Assembly: GCA_034370385.1 (NCBI GenBank)
Contig: JAXMKZ010000023.1
Location: 1 to 64,000 of the forward strand
Length of the DNA stretch: 64,000 nucleotides
Source of the DNA: Coriobacteriia bacterium
GTDB lineage: Bacteria > Actinomycetota > Coriobacteriia > Anaerosomatales > PHET01
Direction: 5' to 3'
Of this stretch, positions 1-64,000 are shown one piece after another (position 1 is the stretch's first letter; each line of letters starts with the position of its first letter). The position numbers were made by a program, and so were the translations under genes. The notes under the pieces were generated by a model. That model was not told the DNA's origin. It ran no database searches and saw nothing but the letters and a program-made list of their open reading frames with translations.

Positions 1-2
1 AA

Positions 3-131
3 CGGCAGCGTCGTCTCTATGAGCTCGTCTCACTCAAGGAATCGATCAGGAGAAGGGAGGTGCAGGCACCCGATTTCGACGACATCTATGATGAGTCAAC
101 GAAGGTGACGTTCGACGACATTCTTACGTGA
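3..131 (+). CDS. C-terminal end of an unidentified protein (5' truncated)
   Basis: An open frame enters from the left edge and ends at TGA 129-131, giving a 42-residue C-terminus. It is basic at first (RRREVQAPDF) and then acidic (DDIYDESTKVTFDDILT). The acidic, codon-regular end and the convergent arrangement with rluD (17 bp away) look like a real gene terminus, but no motif identifies the family. An imperfect inverted repeat at 149-175, inside the 3' end of rluD, could serve as its terminator. The product cannot be assigned from this fragment. Confidence 0.5.
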   Translation, partial: RQRRLYELVSLKESIRRREVQAPDFDDIYDESTKVTFDDILT

Positions 132-147
132 GGCAACGGGCGGGCAA

Positions 148-1173
148 TCAGGGCTCGCAGCGGCCCGAGACCCTGCCGGCCCGAAGCAGCGCCCAGACCT
201 CGTCGCCTGCTGAGGTGGTGCTCGTCGAATCGGGTTCGATGTGCGAAAGAAGCGTCGCCAGGTCCGCAGGCGGCGGGTCGACGAAGCACAGTCGCTCGCC
301 CGTGACGGGGTGTACGACCTCGAGCCGGTACGAGTGCAGAAACTGCCGCCCCAAACCAAGGTCGGCCTTGGGACGCTTGAGGCCGTAGACCTGGTCGCCC
401 ACGCACGGATGCTTGATGTAGGCCATGTGCACCCGAATCTGGTGCGTGCGGCCGGTGTAGAGCTTGCATTCCAGCAAGGTGAAGCCGTCGTCATGGGCGC
501 CGGCCTCGTAGCGTCCGAGCACCCGAAACGTCGTGACACACTGCTTCGCGTCCGGATTATCGGACACGCTCATGCGCATCCTCTCGCGCGAATCACGTGC
601 TATCGGCGCATCGATGATCCCGGAATCGGGTGCTATCCAGCCGTGCACGAGCGTGAGGTATCTGCGCTCGACCGCACGGATCTTGATCGCCTCCTGAAGC
701 GCGTCTTGGGTGTCGTCGGTCTTAGCCGCCATCATCAGACCGCTCGTGTCCTTGTCGAGCCGATGAACGATCCCCGGGCGGTCCTCGCCCTGAAGGCCGC
801 CGAGTTCCTTTGCGTGGAAGAGCAGCGCGTTGACGAGGGTTCCCGACCAGTGCCCCTGAGCCGGGTGGACCACGAGGCCTGCCTGCTTCGACAGCACGAT
901 CATGTGATCGTCCTCAAACAGGATGTCGAGCGGGATAGGCTCGGGCTGGAGCTCTGTCGAGGCAGCGGGCGGCACCTCCACTTCGATGCGCTCCCCCGTG
1001 CGCACCGCGTACTTCTTGGCCGCAGGCTGCCCGTCCACCGTGACGAGACCCTCCTCGACGAGGCGAGCGCCCGCAGATCTACTCTGCACGACCTCAAGCG
1101 TGCCAAGCAGGGCGTCGAGGCGCATCCCCTGCTCGAGTTCGGTCACGATGTGCTCGTGGAAGTCGGTGGCCAC
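148..1173 (-). CDS. rluD: RluA/RluD-family 23S rRNA pseudouridine synthase
   Basis: Isomerises uridine to pseudouridine in structured RNA. RluD acts on helix 69 of 23S rRNA; the exact target here is inferred. An S4 RNA-binding domain occupies about residues 17-70 (RLDALLG, GLVTVDGQ). The synthase domain has HRLDKDTSGL at 137-146, with the catalytic Asp at 140, plus the RTHQIRVH motif near the C-terminal third. The length of 341 aa is typical. The start is GTG at 1171-1173, directly abutting the lspA stop, so translation is probably coupled. It is the last gene of ileS-traR-lspA-rluD, an order common in Gram-positive bacteria. RluA, RluC and RluD paralogues cannot be told apart by eye. Confidence 0.92.
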   Translation of the reverse strand: MATDFHEHIVTELEQGMRLDALLGTLEVVQSRSAGARLVEEGLVTVDGQPAAKKYAVRTGERIEVEVPPAASTELQPEPIPLDILFEDDHMIVLSKQAGLVVHPAQGHWSGTLVNALLFHAKELGGLQGEDRPGIVHRLDKDTSGLMMAAKTDDTQDALQEAIKIRAVERRYLTLVHGWIAPDSGIIDAPIARDSRERMRMSVSDNPDAKQCVTTFRVLGRYEAGAHDDGFTLLECKLYTGRTHQIRVHMAYIKHPCVGDQVYGLKRPKADLGLGRQFLHSYRLEVVHPVTGERLCFVDPPPADLATLLSHIEPDSTSTTSAGDEVWALLRAGRVSGRCEP

Positions 1174-1776
1174 CTATCCGCGTCCTTCGGTCACTGCATC
1201 GTCATCGAGCGCCGATGCTGTTTCGGGCGGGGGCGCCGACTCCGGCGCTTCGGAAGCCTTGACCTCCACCCCCGGGCGTTGAGGTTCCGGCGCAAACAGG
1301 AGCCAGACGATCAGAATCGCGGTGCCGGTGACGATCGCCGCGTCAGCGACGTTGAAGACGGGGAAATCCACGAACGCGAACGAGAGGAAGTCGGTGACGC
1401 GCCCGATGACGGCGCGATCGATCAGGTTGCCCACCGCACCTGCTGTGATGAGCGCCAGGGCGACGATGATGATGGCGAGGTTCGGACGGGCCCGGCGCCA
1501 GTAGCCGGCGATGACGACGAGTACCACGAGCGAGACCGCGATGAAGACCGGCTGCCGTCCCGGAAACAGCCCGAATGCGGCACCTATGTTGCGAACGTAC
1601 GTCAGGTCGATGAAGCCGGGCAGAAACGAACGCAGCTCACCGGGGAGCATGGACGCACGAACCGCTGCCTTCGTCGCCTGGTCGAGAGCGAGCACCACCA
1701 CCGCGATCGCCCAGAAGACGCGCGCCGGGTGATGCAGCTCTACCGGCTCTCTTCGGCTTCCTTGCACTTCACGCAC
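1174..1776 (-). CDS. lspA: Lipoprotein signal peptidase (signal peptidase II)
   Basis: Membrane aspartyl protease that cleaves diacylglyceryl-modified prolipoproteins before the lipobox cysteine. Four hydrophobic segments are visible (about 20-38, 75-92, 99-117, 142-160). The two catalytic aspartates lie in GNLIDR (Asp120) and FNVADAAI (Asp145). A hydrophilic tail of about 40 residues rich in A, E and P follows the last segment and is longer than usual. The ATG start overlaps traR/dksA by 37 nt. No better start follows before the first membrane segment, though the true start could be slightly internal. Likely substrates in this window are the BmpA-like and DUF4349 lipoproteins. Confidence 0.93.
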   Translation of the reverse strand: MREVQGSRREPVELHHPARVFWAIAVVVLALDQATKAAVRASMLPGELRSFLPGFIDLTYVRNIGAAFGLFPGRQPVFIAVSLVVLVVIAGYWRRARPNLAIIIVALALITAGAVGNLIDRAVIGRVTDFLSFAFVDFPVFNVADAAIVTGTAILIVWLLFAPEPQRPGVEVKASEAPESAPPPETASALDDDAVTEGRG

Positions 1777-2105
1777 AGACTGGCTGTGGGCACAGCCTCC
1801 AGCCGTTCTTCCGGGATGTCGACGCCGCAGCGCTCACACACTCCATAGGTGTCGGCATCGATTCGATTCACGGCGTTTCGTACCGCCACGAGTTGGTCTC
1901 TCAGGTTCTCCTCCAAGGTAAGGTCCAGCTCCCGCTCGAATGTCGCGGAGCCCTGATCGGCCATATGATCGCGATAGGCGTTCTCGCCGCTGGCCTCAGA
2001 GAGCAGTTCGCGCTCGCCGGAATCGAGCTCGTGCACCTCCGCCTCAAGGCGGGTCAGTCGCTCGCGCAGGTCGGCCTCGAGATGTGAGCGTGTCGTGTCA
2101 TCCAT
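1740..2105 (-). CDS. TraR/DksA-type zinc-finger regulator
   Basis: A 121-aa protein with an N-terminal coiled coil (about 5-35) and a C-terminal four-cysteine zinc finger: Cys90, Cys93, Cys111 and Cys114 (CERCG ... CVKC). This is the TraR/DksA family, whose members bind RNA polymerase through the secondary channel. The start at ATG 2103-2105 is chosen because AAGGAGGG sits about 7 nt upstream; a longer frame to 2135 lacks such a site. The gene lies between ileS and lspA, a frequent Gram-positive arrangement (compare yteA-like genes). Whether it responds to ppGpp is unknown; the acidic coiled-coil tip of DksA is not obvious. Confidence 0.88.
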   Translation of the reverse strand: MDDTTRSHLEADLRERLTRLEAEVHELDSGERELLSEASGENAYRDHMADQGSATFERELDLTLEENLRDQLVAVRNAVNRIDADTYGVCERCGVDIPEERLEAVPTASLCVKCKEAEESR

Positions 2106-2136
2106 GGTGCGACCCTCCTTGGCGAATCTATACACA

Positions 2137-2162
2137 AGCGCCCGGCATGCGGGCCGGGCGCT
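2137..2162 (-). terminator. Hairpin after ileS
   Basis: A perfect 10-bp stem (AGCGCCCGGC with GCCGGGCGCT) and a 6-nt loop lie 52 nt beyond the ileS stop and 32 nt before the traR start. On the minus strand it is followed by TTGTGTATAG, which is only moderately T-rich, so it could be a weak terminator or an mRNA-processing hairpin between ileS and the traR-lspA-rluD genes. Confidence 0.5.
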
Positions 2163-2213
2163 CGGTCTTGACCGGATAGGTGGATTATACCCTGCGAACG
2201 GCGAACCTTCTCG

Positions 2214-4979
2214 TCACAGGCGCTCTGACAGCACTGCGGCACACCGCACGCACACGTCCGGATGTGCGCGATCCGTGCCCAGCTCACGGTAGTTCCAGCA
2301 GCGTGGGCACTTCTCGCCCGAGGCGGATTCGACCGTGACCGCCAGCTCCTCGCCGGTCTCGATACTCACCTCGGAGACGATGAAGTGCTCGGCGAGAAGA
2401 CCGTCGGCGCACGCGCGCAGCACCTCTGCCATCTCGACCGGAGCCGTGAGCAGAATCGTCGCCTCCTGGCTCTTCCCGATCCTCTTGTCGTTGCGGGCAT
2501 CCTCAAGGGCTTTGGTGACCGCCTCGCGCGCCTGCAGCACCACGGCGTACTCCCGACGTAGGGCGGCCGCGTCTGAGACGGGAACCTCCATCGAGGGCCA
2601 ATCAGCCAGGTGGACGCTGTCGGCATCGCGCAGGGACGCGGGCATCAGCTCCCACACCTCTTCACAGGTGAACGCGAGAACCGGTGCGAGCACACGGACC
2701 AGCACGTCAAGAATCCGCGCGAGGACCGTCTGGGCGCTCCTGCGCGAGGTTGATTCGGCGGCATCGGCATACAGCCGATCCTTGAGGACATCGAGATAGA
2801 TGCTCGACAGATCACCGGTATAGTCCGAGATCGCGCGCATCACCTGATAGAACCGCCACTCGTCATAGACTGTCGTGACCCGCTCAAGCAGGTCTGAGAG
2901 TTCGACCAGCGCGAAGCGATCCAGCTCAGGCATGTCGGCCCACGCGACCTCGGTCGCAGGATCGTAGTCGTAGAGGTTAGAGAGCAGGAAGCGAAACGTG
3001 TTGCGAATGCGGCGATAGCTCTCCGATGTGCGGTCGAGGATCTCGGAGGACACGCTGACGTCCTGGCCGTAGTCGGCGCTGGCTACCCACAGGCGCACGA
3101 TGTCTGCACCCGATTTGGCGATGACGTCGAGGGGCGATACGACGTTGCCGAGGGATTTTGACATCTTGCGACCGTCGCCGTCGACGATGAACCCGTGCGT
3201 GAGGACCCGCTCGAACGGTGCATGGCCGTACGCGCCCGAACTCGTGAGCAGCGCCGACTGGAACCACCCACGGTGCTGGTCCGAACCTTCGAGGTACATC
3301 TCTGCCGGACGGTGCAGCTCGGGACGGGTCTCGAGGACGCTCGTGTGCGAGACGCCGCTCTCCCACCACACGTCGACGATGTCGTCCTCAGCCGCGATAT
3401 CGTCGACACCGGCACCGCAGCGCGAGCAGGCCGTGTCAGCGGGAAGATACTCGCGTGGCTGCAGGGTGAACCACGCGTCGGCGCCCTTGGTCTCGAACAG
3501 GTCGATGACGGCATCGAGCGTGGCTTCCGTGGCGATGGTCTCGGAGCACTTCAGGCACTTGTGGACCGGGATGGGCACGCCCCAGGCGCGCTGGCGGCTG
3601 ATGCACCAGTCAGGACGATCGCCCACCATCGCCGAGATTCGGTTGACGCTCCAGGCGGGGATCCACTCCACCTCGCCGATGGCCTTCATCGCAGTGTCAC
3701 GCAGTCCCGTGCGATCCATGGACACGAACCACTGCTCCGTCGCACGGAAGATGACCGGCTGCTTGCAGCGCCAGCAATGGGGGTAGCTGTGGCTGATCTT
3801 GGTGGCGGCGACAAGCGTGCCGCGCTCGCCCAGCCACTCGATGATCTTCGGGTTGGCGGAGCGAACATCCAGGCCGGCGAACGGCCCACCGCCCGCGTCG
3901 AAGGTGCCGTCATCGAGAACCGGCATCGGCATCGGCAGACCGAACTTCTGGCCCACGAGGTAGTCGTCCTCGCCGTGCCCGGGCGCGGTGTGAACAGCGC
4001 CGGTACCCGTCGAGAGCTCGACGTGGCTGCCGGTGATGATGACGCCGTGCACGTCATCGTGGATGGGCTGGGCGTACTTCAGCCCGGCGAGTTCGGCGCC
4101 CTTGACGCGCGGACCGACGACCTCATGAGCTTCCCAGCCGGCCACCTCGGCGACCGCTGACACGAGTTCCTCAGCAAGCACCATGACGCGCCCGTCAGCC
4201 AGCCGGACGCCCACGTAATCGGCAGACTCCGCGAGGGTGACCGCGACGTTCGCGGGCAAGGTCCACGGGGTCGTCGTCCAGATCAGCATCGACGCCGCTC
4301 CGAACCCGTCCCACGGAGTCTCGCCCGTGAAGCGAAACGCTACGTAGATGGAGTTCGATGTCTCATCCGAGTACTCGATCTCTGCCTCGGCGAGCGCAGT
4401 GTGGCAACGGATGCACCAGTGGATGGGCTTCGCGCCCTTGTAGACAGCGCCATCCAGATACATCTTCTTGAAGATTCGTACGTTACCCGCCTCGTAGGCC
4501 GGATTCAGCGTCAGGTATGGGTCGTCCCAATCACCGAGCACCCCGAGCCGCTTGAACTCATCACGCTGGACCCCGACGAAACGCATCGCCCACTCGCGGC
4601 ACTTCGCCCGCAGATCCGCCTGGCTGATCAACTTCATGGCCTCAGGTCCGAGCTCTTTCTCGACCTGATGCTCGATGGGCTGCCCGTGGCAGTCCCAGCC
4701 CGGTACGTACGGCGAGTAGAAGCCGCGCATGGTCTTGTACTTGACCACGATGTCCTTCAGGACCTTGTTGTACGCGGTTCCCATGTGGATGTGGCCGTTC
4801 GCGTACGGCGGTCCGTCGTGCAGCACGAACGGCGTCGCCCCCGCCCGGTTCTGAAGCGCACGTGCGTGCACGTCGATCCGATCCCATTTCTCCAGCCACA
4901 AAGGCTCGCGCTGCGACAGCGACGCCCGCATGGGGAACTCAGTCTGCGGCAGGTTCATCGTGCTCTTGTAGTCAGCCAC
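2214..4979 (-). CDS. ileS: Isoleucyl-tRNA synthetase
   Basis: Charges tRNA-Ile with isoleucine. The class I signatures are present: HIHMG in the N-terminal Rossmann fold (after DGPPYANG) and KMSKS (GRKMSKSLGN). The editing domain between them is visible (WTTTPWTLPANVAV). The C-terminal zinc-binding segment has two CxxC pairs (CPRCWN and CVRCA), as in bacterial-type IleRS. The length of 921 aa is standard. The GTG start at 4977-4979 is chosen because GAGAAGGAA lies about 7 nt upstream; the 26-residue extension to 5057 lies in the leader. Expression is expected to be controlled by the T-box leader immediately upstream. Confidence 0.96.
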   Translation of the reverse strand: MADYKSTMNLPQTEFPMRASLSQREPLWLEKWDRIDVHARALQNRAGATPFVLHDGPPYANGHIHMGTAYNKVLKDIVVKYKTMRGFYSPYVPGWDCHGQPIEHQVEKELGPEAMKLISQADLRAKCREWAMRFVGVQRDEFKRLGVLGDWDDPYLTLNPAYEAGNVRIFKKMYLDGAVYKGAKPIHWCIRCHTALAEAEIEYSDETSNSIYVAFRFTGETPWDGFGAASMLIWTTTPWTLPANVAVTLAESADYVGVRLADGRVMVLAEELVSAVAEVAGWEAHEVVGPRVKGAELAGLKYAQPIHDDVHGVIITGSHVELSTGTGAVHTAPGHGEDDYLVGQKFGLPMPMPVLDDGTFDAGGGPFAGLDVRSANPKIIEWLGERGTLVAATKISHSYPHCWRCKQPVIFRATEQWFVSMDRTGLRDTAMKAIGEVEWIPAWSVNRISAMVGDRPDWCISRQRAWGVPIPVHKCLKCSETIATEATLDAVIDLFETKGADAWFTLQPREYLPADTACSRCGAGVDDIAAEDDIVDVWWESGVSHTSVLETRPELHRPAEMYLEGSDQHRGWFQSALLTSSGAYGHAPFERVLTHGFIVDGDGRKMSKSLGNVVSPLDVIAKSGADIVRLWVASADYGQDVSVSSEILDRTSESYRRIRNTFRFLLSNLYDYDPATEVAWADMPELDRFALVELSDLLERVTTVYDEWRFYQVMRAISDYTGDLSSIYLDVLKDRLYADAAESTSRRSAQTVLARILDVLVRVLAPVLAFTCEEVWELMPASLRDADSVHLADWPSMEVPVSDAAALRREYAVVLQAREAVTKALEDARNDKRIGKSQEATILLTAPVEMAEVLRACADGLLAEHFIVSEVSIETGEELAVTVESASGEKCPRCWNYRELGTDRAHPDVCVRCAAVLSERL

Positions 4980-5330
4980 GTCGGTATTCCTTCTCTCGTC
5001 TTGGCCCCGCGTCCCTTGCGCGAACGCAAAGAAGCGCACCTCATCACGGCATCTCACACGCCGGGACGAAGCGCGCTCGCGTCACGAGTGCTCTCCGCGG
5101 TACCACCCAGCTTGCGACTCACCCTGAACCCCGCATTCGGGCCAGGTCGTCGCCACTCGGCTGCCCGGTAACGGGGGCGACCGCCGAAGCCTACCGGGCG
5201 ATCGCTCGCCGTTCGGTTCGGGGCTCAGGGGTGATGTGGTTCGCGAAGTCGCACCCGCGGGCTTGCACCGATATCCCGCTCGCTGGTGAGGCGACGATTC
5301 GCGCCACGCGTCCCCGTCAACGCCTAGTGC
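4980..5330 (-). promoter_or_regulatory. T-box leader (tRNA-Ile-sensing riboswitch) of ileS
   Basis: The minus strand carries CTGGGTGGTACCGCGG at 5110-5095, matching the T-box consensus that pairs with uncharged tRNA acceptor ends. About 150-170 nt upstream lie a Stem I-like GGTGCAAGCCCG and then GAACCACATCACCCC. The ATC at 5235-5233 is a plausible isoleucine specifier, which fits ileS. There are about 115 nt between the T-box and the GTG start and no hairpin followed by a U-tract, so control of translation rather than transcription attenuation seems more likely, as known for actinobacterial ileS T-boxes. The folding details are inference. Confidence 0.85.
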
Positions 5331-5333
5331 CGG

Positions 5334-5342
5334 ATTGTAGCA
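5334..5342 (-). promoter_or_regulatory. Probable ileS promoter (extended -10)
   Basis: The minus strand reads TGCTACAAT, an extended -10 (TGnTACAAT), just upstream of the T-box leader. It would place the transcript start near 5327. No convincing -35 is seen at 17 bp, which is acceptable for an extended -10 promoter. Confidence 0.5.
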
Positions 5343-5402
5343 CGCAGCCCGGTCGGCGAAGGAGCAAGACGAGCGGCACGAAACGGTCCGTACCGGAAGG
5401 GC

Positions 5403-5957
5403 CTAGCATCCCGTCTCGCTCCACAGGGCGTAGGCGTCGTCGATGCGGTGGTGCGTGCATTCGTAGCGCAGGAGGCTCGGATCGAGGTCGCCCAGCCGAA
5501 CGCGGTCGAGCCCGTCGGCGTCCTTGAGGGCGCGAAACACGCACAGGTAGGAGCCCTCGGACTCCCCGGTCCACCGTGCCGCGCGCTCGGCGTGCTCCTC
5601 AGATCCGCAGTGATGGGTGATCGCGAAGAGCGCCAGGTCAAGCACGAACGGGTCGATGCCGTTGTGAAGCCCGAGTCCGACGAGCTTCCCCGCGCTCTTC
5701 GCCCCGTGGTAGTAGTCCGCCCCATCGTGAGTGCGACCGATGTCGTGCCACACCGCTGCGTGGTGAAGTGCCTCGCGCTGGTACGCGGCAAACCCTTCAC
5801 GATCGGCTATCCACATCGCATGCACGCGCACCCGGGCTCCGTGGTTCACTCCGTGGATGGTGCGCGACGCGTCATGGCCGTCAGGACGGACGAACCACCG
5901 CGGGTCGAAGTGCGAGCGGGCCTCATCAAACGCCAGCCGCAGGTCCTCTCTGAGCAT
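5403..5957 (-). CDS. HD-domain phosphohydrolase-like protein
   Basis: A soluble 184-aa protein with the HD-superfamily metal ligands: an early His (IHGVNHGARV), the diagnostic HD pair in HHAAVWHDIGRTHDG, and downstream His residues in ITHHCGSEEH. HD proteins hydrolyse phosphoesters of nucleotides or related substrates; the substrate here is unknown. The ATG start at 5955-5957 is preceded by GGGGAGGAA at good spacing; the upstream extension to 6011 has no such site. It sits between the ileS leader and a small unknown gene on the same strand. Assignment stops at superfamily level. Confidence 0.75.
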   Translation of the reverse strand: MLREDLRLAFDEARSHFDPRWFVRPDGHDASRTIHGVNHGARVRVHAMWIADREGFAAYQREALHHAAVWHDIGRTHDGADYYHGAKSAGKLVGLGLHNGIDPFVLDLALFAITHHCGSEEHAERAARWTGESEGSYLCVFRALKDADGLDRVRLGDLDPSLLRYECTHHRIDDAYALWSETGC

Positions 5958-6008
5958 TGGTTCCTCCCCTGAAGCGATGATCCAACGGGACGCACCCATT
6001 GTGGCGCG

Positions 6009-6033
6009 CACGTACGCGCGAAACGCGCACGTG
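6009..6033 (-). terminator. Hairpin downstream of the 82-aa unknown gene
   Basis: The inverted repeat CACGT-A-CGCG / CGCG-C-ACGTG has a CGAAA loop and one A.C mismatch. It lies between the end of the gene at 6093 and the HD-protein start at 5957. No T-tract follows, so terminator function is only possible. Confidence 0.3.
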
Positions 6034-6092
6034 TGAGGCGGCGAAGAACCGCAGCTAGGAAGGCTCTTGACACGCTCGAAGGTGACGGCCCG

Positions 6093-6341
6093 CTAGTCAG
6101 CGATCGGGGTGATGTACGTGATGGCTGACAGGGCGATCGCGACGAACTCCTGCTGCGTACCGGCGCGGTACTCCTGTCCGCGCTCGTTGATCGCAACATC
6201 CGACAAACACAAGAACTTCTTGTCGTAGTTGTTGAGGTGGTCCGACAGCCGATAGGTGTCATCCACGATGGGCTTGTGAACGACCCCCCGAAACGTGCGC
6301 TCTGATGTCTCGACGAGCACCTTGATCTGTTCGTGCGTCAC
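6093..6341 (-). CDS. Small conserved-looking hypothetical protein
   Basis: An 82-aa protein with no membrane segment. The pattern RLSDHLNNYDKKFLCLSDV resembles small DUF6812-type beta-rich proteins in which an RLSD-LN element is followed by a hydrophobic strand; this is only a visual resemblance. The GTG start at 6339-6341 is preceded by GGGGAGGAAC, a strong ribosome-binding site, which supports that it is expressed. It is followed by the HD-protein gene and preceded at 49 bp by the DUF167 gene on the same strand. Function unknown. Confidence 0.7.
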   Translation of the reverse strand: MTHEQIKVLVETSERTFRGVVHKPIVDDTYRLSDHLNNYDKKFLCLSDVAINERGQEYRAGTQQEFVAIALSAITYITPIAD

Positions 6342-6390
6342 TTCGTTCCTCCCCGCCGATGCTTTCGCGCCGGTCCCTCGAATCTACCTT

Positions 6391-6669
6391 TCACCGTAAC
6401 GGAGCGCCCGGCCCCCCGAACACTCGCTCGACTTCCGCATCGCCAGCTCCCTCGACCTCGAGCGTCTTGTGCCGCGATGTCTCTCCGCGCACCACGCTCA
6501 CCGAGCTTTTCGCCACCCCGAGCGCCGCAGCGACCACCTTGCACACCGCGAAGTTCGCCTTGCCCCCTTCGGGCGGCGCTGTGACGCGGACCATCAGCTC
6601 GTCGCCCCGCCAGCCGCACACCTCGTCACGCAGCGATTTGGGGGTCGCGTGAACACGCAGCCGCACCAT
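6391..6669 (-). CDS. DUF167 (YggU-family) protein
   Basis: A 92-aa protein with the family hallmark VTAPPEGGKANFAVCKVV and the preceding RVHATPKS strand. DUF167 proteins (YggU, human C15orf40) are small alpha/beta proteins of unknown function, frequently encoded near yggT, yggS, proC and divIVA as here. It starts 5 bp after the divIVA stop, so it is probably co-transcribed with the post-ftsZ division genes. The length is normal for the family. Confidence 0.9.
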   Translation of the reverse strand: MVRLRVHATPKSLRDEVCGWRGDELMVRVTAPPEGGKANFAVCKVVAAALGVAKSSVSVVRGETSRHKTLEVEGAGDAEVERVFGGPGAPLR

Positions 6670-6674
6670 CTCGG

Positions 6675-7460
6675 TCAGTCGATCTCCTCGATATCGAGAT
6701 CGTCCTCCCGTTCGCCCAGCGCATCGAACGACGGCATCTTGAACTCGCCGGGGTCGACGAAGGACAGGTCGTCGGGGACATCGGGCTCGCCGATCTCCCC
6801 CAGCGTCACGCTCTGGACGAAGCCGGGCCTCGGCGGATCGGGAACCGGGGCAGAAGCGACCGGGTCGACTGATTCGGCCGGCGCAGGTGCCTCAACAGCA
6901 ATCGGCTGAGACACCACCGGGGCAGGTTGCATCGTCGGTGCCACCGCCTCGCGCACAGCCACGTCGCCGATCACGCCCTCGTCGGTCTGCCCGAGCAGAA
7001 CATCGATATCGCTCGGCAGCGGTATCTCGCTGACCTCGCGCAGATTGCTCTCGAGGAGCGCACGATAGCGAGCGCGGAACTCCTCCTCCGCCTGCTTGAT
7101 GCGCACGAGTTCGTTGGCTACCAGCTGCTTCTTTGACAGCGCGTTGTGGATGATCTCCTTGGCCTTGCTGTCGGCGTCGCGCAGGACGGCGTCGGCATCC
7201 ACACGCGCCTTGGCCTGGATCTCATCGGCCGAGCGCTGCGCCGCCATCAGCGTGTTGTTGATGGTGTGGCGCTGCATCTCGTATTCGTTGACTTTGGCCG
7301 AAGCGGTGTCGAGCCGCTCGGACAGGTCGATGTTCTCCTTGAAGAGCCGCTCGAGCTCGTCGGCGACCTCGTCGAGGAAGCCGTCGACCTGCTCCTCGTT
7401 GTAGCCGCGCAACGAGTGGCCGAACTCCTTATGGTGAATGTCGAGCGGTGTGAGCTTCAT
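6675..7460 (-). CDS. divIVA: DivIVA-domain cell-division/polarity protein
   Basis: A membrane-curvature-sensing coiled-coil scaffold that organises poles and septum (Wag31 in actinobacteria). The N-terminal lipid-binding domain is clear (LTPLDIHHKEFGHSLRGYNEEQVDGFLDEV, about residues 3-32). A long coiled coil follows to about residue 150, then a low-complexity P/A/V region, and a conserved-looking acidic C-terminus rich in D and E. The ATG start is preceded by GGGAAGGACC. It lies downstream of yggT-proC-sepF in the usual Gram-positive order. The length of 261 aa is within the actinobacterial range. Confidence 0.95.
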   Translation of the reverse strand: MKLTPLDIHHKEFGHSLRGYNEEQVDGFLDEVADELERLFKENIDLSERLDTASAKVNEYEMQRHTINNTLMAAQRSADEIQAKARVDADAVLRDADSKAKEIIHNALSKKQLVANELVRIKQAEEEFRARYRALLESNLREVSEIPLPSDIDVLLGQTDEGVIGDVAVREAVAPTMQPAPVVSQPIAVEAPAPAESVDPVASAPVPDPPRPGFVQSVTLGEIGEPDVPDDLSFVDPGEFKMPSFDALGEREDDLDIEEID

Positions 7461-7505
7461 CGATGGTCCTTCCCGGTGGCCGGAGCCGCGCCTTCGCGTC
7501 CCGTC

Positions 7506-7769
7506 TTAGCCCAGCACCTGCGCGAGTGCGCGTGCTGCGAACTGCAGGACAAGTATCGCCACGATCGGCGAAATATCAACCGCCCCTATCGGAGGAATGA
7601 ACCTGCGGAAGAGGCCCAGATAAGGCTCGACGATGCTCTCGAGCACTCCCTTGATGTCGGCGACGACGCCCGACACAGGAAACCAAGACAGCAGGATGTA
7701 GGCGATGATCAGGTAGATGTAGAACTGGATGATCTGGAAGACGATGCCGATGGCCATGGTGAGACTCAC
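7506..7769 (-). CDS. yggT: YggT-family membrane protein
   Basis: An 87-aa integral membrane protein with two hydrophobic helices (about 5-28 and 66-84) around the family motif IIAYILLSWFP and EPYLGLFRRFIPPIG. The role is unknown; YggT/YlmG homologues are linked to division and to nucleoid or thylakoid distribution and are nearly always next to sepF. The GTG start at 7767-7769 overlaps the proC stop by 3 nt (GTGA), suggesting translational coupling. An ATG five codons in is an alternative start. Confidence 0.92.
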   Translation of the reverse strand: MSLTMAIGIVFQIIQFYIYLIIAYILLSWFPVSGVVADIKGVLESIVEPYLGLFRRFIPPIGAVDISPIVAILVLQFAARALAQVLG

Positions 7770-8599
7770 GCTCCCAGTTCGTGCGCACGGCGCACTGCTG
7801 CGGCCACGGCGGCGGCGAAGGATGCGCGGACGGCCCCGGCTTCAAGGCGCTCGAGGGCCGCTATGGTCGTTCCACCCGGACTGGCTACGCCGTCGATCAG
7901 TTCCTCGGGGTGCATGCCCGTCTCGGACAGCAACGCCGCGGTCCCCCGCATCGTCTGGACCGCAAGGTCCTGGGCGACGGGGCGCGGCAGGCCCTCGGCG
8001 ACGCCCGCCCGTGCGAGCGCGTCGATGACGAGGGCGAAGTACGCGGGACCCGAGCCCGAGATCGCGGTGGCCGCGTCCATCAGCTTCTCGTCGATGACCT
8101 GCGCCTCGCCGATCGATGCGAACAGGTCGGCCACCAGCGCCACGTCATCCTCGCTCGCTTCAGACCCGCCACAGACGAGCGCCATACCCTCGCCCACCAA
8201 CGCGGGTGTGTTCGGCATCACGCGCACCACGCGCGAGCCGGCGGGCAGCAGAGACTCGATCCGTGCGGTCGAGAATCCGGCTGCAATCGACACCACGAGC
8301 GTGCCGGAAAGTTCAGACGCCACGTCGCGAACAACCTGCTCGAGCACCTGCGGCTTGACCGCCAGTATGGCCATGCTCGCGTCAAGCAAGGCCTGCGAGT
8401 TGCGCGCTACACACATGAACGGATACCGGTCGATGAGTTCCGTCCGACGCTCGGCGTCGGGTTCGGCCACGATGATCTGCGAGTTGCCCAGCGTGCCTGC
8501 ATCCACCAGCCCGCCAGCGATAGCCTCGCCCATCTTGCCGCCGCCGATCATGGCAACGACACCGAACCGCGCATTGCCCGGCATGTTCTCGACGGTCAT
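7766..8599 (-). CDS. proC: Pyrroline-5-carboxylate reductase
   Basis: Reduces 1-pyrroline-5-carboxylate to proline with NAD(P)H. The N-terminal dinucleotide-binding fold is seen at VVAMIGGGKMGEAIAGG. The conserved VRVMPNTPALVGEGM and, near the C-terminus, SPGGTTIAALERLE are diagnostic. The ATG start at 8597-8599 has GGAG upstream; a longer frame to 8722 runs into sepF and is rejected. At 277 aa the length is normal. It is embedded in sepF-proC-yggT-divIVA, the common Gram-positive arrangement in which proC sits among division genes without an obvious functional reason. Confidence 0.95.
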   Translation of the reverse strand: MTVENMPGNARFGVVAMIGGGKMGEAIAGGLVDAGTLGNSQIIVAEPDAERRTELIDRYPFMCVARNSQALLDASMAILAVKPQVLEQVVRDVASELSGTLVVSIAAGFSTARIESLLPAGSRVVRVMPNTPALVGEGMALVCGGSEASEDDVALVADLFASIGEAQVIDEKLMDAATAISGSGPAYFALVIDALARAGVAEGLPRPVAQDLAVQTMRGTAALLSETGMHPEELIDGVASPGGTTIAALERLEAGAVRASFAAAVAAAVRRAHELGA

Positions 8600-8606
8600 G
8601 GCTGAG

Positions 8607-9167
8607 CTACTCCGCGGTAGGGAACAGGCCGGTGGACTGGAGACGGCGCCTATCGGCCTCGGAGACCTCGACGTTGTGGGGAGAGAGCATGAAGACCTTG
8701 TCCGAGACCTTCTGCAAGCCACCCTCGAGGCCGTAGGTCAATCCGGATGCGAAGTCGATCAAGCGCTTGGCCACATCCGGCTTGGTCATCGTGAGGTTCA
8801 TGATGACCGGCGTGCCCTGTTTGAACTTGTCCGCGATCGATTTGGCCTCGTCGAAACTCTTGGGCTCAACGATGTGCATCTTGACCTGGGGCGCTCCCTG
8901 CGTCATCGAAGCCGCGCCCGTGGGCACGCTGCGCAACGGGGCGACTCCGCCGCGCGGATCGCGCCCGTAGTCGCCGCTCCTGTCGACGCGGCGCACGGCA
9001 TTGACGCCCGCCCCGGAGCCGTAGGGTGACTCGAACCCGGCATGACGCGGCGCAGGCGCCTCGTCTTCGTAATCGTCGTCGCCGTGATACTCGTCGTCTT
9101 CGTAGTATTCGTCGTCGTACTCGTCCTCAAGACCGAGCCGTACTTTGATGTTGTGCCACAGACCCAC
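8607..9167 (-). CDS. sepF: Cell-division protein SepF
   Basis: A membrane-anchoring partner of FtsZ that substitutes for FtsA in actinobacteria and other Gram-positives. It has the N-terminal amphipathic start (MGLWHNIKVRLGL), a long acidic D/E/Y-rich linker (residues about 14-38), a variable linker, and the C-terminal SepF domain (MHIVEPKSFDEAK ... GTPVIMNLT ... RLIDFASGLTYGLEGGL). The start is GTG at 9165-9167, preceded by GAAGGAGTC. With no ftsA in the adjacent dcw cluster, SepF is probably the main membrane tether for FtsZ in this organism (inference). Confidence 0.95.
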   Translation of the reverse strand: MGLWHNIKVRLGLEDEYDDEYYEDDEYHGDDDYEDEAPAPRHAGFESPYGSGAGVNAVRRVDRSGDYGRDPRGGVAPLRSVPTGAASMTQGAPQVKMHIVEPKSFDEAKSIADKFKQGTPVIMNLTMTKPDVAKRLIDFASGLTYGLEGGLQKVSDKVFMLSPHNVEVSEADRRRLQSTGLFPTAE

Positions 9168-9191
9168 GCGTGACTCCTTCGTGACCGCCCC

Positions 9192-9872
9192 TCACCTGCC
9201 GAAGATGGCCCGTCCTACACGCACCATGGTGGAACCCTCTTCGATCGCGACGCGGAAATCGTTCGACATCCCCATCGACAACTCGTCTAACTCTACACCA
9301 TTGAGCGGCATCTCTCTGAAGGAATCCCGCAGGTCTTTGAGGTCGCGGAAGACCCAGCCGGCGTCCGCAGGACGCCCCAGCGGGGCCATCGTCATGAGAC
9401 CGCGCACCCTGAGTGACTCGCGCGCTTGCGATGCATCGATGAGCGCCTCTCTCACGTCGTCGGGGTGAAACCCGTGCTTGCTGGCCTCCCCGCTGACGTT
9501 GACTTGGAGCAAGACGTCTTGCACGACGCCCGCGAGAGCCGCCCGCTTAGCGATCTCCTCGATCAGGTGGCGGCTGTCCACGGAGTGAATCAGATGAGCG
9601 CGTCCGACGATGTCTTTGGCCTTGTTGGTCTGAAGCGTGCCGATGAAGTGCCAGCGCACATCGGGAAACAGTCCGTACTTGCCCAAGAACTCCTGGACCC
9701 GGTTCTCGCCGAAGTCGGCGACACCAAAATCCGCGGCACACCGAATCTCCTCGATGCCGACGGTCTTGGTGACGGCCACTATGGTCACGTCGGACGGGTC
9801 GCGGCCTGCGATATCGGCTGCATCCGCTACCTGCCGGCGGATCGCCTCGTAGCGAGCCGCAACGGTACTCAT
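9192..9872 (-). CDS. YggS/PLPBP-family pyridoxal-phosphate-binding protein
   Basis: A 226-aa PLP-binding protein of the alanine-racemase-fold (type III) family involved in vitamin B6 homeostasis; no catalytic reaction is established for the family. The PLP lysine is in VAVTKTV (about residue 36). Also conserved are FGENRVQEF, WHFIGTLQTNKAKDI, HSVDS and the phosphate-binding SMGMSNDFRVAIEEGSTMVRVG. It lies just upstream of sepF, the typical yggS-sepF-proC-yggT order. A 9-bp gap follows the phoU stop. Confidence 0.94.
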   Translation of the reverse strand: MSTVAARYEAIRRQVADAADIAGRDPSDVTIVAVTKTVGIEEIRCAADFGVADFGENRVQEFLGKYGLFPDVRWHFIGTLQTNKAKDIVGRAHLIHSVDSRHLIEEIAKRAALAGVVQDVLLQVNVSGEASKHGFHPDDVREALIDASQARESLRVRGLMTMAPLGRPADAGWVFRDLKDLRDSFREMPLNGVELDELSMGMSNDFRVAIEEGSTMVRVGRAIFGR

Positions 9873-9881
9873 GCTGTTTGT

Positions 9882-10547
9882 CTACTCTTCCTTAGCGGTG
9901 TCAGCGGACCACTCTCGATCGCCCGTGATCACATAGGCGATGCGCTCGCCGATGTCGACCGCGTTGTCCGCGATGCGCTCGAGGTAGCGGCTGGCCAGCA
10001 CCATCGAGCTGGCCCACTCGATGTCCTCCTCCTCGTGGAGGCGCGCCAGCTCCCTGAAGAACTGCTTGTACAGATGGTCGATAGGCTCATCAAGCTCGGG
10101 AAGCTTACAGGCGAGCTCAAGGTCGCGCTCTGCCAGCGCCTCACGCGTGGCGTCGAGAACGCGGTAGACGAGGTTGCCCTGCGCTTGGATGAGATCGTAG
10201 AGCGTCTGGGGGCCTTTCCGCCCCGCCGTGCGACGGGTGGCCTTGGCGATGTTGACGGCTAGGTCGGCCATCCGCTCCAGGTGCATGGCGATGAAGGTCA
10301 GTGACATCAGAAGGCGAAGGTCACGCGCCACGGGGAACTGCGTCGCGATGGTCTCCACGACGCGCTCCTCGATTCCCGCGCAGAGCACATCGATCGCGTC
10401 GTCGCCGTCGATCACCTCCACCGCCAGATCGACGTCGCCTGCCACGAGCGAGGTGACCGCCTTGCGGGTGGCCGTCTCCACTTCGGCGACTATGCTCACG
10501 ACCTCAGCATGCAGGTCGACGAGTTCCTTGTTGAACTGCTCGCGCAT
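9882..10547 (-). CDS. phoU: PhoU-family phosphate-signalling regulator
   Basis: A cytoplasmic all-helical protein of two PhoU repeats that normally links the PstSCAB phosphate importer to PhoR signalling. Metal-binding-type acidic motifs are visible (VIDGDDAIDVLCAGIEE, ERMADLAVNIAK and RYLERIADNAVDIGERI). The length of 221 aa is standard. The ATG start at 10545-10547 is preceded by GGAGGAGCG; the extension to 10685 is not supported. It is isolated from any pst or phoBR gene here and interrupts the usual pgeF-yggS adjacency. Confidence 0.93.
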   Translation of the reverse strand: MREQFNKELVDLHAEVVSIVAEVETATRKAVTSLVAGDVDLAVEVIDGDDAIDVLCAGIEERVVETIATQFPVARDLRLLMSLTFIAMHLERMADLAVNIAKATRRTAGRKGPQTLYDLIQAQGNLVYRVLDATREALAERDLELACKLPELDEPIDHLYKQFFRELARLHEEEDIEWASSMVLASRYLERIADNAVDIGERIAYVITGDREWSADTAKEE

Positions 10548-10586
10548 GGCGCGCTCCTCCGATAGGCCTTCTTCCGATTCATACCC

Positions 10587-10592
10587 AGTATA
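10587..10592 (-). promoter_or_regulatory. Possible -10 box for phoU
   Basis: The minus strand reads TATACT, about 40 bp before the phoU start, in the only non-coding gap (10548-10662) between pgeF and phoU. No good -35 is found at 16-18 bp, so this is a weak call. The gap suggests phoU and the division genes after it can be transcribed independently of pgeF. Confidence 0.35.
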
Positions 10593-10662
10593 GGGTCTCG
10601 TTGCGAACGTTATGTTGCACGCAGGTAACTCTGGGGGTGACGTCCGTTGTGCGATCCCGCAG

Positions 10663-11526
10663 CTACGGCGACAGAACGCACGCAAGCGCCCCGTGGCGCC
10701 CAGTGAGGCCCTCCTCGGCGCGGTATGAGAAGAACCGATCGGTCGCCTCGAACGTGCAGGTTCCGAGGCGGGCGATGCAGCACGGATCGACTCCTGCGTC
10801 GGTCAATGAAGCGGACACCACGGCGCCAAGATCGAGTCCCCCCGATTCGGCCCGCGCAAACGTACCAAAGGTGCGAACGAAATGCGACATGATCGATTCA
10901 TCAACCACGTAGTGGCACGCACGGATGTGGGGACCCACGTAGGCCCGAAGATGCGCCGGGCTTCTCTCGGCCGATTCACAAAGTGCTCGAACGGCTATCC
11001 CGGGCAGACCGGCGAGTGCTCCGCGCCAGCCCGCGTGAACCACTGAGACGGCGGGACGAGAGCCCCCTTCGCCGTCACCCGGCCACACCAGCACCACCGG
11101 AACACAGTCGGCAAAACACATGAGGAGCGCAACGTCAGGCTCCCGGGTGACCAGTGCATCACATCCCGGCACAGGCGAACCCAATGCGTACTCGCCCGCA
11201 TCGATGGTCACCACCCGGTCGCCATGGACCTGCTCGGCCATCACCAGCCGCACGCTCCCGTAGCCAAGCCCCACGGATTCCAACAGTCGATGCCGGTTCT
11301 CGTCGACAGCTCTCGGATCGTCTCCCACATGATCGGCAAGGTTCAGTGAGGCGTGGGGGCCGCAGCTTACTCCCCCACCGCGCTCGGTGAACGCGACGAG
11401 CACACCGGCTGCGTCCAGAAGCGACGGATCGGTCCACACGGCAACGCCGTGATTCTCAACGCGCACAAGCGCCGGATCTCGGCGCTCCAGCCCTGATGCC
11501 ACCAGTACCTCCCGGGTTGCCTGCAT
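10663..11526 (-). CDS. pgeF: PgeF/YfiH-family peptidoglycan-editing / purine nucleoside phosphorylase-like protein
   Basis: A DUF152/laccase-domain protein. Family members act on purine nucleosides, and E. coli PgeF (YfiH) removes misincorporated serine-containing UDP-MurNAc precursors. Metal ligands are visible: His in AEQVHGDRV, Cys in MCFADCVPVV, His in VVHAGWRGALAG, and the GPHIRACHYVV loop. The C-terminus (DRFFSYRAEEGLTGRHGAL) matches the family. At 287 aa it is slightly longer than usual, with an extra N-terminal segment of about 25 residues. The ATG at 11524-11526 lacks a strong ribosome-binding site, so the start is uncertain. It is divergent from the DUF4013-like gene. Confidence 0.9.
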   Translation of the reverse strand: MQATREVLVASGLERRDPALVRVENHGVAVWTDPSLLDAAGVLVAFTERGGGVSCGPHASLNLADHVGDDPRAVDENRHRLLESVGLGYGSVRLVMAEQVHGDRVVTIDAGEYALGSPVPGCDALVTREPDVALLMCFADCVPVVLVWPGDGEGGSRPAVSVVHAGWRGALAGLPGIAVRALCESAERSPAHLRAYVGPHIRACHYVVDESIMSHFVRTFGTFARAESGGLDLGAVVSASLTDAGVDPCCIARLGTCTFEATDRFFSYRAEEGLTGRHGALACVLSP

Positions 11527-11618
11527 GTCCCAATCTCGCCATCCATCGCGTAACGCGACGTGTGCTGGGGTATGCAGGTAGACGACGACCCCATCATCAT
11601 ATCGAGAGAGAGGCGACC

Positions 11619-12560
11619 GTGAGCAACTTGGACTTAGGCAGAGCGTTCAAGGCCCCGTTCGATGACCCGGACTGGGTCAATCGCACGCTGATGGGCTTCC
11701 TGTGGGGGCTGCTCGGCGTCACGGCCCCCGCGGTCTACGGAGCCCAACTCGAGTACATCAGGAACGTTTCGCACGGTGACGAACGCCTCCCTGACTGGAA
11801 CGACTTCGGGCGCAAGTGGGTCGAGGGACTCCTGCTGGCCATCGCAGGATTCATCTACTTCCTGCCGGTGATGATCCTAGGCGCAATCATGGTGGTGCCG
11901 AGCGTGCTCACCGCTGTGGCCTCGGGCGGCGATTCGGATGCGTTCGGCGCCCTCTTGGGCGGTAGCCTGTGCCTGTTCACCCTCATCGCGATCGTGTACT
12001 CGGTCGTGGTCTCGATCTTCTACTCCGCCGCTATGACCCACTACGCGATGCGTCGCACGTTCGGCGCGTTCTTCGAGTTCGGTGCGATCATGCAGAAGGT
12101 GCGTGGGGGCACCGGGTACTACACCGCGTGGCTCTACGTGCTGATCGTGTCCTTCGCCCTCTCGACGGCTGTCAGCCTCATATCCAGTGTCACGGGTGGT
12201 ATCGGCGGCATCCTCGTGCCTGCCCTCTACTACCTGGGTGCCATGATGATGGGCCACGTTCTCGGCCAGTGGGCGCGTGCGGCGTACGCTCCGTCCGCCG
12301 GCCCGACAGGCCCCGCCCCGAGCGGCTATGCACCTCCGCCCGCTCCGGCCGGGCCGGCTGGTTACATGCCGCCTCCCGCGCCTCCCGCGCCGTCCGCGCC
12401 CCCGGCACCACCCACAACGCAGCCTGCGAGTCCAGCGGCCCCGGCACCGGTTCCCTCTGAGAGCGTGCCGGTGGAGTACGCTCCTCCACCCCTGCCCCCC
12501 GACGACCCGGCCGCGTCGCCTCCGTCGCCGCCATCACCCCCATCGCCGCCGACAGGGTAG
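11619..12560 (+). CDS. DUF4013-like membrane protein with proline-rich tail
   Basis: A 313-aa integral membrane protein. The N-terminus begins LDLGRAFKAPFDDPDWVNR, typical of DUF4013 proteins. Four to five hydrophobic segments follow (about residues 23-45, 70-96, 108-140, 165-190, 194-215). After about residue 225 the sequence becomes a roughly 85-residue tail of P, A, S and G, likely cytoplasmic or surface-exposed and disordered. The GTG start at 11619 has GAGAGAGG upstream; the frame before it overlaps the divergent pgeF and is rejected. It is the only + strand gene between ftsZ and the sepF group. Function unknown. Confidence 0.8.
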   Translation: MSNLDLGRAFKAPFDDPDWVNRTLMGFLWGLLGVTAPAVYGAQLEYIRNVSHGDERLPDWNDFGRKWVEGLLLAIAGFIYFLPVMILGAIMVVPSVLTAVASGGDSDAFGALLGGSLCLFTLIAIVYSVVVSIFYSAAMTHYAMRRTFGAFFEFGAIMQKVRGGTGYYTAWLYVLIVSFALSTAVSLISSVTGGIGGILVPALYYLGAMMMGHVLGQWARAAYAPSAGPTGPAPSGYAPPPAPAGPAGYMPPPAPPAPSAPPAPPTTQPASPAAPAPVPSESVPVEYAPPPLPPDDPAASPPSPPSPPSPPTG

Positions 12561-12591
12561 CCTGCGCATACATCCTTCATGAATGAAACAA

Positions 12592-12630
12592 GAAGAGGCC
12601 CTCCGCGCACAGCGCGCGGAGGGCCTCTTC
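12592..12630. terminator. Bidirectional terminator between the DUF4013-like gene and ftsZ
   Basis: A perfect 17-bp stem (arms 12592-12608 and 12614-12630) with a 5-nt loop. On the minus strand it runs into TTGTTTCATT, a reasonable U-rich tail for ftsZ transcripts. On the plus strand it follows the DUF4013-like stop by 31 nt and ends in CTTCGTCT. It sits exactly between the two convergent genes. Confidence 0.8.
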
Positions 12631-12644
12631 GTCTAGAAGCAGTC

Positions 12645-12688
12645 GGACCCTGTGGCGACGAGGTCCCGCCGTCGTCGCCACAGGGTCC
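12645..12688. repeat. Second perfect 17-bp inverted repeat just after ftsZ
   Basis: Arms GGACCCTGTGGCGACGA (12645-12661) and its exact complement (12672-12688) flank a 10-nt loop, 18 nt past the ftsZ stop. There is no T-tract on either side. It may work with the adjacent hairpin as a tandem terminator, or protect the ftsZ mRNA 3' end. It could also be a dispersed repeat element; I did not recognise another copy in the window. Confidence 0.7.
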
Positions 12689-12706
12689 ATACCGGTGAAG
12701 ATTCTA

Positions 12707-13783
12707 TCAGAATGAGCGCTTCTTAAGAAACGCCGGGATGTCGAGGTCCTCGTCCATCGGCTGAAAGGTCGGAACCGTCAGCCCGGCGTCCTCCTCGCTC
12801 AAAGCCGTGAACGACATCGTCTCTTGCTTCTTGGCGCCGTCGAACCCGGTGGCGATGACCGTGACACGAATCGAGTCCATCATCGAGTCGTCGATAACCG
12901 CACCGAAGATGATGTTGGCGTCCTGAGCCGCAGCTGCCGCAACGACCTCAGCCGCCTCGTTGACCTCGAAGAGCCCAAGGTCGCTGCCACCCGAGATCGA
13001 GAGCAGGACGCCTTGAGCACCCTGGATCGAGGATTCGAGCAGCGGGCTCGATATTGCCGCGGCCGCGGCCTCATGTGCGCGGTTGTCGCCGGTGGCGGTG
13101 CCGATGCCCATGAGTGCAGACCCGGCGTTGGCCATGATCGTGCGAACGTCCGCGAAGTCCAGGTTGATCAGTCCCGGTACGGTGATAAGGTCGGTGATTC
13201 CCTGGGTGCCCTGGCGCAGCACGTCGTCGGCCGTACGGAAGGCGTCCAGAATCGACGTCTTCTTCTCGGCCACCTGAAGCAGCCTGTCGTTGGGAATGAC
13301 GATGAGGGTATCAACGACGTCGCGCAGGCGCTTGATTCCGTCCTCGGCCTGAAGCGCACGCTTCCTGCCTTCGAATGCGAACGGCCGGGTCACAACACCC
13401 ACCGTCAGAGCGCCGATCTCCTCCTTGGCGATCTGGGCGATGACCGGTGCGGCACCCGTGCCCGTGCCGCCACCCTCGCCTGCAGTGATGAAGACCATGT
13501 CTGCACCCTGGAGGGCTTCCTTGATCTCGCCACGGTTCTCCTCGGCGGCTTGGAACCCGACGTCGGGGTCAGCCCCGGCACCCAGCCCCTTGGTGAGGTT
13601 GACCCCCACATGGACCTTGTAGTCCGCGTCGGACATCAGAAGCGCCTGGGCATCGGTGTTCACCGCGATGAACTCAACGCCCTTGACGCCCGCTTCGACC
13701 ATACGGTTGACCGCGTTGGTACCGCCGCCGCCGATGCCGACGACCTTGATGACGGCCAGGTAGTTCGCGCCTGTTTCCAGCAT
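12707..13783 (-). CDS. ftsZ: Cell-division GTPase FtsZ
   Basis: Tubulin homologue that forms the Z-ring. The GTP-binding signature GGGTGTG is at residues 104-110, preceded by the N-terminal [15 protein letters not shown]. The catalytic T7-loop region [11 protein letters not shown] is present. The C-terminal peptide [15 protein letters not shown], the docking site for SepF, FtsW and others, is intact. The linker before it is short (about 25 residues), so the protein is 358 aa, at the small end for the family. The ATG start has GGGAGGCAG upstream. It is the last gene of the dcw cluster, after ftsQ, and no ftsA is present. Confidence 0.97.
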
Positions 13784-14008
13784 ATCTGCCTCCCCGGTGG
13801 GCCCGGTCAGAGCCTAAACCCTTAACCTCAAGTTGACCGTTACTGTTCGGGTGGAACGTTCAATCTTTGCATAAAGTACAGGGTGAGTGCAAGAGAAGAA
13901 TCGGAATTCGCCTCGACCTCAGGTTGAGGCATGCTCAAAATACCTGCTCAGAGGGTGTGTCCTAACCCTCAAGAGATTGACTGAGGCACTTGAGGCTGCG
14001 CTCAGATC
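13784..14008 (-). promoter_or_regulatory. ftsQ-ftsZ intergenic region with repeated CTCA motifs
   Basis: This 225-bp gap is by far the largest inside the dcw cluster and probably holds the ftsZ promoter(s). It contains two closely related 13-mers, AACCTCAAGTTGA (13824-13836) and GACCTCAGGTTGA (13915-13927), plus a related AACCCTCAAGAGATTGA at 13964-13980. ACCT-C-AGGT in the second copy is a perfect short palindrome. They may be operator sites. A possible -35 (TTGCAC on the minus strand, 13892-13887) lacks a good -10. Confidence 0.5.
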
Positions 14009-15037
14009 CTACTCAAGACCACGCCAGGTGGGACTCTCAACCACTCGCACGTTGATGTAGACGACCTTTCCCGCCTGCTGGTTGAGAATCTCAAGAGCGA
14101 TGCGTTCCTTCGTGGCAACATCCGTCGCCTCGCCAAAGTACACTTCGACCTCTTCGTCAGTCACCACTGCGGTCTTCTCTACACTCGGTGCAGAAACGTA
14201 GGCGACCCGGGAAAGCATCCCGGGAGATAGCCCGGCCACCAGTCTGGCGGCGTTCGATATCTCGCGCACCGTCACCTTGCGACCCGGAAGCGGCTTCACT
14301 TCCTCGACGTCGCGAACCACGGGGACCCCGGACTCCTCTGCGCTGCGCTCACCCAGCCACCAGCCGTCGGCGGACACCACCCAAAGCTCCTTGCCGCCCG
14401 CGTCGATGACCGCCGCAGGCCGCCGTTCCTCCACCTTGATCACCAGCCCGTGGGGAAAATCCCGCTCTACGCTTGCCTCGGCGACCCAAGGGGATTTCTC
14501 CACGCGCCGCTCAACGGCCCGGGTGGACAGCGTGAACATGGTTGCGCCAGCGGGCACAGCGGCCAAGGTCCGCACGTCTTCGTCACTGAGATGGCGTGCG
14601 CCCTCGACCCCGACATCATTGACGGCGAACACCGACGATCCGGCCAGCGCAACAATCCCCCAGAGGGACGCGACTATCCCTGCCACCGCCAGCACCGCGA
14701 TGAGGGTCCGACGCAGACGGATGCCCCGTTGTCGCCTCTCGCGCTCGTCGCGCTTGGTGTTGGCCAGCCGCTTGCCTTGCGAGCTGCGTGGAGCCTTCGC
14801 GTGACGTTGACGCCCGCGGCCCTGATCGGGGCCCGCGGCGTCCTTGGCACCCGGGGAACCCGGTGGCTGCGTGGCCCGTGCGGACCCGGTGCGACCGCGC
14901 GTGGTGCGCTCCGACTCAACGACGGGCTTGTCTCGATCGTAGCGTACCCGCACGGTCTCGTGAGCACCGATGACGACGCGCTTACGCGGGTTCGAACGAC
15001 CCGAGGAACCGGATTTCCGGCTCGAGCTCGATGCCAT
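14009..15037 (-). CDS. ftsQ: Cell-division protein FtsQ (POTRA domain)
   Basis: A bitopic divisome protein that with FtsL/FtsB controls septal peptidoglycan synthesis. It has a long, basic, low-complexity cytoplasmic N-terminus (about 120 residues rich in R, K, S, G), one membrane helix (LIAVLAVAGIVASLWGIVALAG), then a POTRA domain (VFAVNDVGVEGARHLSDEDVRTLA) and the FtsQ beta domain (SPWVAEASVERDFPHGLVIKVEERRPAAV). The ATG start at 15035-15037 has CAGGGAGAAC upstream and overlaps murB by 56 nt; the longer frame is not supported. At 342 aa it resembles actinobacterial FtsQ. Confidence 0.9.
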   Translation of the reverse strand: MASSSSRKSGSSGRSNPRKRVVIGAHETVRVRYDRDKPVVESERTTRGRTGSARATQPPGSPGAKDAAGPDQGRGRQRHAKAPRSSQGKRLANTKRDERERRQRGIRLRRTLIAVLAVAGIVASLWGIVALAGSSVFAVNDVGVEGARHLSDEDVRTLAAVPAGATMFTLSTRAVERRVEKSPWVAEASVERDFPHGLVIKVEERRPAAVIDAGGKELWVVSADGWWLGERSAEESGVPVVRDVEEVKPLPGRKVTVREISNAARLVAGLSPGMLSRVAYVSAPSVEKTAVVTDEEVEVYFGEATDVATKERIALEILNQQAGKVVYINVRVVESPTWRGLE

Positions 15038-15899
15038 TGTTCTCCCTGACTGCCCGCCGGATACGTGTGATGAGCTCGACGACGTCTGCCGCACTCGCTG
15101 TACCGGTATTGACGATGAAGTTGGCGTGCACGTCTGACACTGTCGCGCCGCCAACGCTCGCACCCTTCAGCCCAGCCGCCTCAATGAGGCGCCCTGCCGA
15201 GTCCCCTTCGGGGTTGACGAATACGCTACCTGCGCTGGGGACCCCGAGTGGTTGCGAACGCCTGCGCCGGCGCAGACTCGCCTCCATCACGCGTCGAATC
15301 TGATCGACCTCGCCCGCCTCAAGGCGAAGCGACGCCTCTACCACCACCGATGCGGGGGGAATCCCCGCGGACCGGTAGCACCAGCCCACTTCCTCTCCGC
15401 GGATGCAGGAAAGCCCTGATCCCGAGGAGTAAACGGTGAGGGACTCGACGATCTCCCCGATCCAGATCTCGCGACTACCGGCGTTCATCGCCAGAGCGCC
15501 ACCAACGGTGCCGGGAATACCGACCGCGAACTCAAGCCCCGTCAGACCGCGCTTGAATGCCTCCTGAACGATAATGGCCAGAATCACCGCTGCACCGCAT
15601 CGTAGGTGCTCTCCGTCGAGGGTGAACCGCTTGAATTCGCGACCAAGCACGACGACGATTCCTTCGTAGCCGGCGTCCGAGACGAGTACGTTGCTCCCCT
15701 TGCCCATCACGCTCCAGGCCACGCCCTCTTCCTCGGCCACCTGCATCACAAGGGCAAGATCGCCGACCGAGTCGCACTCGACGAACAGGGCCGCGGGGCC
15801 TCCGATTCGAAACGAGGTGTGTTTTGCGAGCGACTCGCCCGCCCTGACCGATCCGGTCATCTCGGCGGCCAGACGAGCATGGGCGGCTGCGACGCTCAT
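14982..15899 (-). CDS. murB: UDP-N-acetylenolpyruvoylglucosamine reductase
   Basis: Reduces UDP-GlcNAc-enolpyruvate to UDP-MurNAc with NADPH and FAD. The FAD-binding motifs are visible: HTSFRIGGPAALFVE at the N-terminus, GSNVLVSDAGYEGIVV, and GIPGTVGGALAMNAG. The catalytic serine region is PSAGSVFVNPEGDSAGRLIEAAGLKG, which marks a type II (GSVF) enzyme. The length of 305 aa is normal. The start overlaps the murC stop by 4 nt (ATGA). It feeds MurC, encoded directly upstream. Confidence 0.96.
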   Translation of the reverse strand: MSVAAAHARLAAEMTGSVRAGESLAKHTSFRIGGPAALFVECDSVGDLALVMQVAEEEGVAWSVMGKGSNVLVSDAGYEGIVVVLGREFKRFTLDGEHLRCGAAVILAIIVQEAFKRGLTGLEFAVGIPGTVGGALAMNAGSREIWIGEIVESLTVYSSGSGLSCIRGEEVGWCYRSAGIPPASVVVEASLRLEAGEVDQIRRVMEASLRRRRRSQPLGVPSAGSVFVNPEGDSAGRLIEAAGLKGASVGGATVSDVHANFIVNTGTASAADVVELITRIRRAVRENNGIELEPEIRFLGSFEPA

Positions 15900-17278
15900 G
15901 AGCCCGTCGCAGCGATCTCAGACAGCGCGACCAGCAGCTCTGGCCCTAATGACGTTATGTCGCCAGCCCCCATCGTGAGGACAAGGTCACCCGGGGCGAC
16001 GTGCGCCGCCAGGTACGGCACGACGTCAAGGCGGTGCGGCAGGTACGCCACCGCTGTCCGCGGCCGTTGCTCCAGAACAGACGTGACGAGCGTCTTGCCG
16101 TCGATTCCGGGGATCGGCGTCTCGCCCGCGCTGTAGACATCCATCAAGGCGACGCGGTCCGCAGACCCGAACGCCCTGCCGAACTCGCGCGCGAAGGCAG
16201 CCGTACGGCTGTAGCGGTGCGGCTGGAAGAGCGCCCAGACACGACGGTACCCGAGTCCGGCTGCAGCCTCGAGGGTTGCGGCGACCTCTGTGGGGTGGTG
16301 GGCGTAGTCGTCCACTATCGTCACTCCTGCCACTTCGCCGACGCGATCGAAGCGACGACGAACTCCGCTGAAGCCGGACAGGGCACGACCTGCATCGCTC
16401 AGGTCGAGACCCAGCGCGTGCGCACACGCGAGCGCGCCCGTGGCATTGCTCACCATGTGCAGGCCGGGGATACACGTCGACGCCTCGACCCGCTGCGCCC
16501 CGACCCAGGCGCAGAACCGATATCCCGCGCCGAGCCGGTCGATCACTTCGCAGCGCACATCGGCGTTGGCGGCGAACCCATAGGTGATGACCCGCCGTCC
16601 GGAGCCGGACGCCACGCCCAGGGCACCCTCATCATCGGCACATGCCACCACGAACCCGTTCTCCGCCGTCCGCGCTGTGAACTCCACGAAGGTGTGCGTT
16701 ATCTGCTCAAGAGACTCGTAGTGATCCATGTGGTCGGCTTCGACGTTGGTGAGCAGCGCAACGAACGGATCGAGGTAGACGAACGAGCCGTCGCTCTCAT
16801 CAGCCTCCACCACGTAGTGCTCGCCTGCGCCGTTCACCGCGTTGGTGTTGAATCCGTCGAGCTCGCCCCCGATGAGAAAGCTCGGCTCCATGCCCATTCC
16901 CGCGAGCATCGCGGCAACCATCGATGAGGTTGACGTCTTGCCGTGCGTCCCTGCTATCGCAATCGTCTTGCGGCCCTCGGCCAGATGGGCAAGCATCCGG
17001 GCGCGCGGCCACACCTCCACGCCGCGCCGGCGGGCCTCGGCAAGCTCAGGGTTGGCCTCGGGAATCGCGGACGACACCACAACGACCTCCGGATCGCCGA
17101 GGTTCGCCGCGTCGTGTCCGATGTGGATGGGAACGCCGGCTGCGGCCAAGGCACGTGAGTACCGGGACTCACGAAGATCACTCCCGGTCACCGCAACCCC
17201 GCGCTCGTGGAGCACGAGCGCAATGCCGCTCATGCCGGCACCGCCGACCCCGATGAAGTGTGCGTAGGTGCTCGGCAT
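15896..17278 (-). CDS. murC: UDP-N-acetylmuramate--L-alanine ligase
   Basis: Adds L-Ala to UDP-MurNAc, the first Mur-ligase step. The N-terminal Rossmann domain starts HFIGVGGAGMSGIALVLHERG. The ATP-binding P-loop is GTHGKTSTSSMVA, followed by ADESDGSF and the substrate-binding VDDYAHHPTEVAATLEAA. The C-terminal domain contains LFQPHRYSRTA. At 460 aa it is full length. It lies between murG (8-bp gap) and murB, a standard dcw position. ATG start. Confidence 0.97.
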   Translation of the reverse strand: MPSTYAHFIGVGGAGMSGIALVLHERGVAVTGSDLRESRYSRALAAAGVPIHIGHDAANLGDPEVVVVSSAIPEANPELAEARRRGVEVWPRARMLAHLAEGRKTIAIAGTHGKTSTSSMVAAMLAGMGMEPSFLIGGELDGFNTNAVNGAGEHYVVEADESDGSFVYLDPFVALLTNVEADHMDHYESLEQITHTFVEFTARTAENGFVVACADDEGALGVASGSGRRVITYGFAANADVRCEVIDRLGAGYRFCAWVGAQRVEASTCIPGLHMVSNATGALACAHALGLDLSDAGRALSGFSGVRRRFDRVGEVAGVTIVDDYAHHPTEVAATLEAAAGLGYRRVWALFQPHRYSRTAAFAREFGRAFGSADRVALMDVYSAGETPIPGIDGKTLVTSVLEQRPRTAVAYLPHRLDVVPYLAAHVAPGDLVLTMGAGDITSLGPELLVALSEIAATGS

Positions 17279-17286
17279 CTCGCGTT

Positions 17287-18444
17287 TCAGTCCTTGTCCG
17301 AGGAATCATCCGGGCGTACGGCGAAGCGCACAAGCTTCACGACCCGAGCACCGGCGTCTACCCTGCCGGCGGCTCGCGATGCGGCAGCCATGGTAGCACG
17401 GGCTGGTGCATCACCGAGCAGTCCCAGCACGGCGCCCGCGAACCGGTCCGAGTCGATCTCGCCATCGGGTATGACGATCGCGGCACCCGCGCGCTCCATG
17501 CTCACGGCGTTCTTCGTCTGATGGTCATCGGTGGCGTACGGGTAGGGCACCAACACCGCAGGCGCCCCGACCGCGGTCAGCTCCGCGATCGATGTGGCGC
17601 CCGCCCGCGCGACAACGACATCGGCGGCCCACAGTGCCGATGCCATGTCCTGAAGATAGCCGACCACGCGCCACCGAGGATCAGGATCTCCCGATTCCGA
17701 TGGGGTACCCCTGTGCCCCGCGCCGCTCAGCGCAGCGGTCACCGCGTCCCGCGTATTCGCGACCTCGGCCGGACCCGACACGTGCACGACCTGGAGACGC
17801 TCGATGCTCAGGATGCGCGGTGCCAAAGCCGCAAGCGCCTCGTTCACGTGCCGAGAGCCTCGACTTCCTCCAAACACCAGAAGAACGAGTTCGTCGTCGC
17901 CGAATCCTTGGTTGGCGCGTGCGGATGCCCGGTCAGCGGTGAGCACGTCCTGGCGCACGGGGTTACCCGTCACGACCGCTCGTTCCGGATGAGCCAGAAG
18001 CGCGGCCGACTCCGGATACGTGACTCCTGCAGACACCGCGAACCGAGACAGCATGCGATTTGCCATGCCCGGCACTGAGTTCTGCTCGTGCACGACGAGC
18101 GGAATCCCCCTTGCCACCGCCGCCATCCCGACCGGTATCGAGACATACCCACCGAAGCCCACGACGACATCGGGTCGATTCCGACCCAGAAGCCGCCACG
18201 CCCGAAAGGTCGAGGTGAGGATTCTCACTGATGACGTCAGCAGCGTCAGCGGGCGAGCGCGGTCAAAACCGCTCGCGGGCACGCCCACGAACGGAATGCC
18301 GGCCGCGGGCACTATGCGCGACTCCAGTCCGTCGGGAGTGCCGACGAACAGAACCGTGTCATGCTCGGCGAGAAGAAGGGCCGCGACGGACAGGGCGGGA
18401 TGCACGTGCCCCGCGGTCCCCCCACCGCTCAGGACTACCTTCAC
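17287..18444 (-). CDS. murG: UDP-GlcNAc:lipid I N-acetylglucosaminyltransferase
   Basis: GT28 family enzyme at the inner membrane face that converts lipid I to lipid II. The N-terminus is the classic VVLSGGGTAGHVHPALSVA; further motifs are GFGGYVSIPVGMAAV, VHEQNSVPGMANR and the nucleotide-binding VARAGATSIAELTAVGAPAVLVPYP. The GTG start at 18442-18444 fits the family N-terminus exactly and has GAGG about 10 nt upstream. This puts 86 nt of murG inside the 3' end of ftsW in another frame. At 385 aa it is slightly longer than E. coli MurG, with a charged C-terminal tail. Confidence 0.96.
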   Translation of the reverse strand: MKVVLSGGGTAGHVHPALSVAALLLAEHDTVLFVGTPDGLESRIVPAAGIPFVGVPASGFDRARPLTLLTSSVRILTSTFRAWRLLGRNRPDVVVGFGGYVSIPVGMAAVARGIPLVVHEQNSVPGMANRMLSRFAVSAGVTYPESAALLAHPERAVVTGNPVRQDVLTADRASARANQGFGDDELVLLVFGGSRGSRHVNEALAALAPRILSIERLQVVHVSGPAEVANTRDAVTAALSGAGHRGTPSESGDPDPRWRVVGYLQDMASALWAADVVVARAGATSIAELTAVGAPAVLVPYPYATDDHQTKNAVSMERAGAAIVIPDGEIDSDRFAGAVLGLLGDAPARATMAAASRAAGRVDAGARVVKLVRFAVRPDDSSDKD

Positions 18445-19603
18445 GGTTGGAAACCTCACTCTTCGACTTCGTGCGCACCGCCCGGGGGGCAAGCGCACCG
18501 AACTGCGATACCGAGAGTAACAGCCCGAGACATATCATCGTCACGAGCATCGATGATCCACCGTAGCTCACGAACGGGAGGGGCTTCCCGGTGATCGGCA
18601 GCACGCCCGTGACCGCCGCGATGTTCAGTACCGCCTGGACGCCAAGCATACCCGTGAGAGCGCCTGCGACGAGTCGGCCGAAGGGATCTCTCGCACCGGC
18701 CGAGATGCGCATGCCTGCCCACACGAAGACGGCGATACCCACCACAACCAGGAGCGTCCCCACAAGGCCGACCTCCTCGCCGATGATCGCGAGGATGAAG
18801 TCCGTGTGCGCTGCAGGCAGATAGAAGAACTTCTGGCGAGACAGACCGAGGCCGACGCCATCCACACCGCCGGTTCCGAACGCCAACAAAGCCTGAATGA
18901 TCTGGAAACCACTCCCTTGAGGGTCCTTCCACGGATCGAGGAAGGACAGGACGCGGGTCACCCGGAACGGCTCGATGGCAATCATGAGAGCGCCCAGGCC
19001 GACAACGAGTCCGGCAGCCGCGGCGATCCACCGCATGGGCAACCCGGCGAGGATCAGCACGAGGACGACGGCCACGACCAGGGTGATTGTCGTGCCCAGA
19101 TCAGGCTGAAGGATGACGAACAGCGTCGGCAGCCCCGTGAACACGAGAGTCCGGGAGATGAGGGTCCTCGTCTCGATACGCCCGCGCATCCACTCGATCG
19201 CGACGGAGGAGACCAAAAGCACGCACGCGATCTTGGCGAGCTCCGACGGCTGGAGATTGAGAATCCCCAGATCGATCCAACGCCGGGCGCCGCCTCGCAC
19301 CACGCCGACGAGGAACGTCGCCATGAGCAGCCCCAGACTCACCGCCCACAGCAGGAAGGCCCGCGACTGAAGCCGGCGATAGTCCACCCTGGACAGCCAC
19401 CATGCGATACCGCCCGAGAACGTGACGAACACCGCCTGCCGCGCAAGGTAGTGCCAGCTCGCACCCTCGCGAACCGCCGCGGTGATCGACGAAGCCGAGT
19501 AGATCATCAGCAGTCCGAACGCCGTGAGCACGAATGCTGATCCGAGCAGCGTGTAGCGTGCGACCGCTCCGCCTGCGTAAGTGTCTGCCCTCTTGGCGCT
19601 CAC
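18359..19603 (-). CDS. ftsW: SEDS-family peptidoglycan glycosyltransferase FtsW
   Basis: A ten-helix SEDS protein that polymerises lipid II at the septum together with the class B PBP. Conserved stretches include LLMIYSASSITAA, ARRWIDLGILNLQPSELAKI, ILQPDLGTTI, YLPAAHTDFILAIIGEEVGLVG and the final LPFVSYGGSSMLVTMICLGLLLSVS. After the last helix comes a basic, R/S-rich tail of about 40 residues encoded over the start of murG. The GTG start at 19601-19603 overlaps the murD stop (GTGA). The location between murD and murG supports FtsW rather than RodA. Confidence 0.95.
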   Translation of the reverse strand: MSAKRADTYAGGAVARYTLLGSAFVLTAFGLLMIYSASSITAAVREGASWHYLARQAVFVTFSGGIAWWLSRVDYRRLQSRAFLLWAVSLGLLMATFLVGVVRGGARRWIDLGILNLQPSELAKIACVLLVSSVAIEWMRGRIETRTLISRTLVFTGLPTLFVILQPDLGTTITLVVAVVLVLILAGLPMRWIAAAAGLVVGLGALMIAIEPFRVTRVLSFLDPWKDPQGSGFQIIQALLAFGTGGVDGVGLGLSRQKFFYLPAAHTDFILAIIGEEVGLVGTLLVVVGIAVFVWAGMRISAGARDPFGRLVAGALTGMLGVQAVLNIAAVTGVLPITGKPLPFVSYGGSSMLVTMICLGLLLSVSQFGALAPRAVRTKSKSEVSNREGSPERWGDRGARASRPVRRGPSSRRA

Positions 19604-20979
19604 GATTCCTCACACTCGAGACGCGCAACAAGGTCCTTGAACGCTCGTCCCCGCTGTTCGTAGTTGGAGAATTCGTCGAACGACGCACAGGCAGGCGACA
19701 AGACGACGGCGCCACCCGGAACGGCGAGCTCGCTCGCCTGGGCAACTGCATCCGCAAGGCCTGCAACGGTGAACACTCCTGCGCCGGGCTGAGTCTCGAA
19801 GGCCTGGGCGATCTCAGTCCCGGCCTCGCCGAAACACACGACACTCAGGGCACGCTGCGCCGCAGCGTGCGCAAGCGGTCGCATGTCGTTGTTCTTGTTC
19901 CGTCCCCCGAGCAGAAGCACGAGCGGCCGATCGCCGAATGCGGCGAGCGCCTTGAGTACCGCGTCCGGGTTGGTGGCCTTACTGTCATTGAACCATTCTG
20001 CCCCACAGGCCTCGCCCACCGGCTCGAGGCGGTGCTCGATGGGCTCAAAGCATCGCAGGCCACACCGTAGAGCCGTGATGCCCACTCCCATCGCGTGAGC
20101 TGCGGCTGCAGCCGCAAGCGCGTTGCTCACGTTGTGCGGTCCGCGAATGAGCAGCTCGTCTGCCGAAACGAGCTCGACCGGCCCCGAGGACGTAGATAGC
20201 GTCAGGACTCCGCCCACAAGTCCCGCGCCGCCACCGGGAAGCTCCTCGCGCGACACCCGGACGACCCGCGCGCCCCGTTGAAGTGCGGCTTCGACCAGGC
20301 GGGCAGAACCCTCATCGTCCACATCGATGACGGCCACGTCGTCAGCGTCGAGGTTTGCCAGGATGCGCGACTTGTCAGCCACGTACGATTCGAGCGAACC
20401 ATGCCAGTCGACGTGATCAGGCGTTATGTTGAGCACCACCGCCACCCGTGGATGAAACCGTTGAGTGAGCGCCAGCTGGAACGAGGAGACCTCCGCGACG
20501 AGCACGTCCGGTCCGCCCTTCAGAACCGCCGTGATCGCAGGAGGACCGATGTTGCCCACCGGACGCGCCGCCACCCCGCCCTCGGTCATGAGGTGCGCTA
20601 CGAGCGCGGTCGTCGTGGTCTTGCCGTTGGTGCCGGTGATGGCAACCCACGGTACCGTCGAGCGTTCCCAGGCGAACTCGATCTCAGATACCACGCGCTG
20701 CGAAACCCCGCGGGCGCTGACCATGAGCGGCGCGTGCGGTGGTATGCCCGGGCTTGCGATCGTGGTCTCGTACTCGCCATCGAGACGGTCAACCCCCACA
20801 TGGACCCGTACACCGAGCGCCTCAAGGCGCGTCGCACGTTCCCTTAGCGCATCGTCGGCTCCCGAATCGGCGGCCGTCACCGAGTCAACCTCCGTGCCGA
20901 GCAGTGACGCGCAGTAGCTGGCAGCTGCCTCACCGCTCGACCCCAGACCGAGCACGAGAATGTCACCAAGAGCGCTCAT
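19600..20979 (-). CDS. murD: UDP-N-acetylmuramoylalanine--D-glutamate ligase
   Basis: Adds D-Glu to UDP-MurNAc-L-Ala. It has the N-terminal Rossmann-like domain (ILVLGLGSSGEAAASYCA), the P-loop ITGTNGKTTTTALVAHLM, the catalytic ENITPDHVDWHG-type motif (LNITPDHVDWHGSLESYVADKSRI), and C-terminal WFNDSKATNPDAVLKAL and LLLGGRNKNND. The length of 459 aa is normal. It overlaps ftsW by 4 nt and is separated from mraY by 2 bp, so the murD-ftsW-murG block is tightly coupled. Confidence 0.97.
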   Translation of the reverse strand: MSALGDILVLGLGSSGEAAASYCASLLGTEVDSVTAADSGADDALRERATRLEALGVRVHVGVDRLDGEYETTIASPGIPPHAPLMVSARGVSQRVVSEIEFAWERSTVPWVAITGTNGKTTTTALVAHLMTEGGVAARPVGNIGPPAITAVLKGGPDVLVAEVSSFQLALTQRFHPRVAVVLNITPDHVDWHGSLESYVADKSRILANLDADDVAVIDVDDEGSARLVEAALQRGARVVRVSREELPGGGAGLVGGVLTLSTSSGPVELVSADELLIRGPHNVSNALAAAAAAHAMGVGITALRCGLRCFEPIEHRLEPVGEACGAEWFNDSKATNPDAVLKALAAFGDRPLVLLLGGRNKNNDMRPLAHAAAQRALSVVCFGEAGTEIAQAFETQPGAGVFTVAGLADAVAQASELAVPGGAVVLSPACASFDEFSNYEQRGRAFKDLVARLECEES

Positions 20980-20981
20980 GA

Positions 20982-22061
20982 TCAGCCCTTCAGCCGAACG
21001 CTCTGAGCGAAGTAGAACGCGAAACCGAGGCCTGCCATGATCCCGGTCACGATCCAGAAGCGAACCATGACTTTGGTCTCAGACCAGCCGAGCATCTCAA
21101 AGTGGTGATGGATCGGTGCCATCCGGAAGATGCGTTTCCCCGTCATCTTGAAGCTGGCGACCTGAAGGATGACTGACATCGTCTCGATCACATAGATGCC
21201 GCCGATGATGACCAGCAACAGTTCGGTCTTCGTGATGACCGCGAGCGCGGCTATCGCCGCACCAAGGCCGAGTGAGCCGGTGTCGCCCATGAAGATGTCA
21301 GCCGGATAGCTGTTGTACCAGAGGAACCCGATGCACGCCCCCGCGATCGCTGCGCCGAGCAGTGCGCTCGCGAGGGAGTTCTGCCGAAACGCGATGCCGG
21401 CAAAAGCCAGCGTCACGACAGTGACCGTCCCGGCCGCGAGGCCGTCCAGACCGTCGGTCAGGTTCACCGCATTGCTCATCGCGATCATCATGAACGCCAC
21501 GAAGGCCAAGTACACCCAGGGGATGAGCAACGTAAGGCCGCCGCCCATAGGAATCTCGCTCACGAACGCGGCTCCCAGTTCGATCCGCGTGCGTGTCAGG
21601 GGAATCTGCACCCACGTCTGGATGCCTGCCCAGTTCACGGCAAGCAGACCGAAGATGATCGAGATAGCGCCTTGCCACAGCAGCTTCGCACGGGGCTTGA
21701 GGCCCAAGGAACGCTCATGGGCCACCTTTGCGAAATCGTCAAAGAACCCAAGGGCCCCGCAGGCGAGCATCGCGAACAGCGCGCACAGAGGGGGACGCAG
21801 CTTCTCGGCAACGACTCCCTCACCGAGTGCCATGAACACGAAGGTGACAGTGACCACGAAGAGGATCATCACTCCGCCCATGGTGGGCGTGCCCTGCTTG
21901 ACGAGGTGACCCTGGGGCCCGTCTGCCCGAACCTGCTGACCGATGCTGCGCACACGCAGCAGCTTGATCCACAGCGGCATGACCAAGGCCGACGCCACGA
22001 GCGCGATGACCACCGCGATGAACACCTGATAGGTGGGATACTGAGACAGACTAGCGATCAT
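20982..22061 (-). CDS. mraY: Phospho-MurNAc-pentapeptide transferase MraY
   Basis: Transfers phospho-MurNAc-pentapeptide from UDP to undecaprenyl phosphate to make lipid I. It is a ten-helix membrane protein of the PNPT superfamily. Signature motifs: GTPTMGG region (KQGTPTMGGVMILF), the aspartate pair GFFDDFAKV, NAVNLTDGLDGLAAG, FMGDTGSLGLGAAIA and the histidine-rich loop MAPIHHHFEMLGW. At 359 aa it is full length. The ATG start overlaps the murF stop by 11 nt. Compare the divergent relative at 41885-42922. Confidence 0.97.
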   Translation of the reverse strand: MIASLSQYPTYQVFIAVVIALVASALVMPLWIKLLRVRSIGQQVRADGPQGHLVKQGTPTMGGVMILFVVTVTFVFMALGEGVVAEKLRPPLCALFAMLACGALGFFDDFAKVAHERSLGLKPRAKLLWQGAISIIFGLLAVNWAGIQTWVQIPLTRTRIELGAAFVSEIPMGGGLTLLIPWVYLAFVAFMMIAMSNAVNLTDGLDGLAAGTVTVVTLAFAGIAFRQNSLASALLGAAIAGACIGFLWYNSYPADIFMGDTGSLGLGAAIAALAVITKTELLLVIIGGIYVIETMSVILQVASFKMTGKRIFRMAPIHHHFEMLGWSETKVMVRFWIVTGIMAGLGFAFYFAQSVRLKG

Positions 22062-23466
22062 GGGGACTCACCAGCCCGTCCACCACTGCCTCGAGCCCCA
22101 TGAAGCGCGACGCCTTCACGAGCACCGTGTCGCCGGACTCCACAAGGTCATCGAGTACCCCATGTGCTTCACCGACCTGTGCGCAAGGCCGGACATCGGT
22201 CGCAGCCATCCCTTCGGCACGCGCGCCCTCAGCGATGCGGCGCGACCTGCGGCCGACCGTCACGAGCACATCGATGCCGCATCGGGCGACGAGCTCCCCT
22301 ATCTCGAAGTGGGCAAGGTCGGCAAGTTGGCCGAGTTCACCCATGTCGCCCAGAACAGCGATCCGGCGACCGTCGACGCGCAACGCCGCGAGCGTCTCGA
22401 TCGCCGCTCGCATCGACACGGGGTTGGCGTTGTAGGCATCGTTGATCACCGTCACCGACGAAGCCGTCGTGAACATCTCCATCCTCATCGCCGTGACCTC
22501 GGCGCGCGCAAGGCCCTCGGCCACATGCTCCAAGGACACCGCGAGCCGAAGTGCGACGCTCGCCGCAGCCAGCGCGTTGTAGATGTTGTGCCGTCCGGGC
22601 ACCGAGAGCGTGACCGGGACCTCGCCTTGCGGCGTCACCAAGTCGAAGCTTGCCAGACTGTTCTCGTCGATGGCAACGCGCTCCGCCCTCACCTCACACA
22701 GGTCAGACAGACCGTAGCGCGTCACGGGAGCCACCGCCATCGCTGCCAAGCGGTCGGTGTTCACATCGTCACCGTTCAAGAAGACCGCCCCGTCCGACAG
22801 GATGGCTTCGACGAGCTCGCCTTTCGCCTGCGCGATGGCGTCCACACTGCCGAGACGCTCGATATGGCTCGTGCCCACGTTGGTGACGAGCCCCATCGTC
22901 GGCTTGGCCAGACGGCTGAGCCGCGCGATCTCCCCGGGACCCCTCATACCCATCTCCACGACGAGCACGTCGGTGTCGCTACCCGCCTCGAGCAGCGTCA
23001 GGGGCACACCCAGATCGTTGTTGCGGTTGCCCTGGGTAGACACGACGCGCATCTCGGTGCGAAGCACCGCGGTGAGCATGTCCTTCGTGGTGGTCTTACC
23101 GGTCGAACCGGTGATGCCCACAACAGCGCACAGCATCCGGCTCCGATGCCAGGCAGCCAGATCGGAGACTGCGCCTAGAGCGTCAGCCACGCGCACCACA
23201 CTCGCTCCGCGACCCATCGCAGACGTGAGCACGGGCAGCAACTCCTCACGCCCCCGCGTCACGACGAGGACTCGAGCGCCGCCCGACAGCGCTTCGCGTG
23301 CGAAATCGTGGCCGTCGACCTGGGCGCCGGGCAGCGCGACGAAGACACACCCGGCGGTGCTCTGGCGTGAATCGATCGTCAAGCCGACGGCGTGCGATTC
23401 GACCGACCCACACAACAGCTCTCCGCCGGTGACGGTGACAAGGTTGTCCACCGAGATCCTCAGCAT
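22051..23466 (-). CDS. murF: UDP-MurNAc-tripeptide--D-alanyl-D-alanine ligase
   Basis: Adds the D-Ala-D-Ala dipeptide to complete the UDP-MurNAc-pentapeptide. It carries the P-loop GITGSTGKTTTKDML, the LEMGMRGPGEI-type motif (VVEMGMRGPGEIARL), NVGTSHIERLGS and the C-terminal domain VINDAYNANPVSMRAA and AVLGDMGELGQ, all MurF-specific. At 471 aa it is normal. The ATG overlaps the murE stop by 7 nt. The D-Ala-D-Ala ligase (ddl) itself is not in the window. Confidence 0.97.
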   Translation of the reverse strand: MLRISVDNLVTVTGGELLCGSVESHAVGLTIDSRQSTAGCVFVALPGAQVDGHDFAREALSGGARVLVVTRGREELLPVLTSAMGRGASVVRVADALGAVSDLAAWHRSRMLCAVVGITGSTGKTTTKDMLTAVLRTEMRVVSTQGNRNNDLGVPLTLLEAGSDTDVLVVEMGMRGPGEIARLSRLAKPTMGLVTNVGTSHIERLGSVDAIAQAKGELVEAILSDGAVFLNGDDVNTDRLAAMAVAPVTRYGLSDLCEVRAERVAIDENSLASFDLVTPQGEVPVTLSVPGRHNIYNALAAASVALRLAVSLEHVAEGLARAEVTAMRMEMFTTASSVTVINDAYNANPVSMRAAIETLAALRVDGRRIAVLGDMGELGQLADLAHFEIGELVARCGIDVLVTVGRRSRRIAEGARAEGMAATDVRPCAQVGEAHGVLDDLVESGDTVLVKASRFMGLEAVVDGLVSPHDR

Positions 23467-24908
23467 CGGCCAAGCACCTCCCGCGCGACTTCCCTATCGT
23501 CGAAGTGAACGGTGCGGTCAGCGAATATCTGGTAGTCCTCATGTCCCTTGCCGGCGATCAGCACCGTGTCACGCGGATTCGCGAGAAGAATCGCCCGCTC
23601 TATCGCCTTGTGGCGGTCGATGACGACTTCATAGTGTCCACCCGTGGGCCGCATACCGTCCTCGATCTGAAGGATGATGCCGACCGGGTCTTCGGAGCGC
23701 GGGTTGTCGCTGGTGATGATGGAGAAGTCGGCCGCATTCCCCGCCGCTGACCCCATCACAGAGCGCTTGTCGGAATCGCGATCGCCGCCGCAACCGAACA
23801 CGACGATGACCCGTCCGGAAGTGACTGTCTTCATCGCGTCAATCGCCTTGGCGAGCGAATCGGGCGTATGTGCGTAGTCGACGACGACGGCGAATGGCTG
23901 ACCGCAATCAACGCGCTCTAGGCGACCGGGGACCTGTGGCGCCGACTCCAGTCCCGCGACGATATCATCGAGCCCGATACCCAACGCCATCGCACAACCG
24001 GCTGCGACCAGTGCGTTGCTCACGTTGTACGCCCCCGGAATCGGCATCCTGACGCGGCGGAATCCATCGACTGTGACCAGCGTGAACTCCGACGCTTCTG
24101 CGGTCAGAACCTCGTCCTCGGCTCGAACAGCGGCGCCCGTGGCACGCCCCACGGTGATGCACCCGGGTATCTCTGAGGCGATGCCCCTACCGAACGGGTC
24201 GTCGATGTTGACCACGCGAGCACCGACATCGAAATCCGTGAACAGTCGCTTCTTCACGGCGAAGTACTCTTCGATGGTGTGATGGAAGTCGAGGTGATCC
24301 TGCGTGAGGTTCGTGAACGCCGCCACCGCGAACCGGGTACCGTCGAGTCTGCGCAGATCGATGGCGTGGCTCGAAACCTCCATCGAGCAGACCGACACGC
24401 CTGCGTCGCGCATCCGTGCGAAGAGTCCCTGTAGGTCCGCCGACTCAGGGGTCGTGCGCACGGCGGGAAGCTGCCGATCTGCGATGCGCGTCTCCACCGT
24501 GCCGACCACCCCGGCGCACACAGATGCTTCTCGAAGAACCGAGTCTATGAGATAGGTCGTCGTCGTCTTGCCGTTGGTACCGGTGACGCCCACCACCCGA
24601 ATGTCGTGGCTGGGGTGACCATGCACCGCCGATGAAGCCATGGCTAGCGCGCGTCGCGAGTCCGCGACGACAAACTGGGGCACGTCCAGGGGCAACTCTC
24701 GCTCCACCACCAGCGCGACCGCACCAAGCGACAGCGCCTCCGAAGCGAAGTCGTGTCCGTCGTGCGCGAAACCACGAACACACACGAACATATCGCCGAT
24801 GGACACCTCGTCCGCCCGGTACGCGACCCCCTCGATGCGCACATCGACACCGCGCACCGATCGTGCGTCGGTGCCGGACAGCACACTCATGGCGGTCGTC
24901 TGACTCAC
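23460..24908 (-). CDS. murE: UDP-MurNAc-L-Ala-D-Glu--diamino acid ligase
   Basis: Adds the third stem residue to UDP-MurNAc-L-Ala-D-Glu. Motifs are GVTGTNGKTTTTYLIDSVL (P-loop), METVRTTPESAD-like TVETRIADRQLPAVRTTPES, SSHAIDLRRLDG, FTNLTQDHLDFHHT and VVDYAHTPDSLAKA. The amino-acid specificity loop near the C-terminus reads TSDNPRSEDPVGI, and DNPR is the hallmark of meso-diaminopimelate-adding enzymes, so the peptidoglycan probably contains meso-DAP. The start is GTG at 24906-24908 (GGGGAG only 3 nt upstream) or ATG at 24890, six codons later. Confidence 0.95.
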   Translation of the reverse strand: MSQTTAMSVLSGTDARSVRGVDVRIEGVAYRADEVSIGDMFVCVRGFAHDGHDFASEALSLGAVALVVERELPLDVPQFVVADSRRALAMASSAVHGHPSHDIRVVGVTGTNGKTTTTYLIDSVLREASVCAGVVGTVETRIADRQLPAVRTTPESADLQGLFARMRDAGVSVCSMEVSSHAIDLRRLDGTRFAVAAFTNLTQDHLDFHHTIEEYFAVKKRLFTDFDVGARVVNIDDPFGRGIASEIPGCITVGRATGAAVRAEDEVLTAEASEFTLVTVDGFRRVRMPIPGAYNVSNALVAAGCAMALGIGLDDIVAGLESAPQVPGRLERVDCGQPFAVVVDYAHTPDSLAKAIDAMKTVTSGRVIVVFGCGGDRDSDKRSVMGSAAGNAADFSIITSDNPRSEDPVGIILQIEDGMRPTGGHYEVVIDRHKAIERAILLANPRDTVLIAGKGHEDYQIFADRTVHFDDREVAREVLGRC

Positions 24909-24952
24909 AGTCTCCCCACACAGCTTCGTCGGTCGCGGAATCCTAGCACTCG

Positions 24953-26710
24953 TCAGTCGTGGGCGGGCTGCTCCGACACCCGACCGACACCTGCATCATC
25001 GGTCGAATCCTGTGAACTCGGCGGAATCTTGAGGTGCGCCATGCTGAACGCTGCCACCTTCGAGAATGTCGGCCCGGCCACGACGCCGCCGTAGATCGCG
25101 TTGGTAGGACGGTCGATGGTCACACAGACAAGTAGCTGCGGGTCTTCCGCAGGCAGGTATCCGATGAAGGAGCCCACGTATCCGCCGCCCTTGTAGCCCC
25201 GGCCGTCGGCCCTGGCCTTCTGGGCCGTTCCGGTCTTGCCGGCTACCCGATACCCTCGCACCGCGGCGGCTTCGCCTGTGCCCTCGGTAACCGCCAGTTC
25301 CAGCATACCCGTCACCGTCTGAGCGGTCTTGGCCGAGATCGCACGCTCCTGGGGCCAGCTCATGGTCGCATCAGGCCGATTGGGCACGGCCAGCAGGAAG
25401 TGGGGCGTCGACATGATGCCCCTGTTCGCGATTCCGCCGATGGCTCGGGCAAGCTGCATCGGGGTGACCGACACACCCTGACCGAACGGGATGTTCGCGA
25501 TCGACGTCGGCGACCACTGGTCGGTGGGCGGCAGCCAGCCCTTCGTCGTGCCTGGGAAGTCAGTACCCGGAGTCTGGGTCAACCCGAACTCGGAGAACGC
25601 TTTGTAGAGGCCCTCTTCTCCAAGCTTCATGCCGATCTTGACCGTGCCCACATTGCTCGACTCGGTGAGTATCTTGGTCAAGCTCCACCGCACCGCTGCG
25701 CGCGGATGGGCCTCTTTGATGGTCCGTCCTCCCACCCTCAGGGTTGGAGGAAGCTGGAGCTCCGAGTTCGGCTTGAACAGCCCCTCCTCGATGACCGCAG
25801 CCGTCGTCAGACACTTCAACGTCGAGCCCGGCTCGTAGGAGTCGGTGAGCGGCTTGTTACGGATGGCTTGAGCCTTAGCCTGACCGTACTTGTTCGGATC
25901 GAAACCGGGGGCTGTCGCCATGGCTAGGATCTCGCCATTGCGCGGATCGATCACAAGGACCGAGCCGCTTTGGGCACCCCACTTCTTGACCGCTTCGGTC
26001 ACGCTCACCTGAGCCTGATACTGGATGTCCTTGTCGATGGTCAGCATGATGTCCTGGCCGTGCTGCGGCTCGATGGTCTTCTGGATGCCTCCAGGAATCG
26101 GGCGCCCTTGCGGGTCCCGCTCGCCAAGAATCACCCCCGGCGTCCCTCGCAACAAATCATCGTACTGGCTCTCGATTCCAGCCAGTCCGTCGTTGTCCAC
26201 CCCGACGAAGCCCAGCACCTGGCAGGCAAGCTCCCCGGACGGGTACATGCGACGAAAGTCATCGATGAAGCCGATGCCCTCGATCTTATTCTCGCGCACG
26301 AGTTCCTCGAGTTCGGTGGCGCGCGTCAGATCCACCTTGCGTTGGATGTAGACGAAGCTACCGCCCTTGGTCAGAAGCTCTTCGTAGTCTGAGGGCTTGC
26401 CACCCAAGGTGGTGGCGAGCACCTCCACGGCGCCGGGCAGGTCGGATATCTGACGCGGTGACGCGAACACCGTCTTGGCCTCGACCGACACGGCAAGCGG
26501 CTCACCCTCACGGTCGTAGATCGTCCCGCGACGTGGTGACAGCTCGATATCGCGCATTCGCTGAGAGGTGGCGCGCTCGGCGTAGGCGGGCGCCTCGACT
26601 ACCTGGATCCACGCGAGCCGAACGGCGAGCAGCGCGAACGCGATGACGAAGGCAACCATCAGAACGGCGTGGCGTCCGTTGTCCGGCGTCACACGCCTGC
26701 TCCGACTCAC
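24953..26710 (-). CDS. ftsI: Class B penicillin-binding protein (septal transpeptidase, FtsI/PBP3-type)
   Basis: Cross-links septal peptidoglycan. It has a short cytoplasmic end, a single membrane helix (AVLMVAFVIAFALLAVRLAWI), a dimerisation/pedestal domain (RRGTIYDREGEPLAVS) and a transpeptidase domain with all three active-site motifs: STLK (in SYEPGSTLK), SSN (ESSNVGTVKIG) and KTG (VAGKTGTAQKA). There is no PASTA domain; the C-terminus is short. At 585 aa it is typical. The GTG start at 26708-26710 is preceded by AAAGGAGAGG; the 10-residue extension overlaps ftsL. The position after ftsL supports the divisome role. Confidence 0.96.
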   Translation of the reverse strand: MSRSRRVTPDNGRHAVLMVAFVIAFALLAVRLAWIQVVEAPAYAERATSQRMRDIELSPRRGTIYDREGEPLAVSVEAKTVFASPRQISDLPGAVEVLATTLGGKPSDYEELLTKGGSFVYIQRKVDLTRATELEELVRENKIEGIGFIDDFRRMYPSGELACQVLGFVGVDNDGLAGIESQYDDLLRGTPGVILGERDPQGRPIPGGIQKTIEPQHGQDIMLTIDKDIQYQAQVSVTEAVKKWGAQSGSVLVIDPRNGEILAMATAPGFDPNKYGQAKAQAIRNKPLTDSYEPGSTLKCLTTAAVIEEGLFKPNSELQLPPTLRVGGRTIKEAHPRAAVRWSLTKILTESSNVGTVKIGMKLGEEGLYKAFSEFGLTQTPGTDFPGTTKGWLPPTDQWSPTSIANIPFGQGVSVTPMQLARAIGGIANRGIMSTPHFLLAVPNRPDATMSWPQERAISAKTAQTVTGMLELAVTEGTGEAAAVRGYRVAGKTGTAQKARADGRGYKGGGYVGSFIGYLPAEDPQLLVCVTIDRPTNAIYGGVVAGPTFSKVAAFSMAHLKIPPSSQDSTDDAGVGRVSEQPAHD

Positions 26711-26736
26711 GCCCTCTCCTTTCCTGCCTGCGTCGC

Positions 26737-27303
26737 TCACCGGGCCGAAGCTAGCCCGACATCGCCTACGAGCAGCACCTGGGCCTCACCGGCGGCCAGG
26801 CCCATCGCGTCAGCTAGCACGCGCTCGAAGGTAGATGTGGTCTTCGGTTGCGAGGCGACCCTGCGCGGCAACGCCTCGGGAGGAAGATCGAGCACGGTGG
26901 CTTCGCCTGCGGTGGTCATATCCATGGTCGCGCCAGCAATGGCACGGATGCGCGATGGCGACGACAGAGCGCTCTGCTGAATCTCGAGCATGTCACCCTT
27001 GTAGCGCTCGGCCTTGATGCCGCGTCTCAACTCGTAGGATTCCAGCGACGCCTCCGCTGCCTGCACCGACAACCACACGCGACCCATGCCCAGCGTCATG
27101 AGCACGATCACTACGACGGCGAGCATACGATAGTTGTTGCGGGCAACGCTTCGGGAGGCGCAGCGCGGCCTGCTTGAGGCGACATGGCTCTTCTTCGCCG
27201 TGGTGCGACCGCGCGCGGTGCGCGACACGGGAGGGGCGAGTGCGAGACGCGGACGGCGCGCGTGCTGCCGCTCGTGGCGAAGATCCCTTGCTGCAACAGC
27301 CAT
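26737..27303 (-). CDS. ftsL: FtsL-like bitopic division protein
   Basis: A 188-aa protein with a basic N-terminus of about 58 residues, one membrane helix (MLAVVVIVLMTLGMGRVWLSVQA) and a short extracytoplasmic coiled coil (AEASLESYELRRGIKAERYKGDMLEIQQSALSSPSRIRAIA), ending in a roughly 60-residue low-complexity tail. This topology, plus its place between rsmH and ftsI, identifies the FtsL position; FtsL sequences themselves are poorly conserved. It would form the FtsQ-FtsL-FtsB-type complex that activates FtsW/FtsI. The start could be at the first ATG (27301-27303, GGGAGG upstream). Confidence 0.8.
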   Translation of the reverse strand: MAVAARDLRHERQHARRPRLALAPPVSRTARGRTTAKKSHVASSRPRCASRSVARNNYRMLAVVVIVLMTLGMGRVWLSVQAAEASLESYELRRGIKAERYKGDMLEIQQSALSSPSRIRAIAGATMDMTTAGEATVLDLPPEALPRRVASQPKTTSTFERVLADAMGLAAGEAQVLLVGDVGLASAR

Positions 27304-27350
27304 AACGCACCTCCCTCACAACTCATCGGCCTGTGGCCGAATCGGAACGG

Positions 27351-28301
27351 CTACCTCTTCTCCGCCACGCGAAGCTTCGCGCTCCGCGCGCGCGGGTTCT
27401 GATCGATCTCGGCTGCGGTCGGGACGACCGCCTTGCGCGTGACGGTGAGGAGTACCGGCGTATGCCCGCATGTACAGACCGGAAGGTCGGGCGGACAGAT
27501 ACACCCCGTGGACAGCTCGGAGAAGAGCCGCTTGACGATGCGATCCTCGAGAGAGTGGTAGCTGATGACGGCGATTCGACCACGGGGTCCGAGCCATCGA
27601 ATAGCGGATTCAAGACCGGTTCGCAGGACGCCGAGTTCGTCGTTGGTCTCGATGCGCAGCGCTTGAAACGTCTTCTTCGCGGGATGTCCCCCGCTGCGAC
27701 GCGCTGATGCAGGAATCGCGGCCTTGATGACCTCGACGAGCTCTCCCGTCGTGACGATGGGGCGGCGGGCGCGCGCGGCTACGATGAATGCTGCGATGCG
27801 CGACGCCCACCGGTCCTCACCGTATTCGCGGATGATCCGGGCGAGATCGGCTTCGTCATAGGCTGCGATGATCTCGGCTGCGGTTCGGGTCTGTCGACCC
27901 GGATCCATCCGCATGTCCAGCGGGGCATCCTCTTTGAACGAGAAGCCCCGTTCGACCATGTCGATCTGGGGAGAAGAAACCCCCAGGTCGAAGAGGAAGC
28001 CATCGACGTACGGGACTCTGGCCTCAGAGAGCAGGCCATCGAGGTCGCCGAAGTTCCCCTTCAGTAGTACGACACGCTCTGAAGGTATCTGCTGGCCGAG
28101 GCGTAGTGTGGATGCTGCTGCGTCTAGTGCTGCGTCATCTTGATCGATGCCCACGAGCATGCCCGTGGGAGCTATGAGGTCTACAATCCGTCTCGCGTGT
28201 CCTGCCCCGCCTAAGGTGCAATCGACGACGATCGAACCGGGGTGCAACGAAAGCTGCTGCGTGACCTCGGCCAGCAAAACTGGGGTGTGCCGGTATTCCA
28301 T
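27351..28301 (-). CDS. rsmH: 16S rRNA (cytosine(1402)-N(4))-methyltransferase
   Basis: SAM-dependent methyltransferase (MraW) modifying C1402 in the ribosomal decoding centre. Motifs: YRHTPVLLAEV at the N-terminus, VDCTLGGAGHARRIVDL (SAM loop), GIDQDDAAL, DGFLFDLGVSSPQIDMVERGFSF, and C-terminal FQALRIETNDELGVL and ISYHSLEDRIVKRLF. At 316 aa it is full length. The start is set at ATG 28299-28301, with AGGGA about 7 nt upstream; a TTG two codons earlier is possible. It is the second gene of the dcw cluster, right after mraZ. Confidence 0.97.
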   Translation of the reverse strand: MEYRHTPVLLAEVTQQLSLHPGSIVVDCTLGGAGHARRIVDLIAPTGMLVGIDQDDAALDAAASTLRLGQQIPSERVVLLKGNFGDLDGLLSEARVPYVDGFLFDLGVSSPQIDMVERGFSFKEDAPLDMRMDPGRQTRTAAEIIAAYDEADLARIIREYGEDRWASRIAAFIVAARARRPIVTTGELVEVIKAAIPASARRSGGHPAKKTFQALRIETNDELGVLRTGLESAIRWLGPRGRIAVISYHSLEDRIVKRLFSELSTGCICPPDLPVCTCGHTPVLLTVTRKAVVPTAAEIDQNPRARSAKLRVAEKR

Positions 28302-28310
28302 TGTCAATCC

Positions 28311-28745
28311 CTACAAGAGGCCGGCTTCTGCCAGCTCCTGGGCGAGGGCCTCAACGTTATCGGCCGTGCGGCCGTTGTACTCGTCCCAGCGGGCCGAGTC
28401 CCAAAGCTCGATCCTGTCACCGGAACCGATGACGACGACGTCCTTATCGAGGGACGCCCACTCGCGCAGCTGCTGGCTGAGCGAAACCCTGCCCGCCGAA
28501 TCCAGCTGGATCTCAAGCGCGCCCGAAGCGAAGAAGCGCCGCACCTCGCGGACCTTCGGGTTGAAGTCCGACTTGGCGAGCAGGTCGCCCATGAACTGCT
28601 CGTAGTCCTCAGGCAGGAACACGTACAACGCGTGATCGAGCCCCTTGGCCACGGTGACTGCGCCGCCGAGTTGATTGCGAAAGCGCGCGGGCAGTGAGAC
28701 GCGTCCTTTGGCATCCAGCGTGTGCTGATACTCGCCGAAGAACAT
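28311..28745 (-). CDS. mraZ: Transcriptional regulator MraZ
   Basis: A 144-aa protein with two SpoVT/AbrB-like halves (MFFGEYQHTLDAKGRVSLPARFR and VREVRRFFASGALEIQLDSAGRVSLSQQLREWA). MraZ forms ring oligomers and in E. coli and Mycoplasma binds GTGGG-type repeats upstream of its own gene to control the dcw cluster. The ATG start at 28743-28745 is preceded by GGAGGGCGGGAG. It is the first gene of the cluster, downstream of a recognisable promoter at 28813-28841. It may be autoregulatory; only one GTGGGA site is obvious near that promoter. Confidence 0.96.
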   Translation of the reverse strand: MFFGEYQHTLDAKGRVSLPARFRNQLGGAVTVAKGLDHALYVFLPEDYEQFMGDLLAKSDFNPKVREVRRFFASGALEIQLDSAGRVSLSQQLREWASLDKDVVVIGSGDRIELWDSARWDEYNGRTADNVEALAQELAEAGLL

Positions 28746-28812
28746 CTCCCGCCCTCCTCTCGCAGTCCCCGATTCCCGGTCGTGTCGTGGGAGCCCCTCC
28801 CTGACAGCTGCA

Positions 28813-28841
28813 ATCCTATGACACTTCATCCCACTATGCAA
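28813..28841 (-). promoter_or_regulatory. Promoter of the dcw cluster (upstream of mraZ)
   Basis: On the minus strand TTGCAT (28841-28836) and TAGGAT (28818-28813) are separated by exactly 17 bp, a good sigma-70-type promoter, with a transcript start near 28806 and a leader of about 60 nt. A GTGGGA (28834-28829), the core of MraZ-binding repeats, lies in the spacer, where a bound repressor would block RNA polymerase. Confidence 0.7.
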
Positions 28842-29078
28842 CCCTTGTATGGGATTTCGTAACACTTTGATGACACACGGTCTCCTTTGCCCCCACCGGA
28901 CCCCACGCGGGTGCCAGGATCCACGCGGCCCCGATCTGTGAGAATCACGCGAACCAGAACCGTCCGCGTTGCGTCTGAGTTACTGCGGGACGAAACCATC
29001 GATTCCGCGTTGACAACCGGACACAGGCGTATCGGGTGCTCGCGGAAGGGTCGATCTCGAGGTTCGCGCAGGAGCCGT

Positions 29079-29108
29079 TTGCTCCATGGCGAAAGGTGCG
29101 GGTAGAAT
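29079..29108 (+). promoter_or_regulatory. Promoter of the 46-aa membrane peptide gene
   Basis: TTGCTC (29079-29084) and TAGAAT (29103-29108) are 18 bp apart, about 40 bp upstream of the start codon. This gives the small gene its own short leader. A TTGACA at 29010-29015 has no matching -10. Confidence 0.55.
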
Positions 29109-29147
29109 CGTCACGGGTATCATCGCGACTCGGAGGTTGATTGCTGT

Positions 29148-29288
29148 ATGACTGCCAACTGGCCTGGCGCCGTCGTGAACGTTCTCGTCCTCGCATTCTT
29201 CGTGGTCATCGCGATCGGCGTCGCTCTGGGCGCCTACGCCGCGAAATCGCTGAAGAAGTGCGAGAACGACACGGACACGAGCGCGTAG
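29148..29288 (+). CDS. 46-aa single-pass membrane peptide
   Basis: A short gene encoding 46 residues: a polar start (MTANWPGAVVN), one membrane helix (about 10-32, rich in V, L, F, A, G) and a basic-then-acidic end (KSLKKCENDTDTSA). GGAGG lies 11 nt before the ATG, a promoter lies at 29079-29108, and a terminator-like hairpin follows at 29316-29351, so it looks like a free-standing unit. The single Cys near the membrane boundary is notable. No family is recognised. It could be a small envelope or regulatory peptide. Confidence 0.65.
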   Translation: MTANWPGAVVNVLVLAFFVVIAIGVALGAYAAKSLKKCENDTDTSA

Positions 29289-29315
29289 ACGCACCGCTTC
29301 ACACGATCGGCACCC

Positions 29316-29351
29316 GACGCCCTTGCAGCCCCCGTGGGAAGCGAGGGCGTC
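29316..29351 (+). terminator. Terminator after the 46-aa peptide gene
   Basis: An 11-bp stem with one G-T pair (arms 29316-29326 and 29341-29351), a 14-nt loop, followed by TGTGTTCGTT. It lies 27 nt past the stop codon and before the ribosome-binding site of the DUF4349 gene. Confidence 0.55.
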
Positions 29352-29409
29352 TGTGTTCGTTCGGACGGCCCACCCGGGTCCGCCCACGCCGATGAGGAGG
29401 TCCTTCGCC

Positions 29410-30444
29410 ATGCGCACGTCACTGCGAGTACTGGTCGCCACTTCGCTGATCGCCGCCGTGCTCCTCCCGACGGGATGCGGCTCGGTGACCGAAGAGTCCA
29501 CTGACGTCGGCTACTCCGGCTACTCGGATGTGGCTGTCTCACCCTCTCCTCCCTCGGCGGATGGGCGCGCTGGCGGCACCGCTGCAGCTCCCCAGGCGCT
29601 GACCGCTGAAGAGTCCGCGAAGTCCGCAGGCGTCGACAGCGGCGGGCAGCCCAATGCGATCACCGAGCCGATGATCATCCGCAACGGCGCGATCGAGCTG
29701 CGCGTCAAGGACGTCGACAAGGCCCTCCCCGCCATCAGGCTGGTGGCGACCAAGATGGGTGCGGAGGTCGCGGACCTGTCGATGAACGCCGGATCGTACC
29801 CCGGCATGGAAGGGCAATCCTCGGGGGGCCCGAGCTACGCTTCGATCACGCTGCGCGTTCCCGCAGCCAAGCTCGACGCGCTCAGCGCTGCGGTAGCCAA
29901 GCTCGGCGATGTCACGTCCCAGTCCGAGAGCTCCAGCGACGTCACCGAGCAGGCAGTCGATATGGAGGCACGCCTGCGCAACCTCCGAGCGGAAGAAGTC
30001 CGCCTGCGCACCTTCCTTGACGAGGCCAAGGACGTCGACGACCTGCTGGCGGTTCAGGGCGAGCTATCGCGCGTCCGTGGCGAGATCGAGGCGATGGACG
30101 CTCAGCTCACCTACCTGAAGCGTCAGGTGGCCCGCGCGACTCTCGTGGTCAATCTCAGCGAGCCCGGGCCGGTCGTCGGACCCGAGAACCCGTGGTACGG
30201 CATACGCGAGGCGTTCAGCCGCGGAGTCCAAGGGGCGATCCAGGTTGTTCAGGTCATCATCACGACCGTCATCGCGCTTCTGCCGCTTGCCCTCGTCATC
30301 GGCCTGTTCGTCTGGGTGGTCGTTGCCCTCGTGCGCCGCCGCACACGCCGGGCACAGCGGGCATCCAACCAGACAGACGCCACGAGCGTAGTCAACGACC
30401 GTGTGGGCCCCCAGGCGCCCATGGGTCCCGAAGACGCCGTGTAG
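29410..30444 (+). CDS. DUF4349 lipoprotein
   Basis: A 344-aa predicted lipoprotein: basic N-terminus, hydrophobic segment and lipobox LLPTGC at about residues 18-23. After a low-complexity A/G/S region comes the DUF4349 domain (IIRNGAIELRVKDVDKALPAI ... ASITLRVPAAKLDALSAAVAKLGDV), a central coiled coil (EQAVDMEARLRNLRAEEVRLRTFLDEAKDVDDLLAVQGELSRVRGEIEAMDAQLTYLKRQ) and a C-terminal membrane helix (VIALLPLALVIGLFVWVVVALV), so both ends are membrane-attached. The ATG start at 29410 has GAGGAGG upstream. Function unknown. Confidence 0.88.
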   Translation: MRTSLRVLVATSLIAAVLLPTGCGSVTEESTDVGYSGYSDVAVSPSPPSADGRAGGTAAAPQALTAEESAKSAGVDSGGQPNAITEPMIIRNGAIELRVKDVDKALPAIRLVATKMGAEVADLSMNAGSYPGMEGQSSGGPSYASITLRVPAAKLDALSAAVAKLGDVTSQSESSSDVTEQAVDMEARLRNLRAEEVRLRTFLDEAKDVDDLLAVQGELSRVRGEIEAMDAQLTYLKRQVARATLVVNLSEPGPVVGPENPWYGIREAFSRGVQGAIQVVQVIITTVIALLPLALVIGLFVWVVVALVRRRTRRAQRASNQTDATSVVNDRVGPQAPMGPEDAV

Positions 30445-30457
30445 GTCCGCAGCCAGA

Positions 30458-30718
30458 ATGCTGCCTCGACCCCGCATCCGACTGCCCCTGTGGGCGGCGC
30501 TCGCAATCCCGGGCGCCGCCTACGTGGTTCGCTCACTCGTCATCCGCAATGGTGACTTCTCACCCGACATGCCCGGTGATCTTATCGTGGCGATCATCAT
30601 CATCGCAGCACTCATCTTGGTCGGACAGGCGCGCGCCTCCAACGGCGAAGAAGCGACCGAAGACCACGCGGAGGACACCGCGACAGACACGCGCGAAGAC
30701 GCCACGAATCGACCGTAG
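30458..30718 (+). CDS. Small membrane protein with two helices
   Basis: An 86-aa protein starting 14 nt after the DUF4349 stop, probably co-transcribed. Hydrophobic segments lie at about residues 8-24 and 41-58 (PGDLIVAIIIIAALILVGQA), followed by an acidic, T/D/E-rich tail. The ribosome-binding site (GTAGGT) is weak and no family is recognised, so the start is uncertain. Its pairing with the DUF4349 lipoprotein suggests an envelope role, but that is only context. Confidence 0.55.
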   Translation: MLPRPRIRLPLWAALAIPGAAYVVRSLVIRNGDFSPDMPGDLIVAIIIIAALILVGQARASNGEEATEDHAEDTATDTREDATNRP

Positions 30719-30740
30719 CGTGCCGCACGCGGCTGCGCTA
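30716..30740. terminator. Hairpin between the convergent + strand unit and the nucleoside transporter operon
   Basis: A nested inverted repeat (TAGCG/CGCTA outside, GCCG/CGGC inside, CACG loop) begins in the stop codon of the 86-aa gene and lies 27 bp from the end of the convergent permease gene. There is no clear T-tract in either direction. Confidence 0.4.
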
Positions 30741-30766
30741 GATAGCCCCCGGTCTTGGCGCCGCCT

Positions 30767-31726
30767 CTAGGCTTTGCTCTTGTAAGGCTTTCCGATCGCC
30801 GCGGGAGCCGTCGCGCGACCTACGACGCCCGCGAGCACGATGACCGTAAGCAGGTAGGGCAGCGCGAGGAAGAACTGCCGCGGGACGATGATGAGGTCTC
30901 CGAAGATCTGCAGCTTGAGCTGCAACGCCTCGGCGAATCCGAACAGCAGCGAGGCGAGGTAGCCTCCCCCGGGAACCCATCGACCGAAGATCATCGCCGC
31001 AAGGGCGATGAAGCCGCGACCGTTCGTCATTCCCTCGGTGAAGCTGCCCACCTGCTCCAGCGTCAGGTTGGCTCCGGCCAGGCCGCTCATGAAGCCCGAG
31101 ACCAGAATGGCGAACCAGCGACCGGCAGAGACGTTCACACCCATCGTGTCGGCGGCACGCGGGTGCTCGCCCAGCGAGCGAAGCCGTAGACCCCAGCGTG
31201 TCCGGTAGAGCGCCCACGTGAGGAACACAGCGGCGAACATGCCGAAGTAGACGATCGGGGTGTAGCTGAAGACCACCGTGTTGATCCAGTGCCAGGCCTC
31301 GCCGAGGAAGCCCTCACCGCCTGAGGGGAAGTCGAACACCGGCGGAATCGTCTGGACGGACTCGGTCGTGCCGGGACGACCGAAGATCGTCTCCATGAGA
31401 TAGCCCGTGATGCCGAGCGCCAGGATGTTGATGGCCGTACCGGAGATGACCTGGTCGGATCGCAGATTGACCGATGCCCACGCGTGCAGCGAGGCGAAGA
31501 TCAACGAGGCGAGTACCGCTCCGATAACCCCGAGCCACGTGGAGCCCGTCAGAAGCGCCACCGCTGTTCCGGAGAACGCGGCGATGAGCATCAGACCCTC
31601 CATGGCGATGTTGACCACGCCTGAGCGCTCGCAGATCGAGGCGCCCACAGCAGCAAGTGCGATCGGTGTCGCCAAACGAACCGCCGAGGCGAAAAGCTCA
31701 GGAGTGACGATGTCGCTAAACAGCAT
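30767..31726 (-). CDS. ABC transporter permease, nucleoside type (NupQ-like)
   Basis: A polytopic permease (about nine hydrophobic segments, 319 aa) of the branched-chain amino acid/monosaccharide permease superfamily. The motif ICERSGVVNIAMEGLMLIAAF near the N-terminus is diagnostic for NupQ/YufQ-type nucleoside permeases. The EAA-like loop ALYRTRWGLRLRSLGEHPRAADTMGVN contacts the ATPase. The start at ATG 31724-31726 has AAAGGGGGAC upstream and overlaps the other permease gene by 11 nt. It is the last gene of the bmpA-nupO-nupP-nupQ-type operon. Confidence 0.9.
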   Translation of the reverse strand: MLFSDIVTPELFASAVRLATPIALAAVGASICERSGVVNIAMEGLMLIAAFSGTAVALLTGSTWLGVIGAVLASLIFASLHAWASVNLRSDQVISGTAINILALGITGYLMETIFGRPGTTESVQTIPPVFDFPSGGEGFLGEAWHWINTVVFSYTPIVYFGMFAAVFLTWALYRTRWGLRLRSLGEHPRAADTMGVNVSAGRWFAILVSGFMSGLAGANLTLEQVGSFTEGMTNGRGFIALAAMIFGRWVPGGGYLASLLFGFAEALQLKLQIFGDLIIVPRQFFLALPYLLTVIVLAGVVGRATAPAAIGKPYKSKA

Positions 31727-32867
31727 CAGCGTCCCCCTTTCGGTCACGGATCCTGGCTACCGTCCAGGTCACGATGGTCTCGGCCCCAACCATGAAGATG
31801 ATCACGCCCTGGATGATGGAGATGACCTTCTGCGATACATCTGCCTCCAGCTGCATGGTGCCGGCCCCGGCAGACAGGCCGCCGAACAGGATCGCCGCCG
31901 CTATCACCCCGATCGGGTTGTTCTTGGCCAGAAGCGCAACGGCGATACCCGCAAAACCAAGCCCCAGTGAGAACTGGTCGAACAAGCGGAAGTGGACCCC
32001 CATGACCTCCACCGCCCCGGCAAGACCGGCCAACGCACCCGAAAGACACAGTGACTTGATCGTTGTGGAGGCGATCGAAATGCCCCCCGTTTCCGACGCG
32101 GTCGGGTTGAACCCGACTGCTCGGGCCTCAAACCCGAGGGTTGTGTACTTGAGAATCCACCACACCAGAACCGCGGCGAGGATTCCCAGAACGAGCCCCA
32201 GGTGCGCGCGGTTCGGCTCGACGAAGGTGAAGACATCACTGATACGGGGCAGTTGGCTCGTCTCGGGCAACATCGGAGTCTGAGGGATCGCCCCCTCAGC
32301 ACGGAAGTGATCGAGGATGATCCATGAGACGAAGTAGCGGCCTATGTAGGTGAACATCATCGTCGTGATGACCTCATGCGCGCCGATCTTCGCCTTCATC
32401 AGAGCCGGAATGAACGCCCATGCCGCACCGGCGAGGGCCGCGGCCACGATGATGAGCGGAATCGACAGTGCCCACGGCAGCCCTGCCACCTTGACCCCGA
32501 CGAAGGCCGCTGCCAGGCCGCCCAAGAAGAGCTGGCCTTCGGCGCCGATGTTGAACAACCCGGCGCGGAAGCCGTATGCCACGGCGAGTCCGGTGAATAT
32601 GAGCGGTGTCGCTCGCAGAAGCGTCTCGCCGATCTGCCGCGTGCCGCCGAATGAGCCCTTGAACATCGCCGCGTACGCGGCAACAGGATCCTTGCCGGCC
32701 GCAAGCATGAGCAGTGATCCGATGATGACCGCGATAGCCACCGAGATGAACGGCGTCGCGATCGATATCGCCCGCCGAATGCGCTGCTGATCGAGCGCGT
32801 TCTTGCGCTCAGCAGCCTCGCGCTCCTGTTCGATCTGTTCGATCGTCTTGTCAGAAGGATCAGGCAT
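31716..32867 (-). CDS. ABC transporter permease, nucleoside type (NupP-like)
   Basis: The second, larger membrane subunit (383 aa). A cytoplasmic acidic/basic N-terminus (EQIEQEREAAERKNALDQQRIRR) precedes about nine membrane helices. The motif RAGLFNIGAEGQLFLGGLAAAF is typical of NupP/YufP nucleoside permeases. The coupling loop is LGFEARAVGFNPTASETGGIS. It pairs with the permease encoded next; the ATG overlaps the end of the ATPase gene by 8 nt. Together these form the channel of a PnrA/BmpA-type purine nucleoside importer. Confidence 0.9.
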   Translation of the reverse strand: MPDPSDKTIEQIEQEREAAERKNALDQQRIRRAISIATPFISVAIAVIIGSLLMLAAGKDPVAAYAAMFKGSFGGTRQIGETLLRATPLIFTGLAVAYGFRAGLFNIGAEGQLFLGGLAAAFVGVKVAGLPWALSIPLIIVAAALAGAAWAFIPALMKAKIGAHEVITTMMFTYIGRYFVSWIILDHFRAEGAIPQTPMLPETSQLPRISDVFTFVEPNRAHLGLVLGILAAVLVWWILKYTTLGFEARAVGFNPTASETGGISIASTTIKSLCLSGALAGLAGAVEVMGVHFRLFDQFSLGLGFAGIAVALLAKNNPIGVIAAAILFGGLSAGAGTMQLEADVSQKVISIIQGVIIFMVGAETIVTWTVARIRDRKGDADAV

Positions 32868-34452
32868 CGGTCACCTCGTCCTTCGCCGCCTTCTTCGACC
32901 CGCCCGTCATGTGGAACCCAAGCTCCTCCTCGGTGACCGTACCCCCAACGAACTCGATGACGATGGCGCCCTCGTACATGACGAGAATGCGGTCGGACAG
33001 CGCCAAGATCTCCTCGAGCTCCATGCTGATGAGCAAGACACCCTTGCCTGCCTCGCGCTCGGCCAGAATGCGGCGATGCACGAACTCGATCGCGCCTACA
33101 TCCAGACCGCGCGTCGGTTGCGCGGCGATCAGCACATCGGGGTCTCTGCCTAGTTCGCGGGCGAGCACCAACTTCTGCTGGTTTCCGCCGGACAGGTTCG
33201 CGGCCGCTATGTGCGCGCTGGGCGTGCGTACGTCGTAGTCGGCGATGCGGCTCTTGGCCTCGGCCTCCATGGCGCGACGGTTGAGAACGCCGAACTTCGA
33301 GAACGGTGCACGCCGGTGATCACCCAGCGCCACGTTCTCAACGAGATCGAAGTCGAGCACGAGACCGCGCCGATGACGATCCTCCGGCACGTGGCTGACC
33401 CCTGAGGCTATCGTACGACGAGGATCATCGTGAGTGATGTCTTTGCCTTTGAGGGTGACCGTGCCTGAAACCGGACGCCGCAGCCCCATGATCGCCTCGA
33501 CGAGTTCGCGCTGCCCATTACCGTCGACACCTGCGATGCCCACGATCTCGCCCGCATGCACTGTCAGAGAAAGGTCACGCACGGCGGATAACTTGCGGTC
33601 ATCCATCACGGACAGGGCGGACACGTCGAGCAGCACATCGCCGGAAACGTGATCCGGCTTCTCCACGCGCAGCACCACGTCGCGACCGACCATCATGCGC
33701 GCGAGCGACTCCTCGCTGCACACGCTGGGTGTCGTCTCGCCCACCACGCGTCCCGCTCGCATGACCACGATACGATCGGAGAACGCCATGACTTCGTCGA
33801 GCTTGTGGGTGATGATCACGACCGCAAGCCCTTCGCTGACCAGACCGCGAACGATGTTGAAAAGTTCGTGCACCTCCTGCGGCGTGAGCACGGCGGTCGG
33901 TTCGTCAAGAATCAGGATCCGGGCGTCGCGGTAGAGTGCCTTGAGTATCTCAACGCGCTGCTGGCGACCGACCGACAGATCCCGGACGCGTGCGTCCGGA
34001 TCGACCTTGAGCCCATAGCGCTCCGACAGCTCGGTGACGCGACTCCGGGCGGCGTCGCGATCGATGACTCCACCCGTCACGGTGGGCTCAAGTCCCAAAA
34101 CGATGTTCTCGGTGACCGTGAGTGTTTCCACGAGCATGAAGTGTTGGTGGACCATGCCTATGCGCAACGCGATCGCATCGCGGGGCGCACGCACGCTCAC
34201 CACCTCGCCGTCGACGAGCATCTCACCCGTATCCGGGGCGAGCAGACCGTAGGCGACGTTCATGAGTGTGGACTTTCCCGCGCCGTTCTCGCCGAGCAGC
34301 GCGAGCACTTCGCCGGGCGCAACGTCGATGGAAACATCCTCGTTGGCCAAAACGCCGGGGAAGCGCTTGGTGATGTGCTTGAGTTCAAGAATGGGTTCGC
34401 GACGTCCGCTCGGTTGCGGCGCGTCGCAGGTCGGGCTGGGCTCGGCTTCCAT
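32860..34452 (-). CDS. ABC transporter ATPase with two nucleotide-binding domains (NupO-like)
   Basis: A 530-aa double ABC protein. The first domain has Walker A GENGAGKST, signature LSVGRQQRVEILKAL and Walker B ILILDEPTAVLTPQE. The second has the degenerate P-loop region GIAGVDGNGQRELVEAI and signature LSGGNQQKLVLARELG, with AAQPTRGLDVGA in place of a Walker B glutamate, as usual in sugar/nucleoside (CUT2-like) importers. The start at ATG 34450-34452 is preceded by GGGAGAG; upstream is the 99-bp gap with a strong hairpin after bmpA. It energises nucleoside uptake. Confidence 0.92.
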   Translation of the reverse strand: MEAEPSPTCDAPQPSGRREPILELKHITKRFPGVLANEDVSIDVAPGEVLALLGENGAGKSTLMNVAYGLLAPDTGEMLVDGEVVSVRAPRDAIALRIGMVHQHFMLVETLTVTENIVLGLEPTVTGGVIDRDAARSRVTELSERYGLKVDPDARVRDLSVGRQQRVEILKALYRDARILILDEPTAVLTPQEVHELFNIVRGLVSEGLAVVIITHKLDEVMAFSDRIVVMRAGRVVGETTPSVCSEESLARMMVGRDVVLRVEKPDHVSGDVLLDVSALSVMDDRKLSAVRDLSLTVHAGEIVGIAGVDGNGQRELVEAIMGLRRPVSGTVTLKGKDITHDDPRRTIASGVSHVPEDRHRRGLVLDFDLVENVALGDHRRAPFSKFGVLNRRAMEAEAKSRIADYDVRTPSAHIAAANLSGGNQQKLVLARELGRDPDVLIAAQPTRGLDVGAIEFVHRRILAEREAGKGVLLISMELEEILALSDRILVMYEGAIVIEFVGGTVTEEELGFHMTGGSKKAAKDEVTDA

Positions 34453-34479
34453 GGGCTCTCCCGGCACGAGGCACACCGC

Positions 34480-34528
34480 GCGACCGGCGGGCGTTGTTCT
34501 GGCGAGTGAACGCCCGCCCGCCGGTCGC
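34480..34528 (-). repeat. Strong hairpin between the binding-protein gene and the transporter genes
   Basis: A perfect 14-bp GC-rich stem (arms 34480-34493 and 34515-34528) encloses a 21-nt loop. It sits in the 99-bp gap after bmpA and is not followed by a T-tract. In ABC operons such hairpins often protect the binding-protein mRNA or cause partial termination, so that the binding protein is made in excess; that role is inferred. Confidence 0.65.
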
Positions 34529-34551
34529 ATCGGCGTGGATCCGTTGAGTCG

Positions 34552-35628
34552 TTACTTGGTCTCGGGAACCGTAACCGTTCCGGCCTTGATGTCGGCGATC
34601 GCCTTGTCGACGGCCTCCTTGACCTCAGCCGGCATCTTCGTCTCCCAATCGTGATACGGGGCAAGGCCCACGCCATCCTCTGCAAGACCGAAGACGCGGT
34701 TCTCTCCGCCCTTGAGGACGCCGTCGACAGCTTCCTTGACCGTGAGGAACACGGCGTTGTCGACCCGCTTGATCGCAGAGGTCAGAATCGTGTCACCAAT
34801 GCCCTCGATGGTGTTGTACTGGTCGGCGTCGACGCCGATGAACAGCGCCTTGTTGTCCTGGCACGCCTTTGCGGTACCAGAGCCCGTGGCTCCCGCAGCG
34901 GCGAAGATGATGTCGGCGCCAGACTCGATGAGGGTCTTGCCGGCCTCGAGGCCCTTCTGCTGATCGGTGAACGTGCCGGTGTAGATGGTCTTGATCTCCA
35001 CGTCGGGCAGTACCGACTTGGCGCCCGCGATGAATCCGGCCTCGAACTTCTGGACGGGCGGGATCTCCATACCGCCGACGAAGCCGATGATCTTCTTGTC
35101 GTTGAGGCGATCATCCACGTCCGGCATAGCCGTCAGCTTGCCTGCGACCACACCCGCGAGGTATCCGGCCTCCTGCTCCTTGAAGAGCAGACCGACCACG
35201 TTGGCGGAAGGCTCTTCGAAGAAGATATCGATGCCTCCAAAGTTGACGTCTGCGAACTGCGGCGCCACTTTGACAACGGTGTCCGTCATCAGGAACCCGA
35301 CGGCGAAGATCGGGCTGAAACCGGCCGACGCGAGCTGGTTGATGTTGCTCTCGTAGTCGGTCGGCTCCTTGGACTCGAGGGCCTCGATGGTGACGCCCAG
35401 CTCGGCCTTGGCCCTCTCGAGACCCGCGTAGGACAGGTCGTTGAACGAATCGTCGCCCAACCCGCCTATATCGGTGACCATCGCTGCCTTGACGTCGGTC
35501 ATCGGCTCCTCGGCAACCGGATCCTCGGCCGGCTCCTCAGGCTGGGCACAACCCACCGCAAACGACGCGATGAGCGTGAGAGCCAGCATGAGGGCCAGCA
35601 ACTTGCTCCACTTCGATATCACAGACAT
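34552..35628 (-). CDS. BmpA/PnrA-family nucleoside-binding lipoprotein
   Basis: Substrate-binding protein (358 aa) of a nucleoside ABC importer. It has a lipoprotein signal ending in FAVGC (Cys about 27), then the BMP fold: VTDIGGLGDDSFNDLSYAGLERA, SNINQLASAGFSPIFAVGFLMTD and IIFAAAGATGSGTAKACQDNKALFIGVDADQ, typical of PnrA/Med proteins that bind purine nucleosides. ATG at 35626-35628 or the GTG two codons later; the GGGAGGG site is better spaced for the GTG. It is the first gene of the operon and is probably processed by the LspA of this window. Confidence 0.92.
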   Translation of the reverse strand: MSVISKWSKLLALMLALTLIASFAVGCAQPEEPAEDPVAEEPMTDVKAAMVTDIGGLGDDSFNDLSYAGLERAKAELGVTIEALESKEPTDYESNINQLASAGFSPIFAVGFLMTDTVVKVAPQFADVNFGGIDIFFEEPSANVVGLLFKEQEAGYLAGVVAGKLTAMPDVDDRLNDKKIIGFVGGMEIPPVQKFEAGFIAGAKSVLPDVEIKTIYTGTFTDQQKGLEAGKTLIESGADIIFAAAGATGSGTAKACQDNKALFIGVDADQYNTIEGIGDTILTSAIKRVDNAVFLTVKEAVDGVLKGGENRVFGLAEDGVGLAPYHDWETKMPAEVKEAVDKAIADIKAGTVTVPETK

Positions 35629-35663
35629 CTCCCTCCCTATACACGGACAACCCCTGCGTATTC

Positions 35664-35669
35664 ATTCTA
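35664..35669 (-). promoter_or_regulatory. Possible -10 box of the nucleoside transporter operon
   Basis: The minus strand reads TAGAAT, 36 bp before the bmpA-like start, in the only gap between xerD and bmpA. The -35 region (GCCACT at 17 bp) is poor, so the promoter may need an activator or this may be a chance match. Confidence 0.4.
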
Positions 35670-35722
35670 CTGCTATTGGGGCAGGAGTGGCCCACCAACC
35701 GGATACGTGACACCCTGACTGC

Positions 35723-36628
35723 TCAGCGCATGCGCGCACGAGGGTGTGTCGATAGGTATTCTTCCCGAATATGGCGCGTATCCACATGTGTGTAGACCTG
35801 AGTCGTCGAGATGTCCGCATGACCGAGCATCTCCTGCAGCGCCCGAAGGTCAGCGCCGCCTTCCAGCATGTGCGTCGCGAAGGAGTGACGCAGGGTGTGT
35901 GGGTGCAATCCCTCGAGACCGACTCGCGCGCCGTAGCTGCTCACCATCGTGTGCACGCTCTGCCGCGACATGCGCCTCCCCCGCCGCGAGAGGAACACTG
36001 CTGAGTCCACGCCGCTGACACTGCGCGCGGAGCGCAGATGCGCCCTTCCGGTCTGCAGGTACGCCGCAAGGGTCCGCGACGCCATGCCGCAGATCGGCAC
36101 CAGCCGCTGCTTATCGCCCTTCCCCGTGACACGCACCACCCCGGCATCCAAGTCCACATCCATCATCTCGAGACCCGTCACCTCGCTGGCTCTCAGCCCG
36201 CAGCCATAGAGCACCTCCAACAGCGCACGGTCCCGCAACCCCACGGGTCCGTCGGGAAACGACTGCGACAACAAGCGGGCGGCCTCGTCGACCGAGATCA
36301 CGTCAGGAAGCCGTTCGGGCACCTTGGGCAAGGCCAGCCGCGCCGTCGGGTGGTTCTCGGTGATACCTTCTCGCACAAGGAACTTGTGAAGTCCTTTGAG
36401 CGATGCGGCTTTGCGCTCCACCGAGCCCGGCGCAAGACCCCGCTCGCGAAGATGAAGCAGGTAAGCGGTGATGTCTTCGCGCCGGATTGCATCGGGTGAG
36501 GTGATGTCGCGGCCTTGCAGAAAACGCGCGTACTCGGCTAAGTCGGCGCGATAAGCGGCTACCGTGTTGGGGCTCGCTCCGCGCTCGACGACGAGGTGTG
36601 CCAGGTACTCGCTGATGAGTGTCTCCAC
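35723..36628 (-). CDS. xerD: Site-specific tyrosine recombinase XerD
   Basis: Resolves chromosome dimers at dif with a partner XerC-type enzyme. The SAM-like N-terminal core-binding domain is at about residues 1-85 (YLAHLVVERGASPNTVAAYRADL). The catalytic domain has Arg in CGLRASEVTGL, Lys in GKGDKQRLVPI, HxLRHSFATHML, and LGHADISTTQVYTHV with the Tyr nucleophile. At 301 aa it is full length and not phage-like. Start GTG 36626-36628. The pyrG-...-xerD neighbourhood is shared with M. tuberculosis, where it is annotated xerD. No dif site was identified in the window. Confidence 0.92.
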   Translation of the reverse strand: METLISEYLAHLVVERGASPNTVAAYRADLAEYARFLQGRDITSPDAIRREDITAYLLHLRERGLAPGSVERKAASLKGLHKFLVREGITENHPTARLALPKVPERLPDVISVDEAARLLSQSFPDGPVGLRDRALLEVLYGCGLRASEVTGLEMMDVDLDAGVVRVTGKGDKQRLVPICGMASRTLAAYLQTGRAHLRSARSVSGVDSAVFLSRRGRRMSRQSVHTMVSSYGARVGLEGLHPHTLRHSFATHMLEGGADLRALQEMLGHADISTTQVYTHVDTRHIREEYLSTHPRARMR

Positions 36629-36644
36629 GCCACGAGATGATACG

Positions 36645-36681
36645 CGAAGCGGCCGCCCCTTGAACCGGGACGGCCGCTTCG
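36645..36681 (-). terminator. Hairpin after the alanine dehydrogenase gene
   Basis: An 11-bp perfect stem (CGAAGCGGCCG / CGGCCGCTTCG), extended after one mismatch by 3 bp, lies 22 nt beyond the ald stop and 16 nt before the xerD start. No T-tract follows on the minus strand, so termination may be partial. Confidence 0.5.
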
Positions 36682-36703
36682 ATCTTTGCTTGGACTACCA
36701 GGG

Positions 36704-37819
36704 TCAGGCGATAAGCCCCTCGAGAGCGACATACTCGAGTCCGTGCGCATCCGCGACCGGCTTGTAGGTGATCTTGCCGTCCAGTACGTTCACGCCCTTC
36801 GCCAAAGCGGCGTCGTCGGCAACCGCCTGCTTCCACCCCTTGTTGGCTATGGCCAGTCCGTAGCGCAGGGTCGCGTTGTTGAGCGCAAGGGTCGACGTGT
36901 TGGGCACGGCACCGGGCATGTTGGCCACGCCGTAGTGGAGCACGCCGTCGACGAAGTACGTCGGATCGGCATGAGTTGTCGCCTTCGTGGTCTCGATGCA
37001 GCCACCTTGGTCCACGGAGACGTCAACAACCACCGAACCGCGCTTCATGTTGGGGAGCATGTCCTTCGTAACGAGCCACGGCGTACGAGCGCCGGGGAGC
37101 AGAACGCCGCCGATCACGAGATCTGCGCCGTAGACGGCCTCCTCGACGTTGTGGGCGTTGCTGTACACCGTGCGGACTCGGTTGCCCCACAGCTCATCGA
37201 TGTAACGCAACCGGTCAAGGTTCACGTCCATGACCGTGACATTGGCACCCATACCGACCGCCATGTACAGCGCGTTGATGCCCACGACCCCCGCGCCCAG
37301 GATCACGACGCTTGCCGGGAGCACGCCAGGCACACCACCTATCAGCACGCCGCGTCCACCGCGCGGCTTCTGGAGGTACTCGGCTCCGACCACCGAGGCC
37401 ATGCGACCCGCGACCTCGGACATAGGCGCCAACAGCGGCAACGTCTTGTTGGGCAACTCGACGGTCTCGTAAGCGATACACACGGCACCCGAGTTGATGA
37501 GCCCCTCGGTCTGTGCGAGGTCGGGCGCCAGATGCAGGTACGTGTACAGGATCTGACCCGGGCGCAGGCGGGCGATCTCGACCGCCTGCGGCTCCTTGAC
37601 CTTCACGATCATGTCGGCGCTGGCGAAGACCTCATCAGCGCTCTCGACGATACGCGCTCCTGCAGCCGCATACTCCGCATCGGGAAATGAGGATCCATCA
37701 CCCGCCGTCTTCTCAACAAGCACACCATGACCGGCACGAACGAACTCGCGCACGGAACCGGGCGTAAGGCCGACCCGAAACTCGTTGTTCTTGATCTCTT
37801 TGGGTACTCCGATGATCAC
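36704..37819 (-). CDS. ald: Alanine dehydrogenase
   Basis: NAD-dependent interconversion of L-alanine with pyruvate plus ammonia. The 371-aa sequence has the family N-terminus MIIGVPKEIKNNEFRVGLTP, the substrate Lys region IVKVKEPQ, the His region YTYLHLAPD, the pyruvate-binding loop and the NAD-binding GAGVVGINALYMAVGMGA. Alanine connects to both nitrogen metabolism and peptidoglycan synthesis. It has its own well-formed promoter with an operator-like palindrome (37875-37933), so it is probably expressed independently of the pyrG-DUF3866 genes upstream. Confidence 0.96.
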   Translation of the reverse strand: MIIGVPKEIKNNEFRVGLTPGSVREFVRAGHGVLVEKTAGDGSSFPDAEYAAAGARIVESADEVFASADMIVKVKEPQAVEIARLRPGQILYTYLHLAPDLAQTEGLINSGAVCIAYETVELPNKTLPLLAPMSEVAGRMASVVGAEYLQKPRGGRGVLIGGVPGVLPASVVILGAGVVGINALYMAVGMGANVTVMDVNLDRLRYIDELWGNRVRTVYSNAHNVEEAVYGADLVIGGVLLPGARTPWLVTKDMLPNMKRGSVVVDVSVDQGGCIETTKATTHADPTYFVDGVLHYGVANMPGAVPNTSTLALNNATLRYGLAIANKGWKQAVADDAALAKGVNVLDGKITYKPVADAHGLEYVALEGLIA

Positions 37820-37874
37820 GGCTGACCAGACCTCCTTGACGAACTGCTATCGCGGGGACGTTGTCCATTTACGG

Positions 37875-37898
37875 AATCTCGCTATTGGGAACGAGATT
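37875..37898 (-). promoter_or_regulatory. Operator-like palindrome at the ald transcript start
   Basis: AATCTCG and CGAGATT are separated by 10 bp, a 7-bp inverted repeat overlapping the predicted +1 of ald. It could bind a regulator that senses alanine (Lrp/AsnC-type regulators control ald in other bacteria) or form a 5' leader hairpin. No regulator gene is adjacent. Confidence 0.45.
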
Positions 37899-37905
37899 GT
37901 TGCTA

Positions 37906-37933
37906 AGTGTAACGTCTTGGACGCTGGGCGCAA
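37906..37933 (-). promoter_or_regulatory. Promoter of ald
   Basis: On the minus strand TTGCGC (37933-37928) and TACACT (37911-37906) are 16 bp apart, giving a leader of about 80 nt to the ald start. The start codon region has AAGGAGGT as a very strong ribosome-binding site. Confidence 0.6.
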
Positions 37934-37981
37934 TGCCTCAGAGAGAAATCCTGAGCGCAACGGTTTTATATGCGCAGCGAA

Positions 37982-39067
37982 CTAGGTCGCCGCACGCGCC
38001 AACCGCGCCGCAACATCGCCCGAAGCGAACGCCGCAGCGAAGAAGGCGGGGTCATCGGCCAGCACCCGTCCCATGCTGGACACCTGGACGCCGCGCATCG
38101 ACGGCAGAGATGCGCCGGCAGCGGAATCCACCCGTTCGTGACGCACCCACACTCCCGCCTGCTCCAGGGCAGCGTCTATCACGGCCTTCTGCTCAGCGAT
38201 GACGTCGGGTACCGGCACCTTCGCAGGAGCAAGCGCGATGCGCGTCAGTGCGGCGATGGAGTGATGGCTGACTCCCCTGTGCCGTTGCCGAGAGTCGGCG
38301 AAGGAGACCCGAAGGCAGGCTATCGGCACGCCGTCGAGGGCTGCCACCGCATTGATGGCCTCCCCTTGCGAAACCCCGCCGTGCCCGAAGGGGGTGGCCG
38401 TCCCAACGACGCCCGGTCCGATCGCGACGATCAACACGGCGGCGCCACAGATGTGCGCGCCCACAAGCAGCCCGGAGTGTAGGTTGACGGACTCGAGCGT
38501 ACCGCCGAAGGCCTGGCCACACGTCACCGTGGCATCGATCAGCCCGGCGCTGATACTTGACCGAATCACGTCGGACAGACCGAGTGCCAGTGCAGCATCA
38601 TCGGTCATGCAGTACACGACAACGGCATCCGGGTCTGCCTGCTTGACTGCAGCGGCGACAAGAGGAACTTGGCTGTGCAGCCCGCAACACACAACGGGAA
38701 GGCCTCCGAGTGAATCAGCAGTGCGCAGGCGTTCGTGGTGGGGCGACTCCTGCGCCTCCGCAGCCAGCACGTCGACCTGAAGTGGCGAGTACCGTAGCTT
38801 CATGATGTGACCACCTGAGGCGACATCATGTATGACGCCCTCGCCACGACCGGCGCGCGCAACCACGAAATGGGCGCCGCCGGTTCCGAGCCCCAAGTCC
38901 ATCGCCGTGGTGTTGACCACGACGCGGTCACCCGGCCCGCATGCGCCGGACAACCCCAGGTAGCAGATCGCGTAGCCGACGCTGCCGTCATCCAGCGCCA
39001 CGGCAAGCCGTTGCATGCCGTCGTGCGCATCCTTGATCGCGCTGATCGTCCCCCAGACCAGTCGCAT
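37982..39067 (-). CDS. DUF3866 family protein
   Basis: A 361-aa soluble protein matching DUF3866: VWGTISAIKDAHDGMQRLAV and YAICYLGLSGACGPGDRVVVNTTAMDLGLGTGGAHFVV at the N-terminus, MKLRYSPLQVDVLAAEAQESPHHE in the middle, and GPGVVGTATPFGHGGVSQGEAINAVAALDG with SFADSRQRHRGVSHHS later. The family is widespread in Gram-positive bacteria near pyrG, xerD and M20 peptidases; its function is unknown. The start is ATG 39065-39067, 3 bp after the M20 peptidase stop. A role in nucleotide or peptide metabolism would be speculation. Confidence 0.88.
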   Translation of the reverse strand: MRLVWGTISAIKDAHDGMQRLAVALDDGSVGYAICYLGLSGACGPGDRVVVNTTAMDLGLGTGGAHFVVARAGRGEGVIHDVASGGHIMKLRYSPLQVDVLAAEAQESPHHERLRTADSLGGLPVVCCGLHSQVPLVAAAVKQADPDAVVVYCMTDDAALALGLSDVIRSSISAGLIDATVTCGQAFGGTLESVNLHSGLLVGAHICGAAVLIVAIGPGVVGTATPFGHGGVSQGEAINAVAALDGVPIACLRVSFADSRQRHRGVSHHSIAALTRIALAPAKVPVPDVIAEQKAVIDAALEQAGVWVRHERVDSAAGASLPSMRGVQVSSMGRVLADDPAFFAAAFASGDVAARLARAAT

Positions 39068-39070
39068 GGC

Positions 39071-40204
39071 TCAGTCCTCCCGAGCCATGCGCGCGGCCAC
39101 CGCCACGCACAGCTCTGTCAGACGCTCCAGGTCGGAGACGGCGAGCGACTCGGCCGTGCCGTGAACGCCCTTCATCCCGCACGACAAGGCGACCGCAGGC
39201 ACTCCGAGGGCGGCGATGACGTTCGCATCACTCCCGCCCCCGGTCGCGAAGAAGCGGGGAGGTATTCCGACATCGATGCACGCCGCCCGCACGAGCTCCA
39301 CCGGCCCCTCAGTCTCAGCGAACGTGAACCCCTCGTACTCAACAGTCCACAGGAGTTCGACCTCACCGCCGGCTTCTCGAGCTGCTGAACGGATGATCTG
39401 ATCCATCGTGCCCTGTAGCGCCTCGGCACGCACCCTGTCAATAGAGCGGCATTCGCCGGTCAACCGGGCCCATCCGGCGATCACGTTGGTTGCCGTTCCC
39501 CCCTCGATGGTGCCGACGTTGGCCGTTGACAACTCGTCGACCCTCCCGCTCGGGAGCCTGCACACGGCATCAGCCGCCATGGCAATGGCCGACACGCCCT
39601 GCTCAGGCGAGACCCCGGCATGAGCCGCACGGCCTGTGAACTCGGCTGTGAAGGTGATGTGGGTCGGCGCCGCGATGACTATTCCGCCCGGCTCGCCCTC
39701 AGCGTCGAGCACGAGGCATACGTCACCCGATACGACTGATGGATCGAGCGCCTTGGCCCCTCGCAGGCCGACCTCCTCCTGTACGGTGAACACGCACTTC
39801 AGGGTAGGTCGCGGCTTGCTCGAAGCGGCCATCACGGCAACGCACTCGATGGCCGCAGAGAGGCCCGCCTTGTCATCGGCTCCAAGAACCGTCTGGCTTG
39901 CCGACGTGATGATGCCATCCTCGATGATCGGCTCGACCCCATCACACGGTTCCACGCAGTCGAGGTGTGCGCACAGCACGAGGGTTCCGGGTGTGGTGCC
40001 TTGAAGCACCGCGATCAGGTTCCCTGTGTCGGACCCTGTGGTGGCGGCTGAGTCATCAAAACGCACGGCGCACCCTGCGGATCTGAGTGCATCTGCGCAC
40101 AGCGCGGCACAGGCACTCTCGGTGCCGGAAGGGCTGTACGTTCGGCAAAGCTCCAGGAAGGTCGCCAGCAACCGCCCCGCATCGATCGGCGGATGCTCGC
40201 CCAT
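39071..40204 (-). CDS. M20-family metallopeptidase (PepT-like)
   Basis: A 377-aa zinc aminopeptidase/amidohydrolase. Metal-binding and catalytic residues are seen in VLCAHLDCVEP (His and Asp), LGADDKAGLSAAIE (bridging Asp), VFTVQEEVGLRGA (Glu general base and ligand) and VLDAEGEPG; the dimerisation/lid domain follows (AHAGVSPEQGVSAIAMAADAV). Likely it trims small peptides. The ATG start at 40202-40204 begins 1 nt after the pyrG stop and removes a spurious 53-residue extension. It is followed by DUF3866 at 3 bp, so pyrG-M20-DUF3866 look like one unit. Confidence 0.88.
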   Translation of the reverse strand: MGEHPPIDAGRLLATFLELCRTYSPSGTESACAALCADALRSAGCAVRFDDSAATTGSDTGNLIAVLQGTTPGTLVLCAHLDCVEPCDGVEPIIEDGIITSASQTVLGADDKAGLSAAIECVAVMAASSKPRPTLKCVFTVQEEVGLRGAKALDPSVVSGDVCLVLDAEGEPGGIVIAAPTHITFTAEFTGRAAHAGVSPEQGVSAIAMAADAVCRLPSGRVDELSTANVGTIEGGTATNVIAGWARLTGECRSIDRVRAEALQGTMDQIIRSAAREAGGEVELLWTVEYEGFTFAETEGPVELVRAACIDVGIPPRFFATGGGSDANVIAALGVPAVALSCGMKGVHGTAESLAVSDLERLTELCVAVAARMARED

Positions 40205-40205
40205 G

Positions 40206-41819
<1,614 letters not shown>

Positions 41820-41884
41820 GTGCTCCTTCTTCTCTCCATCGTCACCAGCGTCTGAAAATCGCAAATACCCTGACTCCGTCGATT

Positions 41885-42922
41885 CTACTTCGACGATGCG
41901 ACATCGTCGCCATCGGATTGCCCACTATCGGATTCGAACCTCGTGGACGCGCCTTGAGAGGGCTCGCCACCGCCCAAGCGCCCCAGGCCATCAAGCCACC
42001 TCAGCGCAGGGTTGGCCTCGATAACGCGCGAGTAGCTGACGCGCTCGCTCGCTGCATTGGCGACGAACATGAGTGATGCGTAGACGAGCAGTCCCCACAC
42101 CGGCAGCCCCAGTACGATGAACATCCCCGCCACGGCGCCCATCGGATTGGCCCCCGCATCGCCCAACATCCCGCGCTCACCCAGGTCGCTTCGCCACACT
42201 GCGGCAACAGGGCCAAGGAGAAACACCGACAGGGCCAAGCCGTCCACGGCGATATGCCCGGTCGTGCTCCCGAACACGGTCGGTCGGTAGAGGGCCGCCA
42301 TCACCGTTGACGCCACACCCACCAAGGCGAGCAGTGAGTACGTCTTGAGCGCCCGCCCGGGGCGCAGATCCATGAGGTTCACGAAGTTCGAAGTCAGCGC
42401 GATCGCCGCCCCCGCCACGAGCGTGAGAGCGAATCGCACCCCCACTTGCGCAGCGTCAGATACCCGTGTCGTTCCCCACGGCGCGACCTGGGACACGATA
42501 GCAGCCGCCACCAGGCACGCCAGTCCGATGCCGACCAGTTTCAGGCCACCGGTCGTCAGGCGCGCCCGACGCATCGCGCCGAGGTGCCCCCGAAACCCGC
42601 GTGTCTCACCGGTCCCGAACGCATCGTCGACCATGCCCAGCGCGAACGCGACAAGCGCCAGAGGGCCCGCCAGCGTCAGCACCCGCAGCACGCTCGTATC
42701 AGATACTGCGGCTGCGGCAATGCCGCCCACGATGGCTGCGCCGGCCCAGATCAACCACACCACGCCAAGCCCGAGGTGGACCCGCGTGCCGCGGTAGTTC
42801 AACGCGGCCGCCTTGGACGCGGTCGCCAGCGCGGGCTCCAGCATGCGCATGAAGAGCCACGGGAGGAGCGCCCCAAGGAGTGCAGCGCCCAGAACCAATG
42901 CCGCGGGCGCTGCGGTGCTCAC
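41885..42922 (-). CDS. Divergent MraY/WecA-like (PNPT) membrane transferase
   Basis: A 345-aa, roughly ten-helix membrane protein of the polyprenyl-phosphate/UDP-sugar transferase superfamily. Recognisable motifs are [10 protein letters not shown] (Asp pair), [15 protein letters not shown] and [16 protein letters not shown]. The usual NxxNxxDGxDGL is altered: the second half reads DLRPGRA, so the second catalytic Asp position differs from MraY at 20982. It may therefore use another sugar nucleotide or have a changed mechanism. Start GTG 42920-42922 overlaps the upstream stop (GTGA). It sits with the phosphatase-like polytopic protein, murJ and GT2, suggesting a lipid-linked glycan role. Confidence 0.75.
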
Positions 42923-45231
42923 CGTACGTCCGCCCGTTGCGTGTCGGGCCTGCTTGGCGCATCGAGCAGACGCGCGAGCATGAGCCACGCCAAGGCCACG
43001 CCGATGTAGAACACCTCGAGCGCAGGCAGGACGATGCCCGAGTCCTCGGTGAAGTACGCCGCAAGGCCCGCGACAAGCGAGACGGTGATGGCATCAGCGA
43101 AGTTCGGGTTCTCGGCCAGCGTGTCCGCGAAATCGCCTTGCGGCCGCCACCTCATGAACGCCAAGAACGCCACGACCGCGATGAGGATGTAGGCCCAGCG
43201 TGTGTGGGTCAGAACGCGCATGTTGGTTTCCGCCTTGCGCGCCACGATCTTCCATAGCTCGATGACGCCTCCGGAGTCCGCAGACTCCAGCGCGCGCGCG
43301 AGGTGCGTCTTCTCGCCACCGCCGAACAGGTCGATGGCGGCGAACGCCCCCACGACCACGATGACGATCAGAGCAATCCAGACCCCGGTCTTGAAGGACA
43401 CGTGACGCCCGTTCATGAGCACCCAGGCGAGCACGAAGCCCACCGTGCCCCACGCCACCACACCCACGTTGGCCCCGAGGAAGGGTGCCGCACTGACGAC
43501 GACGATGACTACACCCACAACGGGCAGCCCGAGGCGTTTGAACACGCTCGTCCAACGCTTTCCGGCCCACTCATCGAACAGCATCGCAAGGCCGACTATC
43601 GTGGCCCCGAACAGTATCGCCGAGGCCTCATTGCCGATGCCGTAAAAACGAGCCGCCATCAGGGGCGAGTAGCCGAAGATATTGGTGAAGGATGCGGGTG
43701 CGCCGAGGAACTGGTCAACCAGAAGCACGAGGCTCGTGAGCAGTGAGAGCGCCGCTACCGGCACCCTCGGCGGGAGGAACTTCAGCGAGATGAGCGACAG
43801 CAGCCACAGTGCCGTCGCGGAGGCGAACAATCCGACCAGCACCTCAGCCACGGTTGCGGGCCACGGCATCCAGGCGAACATCAGCCACGACGAGACAGGG
43901 ATGCACAAGGCGTACAACAGCGCCGCGCCCAGCGCGTACACCCACGCAGTGCGCAACCTCGACGACCACAGCCGCGAGCGCACGATCACCATGCTCGAGA
44001 GCAGGAGTACGAGCACCGTGAACATGACGAAGCCGTTCACCACGCCGGGTTTCGCCGCATCGACCGAGACGGCGGTGCGATTCATCCGATCGAGAATCGC
44101 GATGCGTGCTTCAAGAGACTCCGGTGCGGCGAGAAGCGTCATCTCGTTGCCCAGAACCTGGACGGGGCGCTCGATTCCAAAGATATCGAGCACCGTCGCG
44201 GTCAGATCGAGGTTCGTCACGAATCCGGATCGCTGGGTTGAGCTCGACGTCAGGAACCCGGACCAACCTTCGCCCGACACGACGATGGGACCCAGCCCCT
44301 CGAGCCGACCGATACTCGGATCGAGCGTCGACTGTGAGGCGACGATCAAGGTGGCGTCAGGAAAGCGCTCCCCCGCCATCGCGACCACGTGATCGAGGGC
44401 CTCTACCGCGTGCTGGCGGTGCCGGGCAGCGATCGCGGTCGTCACCTGTGACTCGAATCTCGCTGCCCGGTACGCGTCGCCCGCATCGAGCACCACCAGC
44501 GCGGGTCCGGTGACGTCCATCGAGGCGCTCGCCACATCTTGAAGGGCCCGGTCGAATGCATCGGGGTCGGTCTCGATGCCGAACGGCGCGTTCGGGTCCT
44601 CACGGAGCAGCCGCGCGGACACATCTCCCGCAGCGACCAGTCCCTGCTGGTTCATGGCCGCCAATGCGGCCGCACGGACCTTGCGCTGCTCGCCGGTCAC
44701 GTACCCGACGTCGGAGTTTCCGACCGCCGCCGTAAGACCGCCCGCATCCTCGACGGCTTGGCCGAGTGTGCCGAGGACCACCTCGAACGAACGCTCGGCA
44801 TTCGCGCGTTGCGTGACGGGCATTCCGAGGAAGACGATCTGGTTGGCCCGCACCTGATAGCCGGTCGTGCGCCGAAACGCCTCGGCCGCGTCACCGACCT
44901 CGTAGCGCTCGTTGACGTGGTACGCGGCAGCAGCCTGAAAGTCGGGCACCGACCACGCGCCTGCCGAGATCGTGAGTGCACCCTCTAGGGGCGAAGACGG
45001 CTCACCGAGTCTCCTCGCGCGACTGCGCGCGTTGATATCGCCGATCGCCCCCTTGTCCGCGAGTTTCCAGATCGTCGGCGTCGACGTCGGCGTGACATCA
45101 CTCCACGTGAGGTAGGGAGCAAGCACTATGACGACGCGTTTCGCCTGAGGCTGCGCGGAGGCAGGGGTAGCGCTGAGCCACGCGCAAGAGAGCGCGGCAG
45201 CCAGCACTGCTGTCGTGAAGAGGCGTTTCAT
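42919..45231 (-). CDS. Large polytopic protein with extracytoplasmic phosphatase-like domain
   Basis: A 770-aa protein: a signal peptide (cleavage near ASAQ, about 27), an extracytoplasmic domain of about 380 residues (VVIVLAPYLTWSDVT, GALTISAGAWSVPDF, ALVVLDAGDAYRA, NLDLTATVLDIFGI) that resembles alkaline-phosphatase/phosphoglyceromutase-fold proteins, then some 9-10 membrane helices from about residue 395. The membrane part contains the striking GYSPLMAARFYGIGNEASAILFG. Catalytic metal ligands are not clearly recognisable, so activity is uncertain. It overlaps the PNPT gene by 4 nt and is divergent from murJ. Possible role: processing or ligation of an envelope polymer (inference). Confidence 0.7.
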   Translation of the reverse strand: MKRLFTTAVLAAALSCAWLSATPASAQPQAKRVVIVLAPYLTWSDVTPTSTPTIWKLADKGAIGDINARSRARRLGEPSSPLEGALTISAGAWSVPDFQAAAAYHVNERYEVGDAAEAFRRTTGYQVRANQIVFLGMPVTQRANAERSFEVVLGTLGQAVEDAGGLTAAVGNSDVGYVTGEQRKVRAAALAAMNQQGLVAAGDVSARLLREDPNAPFGIETDPDAFDRALQDVASASMDVTGPALVVLDAGDAYRAARFESQVTTAIAARHRQHAVEALDHVVAMAGERFPDATLIVASQSTLDPSIGRLEGLGPIVVSGEGWSGFLTSSSTQRSGFVTNLDLTATVLDIFGIERPVQVLGNEMTLLAAPESLEARIAILDRMNRTAVSVDAAKPGVVNGFVMFTVLVLLLSSMVIVRSRLWSSRLRTAWVYALGAALLYALCIPVSSWLMFAWMPWPATVAEVLVGLFASATALWLLSLISLKFLPPRVPVAALSLLTSLVLLVDQFLGAPASFTNIFGYSPLMAARFYGIGNEASAILFGATIVGLAMLFDEWAGKRWTSVFKRLGLPVVGVVIVVVSAAPFLGANVGVVAWGTVGFVLAWVLMNGRHVSFKTGVWIALIVIVVVGAFAAIDLFGGGEKTHLARALESADSGGVIELWKIVARKAETNMRVLTHTRWAYILIAVVAFLAFMRWRPQGDFADTLAENPNFADAITVSLVAGLAAYFTEDSGIVLPALEVFYIGVALAWLMLARLLDAPSRPDTQRADVR

Positions 45232-45329
45232 CGGTGCCTATGGTAGCGGATGCGCGTGATCGGCGCGGTGACGAGCGGTTGACGCCTTCGCGACGCCCGA
45301 ATCGTGCCATCTGAGCTCAGGTACACTGG

Positions 45330-45335
45330 TCACGG
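45330..45335 (+). promoter_or_regulatory. Possible -10 box of murJ
   Basis: TACACT in the 191-bp divergent gap between the polytopic-protein gene and murJ would start transcription near 45342. The -35 (GAATCG at 17 bp) is weak. The downstream leader has a 6-bp CGCGCG hairpin and a GGGAG just ahead of the ATC codons discussed for the murJ start. Confidence 0.35.
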
Positions 45336-45422
45336 CCCGCGCGACCTCGCGCGGCACGGTCAGCGCCGACGTACACGGGAGCCATCATCGCCGCGCCCTC
45401 GATAGCCCGTTCGACCGCCCTG

Positions 45423-47003
45423 ATGTCAGTCGCGACGCTGCTGTCACGCGTGACGGGTTTCGTGCGCATGTGGGCCATGGCGCTCGCGCTGGGAGCCAGC
45501 GGCCTCACGGCCGCCTACGGGGTCGCGAACAACGTCCCCAACATGATCTTCGAACTGGTTGCCGGAGGCATCCTCTCCTCCCTGTTCATCCCGACCTACC
45601 TCGAAGTCAAAGCCGCCCGCGGTCCCGAGGAGGCAGGGCGCTTCGCGAGCCGCGTGTTCACGCTCATCGTGCTCGCACTGGGAGTGGTGGCGGTTGCCGG
45701 AACGCTCTTCCCGGCGCCGTTCATCTGGACCCAGACCTTCCGCTCAAGCGGCGCTTCTGGCGCTGCCGTTCAAACCGCGGCTGCCTTCTTCTTCACGTTC
45801 TTCGCCATCCAGGTGGTCTTCTACGGCGGCGGGATGGTCATTCAGGGGCTGCTCAACGCGGAGCGCAAGTACCTGTGGCCCGCGCTTGGCCCGGTGTTCA
45901 ACAACCTCGTCGTCATCGCTACGATGCTGGCTGTCTATCGCATGCCGCTCAATCGGACGACGCTCGTCGTTCTCGCCGTCGGCACGACGCTGGGCGTCGT
46001 AGCCATGTTCGCCGTCATGATTCCCTCGCTCGTGCGCACCGGCGTGCGCTACACGCCCTCACTCGGGCTGAACGATCCCTATGTGCGAAGGATGCTGGTG
46101 CTGGCCGTTCCCACCGTCATCTACGTGGTGACGAACCTGGTAGCGGTCTCGTTTCGCAACGCCAGCGCACTGTCAGTCACCCCGAACGGGCCTGCGGTAC
46201 TGGCGTACGCGTGGACGTTCTACCAGCTTCCCTACGGCATACTGGCGGTCGCACTCGCCACCGCGGTCTTCACCGAGATGTCAGACGCTGCCGGCAAACA
46301 GGACATCGCCGCCTTTCGAACAACGTTCTCGAAGGGCCTGCGAGCCACAGCATTGCTGGTCATGCCTACGTCGGCTCTGCTTGTGGCGCTATCGACACCT
46401 CTTGCCACGCTCTACCTCATCGGACGCTTCAGCGCCACGGATGTCCCTGCGGTCGCCGGGGCGCTCAGATTCTGGGCACTGGGGCTCGTCTTCTTCGCCT
46501 GCATGATGTTCGTATTGCGTGCGTTCTACTCGCTCAAGGACACCCTGACACCGATGCTCACGAACCTGTTCACGACCACGCTGCACATCATCGGATACCT
46601 CGTTCTGACCACCGGGATCGGGGCATGGTCGGGGCTTGGGCTCAACGGAATACCCGTGGCCGACGGGCTCTTCTACGCGGTTCAGTTCGGCATCCTCGCC
46701 CTACTCCTGCGCAAACGCGTCGGCGAGCTCGATATGCGCGGTTTCATGTCCACCTTCGCACGCACCATTGTGGCTTCGATCGCAGCCGGCGTAGTCGCTT
46801 GGTATGTATCAGGTGCCCTGGCCGGTACCGGACCGAGCGTGGCTCAAGCCCTCCTGCAAGTCACCGTGGCCGGCATCGCCGGGCTCGCTACCGCCTTTGT
46901 CGTCGCCCGACTGCTGCGCATCGAAGAGATGGCGATCGTCGCCGAGCTGGGCACCAGGGTCACACGCCGCCTGAGCGGCTCGAAGAAGGGTGATGACACG
47001 TGA
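45423..47003 (+). CDS. murJ: MurJ/MviN-family lipid II flippase
   Basis: A 526-aa, 14-helix MOP-superfamily exporter that flips lipid-linked peptidoglycan precursor. Features are SRVTGFVRMWAMALALGAS near the N-terminus, AYGVANNVPNMIFELVAGGILSSLFIPTYLE, and the FYSLKDTLTPMLTNL region. From this ATG only eight residues precede SRVTGF, fewer than in MurJ proteins. The frame stays open upstream and encodes a family-like N-terminus (PSIARSTAL before the Met), but offers no ATG, GTG or TTG back to about 45366, so the start is doubtful. It overlaps the GT2 gene by 4 nt. Confidence 0.9.
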   Translation: MSVATLLSRVTGFVRMWAMALALGASGLTAAYGVANNVPNMIFELVAGGILSSLFIPTYLEVKAARGPEEAGRFASRVFTLIVLALGVVAVAGTLFPAPFIWTQTFRSSGASGAAVQTAAAFFFTFFAIQVVFYGGGMVIQGLLNAERKYLWPALGPVFNNLVVIATMLAVYRMPLNRTTLVVLAVGTTLGVVAMFAVMIPSLVRTGVRYTPSLGLNDPYVRRMLVLAVPTVIYVVTNLVAVSFRNASALSVTPNGPAVLAYAWTFYQLPYGILAVALATAVFTEMSDAAGKQDIAAFRTTFSKGLRATALLVMPTSALLVALSTPLATLYLIGRFSATDVPAVAGALRFWALGLVFFACMMFVLRAFYSLKDTLTPMLTNLFTTTLHIIGYLVLTTGIGAWSGLGLNGIPVADGLFYAVQFGILALLLRKRVGELDMRGFMSTFARTIVASIAAGVVAWYVSGALAGTGPSVAQALLQVTVAGIAGLATAFVVARLLRIEEMAIVAELGTRVTRRLSGSKKGDDT

Positions 47004-47677
47004 TGATCGCCGCGCTCATCCCGGCGTTCCAAGAGGCCGAGCGTATCGGCGCCACCGTAACCGCGGTGCTGGCGCTACCGGGTATATCCCGCTGCGTGGT
47101 CGTCGATGACGCATCGGCCGACGACACCGCCGACATCGCTCATGCGGCCGGAGCCAAGGTCGTCCGCCTGGCGTTCAACGTCGGCAAGGGAGCGACGCTG
47201 GAAGCGGGTGCAGCACGGGTGGCCGATGCCGACGTGATCCTTCTCCTTGACGCGGACTTGGGCGAGACGGCTTCACAGGCCACCCTCTTGCTGGAGCCCG
47301 TGCTGGCCGGGCGGGCCGACATGAGCGTTGCGACGTTCCCACCGCCCGTCGGCAAGGCGGGGTTCGGACTCGTCAAAGGCATGGCTCGGTCCGGCATCCG
47401 GAGAATGGGCGGCGGGTTCGAGGCGATGGCCCCTCTGTCGGGCCAGCGTGCGCTCACCCGCGCGTGCCTAGAGGCGACACGCCCGTTCGCATCGGGGTAT
47501 GGCGTCGAGGTCGCCCTCACGGTCCGAGCCCTGCGCAAGGGACTGCGTGTGGTCGAGGTGCCTACCCAGATGGCGCACGCGGCCACGGGACGGGACGCGG
47601 CGGGGTTCACCCATCGCGGGCGGCAGTTCGTGCACGTCTCGATCGCGCTCACGAAGCTGGCGTTCGAGAAGCGCTAG
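47000..47677 (+). CDS. GT2-family glycosyltransferase
   Basis: A 225-aa cytoplasmic GT-A-fold transferase: ALIPAFQEAERIGATVTAVL, the nucleotide-binding VVVDDASADDTADIA, FNVGKGATLEAG, and the metal-binding DAD in VILLLDADLGETA. There is no membrane anchor. It resembles dolichyl-phosphate-sugar and glucosyl-3-phosphoglycerate synthase-type GT2 enzymes; the substrate cannot be read. Start GTG 47000 or the next codon ATG 47003. It is translationally coupled to murJ, suggesting that its product feeds the flipped lipid intermediate or a related glycan. Confidence 0.88.
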   Translation: MMIAALIPAFQEAERIGATVTAVLALPGISRCVVVDDASADDTADIAHAAGAKVVRLAFNVGKGATLEAGAARVADADVILLLDADLGETASQATLLLEPVLAGRADMSVATFPPPVGKAGFGLVKGMARSGIRRMGGGFEAMAPLSGQRALTRACLEATRPFASGYGVEVALTVRALRKGLRVVEVPTQMAHAATGRDAAGFTHRGRQFVHVSIALTKLAFEKR

Positions 47678-47694
47678 CCGCGCAAGCAGTTCGA

Positions 47695-48543
47695 CTACGG
47701 CGTGATCTCAGGTGGATCCGGAAACGCCGCGTTCGCACCCTCGCCCGTGCCGTAGATGCCCGGTTTCGAGCCCGTGAACAACGCAACGAGGGTGTAGCTC
47801 CCTACGTCGTTTCCAAGGGTGTCGAACGCCGAGATCCCCGCATCATCGGCTGCCTGCGTGATACCCGGGTCTTCCCCCTCGACCTGGGCGGCAACGCCGA
47901 CGCCGAACTCCTGAAACGCCGTCGCCAGAGCGATGCCGGCAGGCTCGACCTTACCCTGCGTCATCGCAAGATCCAGCAGGCCGACGACGTCCATCCCATC
48001 GGTGAAGCCGTCGATTCTCAGTGCCCCCGCCTCAACCAACGCGGCGGTCACCGGCCTCGTCGTCTCCGCAGACGCCCACTCGGCCACAAGCGAGGTCACG
48101 ACGCTTTCGAGCAACTCGCCGTCGGATGACACGAGGCTCTCCACTTGCGAGCGCACATCGACGTCTTCGAGCCCAAGGTCCGGCTGTAGAAGCACGACAC
48201 CTGCGACCGCCCCGCCAGCTCCCTCGACCGCTTCGAGCGCCGCTTCGCCACCGCTCGCCCTCCCGCCGTTGGTGACGACGATGACCGTCTTGCCCTCGAG
48301 TCGTCCGCGCACCCACTCATCGGTCAGGGTCGAGCCGAACGCATCGAGCACCTCGTTGTCCGCAGACAGGCCGCTGTTCTCCTCACGGAGCTCGGCGAAC
48401 TGCTTCTCCAAGCCCTTGACGAGCGCGTTCTGCTGGCGCGAGACCGCTCCACTCTGCACCACGAGACCACCAAGAATCAGTCCCAGCGCCAGAGCAAGAA
48501 ACAGGGCCACAAGAGATGCGATGTGGTAGCGAAGGTTGTACAC
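47695..48543 (-). CDS. steB: SteB/MctB-family membrane protein
   Basis: A 282-aa protein: N-terminal YNLRYHIASLVALFLALALGLILGGLVVQ (one membrane helix, about 8-30), a coiled coil (RQQNALVKGLEKQFAELREENSGLSADNEVLDAF) and an extracytoplasmic alpha/beta domain. It belongs to the MctB (DUF3186) family: MctB of M. tuberculosis is linked to copper resistance, and SteB of Corynebacterium works with SteA in cell separation by controlling a RipA hydrolase. The steA stop is 15 bp upstream. Convergent with the GT2 gene, only 17 bp apart, with no terminator seen between them. Confidence 0.88.
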   Translation of the reverse strand: MYNLRYHIASLVALFLALALGLILGGLVVQSGAVSRQQNALVKGLEKQFAELREENSGLSADNEVLDAFGSTLTDEWVRGRLEGKTVIVVTNGGRASGGEAALEAVEGAGGAVAGVVLLQPDLGLEDVDVRSQVESLVSSDGELLESVVTSLVAEWASAETTRPVTAALVEAGALRIDGFTDGMDVVGLLDLAMTQGKVEPAGIALATAFQEFGVGVAAQVEGEDPGITQAADDAGISAFDTLGNDVGSYTLVALFTGSKPGIYGTGEGANAAFPDPPEITP

Positions 48544-48558
48544 AGGTCCCCCCTCGGG

Positions 48559-49686
48559 TCACGCGCCGATAAGCGCGCGCAGGTTCAGAATGAAGAGCTC
48601 AAGGAACGAACGAACGTCGGGCGAGATCAGCACGACGGCACTGACGGCCACCAGAGCGGCTCCGACGATCACCATCAGGTGGGCGGGGCCGACGGCGCTC
48701 CGATACAGCTTGCTCACGCCCTTGGCGTCGACGAGCTTCGGTCCGACCTTCAGGCGCACAAGGAACGTCGAGGCCATACCCTTGCGCCCCTTGTCGAGAT
48801 ACTCCACGAGGTTAGCGTGCGTGCCCACTGCGACGATGAGATCGGCTCCGGACTCCCAGGCCAGCAGAAGAGCGAGATCCTCGCTCGTGGCAGTCAGAGG
48901 CCAGGTGTGTGCCGCATCGGCGACGCCGAGCGCTTCGAGTCGCGCGCGGCCGGGCGCGCGGCCGTCTGCATAGGCGTGCACGATGAGTTCAGCGCCACTG
49001 GTGAGCGCCGCATCGGTCACCGAATCCATGTCCCCGACGATGATGTCCGGCTTGAATCCCGCATCGATGATCGCGTCGGCTCCGCCGTCGACGCCTACAA
49101 GGACCGGCCGCATCTCGCGCACGTAGGGCTTGAGCGCGTCGATGTCCTCCTTGAAGTCGTAGCCGCGCACGACCACAAGAACGTGGCGTCCGTGGATGGG
49201 CGTCTTGACCACCGGCACCCACATCTCGTCAGTGAGTATGGCGCGTTCGCGGTCCAGATACTGCAGGGTGTTGCGCGCGAACGAATCCAGCTGGTCGCCG
49301 AGGTTGGCCTTGGCGGCCTCCATCCTGGCTTCGATCTCGGCCACCGAAAGGCGTTCTCCCGATGCGCACACCCGGCCGTTGATGACCACGTCGTCGCCGA
49401 CCACCTCGATGGAATCGCCCTCGTGCAGGCACTCGAATATCTCGGCGCCGACCGCGTCGATGAGGGTCACCCCACCGCGCGCCAGGAGCAGCGGCCCGAC
49501 ATTGGGGTACGCCCCGGAGATGGACGGTGCGGCGTTGACGACGACTTCGACACCGGTGCCGACGAGCGCCTCAGCACTCACGCGGTCCATGTCGACGTGG
49601 TCGATGATGGCCACGTCCTCGGGGCCGAGGCGCTGCACGAGATCCTTCGTACGCTTGTCGAGTCTCGCTGTTCCCTGGTGGCGCAT
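48559..49686 (-). CDS. steA: SteA-family protein (thiamin-pyrophosphokinase-like cytokinetic protein)
   Basis: A 375-aa protein: LDKRTKDLVQRLGPEDVAIIDHVDMDRVSAEALVG at the N-terminus, NAAPSISGAYPNVGPLLL, a thiamin-pyrophosphokinase-like core (PVLVGVDGGADAIIDAGFKPDIIVGDMDSVTD) and one or two C-terminal membrane helices (HLMVIVGAALVAVSAVVLI). In Corynebacterium glutamicum SteA sits at the cytokinetic ring with SteB. TPP synthesis is doubtful. ATG 49684-49686 has GGAG upstream; the 102-residue extension is rejected. The neighbourhood recN-steA-steB matches mycobacteria. Confidence 0.9.
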   Translation of the reverse strand: MRHQGTARLDKRTKDLVQRLGPEDVAIIDHVDMDRVSAEALVGTGVEVVVNAAPSISGAYPNVGPLLLARGGVTLIDAVGAEIFECLHEGDSIEVVGDDVVINGRVCASGERLSVAEIEARMEAAKANLGDQLDSFARNTLQYLDRERAILTDEMWVPVVKTPIHGRHVLVVVRGYDFKEDIDALKPYVREMRPVLVGVDGGADAIIDAGFKPDIIVGDMDSVTDAALTSGAELIVHAYADGRAPGRARLEALGVADAAHTWPLTATSEDLALLLAWESGADLIVAVGTHANLVEYLDKGRKGMASTFLVRLKVGPKLVDAKGVSKLYRSAVGPAHLMVIVGAALVAVSAVVLISPDVRSFLELFILNLRALIGA

Positions 49687-49813
49687 CTCACTCCGGTCAA
49701 AGACGGTGAAAACGCATGCCCCTGCGACAGGCGGCGGGCGCGACCTGCGCGGTATCCTACCACGCATCCATAGCGCCCTTGTGAGCGAGCCGCGCAGACA
49801 CCTGCGGCCTCTC

Positions 49814-51439
49814 TTATGCCTCCCGCGCCTGCGCAAGAAGCTCGGCAGCGTGCATCCTGCTGGCGTCCGAGACCGCGCCCGACAGCATCCGGGCGATCTC
49901 GGCGACTCGGTCCTCGCCCTCCACAGGCACCACCGTCGTGGCCACGCCCTCGTCCTGCGCGAGCTTGCGCACCACGAGATGTGCGTCCGCAAACGCGGCG
50001 ACCTGCGCCAGGTGCGTCACGACGATGACCTGATGGGTGCGCGCGAGCCGGGCCAGCCGCTGGCCGATCGAGATCGCCGTCGCCCCACCGATGCCGGCGT
50101 CCACTTCATCGAACACGAGCGTCTCGACCCGATCCGCGCTTCCCAAGACCCCCTTCAGGGCGAGCATCACGCGGGAGAGCTCGCCGCCTGATGCAATGCG
50201 CGCAAGGGAGCGAGCGGGTTGCCCTTCGGCCGGCGAGTACAGGAACTCACACGTATGCGGTCCCTCGGGGTTCCACTGGCCCCACGGCAGGTCGGCGAAC
50301 GCGATCTCGAACGAAGCCCCCGTCATCGCCAACTCAGCGGCCTCCCGGCCGAGCGCCTCGCTGAATCCGGGCGCAGCGGCGCGGCGCACGCCGTCGAGAG
50401 CGCCCCCGGCATCCTTGAGCGTGCTGCCGGTGCGCTCCACGAGCGCACGCGCCTCGGCGAGTGCCTCCTCGCCCGCATCAACCGCCGCAAGGCCGTGTGC
50501 GGCCCGCTCTCGTGCGTCGATCACATCGCCCAGGGTGGGCCCGTAGCGCCTCTTGAGTGACGTGAGCGCCGCAAGTCGCACGTGCGCGGCATCGAGGGCG
50601 GCCGGGTCATGCTCGACGCCATCGCGATAGCGCCGCAGCGTGGCACTCGCATCATCGACCAACGTGCCTGCCTCTCCCACACGAGCGGCGAGGTCGTCGA
50701 GTGCGGGGTCGATACCGGCGAGACGTGCAAGCGCCGCCTGGGCGGCTGAGACCGCATCGAGCGCTCCGCCGTCACCGCGCAGAAGCCCGACGGCCTCAGA
50801 GGCGGCCTCGGCGAGCCGCTCGGCGTGCGTCCACGCAGGCAGACGCGCTTCGATCATCTCGTCCTCACCCGGGGCGGGAGCAACCTTGTCGACCTCATCG
50901 ACGAGAAATCGCAGGCGGTCCGCGTCGTGCAGTGCTTCGGCGACAAGGCGCTCACGTTGCGCCAACGCCCCCACCGACTGCGCATAGGCCTCGAACGCCT
51001 CACGGTAGGTCGCACGTGCCGGTTCGCACGACTCGGGAGCCCACCGGTCGAGGAAGCCGATGTGGGTCGCTGTGGCGAGCAGCGCCTGATGCTCGTGTTG
51101 GCCGTGCAGGTCGACCAGGGGCCCGACGCGCTCTGCAAGCGCGCCCACCGTCGCCATCTCCCCGTCCACGACGCAGCGGCTGCGCCCGTCGGCGCTCACG
51201 CGACGCCTCACGATCAGATCACACCCCGAGGCCGTGAACGTGCCTTCCACGACGGCCTCGACCGCACCGGCGCGCACCGCTGAGGTGTCGGCTCGCTCGC
51301 CGACAAGCAGCTTGAGCGCTCCGAGCAAGACCGTCTTGCCCGCGCCGGTCTCGCCGGTCAGCACGGTCATCCCGCTGCCGAATCCGAGCCAGGCCTCCTC
51401 GATGAGCGCGAGGTCGCGAACATGGAGTTCTTCGAGCAT
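49814..51439 (-). CDS. recN: DNA repair protein RecN
   Basis: SMC-like ATPase for double-strand break repair. Walker A GETGAGKTVLLGAL lies at about residues 29-42, with a long coiled-coil middle (rich in A, R, E) and a zinc-free hook, then the signature LARIASGGELSRVMLALK and Walker B TLVFDEVDAGIGG in the C-terminal lobe. At 541 aa it is slightly shorter than E. coli RecN. The start ATG 51437-51439 abuts the nadK stop. The order nadK-recN is common in Gram-positives and mycobacteria. Confidence 0.95.
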   Translation of the reverse strand: MLEELHVRDLALIEEAWLGFGSGMTVLTGETGAGKTVLLGALKLLVGERADTSAVRAGAVEAVVEGTFTASGCDLIVRRRVSADGRSRCVVDGEMATVGALAERVGPLVDLHGQHEHQALLATATHIGFLDRWAPESCEPARATYREAFEAYAQSVGALAQRERLVAEALHDADRLRFLVDEVDKVAPAPGEDEMIEARLPAWTHAERLAEAASEAVGLLRGDGGALDAVSAAQAALARLAGIDPALDDLAARVGEAGTLVDDASATLRRYRDGVEHDPAALDAAHVRLAALTSLKRRYGPTLGDVIDARERAAHGLAAVDAGEEALAEARALVERTGSTLKDAGGALDGVRRAAAPGFSEALGREAAELAMTGASFEIAFADLPWGQWNPEGPHTCEFLYSPAEGQPARSLARIASGGELSRVMLALKGVLGSADRVETLVFDEVDAGIGGATAISIGQRLARLARTHQVIVVTHLAQVAAFADAHLVVRKLAQDEGVATTVVPVEGEDRVAEIARMLSGAVSDASRMHAAELLAQAREA

Positions 51440-52291
51440 CTAGCGACCCCCGAAGAACTCCTCGGCGACGGTCTCGTAGAAATCCCGACCGTCGAGTTTG
51501 GCCAACAGCACGTCGTGCTCCGCCCTAGAGACCACCAGCCGCTCCACCGCACGCCGACAGGGCATCGGGGCGCCGTCCACCGTGATACACGCGTCGGATC
51601 GCTGCGGGTCGGACAGCACGATCTCAACCGTCTCAGCCGCCTCGGTCACCAACGCTCGGCTGCGCAGCGTGTGCGCAGCGACCGGCACGATGACCATGCC
51701 GCCGAAACCGGGTGCCACCACAGGCCCGCCGGCAGAAAGGGCGTAGGCGGTCGAACCGGTGGCGGTTGCCACTATCACGCCGTCGCCAGACAGCCGCGCA
51801 ACCTCGTGGCCGCCCACATGGATGTCGAACGCTATCACGCGGCGCGAGGTGCCCCTCGAGACGACCACCTCATTGAGCGCGCGATACGTTCCGGCGTTAC
51901 GTCCGTCCATGATCACCTCGGCCTTGAGCGTGGTGCGTCTCTCGATCAAGACATCGCCCGCCAGGGTGGACAGAATCGCCTCGCGCATGCGCTCGGGCGT
52001 CGCTCCGGACAGGAATCCCAGCCGTCCGAACTTCACCCCGAGGATGGGCACGGCCACATCACCCACCAGGTGAACCGCCTTGAGAATGGTGCCGTCGCCG
52101 CCGAGGGCCACCACGAGCACGGGCTCGCCGATGTCGCGGCTGGCTATGCCGAATCCTTCGAGCCCGCACGCCTCGGCGTCCGCGGCGACCAGCGCCGGCT
52201 CGATGCCGTTAGCGCCGCACCAGGCCGCTATCTCGCCCGTCCCGCGGAGTGCGGATTCGTTCGTGATATCAGGTACGAGCAGGACGCGCAC
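51440..52291 (-). CDS. nadK: NAD kinase
   Basis: Phosphorylates NAD to NADP. Family motifs: VVALGGDGTILKAVHLVGD (GGDG, ATP/NAD site), NEVVVSRGTSRRVIAFDIHV, DGVIVATATGSTAYALSAGGPVV and MVIVPVAAHTLRSRALV. At 283 aa it is normal. The GTG start at 52289-52291 is preceded by GGGAGG at 5-nt spacing, which overrides the longer frame to 52360. It overlaps the 3' end of tlyA by 23 nt. Confidence 0.95.
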   Translation of the reverse strand: MRVLLVPDITNESALRGTGEIAAWCGANGIEPALVAADAEACGLEGFGIASRDIGEPVLVVALGGDGTILKAVHLVGDVAVPILGVKFGRLGFLSGATPERMREAILSTLAGDVLIERRTTLKAEVIMDGRNAGTYRALNEVVVSRGTSRRVIAFDIHVGGHEVARLSGDGVIVATATGSTAYALSAGGPVVAPGFGGMVIVPVAAHTLRSRALVTEAAETVEIVLSDPQRSDACITVDGAPMPCRRAVERLVVSRAEHDVLLAKLDGRDFYETVAEEFFGGR

Positions 52292-53087
52292 GCATGCCTC
52301 CCAGTGCCTCGTGGGCCGCTTCGACGACGGACTCCGCGGATACGTCCACCCGCTCGCCACCGAAGCTCGCCCATGTCAGGAACTCGATGTTACCTTGCGG
52401 CCCTGTCAGGGGCGAGAAGGTCAGCCCTCTGACCACGAGCCCGCCAGCCTCCAATGCCCGCACAACGTCGCTCAGGGCCTCCGTGTGTACCGCCGGATCC
52501 TTCACGACGCCTCGTTTTCCCACGTTCGACTTACCAGCTTCAAACTGCGGCTTAACCAGCATCACGAGATGGGCATCGGCGCCCATGAGCGCGAGCAGGC
52601 TCGGTAGTACGATCCGAAGCGATATGAACGACAGGTCCGCAACGACCACATCAAACGGTGCACCGAGCGCCGCAGGGTCAGCGGCGCGGATGTTCAGGCG
52701 CTCGAAGACGGTCACGCGGTCATCGCACCTCAGGGACCACGCCAACTGCCCGTAGCCGACGTCGACCGCAACCACCGATGCCGCACCAGCCTGCAGAAGA
52801 CAGTCGGTGAAGCCACCGGTCGACGCACCGACATCGACCGCCCGCAACCCCGAGACATCCAGCGCGAACTCATCAAGAGCCGCTGCCAGTTTGTCTCCCC
52901 CGCGAGAGACGAATCGCCGACGCTGCGTTACTTCGATCGGCGCGTCCTCGTCTACCTGATCGCCCGCCTTGAGCACGATCTGCCCGGCTACGCGGACCTC
53001 GCCCGCCAAGACGGCAGCACGAGCCTGTTCGCGGGAGGCGAACAACCCCTGCTCAGCGAGCAGCGCGTCGATGCGCCGGCGCACCAT
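52269..53087 (-). CDS. tlyA: TlyA-family rRNA 2'-O-methyltransferase
   Basis: A 272-aa protein with an N-terminal S4 RNA-binding domain (RRRIDALLAEQGLFASREQARAAVLAGEV) and an FtsJ-like methyltransferase domain: FVSRGGDKLAAALDEF (Lys), VDVGASTGGFTDCLLQAGA (SAM), VVADLSFISLR (Asp), MLVKPQFEAGK (Lys) and a C-terminal Glu, the K-D-K-E set. Mycobacterial TlyA methylates 16S C1409 and 23S C1920, and its loss gives capreomycin resistance. ATG 53085-53087 is chosen; it lies 35 nt inside dxs. Followed by nadK and recN as in M. tuberculosis and Bacillus. Confidence 0.94.
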   Translation of the reverse strand: MVRRRIDALLAEQGLFASREQARAAVLAGEVRVAGQIVLKAGDQVDEDAPIEVTQRRRFVSRGGDKLAAALDEFALDVSGLRAVDVGASTGGFTDCLLQAGAASVVAVDVGYGQLAWSLRCDDRVTVFERLNIRAADPAALGAPFDVVVADLSFISLRIVLPSLLALMGADAHLVMLVKPQFEAGKSNVGKRGVVKDPAVHTEALSDVVRALEAGGLVVRGLTFSPLTGPQGNIEFLTWASFGGERVDVSAESVVEAAHEALGGMRARPART

Positions 53088-55005
53088 CGGATCCCACCGT
53101 CGATTCGTTCGTGCCTGGCTGCGTGCCAGGCCGTTCGTTGAGCCGTCTGAGAACGCCATCACGGATTCCTTGGGGCGTGAGACCGACCTCTTCAAGGAGC
53201 AGACCCATCGCCCCGTGAGTGACGAAGCAGTCGGGGACGGCGATACGGAGCAGCGGCACCGCAAGGCCCATGTCGGCATACACTTCGGCGACCGCGGCAC
53301 CGAACCCACCGCAGGCGGTGTTCTCTTCTGCCGTCACCACCAAGCGGTGACCGAGCGCGGCCTCCTTGGCTGCATCGCTATCAAGCGGCTTGACCCAGCG
53401 CATGTCGTACACGGACGCCGTGATGCCCTCCTCGGCGAGAAGCTCCGCTGCGGCCTCGGCGGCGCCGACCATCCGGCCTACCGCCAAGATGGCCACGTCC
53501 GTGCCCCGACGCCTGATCTCCGCACAGCCCGGCGTCCAGATCTGCGTCTCCGCGGGCAGACCGACACCGCTGCCCGCTCCGCGCGGGTAGCGGATGGCCA
53601 CAGGGCCGTCCGCCGCAAGCGCGGTATGGAGTGCATGCGCAAGCTCCGCCTCATCGGAGGGCGCAAGCACCATCATGTTTGGAATGGACCTCAGGTACGT
53701 GAGGTCGAATACGCCATGGTGCGTGGGTCCGTCCTCCCCCACGAGTCCGGCCCGGTCCAGACAGAAGACCACATGCAGGTTCTGAAGCGATACGTCCATG
53801 ATGAGTTGGTCGTACGCCCGCTGCATGAACGTCGAGTAGATGGCGACGACGGGGAGTCTGCCGCCCAGCGCCAGACCGGCGGCGAGGCCAACTGCGTGCT
53901 CCTCGGCTATGCCCACATCGAAGAACCGTGCGGGAAACTCGTCCGCGAACCGATCGAGTCCGGTGCCGGACGGCATCGCTGCGGTGATCGCCACGATCCG
54001 CTCCTCACGCCGGGCCTCTTCGACAAGCGCGCGCGAGAAGGCCTCGGTGAAGCTGATCGGCCCGCCCGAACCGTTCGCCTTACCGGTCTCGATCGAGAAG
54101 GGTCCGATGCCATGGAAGGCGTCGGGCTGATCCTCTGCGTGTTCGTAGCCCGCACCCTTGCGCGTCACCGCATGGATGATCACCGGTCCGTCGGTACGGG
54201 CTGCCGCCGCAACGGCTGATTCGACGGCCGCGACATCGTGCCCGTCAATCGGACCGACGTACTTGAGTCCCAGCTCTTCGAACAGCATGCCGGGGACCAA
54301 CAACTGCTTCACGGATTCTTTGACCGCCTCGCCGGCATCGACCATAGCGCGCCCAAGCGGCATGGTTGACAGGCGAGACTCCACGCCATCACGAAGCCGC
54401 ACGTAGCGCGGGTCCAGCCGCACCCGGGCCAGATAGCTCGCGAGCGCTCCCACGTTCTCAGATATCGACATCTCGTTGTCGTTGAGCACGATCACCATCC
54501 GTGCCCCGAGGTGTCCGATGTGGTTGAGGGCCTCAAACGCCATCCCGCCGGTCATCGAACCGTCGCCTATGACCACGAGCACGTTCTCGGCACCGCCTCG
54601 GGCATCCCGGGCGAGCGCCATGCCGAGCGCTACCGACAGCGAGTCTGAGGCGTGCCCCGCGTCGAAGGAGTCGAACGGCGACTCGTTGCGCTTAGGGAAA
54701 CCGCACACTCCACCGTACTGGCGCAACGTCGAGAAGCGATCACGCCGCCCCGTCAGCAACTTGTGGACGTAACTCTGGTGGCCAACATCGAAGATCACAC
54801 GATCGTCGGGGCAATCCAGCGCCCGGTGTATGCCCAAGGTGAGCTCAACGACTCCCAAGTTGGGTGCGAGGTGCCCGCCTGTCGATGAAACGGTGCTGAT
54901 GAGTTCCGCTCTGATCTCGCTCGCCAGCTGGACAAGCTCGTCTGAGTCCAACCCCTTGACGTCACAGGGGGACTCGATGGTATCGAGCAGCCGGACGGGA
55001 TTCAC
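53053..55005 (-). CDS. dxs: 1-deoxy-D-xylulose-5-phosphate synthase
   Basis: First enzyme of the MEP isoprenoid pathway, condensing pyruvate and glyceraldehyde-3-phosphate with TPP. Motifs: TGGHLAPNLGVVELTLGIH, FDVGHQSYVHKLLTGR, TPP-binding VIGDGSMTGGMAFEALNHIG with NDNEMSISENVG, and YSTFMQRAYDQLIMD plus DRAGLVGEDGPTHHG in the pyrimidine domain. At 650 aa it is full length, with a short low-complexity tail overlapping tlyA. Start GTG 55003-55005, 5 bp after xseB. It supplies undecaprenyl precursors for MraY and other lipid-linked glycan steps. Confidence 0.97.
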   Translation of the reverse strand: MNPVRLLDTIESPCDVKGLDSDELVQLASEIRAELISTVSSTGGHLAPNLGVVELTLGIHRALDCPDDRVIFDVGHQSYVHKLLTGRRDRFSTLRQYGGVCGFPKRNESPFDSFDAGHASDSLSVALGMALARDARGGAENVLVVIGDGSMTGGMAFEALNHIGHLGARMVIVLNDNEMSISENVGALASYLARVRLDPRYVRLRDGVESRLSTMPLGRAMVDAGEAVKESVKQLLVPGMLFEELGLKYVGPIDGHDVAAVESAVAAAARTDGPVIIHAVTRKGAGYEHAEDQPDAFHGIGPFSIETGKANGSGGPISFTEAFSRALVEEARREERIVAITAAMPSGTGLDRFADEFPARFFDVGIAEEHAVGLAAGLALGGRLPVVAIYSTFMQRAYDQLIMDVSLQNLHVVFCLDRAGLVGEDGPTHHGVFDLTYLRSIPNMMVLAPSDEAELAHALHTALAADGPVAIRYPRGAGSGVGLPAETQIWTPGCAEIRRRGTDVAILAVGRMVGAAEAAAELLAEEGITASVYDMRWVKPLDSDAAKEAALGHRLVVTAEENTACGGFGAAVAEVYADMGLAVPLLRIAVPDCFVTHGAMGLLLEEVGLTPQGIRDGVLRRLNERPGTQPGTNESTVGSDGAPAHRRAAR

Positions 55006-55010
55006 TTGGC

Positions 55011-55292
55011 TCAGTTCAGCTCCGTCGTCTCATCGTCGGCACCTGCGGCGGTTGGCGCACTATCGCCGTCAGCGGTCTCGTCGGCGGAGTCCGCGTCGTC
55101 GAGCTCGCTTGCGCTACCTGCGTCCTCCCAATCGGCGTGGTCGATCAGCTCGGTGCACTGGTTGGCGAGCTTGACGCCCTCTTCAAGCAGGTCGAGGCTC
55201 TTCTCGAGCGACGTGTCCTTCTTGCGGACCTGCGTCACGATCTCCTCGAGTCGGGCACGAGCCTGAGTGAAAGTGCGCGGTTCTTCAGTCAT
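55011..55292 (-). CDS. xseB: Exodeoxyribonuclease VII small subunit
   Basis: A 93-aa protein. The first 50 residues are the XseB helical hairpin ([40 protein letters not shown]), which multimerises on the XseA large subunit to degrade single-stranded DNA. An acidic D/E/A/S/T-rich tail of about 40 residues follows and is longer than in most XseB proteins. The ATG start at 55290-55292 has GGGAGGG upstream and overlaps the nusB stop by 8 nt. xseA, normally adjacent, is absent from this locus. Confidence 0.88.
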
Positions 55293-55713
55293 GCAACCCT
55301 CCCGGGGTGCCACTGCGCTCGGCGATTCGGCCAAGCACTCCATTGACGAACTTCGATGACTCGTCTCCCCCATAGACCTTCGCCAGTTCGACGGCCTCGT
55401 TGATGGCGACGCTGTGCGGAACGTCAGCCAGATAGCGCAGTTCATAGGTGGCGATGCGCAAGATGTTCTTGTCCACGAGCGGCATGCGCGAGACGGACCA
55501 GTGCTCGGAGGTCTCGCCGATCACGCTGTCGAGGTCACCCATGTGTTCTTCGACGCCCAGTGCGAGTTGCCTTGAGAATTCGTCGGGGACACCCTCTTCG
55601 AGAGTGTAGCTCTCGTCTGCGAGGATCTTCTCGATTCCATCACCGGTCACTTCGCGCTGATAGAGCATCTGCAAAGCCTGGATGCGTGCGCGATGGCGCT
55701 CGGTTCGTACCAT
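55285..55713 (-). CDS. nusB: Transcription antitermination factor NusB
   Basis: A 142-aa all-helical RNA-binding protein that with NusE (S10) supports rRNA transcription. Family features: [19 protein letters not shown] at the N-terminus, [53 protein letters not shown] at the C-terminal half. The length is normal. Only 3 bp separate it from the Asp23 gene. The accC-asp23-nusB order is the same as in Bacillus subtilis (accC-yqhY-nusB). Confidence 0.95.
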
Positions 55714-55716
55714 GGC

Positions 55717-56067
55717 CTACTCGGAGAACACGAGGCCGTCGACGTACACGTCGACCGCCTCAACCGGGACCCCGACCTGACTGGCCAGCGCCTCTGCCAC
55801 AGCCTGCTGCACACCCGCCGCCACCACGCGAAGATGCTCGCCGTACGTGATCTGGATGTGCACCGTCACCGTGAGAGCGTTGTCCTCGCCCACGGTCACA
55901 TCGACTGCCCGCGACGAGCCCTTGCGCGCGCCCTTCTGGACGAGCCCGGCGATACCGGGTGCACCGACGCTCGCGACGCCATCGACCCCCTCGGTCGCGA
56001 CGATGACGATCGTGTCCAAGACTCCCGGCGCTACGCCGAGCCCCTCAAGGCGAATCTCATCAGACAT
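55717..56067 (-). CDS. Asp23/Gls24-family protein
   Basis: A 116-aa DUF322 (Asp23/YqhY) protein: VAPGVLDTIVIVATEGVDGVASVG, then RAVDVTVGEDNALTVTVHIQITYGEHLRVVAAGVQQAVAEALASQVGVPVEAVDVYVDGLVF. YqhY in Bacillus is implicated in regulating acetyl-CoA carboxylase or lipid synthesis, consistent with its place next to accC here. Soluble, no membrane segment. ATG start with AGGAGCG upstream. Confidence 0.9.
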   Translation of the reverse strand: MSDEIRLEGLGVAPGVLDTIVIVATEGVDGVASVGAPGIAGLVQKGARKGSSRAVDVTVGEDNALTVTVHIQITYGEHLRVVAAGVQQAVAEALASQVGVPVEAVDVYVDGLVFSE

Positions 56068-56091
56068 GGTGTCGCTCCTGGCAGACGCCGG

Positions 56092-57441
56092 TCATCCGGC
56101 GTTCATCTCGGTGTCAATGAAGTCAGTATAGACCTCGCCTCGCACGAACGCGGGGGTCTCGAGCACGCTCAGGTGGAACGGTATCGTCGTGGCGATTCCC
56201 GTGACGATGAACTCGTCTAGGGCGCGGTGCCCGCGCGCTATAGCCTCTTCGCGCGTTTCTCCCCACACGATGAGCTTTCCCAGGAGCGAATCGTAGTTCG
56301 GCGGAACCGTGTAGCCGGAGTACACGTGGCTGTCCACACGCACCCCGAAGCCGCCGGGCGGGCTGAACACCGCGACCGTCCCGGGATTAGGACGGAAGTT
56401 GTGCGCCGGGTCTTCAGCGTTGATGCGAAACTCGATGGCGTGGCCGCGCAGCACGATCTGGTCCTGCCGCGCGTGCTTCATGGGCAGACCTGCCGCGATT
56501 CGAATCTGTTCCTTGATGATATCGACGCCGGTGATCTGCTCGGTCACCGGGTGCTCTACCTGCACACGGGTGTTCATCTCCATGAAGTAGAAGCGGCCGT
56601 CGGTGTCGAGCAGGAATTCGATGGTGCCCGCGTTGACGTAGTCGACGTTCTTGACAAGCTTGATGGCGGCCTCGCCCATCGCTGCACGCGTCTCGGGGTC
56701 AAGCGCGGGGCTCGGCGCTTCCTCGACGAGCTTCTGGTGGCGCCGCTGAATGGAGCAGTCTCGCTCGAACAGATACACCGCGTTGCCCTGGGTGTCCGCC
56801 AGCACCTGGATCTCCACGTGCCGTGGCCGGAGCAGATACTTCTCAAGATAGACTTCGTCGTTTCCGAATGACGCAGCCGCTTCGGTCTTTGCGGCCGTGA
56901 AGTTGGCTGCTAGTTCGGACTCGTCCTTGGCGACTCGCATGCCCTTGCCGCCACCGCCTGCCGATGCCTTGATCAGTACGGGGAAGCCGACCTCACGGGC
57001 GAAGCGCAACGCCTCCTCGGCAGTATCCACCGGGCCGTCCGAACCCGGCACGCACGGCACACCGGCCGCCGCAGCCGTCGTCCGCGCCTGCGCCTTGTCG
57101 CCCATGCGGTCGATAGCATCAGGCGATGGCCCGATGAAGGTCAGGCCCGAGTCGGCACACGCTCGGGCGAACGCGGCGTTCTCCGACAGGAACCCGTAGC
57201 CCGGGTGCACCGCCTGGGCACCCGTCGTCAGCGCCGCGGAGATGATGTTGGGCATGTTGAGATAGGACTGAGTGGACGGGGCGGGCCCCACGCATACCGC
57301 GTGATCGGCCATGCGCGCGGGCAACGAGTCCCGATCGGCCTCTGAGTAGACGGCGACCGTCTCTATGCCCATCTCGCGCGCGGCCCTGATGACCCGCAGC
57401 GCCACTTCGCCGCGGTTGGCGATGAGAATACGCTGAAACAC
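56092..57441 (-). CDS. accC: Biotin carboxylase
   Basis: ATP-grasp enzyme that carboxylates the biotin on a BCCP using bicarbonate. Motifs: FQRILIANRGEVALRVIRAAREMG, HPGYGFLSENAAFA, the glycine-rich loop KASAGGGGKGMRV, CSIQRRHQKLVEEAPSP, EFLLDTDGRFYFMEMNTRVQVEHPVTE (metal and bicarbonate sites). At 449 aa it is the stand-alone bacterial form. Start GTG 57439-57441, 17 nt after the carboxyltransferase/BCCP fusion. It may serve both acetyl-CoA carboxylase and a pyruvate (or related) carboxylase, because its neighbour carries both a pyruvate-type carboxyltransferase and an AccB-type carrier. Confidence 0.96.
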   Translation of the reverse strand: MFQRILIANRGEVALRVIRAAREMGIETVAVYSEADRDSLPARMADHAVCVGPAPSTQSYLNMPNIISAALTTGAQAVHPGYGFLSENAAFARACADSGLTFIGPSPDAIDRMGDKAQARTTAAAAGVPCVPGSDGPVDTAEEALRFAREVGFPVLIKASAGGGGKGMRVAKDESELAANFTAAKTEAAASFGNDEVYLEKYLLRPRHVEIQVLADTQGNAVYLFERDCSIQRRHQKLVEEAPSPALDPETRAAMGEAAIKLVKNVDYVNAGTIEFLLDTDGRFYFMEMNTRVQVEHPVTEQITGVDIIKEQIRIAAGLPMKHARQDQIVLRGHAIEFRINAEDPAHNFRPNPGTVAVFSPPGGFGVRVDSHVYSGYTVPPNYDSLLGKLIVWGETREEAIARGHRALDEFIVTGIATTIPFHLSVLETPAFVRGEVYTDFIDTEMNAG

Positions 57442-57458
57442 GCTTCCGCCTCTCCCCG

Positions 57459-57908
57459 CTAGGCGGGTTCGTAGTAGAAGAGCACCGTCCCGTACTCAAC
57501 GGGATCGCCGGTCTCGACACCGATCTCACGGATGGTGCCCGCCTCTTCGGTGGTGATCTCGTTCATGAGCTTCATCGCCTCGACGATGCACAGCGCCTGA
57601 CCTTCGGCCACCGCATCGCCGACGGCGACGAACGGCGCGGCGCCTGGCGCCGGAGCCGCGTAGAACGTACCCACCATAGGCGCCACGACGGTCTTCCACG
57701 TGGCGGGTCGGTCAGCGACCGGCGCCGAAGGAGCACCCACCGGCTCAGCCGGTGCGCTCGCAACCGGTGCAGCCGGTGCCGGTGCGCTCGCAACCACCGC
57801 GCCCGCCTTGCGAATCGCGATCTTGGAGTCACCCTCCTCGATGACGATCTCTGCGACGTCCGAGGCCTCCAGGACCTTGATCAGCTCGCGAATATCGTTG
57901 ACGTTCAC
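57459..57908 (-). CDS. accB: Possible internally initiated AccB (BCCP) isoform
   Basis: Within the fused frame, GTG at 57908-57906 (codon 467) is preceded by GAGAGGGAG and a 5-nt spacer, an excellent ribosome-binding site. Translation from it would give a 149-aa protein starting MNVNDIRELIKVLEASD, the exact N-terminus and length of a normal AccB, ending in the same biotin domain (Lys113). So one gene may yield both the fusion and free BCCP for acetyl-CoA carboxylase. The efp-accB-accC-asp23-nusB order of Bacillus places accB exactly here. Use of the site is inferred. Confidence 0.5.
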   Translation of the reverse strand: MNVNDIRELIKVLEASDVAEIVIEEGDSKIAIRKAGAVVASAPAPAAPVASAPAEPVGAPSAPVADRPATWKTVVAPMVGTFYAAPAPGAAPFVAVGDAVAEGQALCIVEAMKLMNEITTEEAGTIREIGVETGDPVEYGTVLFYYEPA

Positions 57909-59306
57909 TGAGTCTCCCTCTCTGACTGTGTCTACCTCGCCGCCCATCAGGAACACGGCTTCCTCGGCACCTTCTTGGTGCGCCGTGAGGTACGTGCGTG
58001 CCTCGTTCGGGAAGAGCGCGTACATGAGTACGTCCTCTTCGTTCTTGGCGAGGTCACCGATCTCTGCCTCGGCCTCGGCGTAGGTGCCCCGCGCAAGTGA
58101 GCCGGGACGGGTCTCAGGCCCCAGCGGCTGAGTGTCACCGAGGACCTTGGCCACAATGGCCTTGTCCATGGGACCGGGTGCCTTGCCGTAGAGCCCCTTC
58201 AGGTAGTCCTTCATCTCTTCGGGCACAATCGCCCAGCGCTTGCCGGTGAGCACGTTTATGACGGCCTGCGTGCCGACGATCTGGGACAGCGGCGTCACGA
58301 GGGGCGGGTAGCCGACCTCGGCCCGCACCCGGGGAATCTCCCGCAGTACGTCGGGCAGTCTGTCCGCCGCCTTCTGTAGCTCGAGTTGGCTGACGAGGTT
58401 CGACATCATCCCGCCGGGCACCTGGTGGCTGAACACCTCCATGGACAGCAAGGTCGTGATGCCGCGCTTGAGGCCCTTCGACGAGCGAACCGCCTCCCAG
58501 TACTCGGCGATCTCGAAGAGCAGGTCGAGGTCCAGACCGCTGTCGTACGGGCTTTCCTTGAGAGCCGCGACGATCATCTCGACGGCCGGCTGGCTGTTGC
58601 CGAACGCGAGCGCCACGACGGCGGTGTCGATGATGTCTGCGCCGGCCTCCGCAGCCTTGAGGTAGTTCATGGGCGCCATGCCGCCGATGTAGTGACAGTG
58701 AACGTGGACCGGCAGGCCCACCTCGTCCTTGAGCGCACGCACCATGCGTTCGGTCCTAAACGGCGTGAGCATGCCCGCCATGTCCTTGATAGCGATCGTA
58801 TCCGCACCTATCTCCTTGAGCTGATGCGCATACTCGATGAAGGCGTCAAGCGTGTGAACGGGCGATACGGTATAGCTGATGGCGCCCTCGAAGTGACCGC
58901 CGGCCGCCTTGACCGCGCGCCCCGCCACCTCGACGTTGCGAATGTCGTTCAAGGCATCGAAGACGCGAAACACATCTATGCCGTTACGCTTGGACGCACG
59001 GACGAAACGCTCGACTATGTCATCACTGTAGTGGCGATACCCTACGAGGTTCTGCCCGCGCAGAAGCATCTGCAGCGGCGTCTTGGGGCAATGCTGCTTG
59101 ATGACCCGAAGACGATCCCACGGGTTCTCGTCGAGGAACCGGAGGCTCGAGTCAAAGGTGGCTCCGCCCCACACCTCGAGCGACCAGTAGCCGACCGAGT
59201 CCATCTTGGGCAGGATCGGCAGCATGTCGCCGAGCTCCATGCGTGTGGCCCACAAAGACTGGTGCGCGTCTCTAAGCGTGGTGTCCGTTATGTGAATAGG
59301 TCGCAT
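57459..59306 (-). CDS. Carboxyltransferase (OadA/PycB type) fused to AccB-type biotin carboxyl carrier protein
   Basis: A 615-aa fusion. Residues 1 to about 460 are a pyruvate/oxaloacetate carboxyltransferase: TDTTLRDAHQSLWATRM (Asp ligand), QMLLRGQNLVGYRHY, IAIKDMAGML with the carbamylated-type Lys174, and metal ligands in HVHCHYIGG (203-205). Residues 467-615 form a full AccB: NDIRELIKVLEASDVAEIVIEEGD, a P/A-rich linker, APMVGTFYAAPAPGA and biotinyl Lys579 in CIVEAMKLMNEI. The AccB half is acetyl-CoA-carboxylase type, not the short OadA/PycB carrier. ATG 59304-59306 has AAAGGGAG upstream. With AccC it could act as a two-subunit pyruvate carboxylase. Confidence 0.9.
   Translation of the reverse strand: MRPIHITDTTLRDAHQSLWATRMELGDMLPILPKMDSVGYWSLEVWGGATFDSSLRFLDENPWDRLRVIKQHCPKTPLQMLLRGQNLVGYRHYSDDIVERFVRASKRNGIDVFRVFDALNDIRNVEVAGRAVKAAGGHFEGAISYTVSPVHTLDAFIEYAHQLKEIGADTIAIKDMAGMLTPFRTERMVRALKDEVGLPVHVHCHYIGGMAPMNYLKAAEAGADIIDTAVVALAFGNSQPAVEMIVAALKESPYDSGLDLDLLFEIAEYWEAVRSSKGLKRGITTLLSMEVFSHQVPGGMMSNLVSQLELQKAADRLPDVLREIPRVRAEVGYPPLVTPLSQIVGTQAVINVLTGKRWAIVPEEMKDYLKGLYGKAPGPMDKAIVAKVLGDTQPLGPETRPGSLARGTYAEAEAEIGDLAKNEEDVLMYALFPNEARTYLTAHQEGAEEAVFLMGGEVDTVREGDSVNVNDIRELIKVLEASDVAEIVIEEGDSKIAIRKAGAVVASAPAPAAPVASAPAEPVGAPSAPVADRPATWKTVVAPMVGTFYAAPAPGAAPFVAVGDAVAEGQALCIVEAMKLMNEITTEEAGTIREIGVETGDPVEYGTVLFYYEPA
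57906..57922 (-). promoter_or_regulatory. Internal ribosome-binding site and GTG start inside the carboxyltransferase-BCCP fusion
   Basis: The minus strand reads GAGAGGGAG (57922-57914), then ACTCA, then GTG (57908-57906), in frame with the fusion. It lies exactly at the junction between the carboxyltransferase and AccB modules. It may be functional or a relic of the former gene boundary. Confidence 0.6.
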
Positions 59307-59341
59307 CGCGACTCCCTTTGCATACAGCGAGCGAGCGGCCC

Positions 59342-59362
59342 CGGCACGAAGGCTTCGTGCCG
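59342..59362 (-). other. Hairpin at the 5' end of the carboxyltransferase-BCCP transcript
   Basis: A perfect 8-bp stem (CGGCACGA / TCGTGCCG) with a 5-nt loop starts about 6 nt after the predicted transcript start. It may stabilise the leader or regulate it; there is no U-tract and the ribosome-binding site lies well downstream. Confidence 0.4.
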
Positions 59363-59374
59363 CGTAGTCCGAAG

Positions 59375-59380
59375 ATTATA
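59375..59380 (-). promoter_or_regulatory. -10 box of the carboxylase operon
   Basis: The minus strand reads TATAAT, a consensus -10, about 70 bp before the fusion gene. The best -35 candidate, TTGAAG, is 22 bp away, which is too far, so the -35 is poor. This probably starts the carboxylase-asp23-nusB... operon. Confidence 0.55.
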
Positions 59381-59400
59381 TACGAGCGTGCCCCGCACGA

Positions 59401-59442
59401 CACTTCAAGAATGAAGCACGGCCGGGCGGCCGGATGGAAGTG
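59401..59442 (-). terminator. Structured region after efp
   Basis: Outer repeats CACTTC (59401-59406) and GAAGTG (59437-59442) enclose a CGGCC-GGGC-GGCCG hairpin. An alternative CTTC/GAAG pairing (59403-59416) would be mutually exclusive with the outer stem. It lies between the efp stop and the carboxylase promoter, so it probably ends the aro-efp transcript; no T-tract is seen. Confidence 0.35.
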
Positions 59443-59469
59443 CCGATCTGCGGACAGAGACGGTTCGCT

Positions 59470-60030
59470 CTAGACGCGGGTGATGTAGCGCCCGTCTCGC
59501 GTGTCGACTTTGATCCTCTCGCCCGCGTTGACGAACATGGGTACCTGCACGACCGCGCCCGTCTCGAGCGTAGCGGGCTTCGTGCCGCCCTGAACGGTGT
59601 CGCCCTTGAAGCCGGGGTCCGTTTCGGTGACCTCGAGCTCGACGAACATGGGGGGCTCTACGCCCATGTAGTCGCCGTCGGCGGTCATGATCTCGACCTC
59701 TTCGTTCTCTTTGAGCCACTTGGAGGCCTCACCGACGAAGTCGCTGTCGAGTTCAACCTGTTCGTAGCTCGTGTTGTCCATGAAGTGGAACGTCGAACCG
59801 TCGCTGTAGAGGTACTGCATCTTCTTCGTCTCGATGCGAACGTCCTCGAACTTCTCGCCTGCGCGAAACGTGTAGTCAACGACGCGCCCGCTCTCCAGCT
59901 CCTTGAGTTTCGTGCGCACGAACGCTCCGCCCTTGCCGGGCTTGACGTGCTGGAACTCGACGATGACCCAACGCTTGCCCTCGTGGATGATGCACATGCC
60001 GTTCTTGAAGTTCGCGGTGGTGACTGACAT
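59470..60030 (-). CDS. efp: Elongation factor P
   Basis: Rescues ribosomes stalled at polyproline. A 186-aa, three-domain protein with the modified-loop segment HVKPGKGGAFVR; the tip residue is Lys33 (PGKG), compatible with lysine-type modification or an unmodified form. The C-terminal signature KGDTVQGGTKPATLETGAVVQVPMFVNAGERI is intact. ATG 60028-60030. It lies after the M24 aminopeptidase, as in Bacillus (yqhS-yqhT-efp). Several proteins here have proline-rich tracts that may depend on it, for example the DUF4013-like tail at about 12300-12555. Confidence 0.96.
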   Translation of the reverse strand: MSVTTANFKNGMCIIHEGKRWVIVEFQHVKPGKGGAFVRTKLKELESGRVVDYTFRAGEKFEDVRIETKKMQYLYSDGSTFHFMDNTSYEQVELDSDFVGEASKWLKENEEVEIMTADGDYMGVEPPMFVELEVTETDPGFKGDTVQGGTKPATLETGAVVQVPMFVNAGERIKVDTRDGRYITRV

Positions 60031-60073
60031 CCCTTGCCTCGACTCTCCTGGTACGCGGCGCGCCCTGCGCCGG

Positions 60074-61162
60074 CTATCCGGTCTCTATCAGGTCCTTCGT
60101 CGAGTGAGACAGCAGGCGCGCGCCTGCGTCTTCGACGACTACCAAGTCTTCAATTCTAACACCGCCGTAGCCCTCGACGTAGACACCCGGCTCTATGGTG
60201 ATGACGCTACCGCACAGAACGCTGCGGGTGGCGCGCGGGCCGACGTTGGGCAACTCGTGGACCTCCCTGCCCACGCCGTGCCCGAGTCCGTGGCCGAACA
60301 GCTCGCCGAAGCCGTGGGATGCGATGAGGGCGCGGGCCGCGGCATCGATGACGTTGCCCGGCACGTCGGGTCGTACGGCATCGATGCCGGCGAGGTTGGC
60401 GGCGAGCACGGCGGCGTAGATCTCACGCTGTCGCTGACTGGCGCAACCCACCACCACGGTACGTGTCATGTCGGAGCAGTAGCCATCGACGCACGCCCCG
60501 AAGTCGAGCTTGACGAAGTCGCCTGCCTCAAACGCACGCCTCGTCACTCGCGCATGCGGGAGTGCTGAGTTGGGGCCGCTGGCCACGATCGGGGGAAACG
60601 CCACGCCCTCGCTGCCTTCGCGACGCATGAAGACCTCCAGATCGAGGGCGATGTCGCGCTCAACCGCACCCACCACCAGGCGAGGGAGGATGAAGTCGAA
60701 GGTGCGGTCCGCCAGCGCGGCGGCAGCGGCGATTCGAGCCACCTCGCCCGGCTCTTTGACCTGCCGGACCTCCTCGACCCAGCCGTCAACCACCTCCACG
60801 GCGCCGCCGAACCGCTCTGAGATGAACCTGAAGCGTCCGTACGCCACACTCGACTCAAGCGTCAGCGTTCCTACCCCGCTGGCGACCAGATCGGTGCACA
60901 GGGTGAGGTAGAGGTTCTCGCGGACCTTGATCACATCCCAGCACGTGCCATCGGCTGCGCCGGACATCACCTCAAAGTAGCGCGAGTCGGTGTAGATGCG
61001 CGTGGATTCGGCGTCCACTACAACGGCATGCGCATCCTCGCCATCGAAGACACCACTGAAACCCGTCAGGTAGGCGATGTTGACCGGATCGGTCACGACG
61101 AAGGCGTCCGCTCCGCTATCCGCAAGCCGTGTCCTTACGCTTCTGATGCGACCCTGGCTCAC
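60074..61162 (-). CDS. M24-family Xaa-Pro aminopeptidase
   Basis: A 362-aa metallopeptidase with the N-terminal creatinase domain ([34 protein letters not shown]) and the pita-bread catalytic domain. Metal ligands are visible in order: Asp in [18 protein letters not shown] (two Asp), His in [15 protein letters not shown], Glu in [12 protein letters not shown] and Glu in [10 protein letters not shown]. It removes N-terminal residues preceding proline or cleaves Xaa-Pro dipeptides. Start GTG 61160-61162 overlaps the aroQ stop by 3 nt; the 80-residue extension lies in aroQ. Same position as yqhT beside efp in Bacillus. Confidence 0.93.
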
Positions 61163-61602
61163 CGGTCCGCCGAGACGATTCGAGCCGCAGCACGCAGCCC
61201 AAGCAGATAGCTCTCGACGCCGAAGCCCGAGATCTGGCCCACGCAGGCAGGAGCGATCACGCTGGTGGCACGGAACTGCTCGCGTGCATGGATGTTTGAG
61301 AGGTGCACCTCCACGACGGGCAGGCCCGACGCGGCGACGGCATCGCGCAACGCGTACGAGTAATGCGTGAACGCGCCCGGGTTGAATACGACCGCGTCGC
61401 ACTCGCCCCGAACCTCATGGAGAGCGTCGACCAGCGCACCCTCGTGATTGCTTTGCACGAAGCTCAGCGAAACGCCGATCTCATCGGCCAGCGCCGCCAT
61501 CGCGGCCTCGACCTCAGGAAGCGTGGTGGAGCCGTAGACCTCCGGCTCGCGCGTACCGAGCAGGTTCAGATTAGGGCCGTTCATGACGAGGATTCTCTTC
61601 AC
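61159..61602 (-). CDS. aroQ: Type II 3-dehydroquinate dehydratase
   Basis: Third shikimate-pathway step, by the dodecameric type II enzyme. Motifs: [22 protein letters not shown] (catalytic Arg and Tyr), [30 protein letters not shown] (Asn, His) and [20 protein letters not shown]. At 147 aa it is normal. Start GTG 61600-61602 with GGGGAGGAC upstream; it overlaps the aroB stop by 4 nt. Confidence 0.95.
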
Positions 61603-62711
61603 GCGTCCTCCCCTTTTCTCTTCGTGGCAGCCCACGCGACAAGGTGGTCGTCGATAACGCTACTCCGCACGACCTCACAGCGCCACTCACCGGGCGAGTT
61701 GATGAGCACCATGCGCACCGCGCCGGCCCGCGATTTCTTGTCCGCGCGCATGGCGTCGTGCACAAGGCCGGGCATCACCTTGGTGTCGAGCGGTCCGAGG
61801 CCGAGCGCGTCCAAGAGGCGGTCCTGCCGTAGCACGAACTCTTTGTCGGCCCCCGCAACCTCGACTGCCACGCGCGCGGCGAAGCGCATACCCTCGGCCA
61901 CCGCCGCTCCGTGGGTGAAGACGCCGTAGCCTGCGACCTTCTCGACGGCATGGCCCAACGTGTGACCGTAGTTGAGGCACTCGCGCGGGCCCTCTTCGCG
62001 CTCGTCTCGGGCGACCACCGCCGCCTTGAAGCGCACACAGCGCTCGACCGCCTCTGCCACCGCGCCGGGCTCACGCGCCACCACATCGGCGGACGCGCCT
62101 TCAAACCACCCGAGCATCTCCTCGCCGTCAAGCACCGCCGTCTTCGCGACCTCGGCCAGTCCGCTGCGCCATTCGTCATCGGGTAGCGTGGCAAGCGTTG
62201 CGGTGTCTGCAACCGTCACCAGTGGCTGTTTGAACGCCCCGGCCAGATTCTTGCCCGCGATCAGGTCGACTGCCGTCTTTCCCCCGACCGACGAATCGAC
62301 CATGGCAAGTAGTGTGGTGGGAACCTGTACGAAATCGACCCCCCGCAGGTAGACGGAGGCCACGAACCCGACCAGGTCGCCCACGACGCCTCCGCCGAGC
62401 GCGACCACAACATCCTCCCGCGAGAGCCCTTTGGCGGCGAGGGCCTCGAGGAGCTCACCTGCAAGGCTCCACTCCTTGGTCGATTCGCCCGGAGGTACCG
62501 TGAGCGACACGACCTTGAACCCCGCGCGGGCAAGCGAGATATCGGCGCGCATGCCGTACGTCTGGGCGACGTTCTCGTCGCTCACGAGCGCCACGGTCTG
62601 AGCGCCGGTGCACTCACGGACGAGCGACCCGAGGCGCTCGATCGCTCCGTCGCCGATGACCACGTCGTAGCCGCCTGTCGGCATGTCGACTCGAACCCTG
62701 CGATCACTCAC
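61599..62711 (-). CDS. aroB: 3-dehydroquinate synthase
   Basis: Converts DAHP to 3-dehydroquinate with NAD and zinc. Motifs: [75 protein letters not shown] and the zinc site with [14 protein letters not shown]. At 370 aa it is normal. Start GTG overlaps the aroK stop by 4 nt. Together with aroC, aroK and aroQ it forms a compact aromatic operon; the remaining steps (aroA, aroE, DAHP synthase) are outside. Confidence 0.96.
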
Positions 62712-63226
62712 GAAACATCCTCCACCTTAGCGAGCAGCGCGGTCGCCACCTCATCGGGGGTATGGCCACCGGTCTGGATGCTCACGTCGGCCACCGAGCG
62801 ATACAGTCCTTCGCGCGCCTGCAGTAGGGTCGTCGCCGCCAGGGTGCCCGAACCTCCGGCAAGCAGAGGGCGCGTGGTCACGTCGCCGATGCGGGCGATG
62901 GCTTCGGCTGCGCTGACCTCAAGTAACACGACGATCCCCATGCGCTTGAGCGCCGCGCGGTTCTCAGGCGACAGTACGACGCCCCCACCGCAGGCGACAA
63001 CCGAGGGTTCGACGCCCTCTAAAGCGAGCAGCGCTTCAGTCTCAAGCGCGCGGAAGGCCGCTTCACCCGAAACGGTGAACACCTCAGCGATGCTCGCTCC
63101 CTGCTGGGCCTCGATGCGCTGATCGATATCGACACACGGTATACCAAGACGGTCAGCGACGACCGACGCGACCGTTGACTTGCCCGAACCCATGAAACCG
63201 ACGAGGAAGATGTGTCCGCGCCTCAT
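62708..63226 (-). CDS. aroK: Shikimate kinase
   Basis: Phosphorylates shikimate. A 172-aa P-loop NMP-kinase-fold protein: FLVGFMGSGKSTVASVVA (Walker A), VDIDQRIEAQQGASIAEVFTVSGEAAFRALE (shikimate-binding Asp and Arg), VVACGGGVVLSPENRAALKRMG (Walker B-like glycine motif) and RPLLAGG (lid Arg). The ATG overlaps the aroC stop by 4 nt. Confidence 0.95.
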   Translation of the reverse strand: MRRGHIFLVGFMGSGKSTVASVVADRLGIPCVDIDQRIEAQQGASIAEVFTVSGEAAFRALETEALLALEGVEPSVVACGGGVVLSPENRAALKRMGIVVLLEVSAAEAIARIGDVTTRPLLAGGSGTLAATTLLQAREGLYRSVADVSIQTGGHTPDEVATALLAKVEDVS

Positions 63227-64000
63227 CGCGCGATCCGTCCGCGGTAGCGCTCGACGCCTGAGACGATATCTTCAAGGCAGTCGCCTCCGAAGCTTGCGAG
63301 GTAGGCACGGGCTAGCACGAACGCCACTTCTGCCTCGGCGACCACGGCCGCGGCCGGCACAGCGCAGACGTCGCTACGCTCCTTGCTGGCGTCAACGACC
63401 TCATGTGAATCCAGATCCACGCTAGAAAGTGGAGTCATGAGCGTCGGAATCGGCTTCATCGCCGCACGCACCACGAGAGCCTCCCCGTTCGACATGCCAC
63501 CTTCCATGCCCCCCGCCCGGTTCGACGTGCGCGCGTAGCCGGAGCCCTCGTGCCATACGATCTCGTCATGAACCTCGCTGCCGCGGCGGGTCGCCGAAGC
63601 GAACCCGTCGCCGAACTCAACTCCCTTGATGGCGGGGATGGAGATGATCGCGGCCGCAAGGGCTGAGTCGAGACGGCGATCGGCCTCGGCGTAGGAACCA
63701 AGACCGGGCACGAGGCCCGTGGCGAAGACGGCGAACGTGCCGCCGAGCGACTCGCCGTCGTGACGCGCCGCGTCGATGGCCACCCTCATCCGGGCGGCCG
63801 CATCAACGTCTGAGGTGCTCACGTCGCTGTCTGCCACCGCGTCCCAGTCGATGTCGGCAGGATCGTCCGGCACCATCGCATCGATCCCTCCGACCGAGGT
63901 GACCACTGAGCGAACCTGCACGCCCACGCAGTCGAGGAACGCCTTGGCCACGCCTCCGGCGGCCACTCGAGCGGCGGTCTCACGGGCACTCGCCCGCTCA
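63223..64000 (-). CDS. aroC: Chorismate synthase (N-terminus beyond window)
   Basis: The C-terminal 258 residues or so of chorismate synthase, an FMNred-dependent enzyme making chorismate from EPSP. The frame continues past the right edge (ERASARETAARVAAGGVAK is in frame to base 64000), so the gene is cut by the window. Signatures: GLGSYAEADRRLDSALAAAIISIPAIKGVEFGDGF and the diagnostic SNRAGGMEGGMSNGEALVVR. The C-terminus is complete. It is the first visible gene of the aroC-aroK-aroB-aroQ operon. Confidence 0.95.
   Translation of the reverse strand, partial: ERASARETAARVAAGGVAKAFLDCVGVQVRSVVTSVGGIDAMVPDDPADIDWDAVADSDVSTSDVDAAARMRVAIDAARHDGESLGGTFAVFATGLVPGLGSYAEADRRLDSALAAAIISIPAIKGVEFGDGFASATRRGSEVHDEIVWHEGSGYARTSNRAGGMEGGMSNGEALVVRAAMKPIPTLMTPLSSVDLDSHEVVDASKERSDVCAVPAAAVVAEAEVAFVLARAYLASFGGDCLEDIVSGVERYRGRIAR

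Follow-up and report, generated by a model that had tools for sequence, protein, structure and literature searches.

We found that a PNPT-like transferase (A), a 770-aa membrane protein (B), and a GT2 glycosyltransferase (D) lie beside SteA and SteB in the window, that is, the whole 64,000-nucleotide stretch of Coriobacteriia DNA that was analyzed. The explanation that we favor, with moderate confidence, is that A, B, and D form one inherited cell-envelope unit with SteA and SteB, which would make an envelope glycan on a polyprenol carrier and couple it to the cell separation that SteAB controls. This explanation is based on family assignments, co-occurrence, gene fusions, co-loss, and residue conservation. 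The initial annotation had called the module possibly undescribed, and the literature searched contained no account of it. The features of the locus are as follows.

40206..41819, minus strand: pyrG (CTP synthase), start ATG at 41819; co-directional neighbor downstream of B-A
41885..42922, minus strand: A, 345 aa, start GTG at 42922, predicted sugar-1-phosphate transferase in an unnamed subfamily of the PNPT superfamily
42919..45231, minus strand: B, 770 aa, with a signal peptide, an alkaline-phosphatase-like pseudoenzyme domain, and 10-11 TM helices of the Wzy/O-antigen-ligase type
42952..44079, minus strand: membrane domain of B (residues about 385-760), invariant residues facing outward
43627..43650, minus strand: motif RFYGIGNE of B (R528-E535), aligned to the R..G..N motif of Wzy_C proteins
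44122..45144, minus strand: outer domain of B (residues about 30-370), extracytoplasmic, alkaline-phosphatase-superfamily-like
45232..45422, no strand: intergenic gap of 191 bp from which B-A(-pyrG) and C-D diverge
45423..47003, plus strand: C, MurJ, TIGR01695 at 297.1 bits against a cut-off of 235.55
47000..47677, plus strand: D, GT2 glycosyltransferase, GpgS/DPM-synthase-like, no TM helices
47695..48543, minus strand: SteB/MctB, PF11382 at 97 bits
48559..about 49680, minus strand: SteA, NF040608 at 486 bits

All four open reading frames were found where they had been annotated, in the steB-pyrG interval, and the accompanying structural observations also held: A overlaps B, and C overlaps D, by 4 nt (GTGA in both cases), the 191-bp divergent gap (45232-45422) separates B and C, and the motif ARFYGIGNE of B is real and conserved in the alignment. 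The reading frame of A is open to 42988 (a 367-aa ORF), and GTG 42922 is the start that gives the overlap with B. A consensus scan of the gap for a sigma-70-like promoter found none. SteA (NF040608) and SteB (PF11382) are adjacent, score above the family cut-offs, and flank the module on one side, with PyrG on the other.

The A-B|C-D arrangement recurs far beyond chance. The order pyrG-A-B|C-D-steB-steA-recN-nadK-tlyA-dxs is present in 36 loci of genomes from the same order (a few of them truncated where a contig stops), and the core order in other lineages is recN-steA-steB-D-A-pyrG. Among the same 296 Actinomycetota genomes, A occurs in 116, B in 116, and SteA in 126, and the families are found together in 111 (A and SteA), 106 (B and SteA), and 102 (A and B) genomes (Fisher's test, P from 2e-57, for A and SteA, to 6e-47), which excludes a lack of co-occurrence. 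Where A and SteA are on one contig, they lie at most 10 kb apart in 98 of 100 genomes. B lies at most 10 kb from A in 40 of 49 same-contig cases, and in part of the phylum it is located elsewhere than at SteA. The proposed separation of the module from the dcw cluster was borne out: the dcw cluster carries a MraY and a MurG of its own, and the predicted PNPT-type initiator, the GT2, and the polymerase/ligase-type protein co-occur phylum-wide.

Passages of papers on Corynebacterium and Mycobacterium report septal localization of SteAB and activation of RipA-type hydrolases, and place SteA-SteB in the RipA/RipC-FtsEX cell separation pathway of Mycobacteriales, where septal peptidoglycan hydrolysis is controlled (PMC6705760, PMC9897464). 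The passages searched in SteAB papers make no mention of a glycosyltransferase or PNPT beside SteAB; in Clostridia, SteAB has been reported downstream of spo0A. The SteA and SteB of the window resemble those of Mycobacteriales in exceeding both family cut-offs and in the recN-steA-steB-pyrG context, whereas mycobacteria-like loci have no D, A, or B, and steA-steB-pyrG alone was found mainly in mycobacteria-like genomes. Because SteAB is retained in these genomes although A and D are absent, SteAB is independent of the module there. The four genes had been described as interrupting the steA-steB-pyrG order, but the direction of this claim was wrong, as SteA, SteB, D, and A form a widespread unit and are co-lost. 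The module is not an insertion into steAB-pyrG, and the short mycobacterial locus is probably a reduced and not an ancestral state. Insertion or horizontal transfer into this interval is also ruled out by uniform GC and phylum-wide conservation.

On the tree of the order there are five loss events, three of which comprise the whole set of steA, steB, D, A, and B. Joint loss of these five genes with MurJ kept was seen in L176-L178, L181, and L182 (absence checked genome-wide), and two further losses left only a decayed D or a decayed A. The orphan D (L180) has lost H193, T196, H205, and Q209, which are invariant in 36 other D sequences, while the orphan A (L183) has lost catalytic Asp. Natural fusions join D to B in one genome (L145) and D to A in one genome (L169). 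From the joint inheritance and loss of these five genes, we suggest that sugar-chain synthesis is coupled to cell separation.

Gene A has no match in Pfam or NCBIfam, and represents a PNPT subfamily missed by both; sequence searches of PDB chains and Pfam with A and B yielded no informative match. Direct comparison between A and the single MraY of the window matched only the GDxG stretch, and fold and family profiles were therefore applied. In a Foldseek search of the PDB, the AF2 model (pLDDT 89) matched with a probability of 1.00 only MraY, the PNPT relative 4j72, and DPAGT1 (TM about 0.5), and the hhalign comparison of A with the PNPT family gave a Prob of 97.8 (controls, about 0.1). As modeled, A is a protein of the MraY/DPAGT1 fold, with the predicted activity of a PNPT-type initiator. 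With the PNPT superfamily (MraY, WecA/TagO, DPAGT1) it shares the fold and the DD, N..NLxD, and GDxG motifs, located at DD121-122, NxxNLxDxxPGRxxK 201-215, and GDxGxN 276-281 in the 367-aa ORF numbering. Unlike the superfamily, A has NxxNLxDxxPGRxxK in place of NxxNxxDGxDGLA and falls below Pfam detection, and inspection of its sequence and alignment revealed neither the second Asp of DGxDGLA nor an HxxH-type loop. For its NxxNLxDxxPGRxxK motif and lack of a recognizable HxxH loop, A was filed neither as MraY nor as WecA, and with neither the second Asp nor such a recognizable loop, its substrate is not readable from sequence. The catalytic Asp residues are kept phylum-wide (D121 in 85/86 sequences, D122 in 86/86, D207 in 86/86, and D277 in 85/86), and the sole exception to the Asp cluster (DD, NxxD, GDxG) is the orphan copy in L183. 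With MraY and a WecA-like protein also encoded, A brings the PNPTs of the genome to three. A search of viral contigs for A found no relative.

Gene D aligns over most of its length with GpgS and dolichol-phosphate mannose synthase and shares their DxD and GYGVE motifs, but it is shorter, lacks TM helices, has its own invariant HxxTG...HRxxQ tail, and scores far below every equivalog cut-off. Its motifs are DxD84-86, GQR148-150, GxE168-170, HxxTG193-197, and HRxxQ205-209. In L180, the D gene overlaps MurJ.

By profile comparison, the membrane domain of B is most like O-antigen ligases and Wzy polymerases (PF04932), which have been placed in the GT-C1 clan (PMC10920833). With a phylum-wide profile, the hhalign Prob to Wzy_C proteins was 94.2, compared with 2.5 for the reversed control and about 0.1 or less for the shuffled, SEDS, MurJ, and PNPT controls; the similarity was seen only with this profile, as an order-only profile gave a Prob of 0.7. 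SEDS proteins (FtsW/RodA), considered as relatives of B, gave no hhalign signal. The match is colinear over ~350 columns and includes the R..G..N motif, and both groups have conserved residues on the outer face and a long outer loop near the C terminus. Within the motif, R528 and G531 are invariant (86/86), and R528 aligns with the invariant Wzy Arg. The conserved set of B differs from that of the ligases: H643, R665/K666, and D730, which show complete or near-complete conservation, do not align to the other two positions, so that only one Arg is aligned out of the canonical trio of O-antigen ligases (two diphosphate-binding Arg and a catalytic His, or Asp/Glu, on the outer face). B also differs in its fusion to an alkaline-phosphatase-like domain without a metal site and in having no Pfam match. 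In a Foldseek search with the whole protein (AF2 model, pLDDT 86.6), the N-terminal domain ranked first and no WaaL (7TPG) appeared among the top 50. A scan of genome contigs with B yielded L031 as its one near relative, plus a single short match of doubtful value, L032. We predict that B represents a probable new membrane glycosyltransferase family.

The neighborhood could also be a matter of synteny only, with genes of separate envelope processes lying between recN and pyrG without a joint function. Indeed, the whole dxs-tlyA-nadK-recN...pyrG-pepT-ald-xerD stretch is conserved, unrelated housekeeping genes included. However, MurJ and the flanking housekeeping genes, among them pyrG as a conserved flank, stay where steA, steB, D, A, and B have been lost jointly; the fusions of D to A and to B, the decay of orphan copies, and the phylum-wide co-occurrence of A and SteA also argue against this explanation, which we regard as highly unlikely and, because of the co-loss pattern, as largely refuted. 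Alternatively, A and D might act on peptidoglycan precursors, producing a variant lipid I/II or a septal lipid-II modification with B as the modifying transferase. Linkage with SteAB, a controller of septal peptidoglycan hydrolysis according to passages of PMC6705760 and PMC9897464, would fit, as would the MurJ neighbor and the MraY-like fold of A. Because dcw already supplies a MraY and a MurG, the signature motifs of the MraY type are missing from A, and module-loss genomes keep MurJ and an MraY-type PNPT, we consider this explanation fairly unlikely.

C passes the curated equivalog cut-off for MurJ (TIGR01695), and its location within the module is its sole unusual feature. If C were a dedicated flippase for the module's glycan, with another protein flipping lipid II, one could account for its 4-nt overlap with D, for MurJ adjoining A or SteB in several classes, and for a second MurJ in the window's own genome; that second copy, however, sits inside an exopolysaccharide cluster. 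Moreover, most genomes of the order have no strong MurJ besides the one at the C locus, MurJ is retained in all seven loss loci inspected, and it is missing from module loci in many lineages. A dedicated role, which the initial annotation had proposed, is therefore unlikely. Since it is always kept and usually the only strong MurJ, C is probably an ordinary housekeeping lipid II flippase embedded in the locus and not an obligate module part, although its neighbors are not unrelated, as the annotation's counter-scenario would have it, but linked. The phosphatase domain of B had likewise been taken as potentially functional, and B could be an active phosphatase or a phosphoglycol transferase of the EptA/LtaS/PIG-N type that acts on a lipid or glycan. 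Structure prediction gave a phosphatase-like fold for the N-terminal domain (alkaline phosphatase superfamily; Foldseek E about 1e-4 to sulfatases, iPGM, and YejM), and Pfam SGSH_C matches 26 of 50 members weakly. The metal site, however, is missing in all 86 sequences compared (DHG motif in 0/86, first metal Asp in 31/86), part of family f12 retains the membrane domain with remnants only of the phosphatase-like domain, and the invariant R/H/D residues are on the outer face of the membrane domain. B as a working phosphatase was rejected on its metal site, and this explanation is extremely improbable.

Under the favored explanation of one glycan-producing unit with SteAB, A would transfer sugar-1-phosphate to polyprenyl phosphate, the cytoplasmic GT2 D would add a sugar to the resulting lipid or make a polyprenyl-P-sugar, and the lipid-linked glycan would be flipped by MurJ or another flippase; no dedicated flippase was identified for the A-B-D-SteAB unit, and the embedded MurJ would serve as the ordinary lipid II flippase. 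On the outer face, B may act as a Wzy/O-antigen-ligase-like transferase that joins the glycan either to itself or to an acceptor in the wall, and the metal-free phosphatase-like domain of B may serve in binding or docking. SteA and SteB, whose role is taken from Corynebacterium and Mycobacterium, would couple glycan assembly to septal peptidoglycan splitting. The set of parts to start, flip, and process a lipid-linked sugar thus stands for the predicted PNPT-type initiator, the GT2, and the polymerase/ligase-type B, but not for MurJ as a dedicated flippase or for an active phosphatase.

Passages of recent work report that CgSteA is stabilized by UDP and GDP and that SteB binds and activates RipA (PMC12977500, PMC9897464), and the ligand of SteA, which in Corynebacterium binds GDP or UDP, is named as an open question in the structural study of 2026 (PMC12977500). 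As D and A share their inheritance and loss with SteA and occur as fusions, this glycosyltransferase and this PNPT are concrete candidate sources of the ligand. We tentatively conjecture that SteAB began as a sensor/output arm of the glycan machinery, in which SteA would read UDP/GDP or nucleotide-sugar from D and A and SteB would free septal splitting only during glycan synthesis; mycobacteria would have kept the regulator and lost the synthesis, with A as a new PNPT subfamily and B, with its pseudo-phosphatase domain, as a new family of membrane glycosyltransferases. The module points to a further envelope glycan in many Actinomycetota outside mycobacteria. In other classes, the module is accompanied by additional genes of the GT4, GT2, and PMT types.

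The four open reading frames reported in the initial annotation are present in the window, with both pairwise overlaps (GTGA at B/A and at C/D) and the 191-bp gap separating B from C.

41885-42922, minus strand: A, PNPT-like transferase, GTG start overlapping the stop of B
42919-45231, minus strand: B, 770-aa membrane protein
45423-47003, plus strand: C, MurJ
47000-47677, plus strand: D, GT2 transferase

SteB and SteA flank the set on one side and PyrG (start 41819) on the other, and a consensus scan of the B-C gap region found no sigma-70-like promoter. The order pyrG-A-B|C-D-steB-steA-recN was found in 36 loci of the window's order (Anaerosomatales), a handful of which are truncated at a contig end. 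Elsewhere in the window, a conserved 361-aa gene (37982-39067) occupies the pepT-ald interval in almost all relatives. An ARAGORN tRNA-Val call (17147-17244), on the same strand as the murC-like ORF that contains it, is probably false, because Rfam does not confirm it.

The anticipated co-occurrence was recovered for A, B and SteA in one fixed set of Actinomycetota genomes (n = 296). A and B are each present in 116 genomes and SteA (above the cut-off) in 126, with joint presence in 111 (A and SteA), 102 (A and B) and 106 (B and SteA) genomes (Fisher test, P = 2e−57 to 6e−47 for the pairwise overlaps, uncorrected for shared ancestry). A lies <10 kb from SteA in 98 of the 100 genomes carrying both on one contig, and B lies <10 kb from A in 40 of 49 same-contig genomes. 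Many lineages have a recN-steA-steB-D-A-pyrG locus with neither MurJ nor B; in others, GT4, GT2 or PMT-type genes are present in addition. Between steB and pyrG, D is fused to A in one genome (L169); in another (L145), D and B form one polypeptide between steB and A-pyrG. Each fusion comes from a single genome and so may be an assembly error, but both reading frames are continuous.

SteA, A and B are also absent together genome-wide (SteA by its cut-off; genomes G004, G009, G017, G019, G022, G033, G037 and G049). Five loci (L176, L177, L178, L181 and L182) have the order recN-MurJ-pyrG; none retains any remnant of steA, steB, D, A or B, and genome-wide D scores agree with this loss. Leftover genes have decayed: D, alone at L180, has lost four residues (H193, T196, H205 and Q209) that 36 other D sequences all share, and A, alone at L183, has lost catalytic Asp residues. 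A tree of RecN, PyrG, MurJ and NadK indicates five separate losses, three complete and two partial (L180 and L183). Among families f17-f19 of the window's class, the whole module appears to be lost, because A, B and SteA are missing from almost all sampled genomes outside the window's order.

MurJ is retained in all seven loss loci and is usually the only strong MurJ in its genome; therefore, the unit is SteA-SteB-D-A-B, and MurJ, which had been assigned to the module, would not be an obligate part of it. C is a MurJ by curated cut-off and is most simply the ordinary lipid II flippase. The second MurJ of the window's genome belongs to an exopolysaccharide-type cluster (L107, 501-18076, G000:C11), which also has a Wzy_C protein and deacetylase-, Wzz- and glycosyltransferase-like ORFs.

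The module had also been read as an insert between steAB and pyrG. SteA without A does occur, as recN-steA-steB-pyrG at the one locus read (L175), which is the arrangement known from mycobacteria. SteA without A is seen mainly in one family with genomes of 4-7 Mb, labeled "mycobacteria-like" for this arrangement and size; the short form of the locus thus more probably represents the reduced state. Base composition is uniform and so gives no sign of recent insertion. At L173 (7807-8559) and L174 (7133-7897), from 8-10 Mb genomes lacking SteA, an A-like gene directly follows recN, with pyrG farther along at L174; this is possibly a further reduced form. One genome (G021) has a second, partial SteA-like ORF (182 bits) in tandem with steA (L051, 14782-16831).

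A has no match in Pfam or NCBIfam, and none of 30 relatives has a PNPT-type Pfam match. Its AF2 model (pLDDT 89) has probability-1.00 structural matches only to MraY, 4j72 and DPAGT1. A phylum-wide profile of A aligns with WecA-like PNPTs of the order (Prob 97.8; unrelated membrane families, ~0.1). The Asp cluster is retained in 85-86 of 86 sequences, but A has NxxNLxDxxPGRxxK where PNPTs usually carry NxxNxxDGxDGLA. A is the third PNPT of its genome, beside a WecA-like gene and the MraY of the dcw cluster, from which the module is indeed separate.

B consists of a signal peptide, an outer domain and 10-11 transmembrane helices. The outer domain, suspected to be phosphatase-like, is of alkaline-phosphatase type, but its metal site is not kept: the DHG motif occurs in 0 of 86 sequences and the first metal Asp in 31, and in some f12 members only remnants of the domain are left. 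In the membrane domain, R528, G531 and G586 are invariant, and H643 and D730 are retained in 85 of the 86 sequences. Helix order in the model and the positive-inside rule predict that these residues face outward, with Arg/Lys-rich short loops on the opposite side; the outer face likewise carries conserved residues in the Wzy/O-antigen-ligase families compared in PMC10920833. The domain matches the order's Wzy_C/O-antigen-ligase proteins (Prob 94, 348 columns; reversed, column-shuffled, SEDS, MurJ and PNPT controls, ≤2.5), and R528 aligns with the invariant Arg of the Wzy R..G..N motif. Because the match requires a diverse profile (0.7 with an order-only one) and nothing in B clearly corresponds to the second Arg and the His of O-antigen ligases, we call B Wzy/ligase-like and not a proven member.

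Among relatives with solved structures, D, a GT2, is closest to glucosyl-3-phosphoglycerate synthases and dolichol-phosphate mannose synthase. We propose that A would prime polyprenyl phosphate, D would extend or supply the lipid-linked sugar, B would transfer or polymerize it outside the cell, and SteAB would couple sugar-chain synthesis to septal splitting. The cell-separation role of SteAB is taken from studies in Corynebacterium and Mycobacterium (PMC6705760, PMC9897464, PMC12977500). The last of these describes CgSteA as stabilized by GDP or UDP, its ligand not being known, and its main text does not contain "glycosyl." We hypothesize that SteA senses a nucleotide that D or A either releases as a by-product or uses as its donor. 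The module had been called possibly undescribed; we found no description in open PMC papers, an absence that does not prove novelty.

Some B genes lie apart from this arrangement. In some phylum members, B is distant from steAB (L109, 7915-10122; L111, 8392-10653) and adjoins genes read from their ORFs as parA/parB-, rsmG- and yidC-like, near dnaA, with a D-Ala-D-Ala-ligase-like gene nearby. Second, more diverged B paralogues occur in the window's order at loci that lack A, D and SteAB (L042, L047, L056 and L058), and at L119 (7315-13390) A is directly flanked by two B genes in tandem arrangement.
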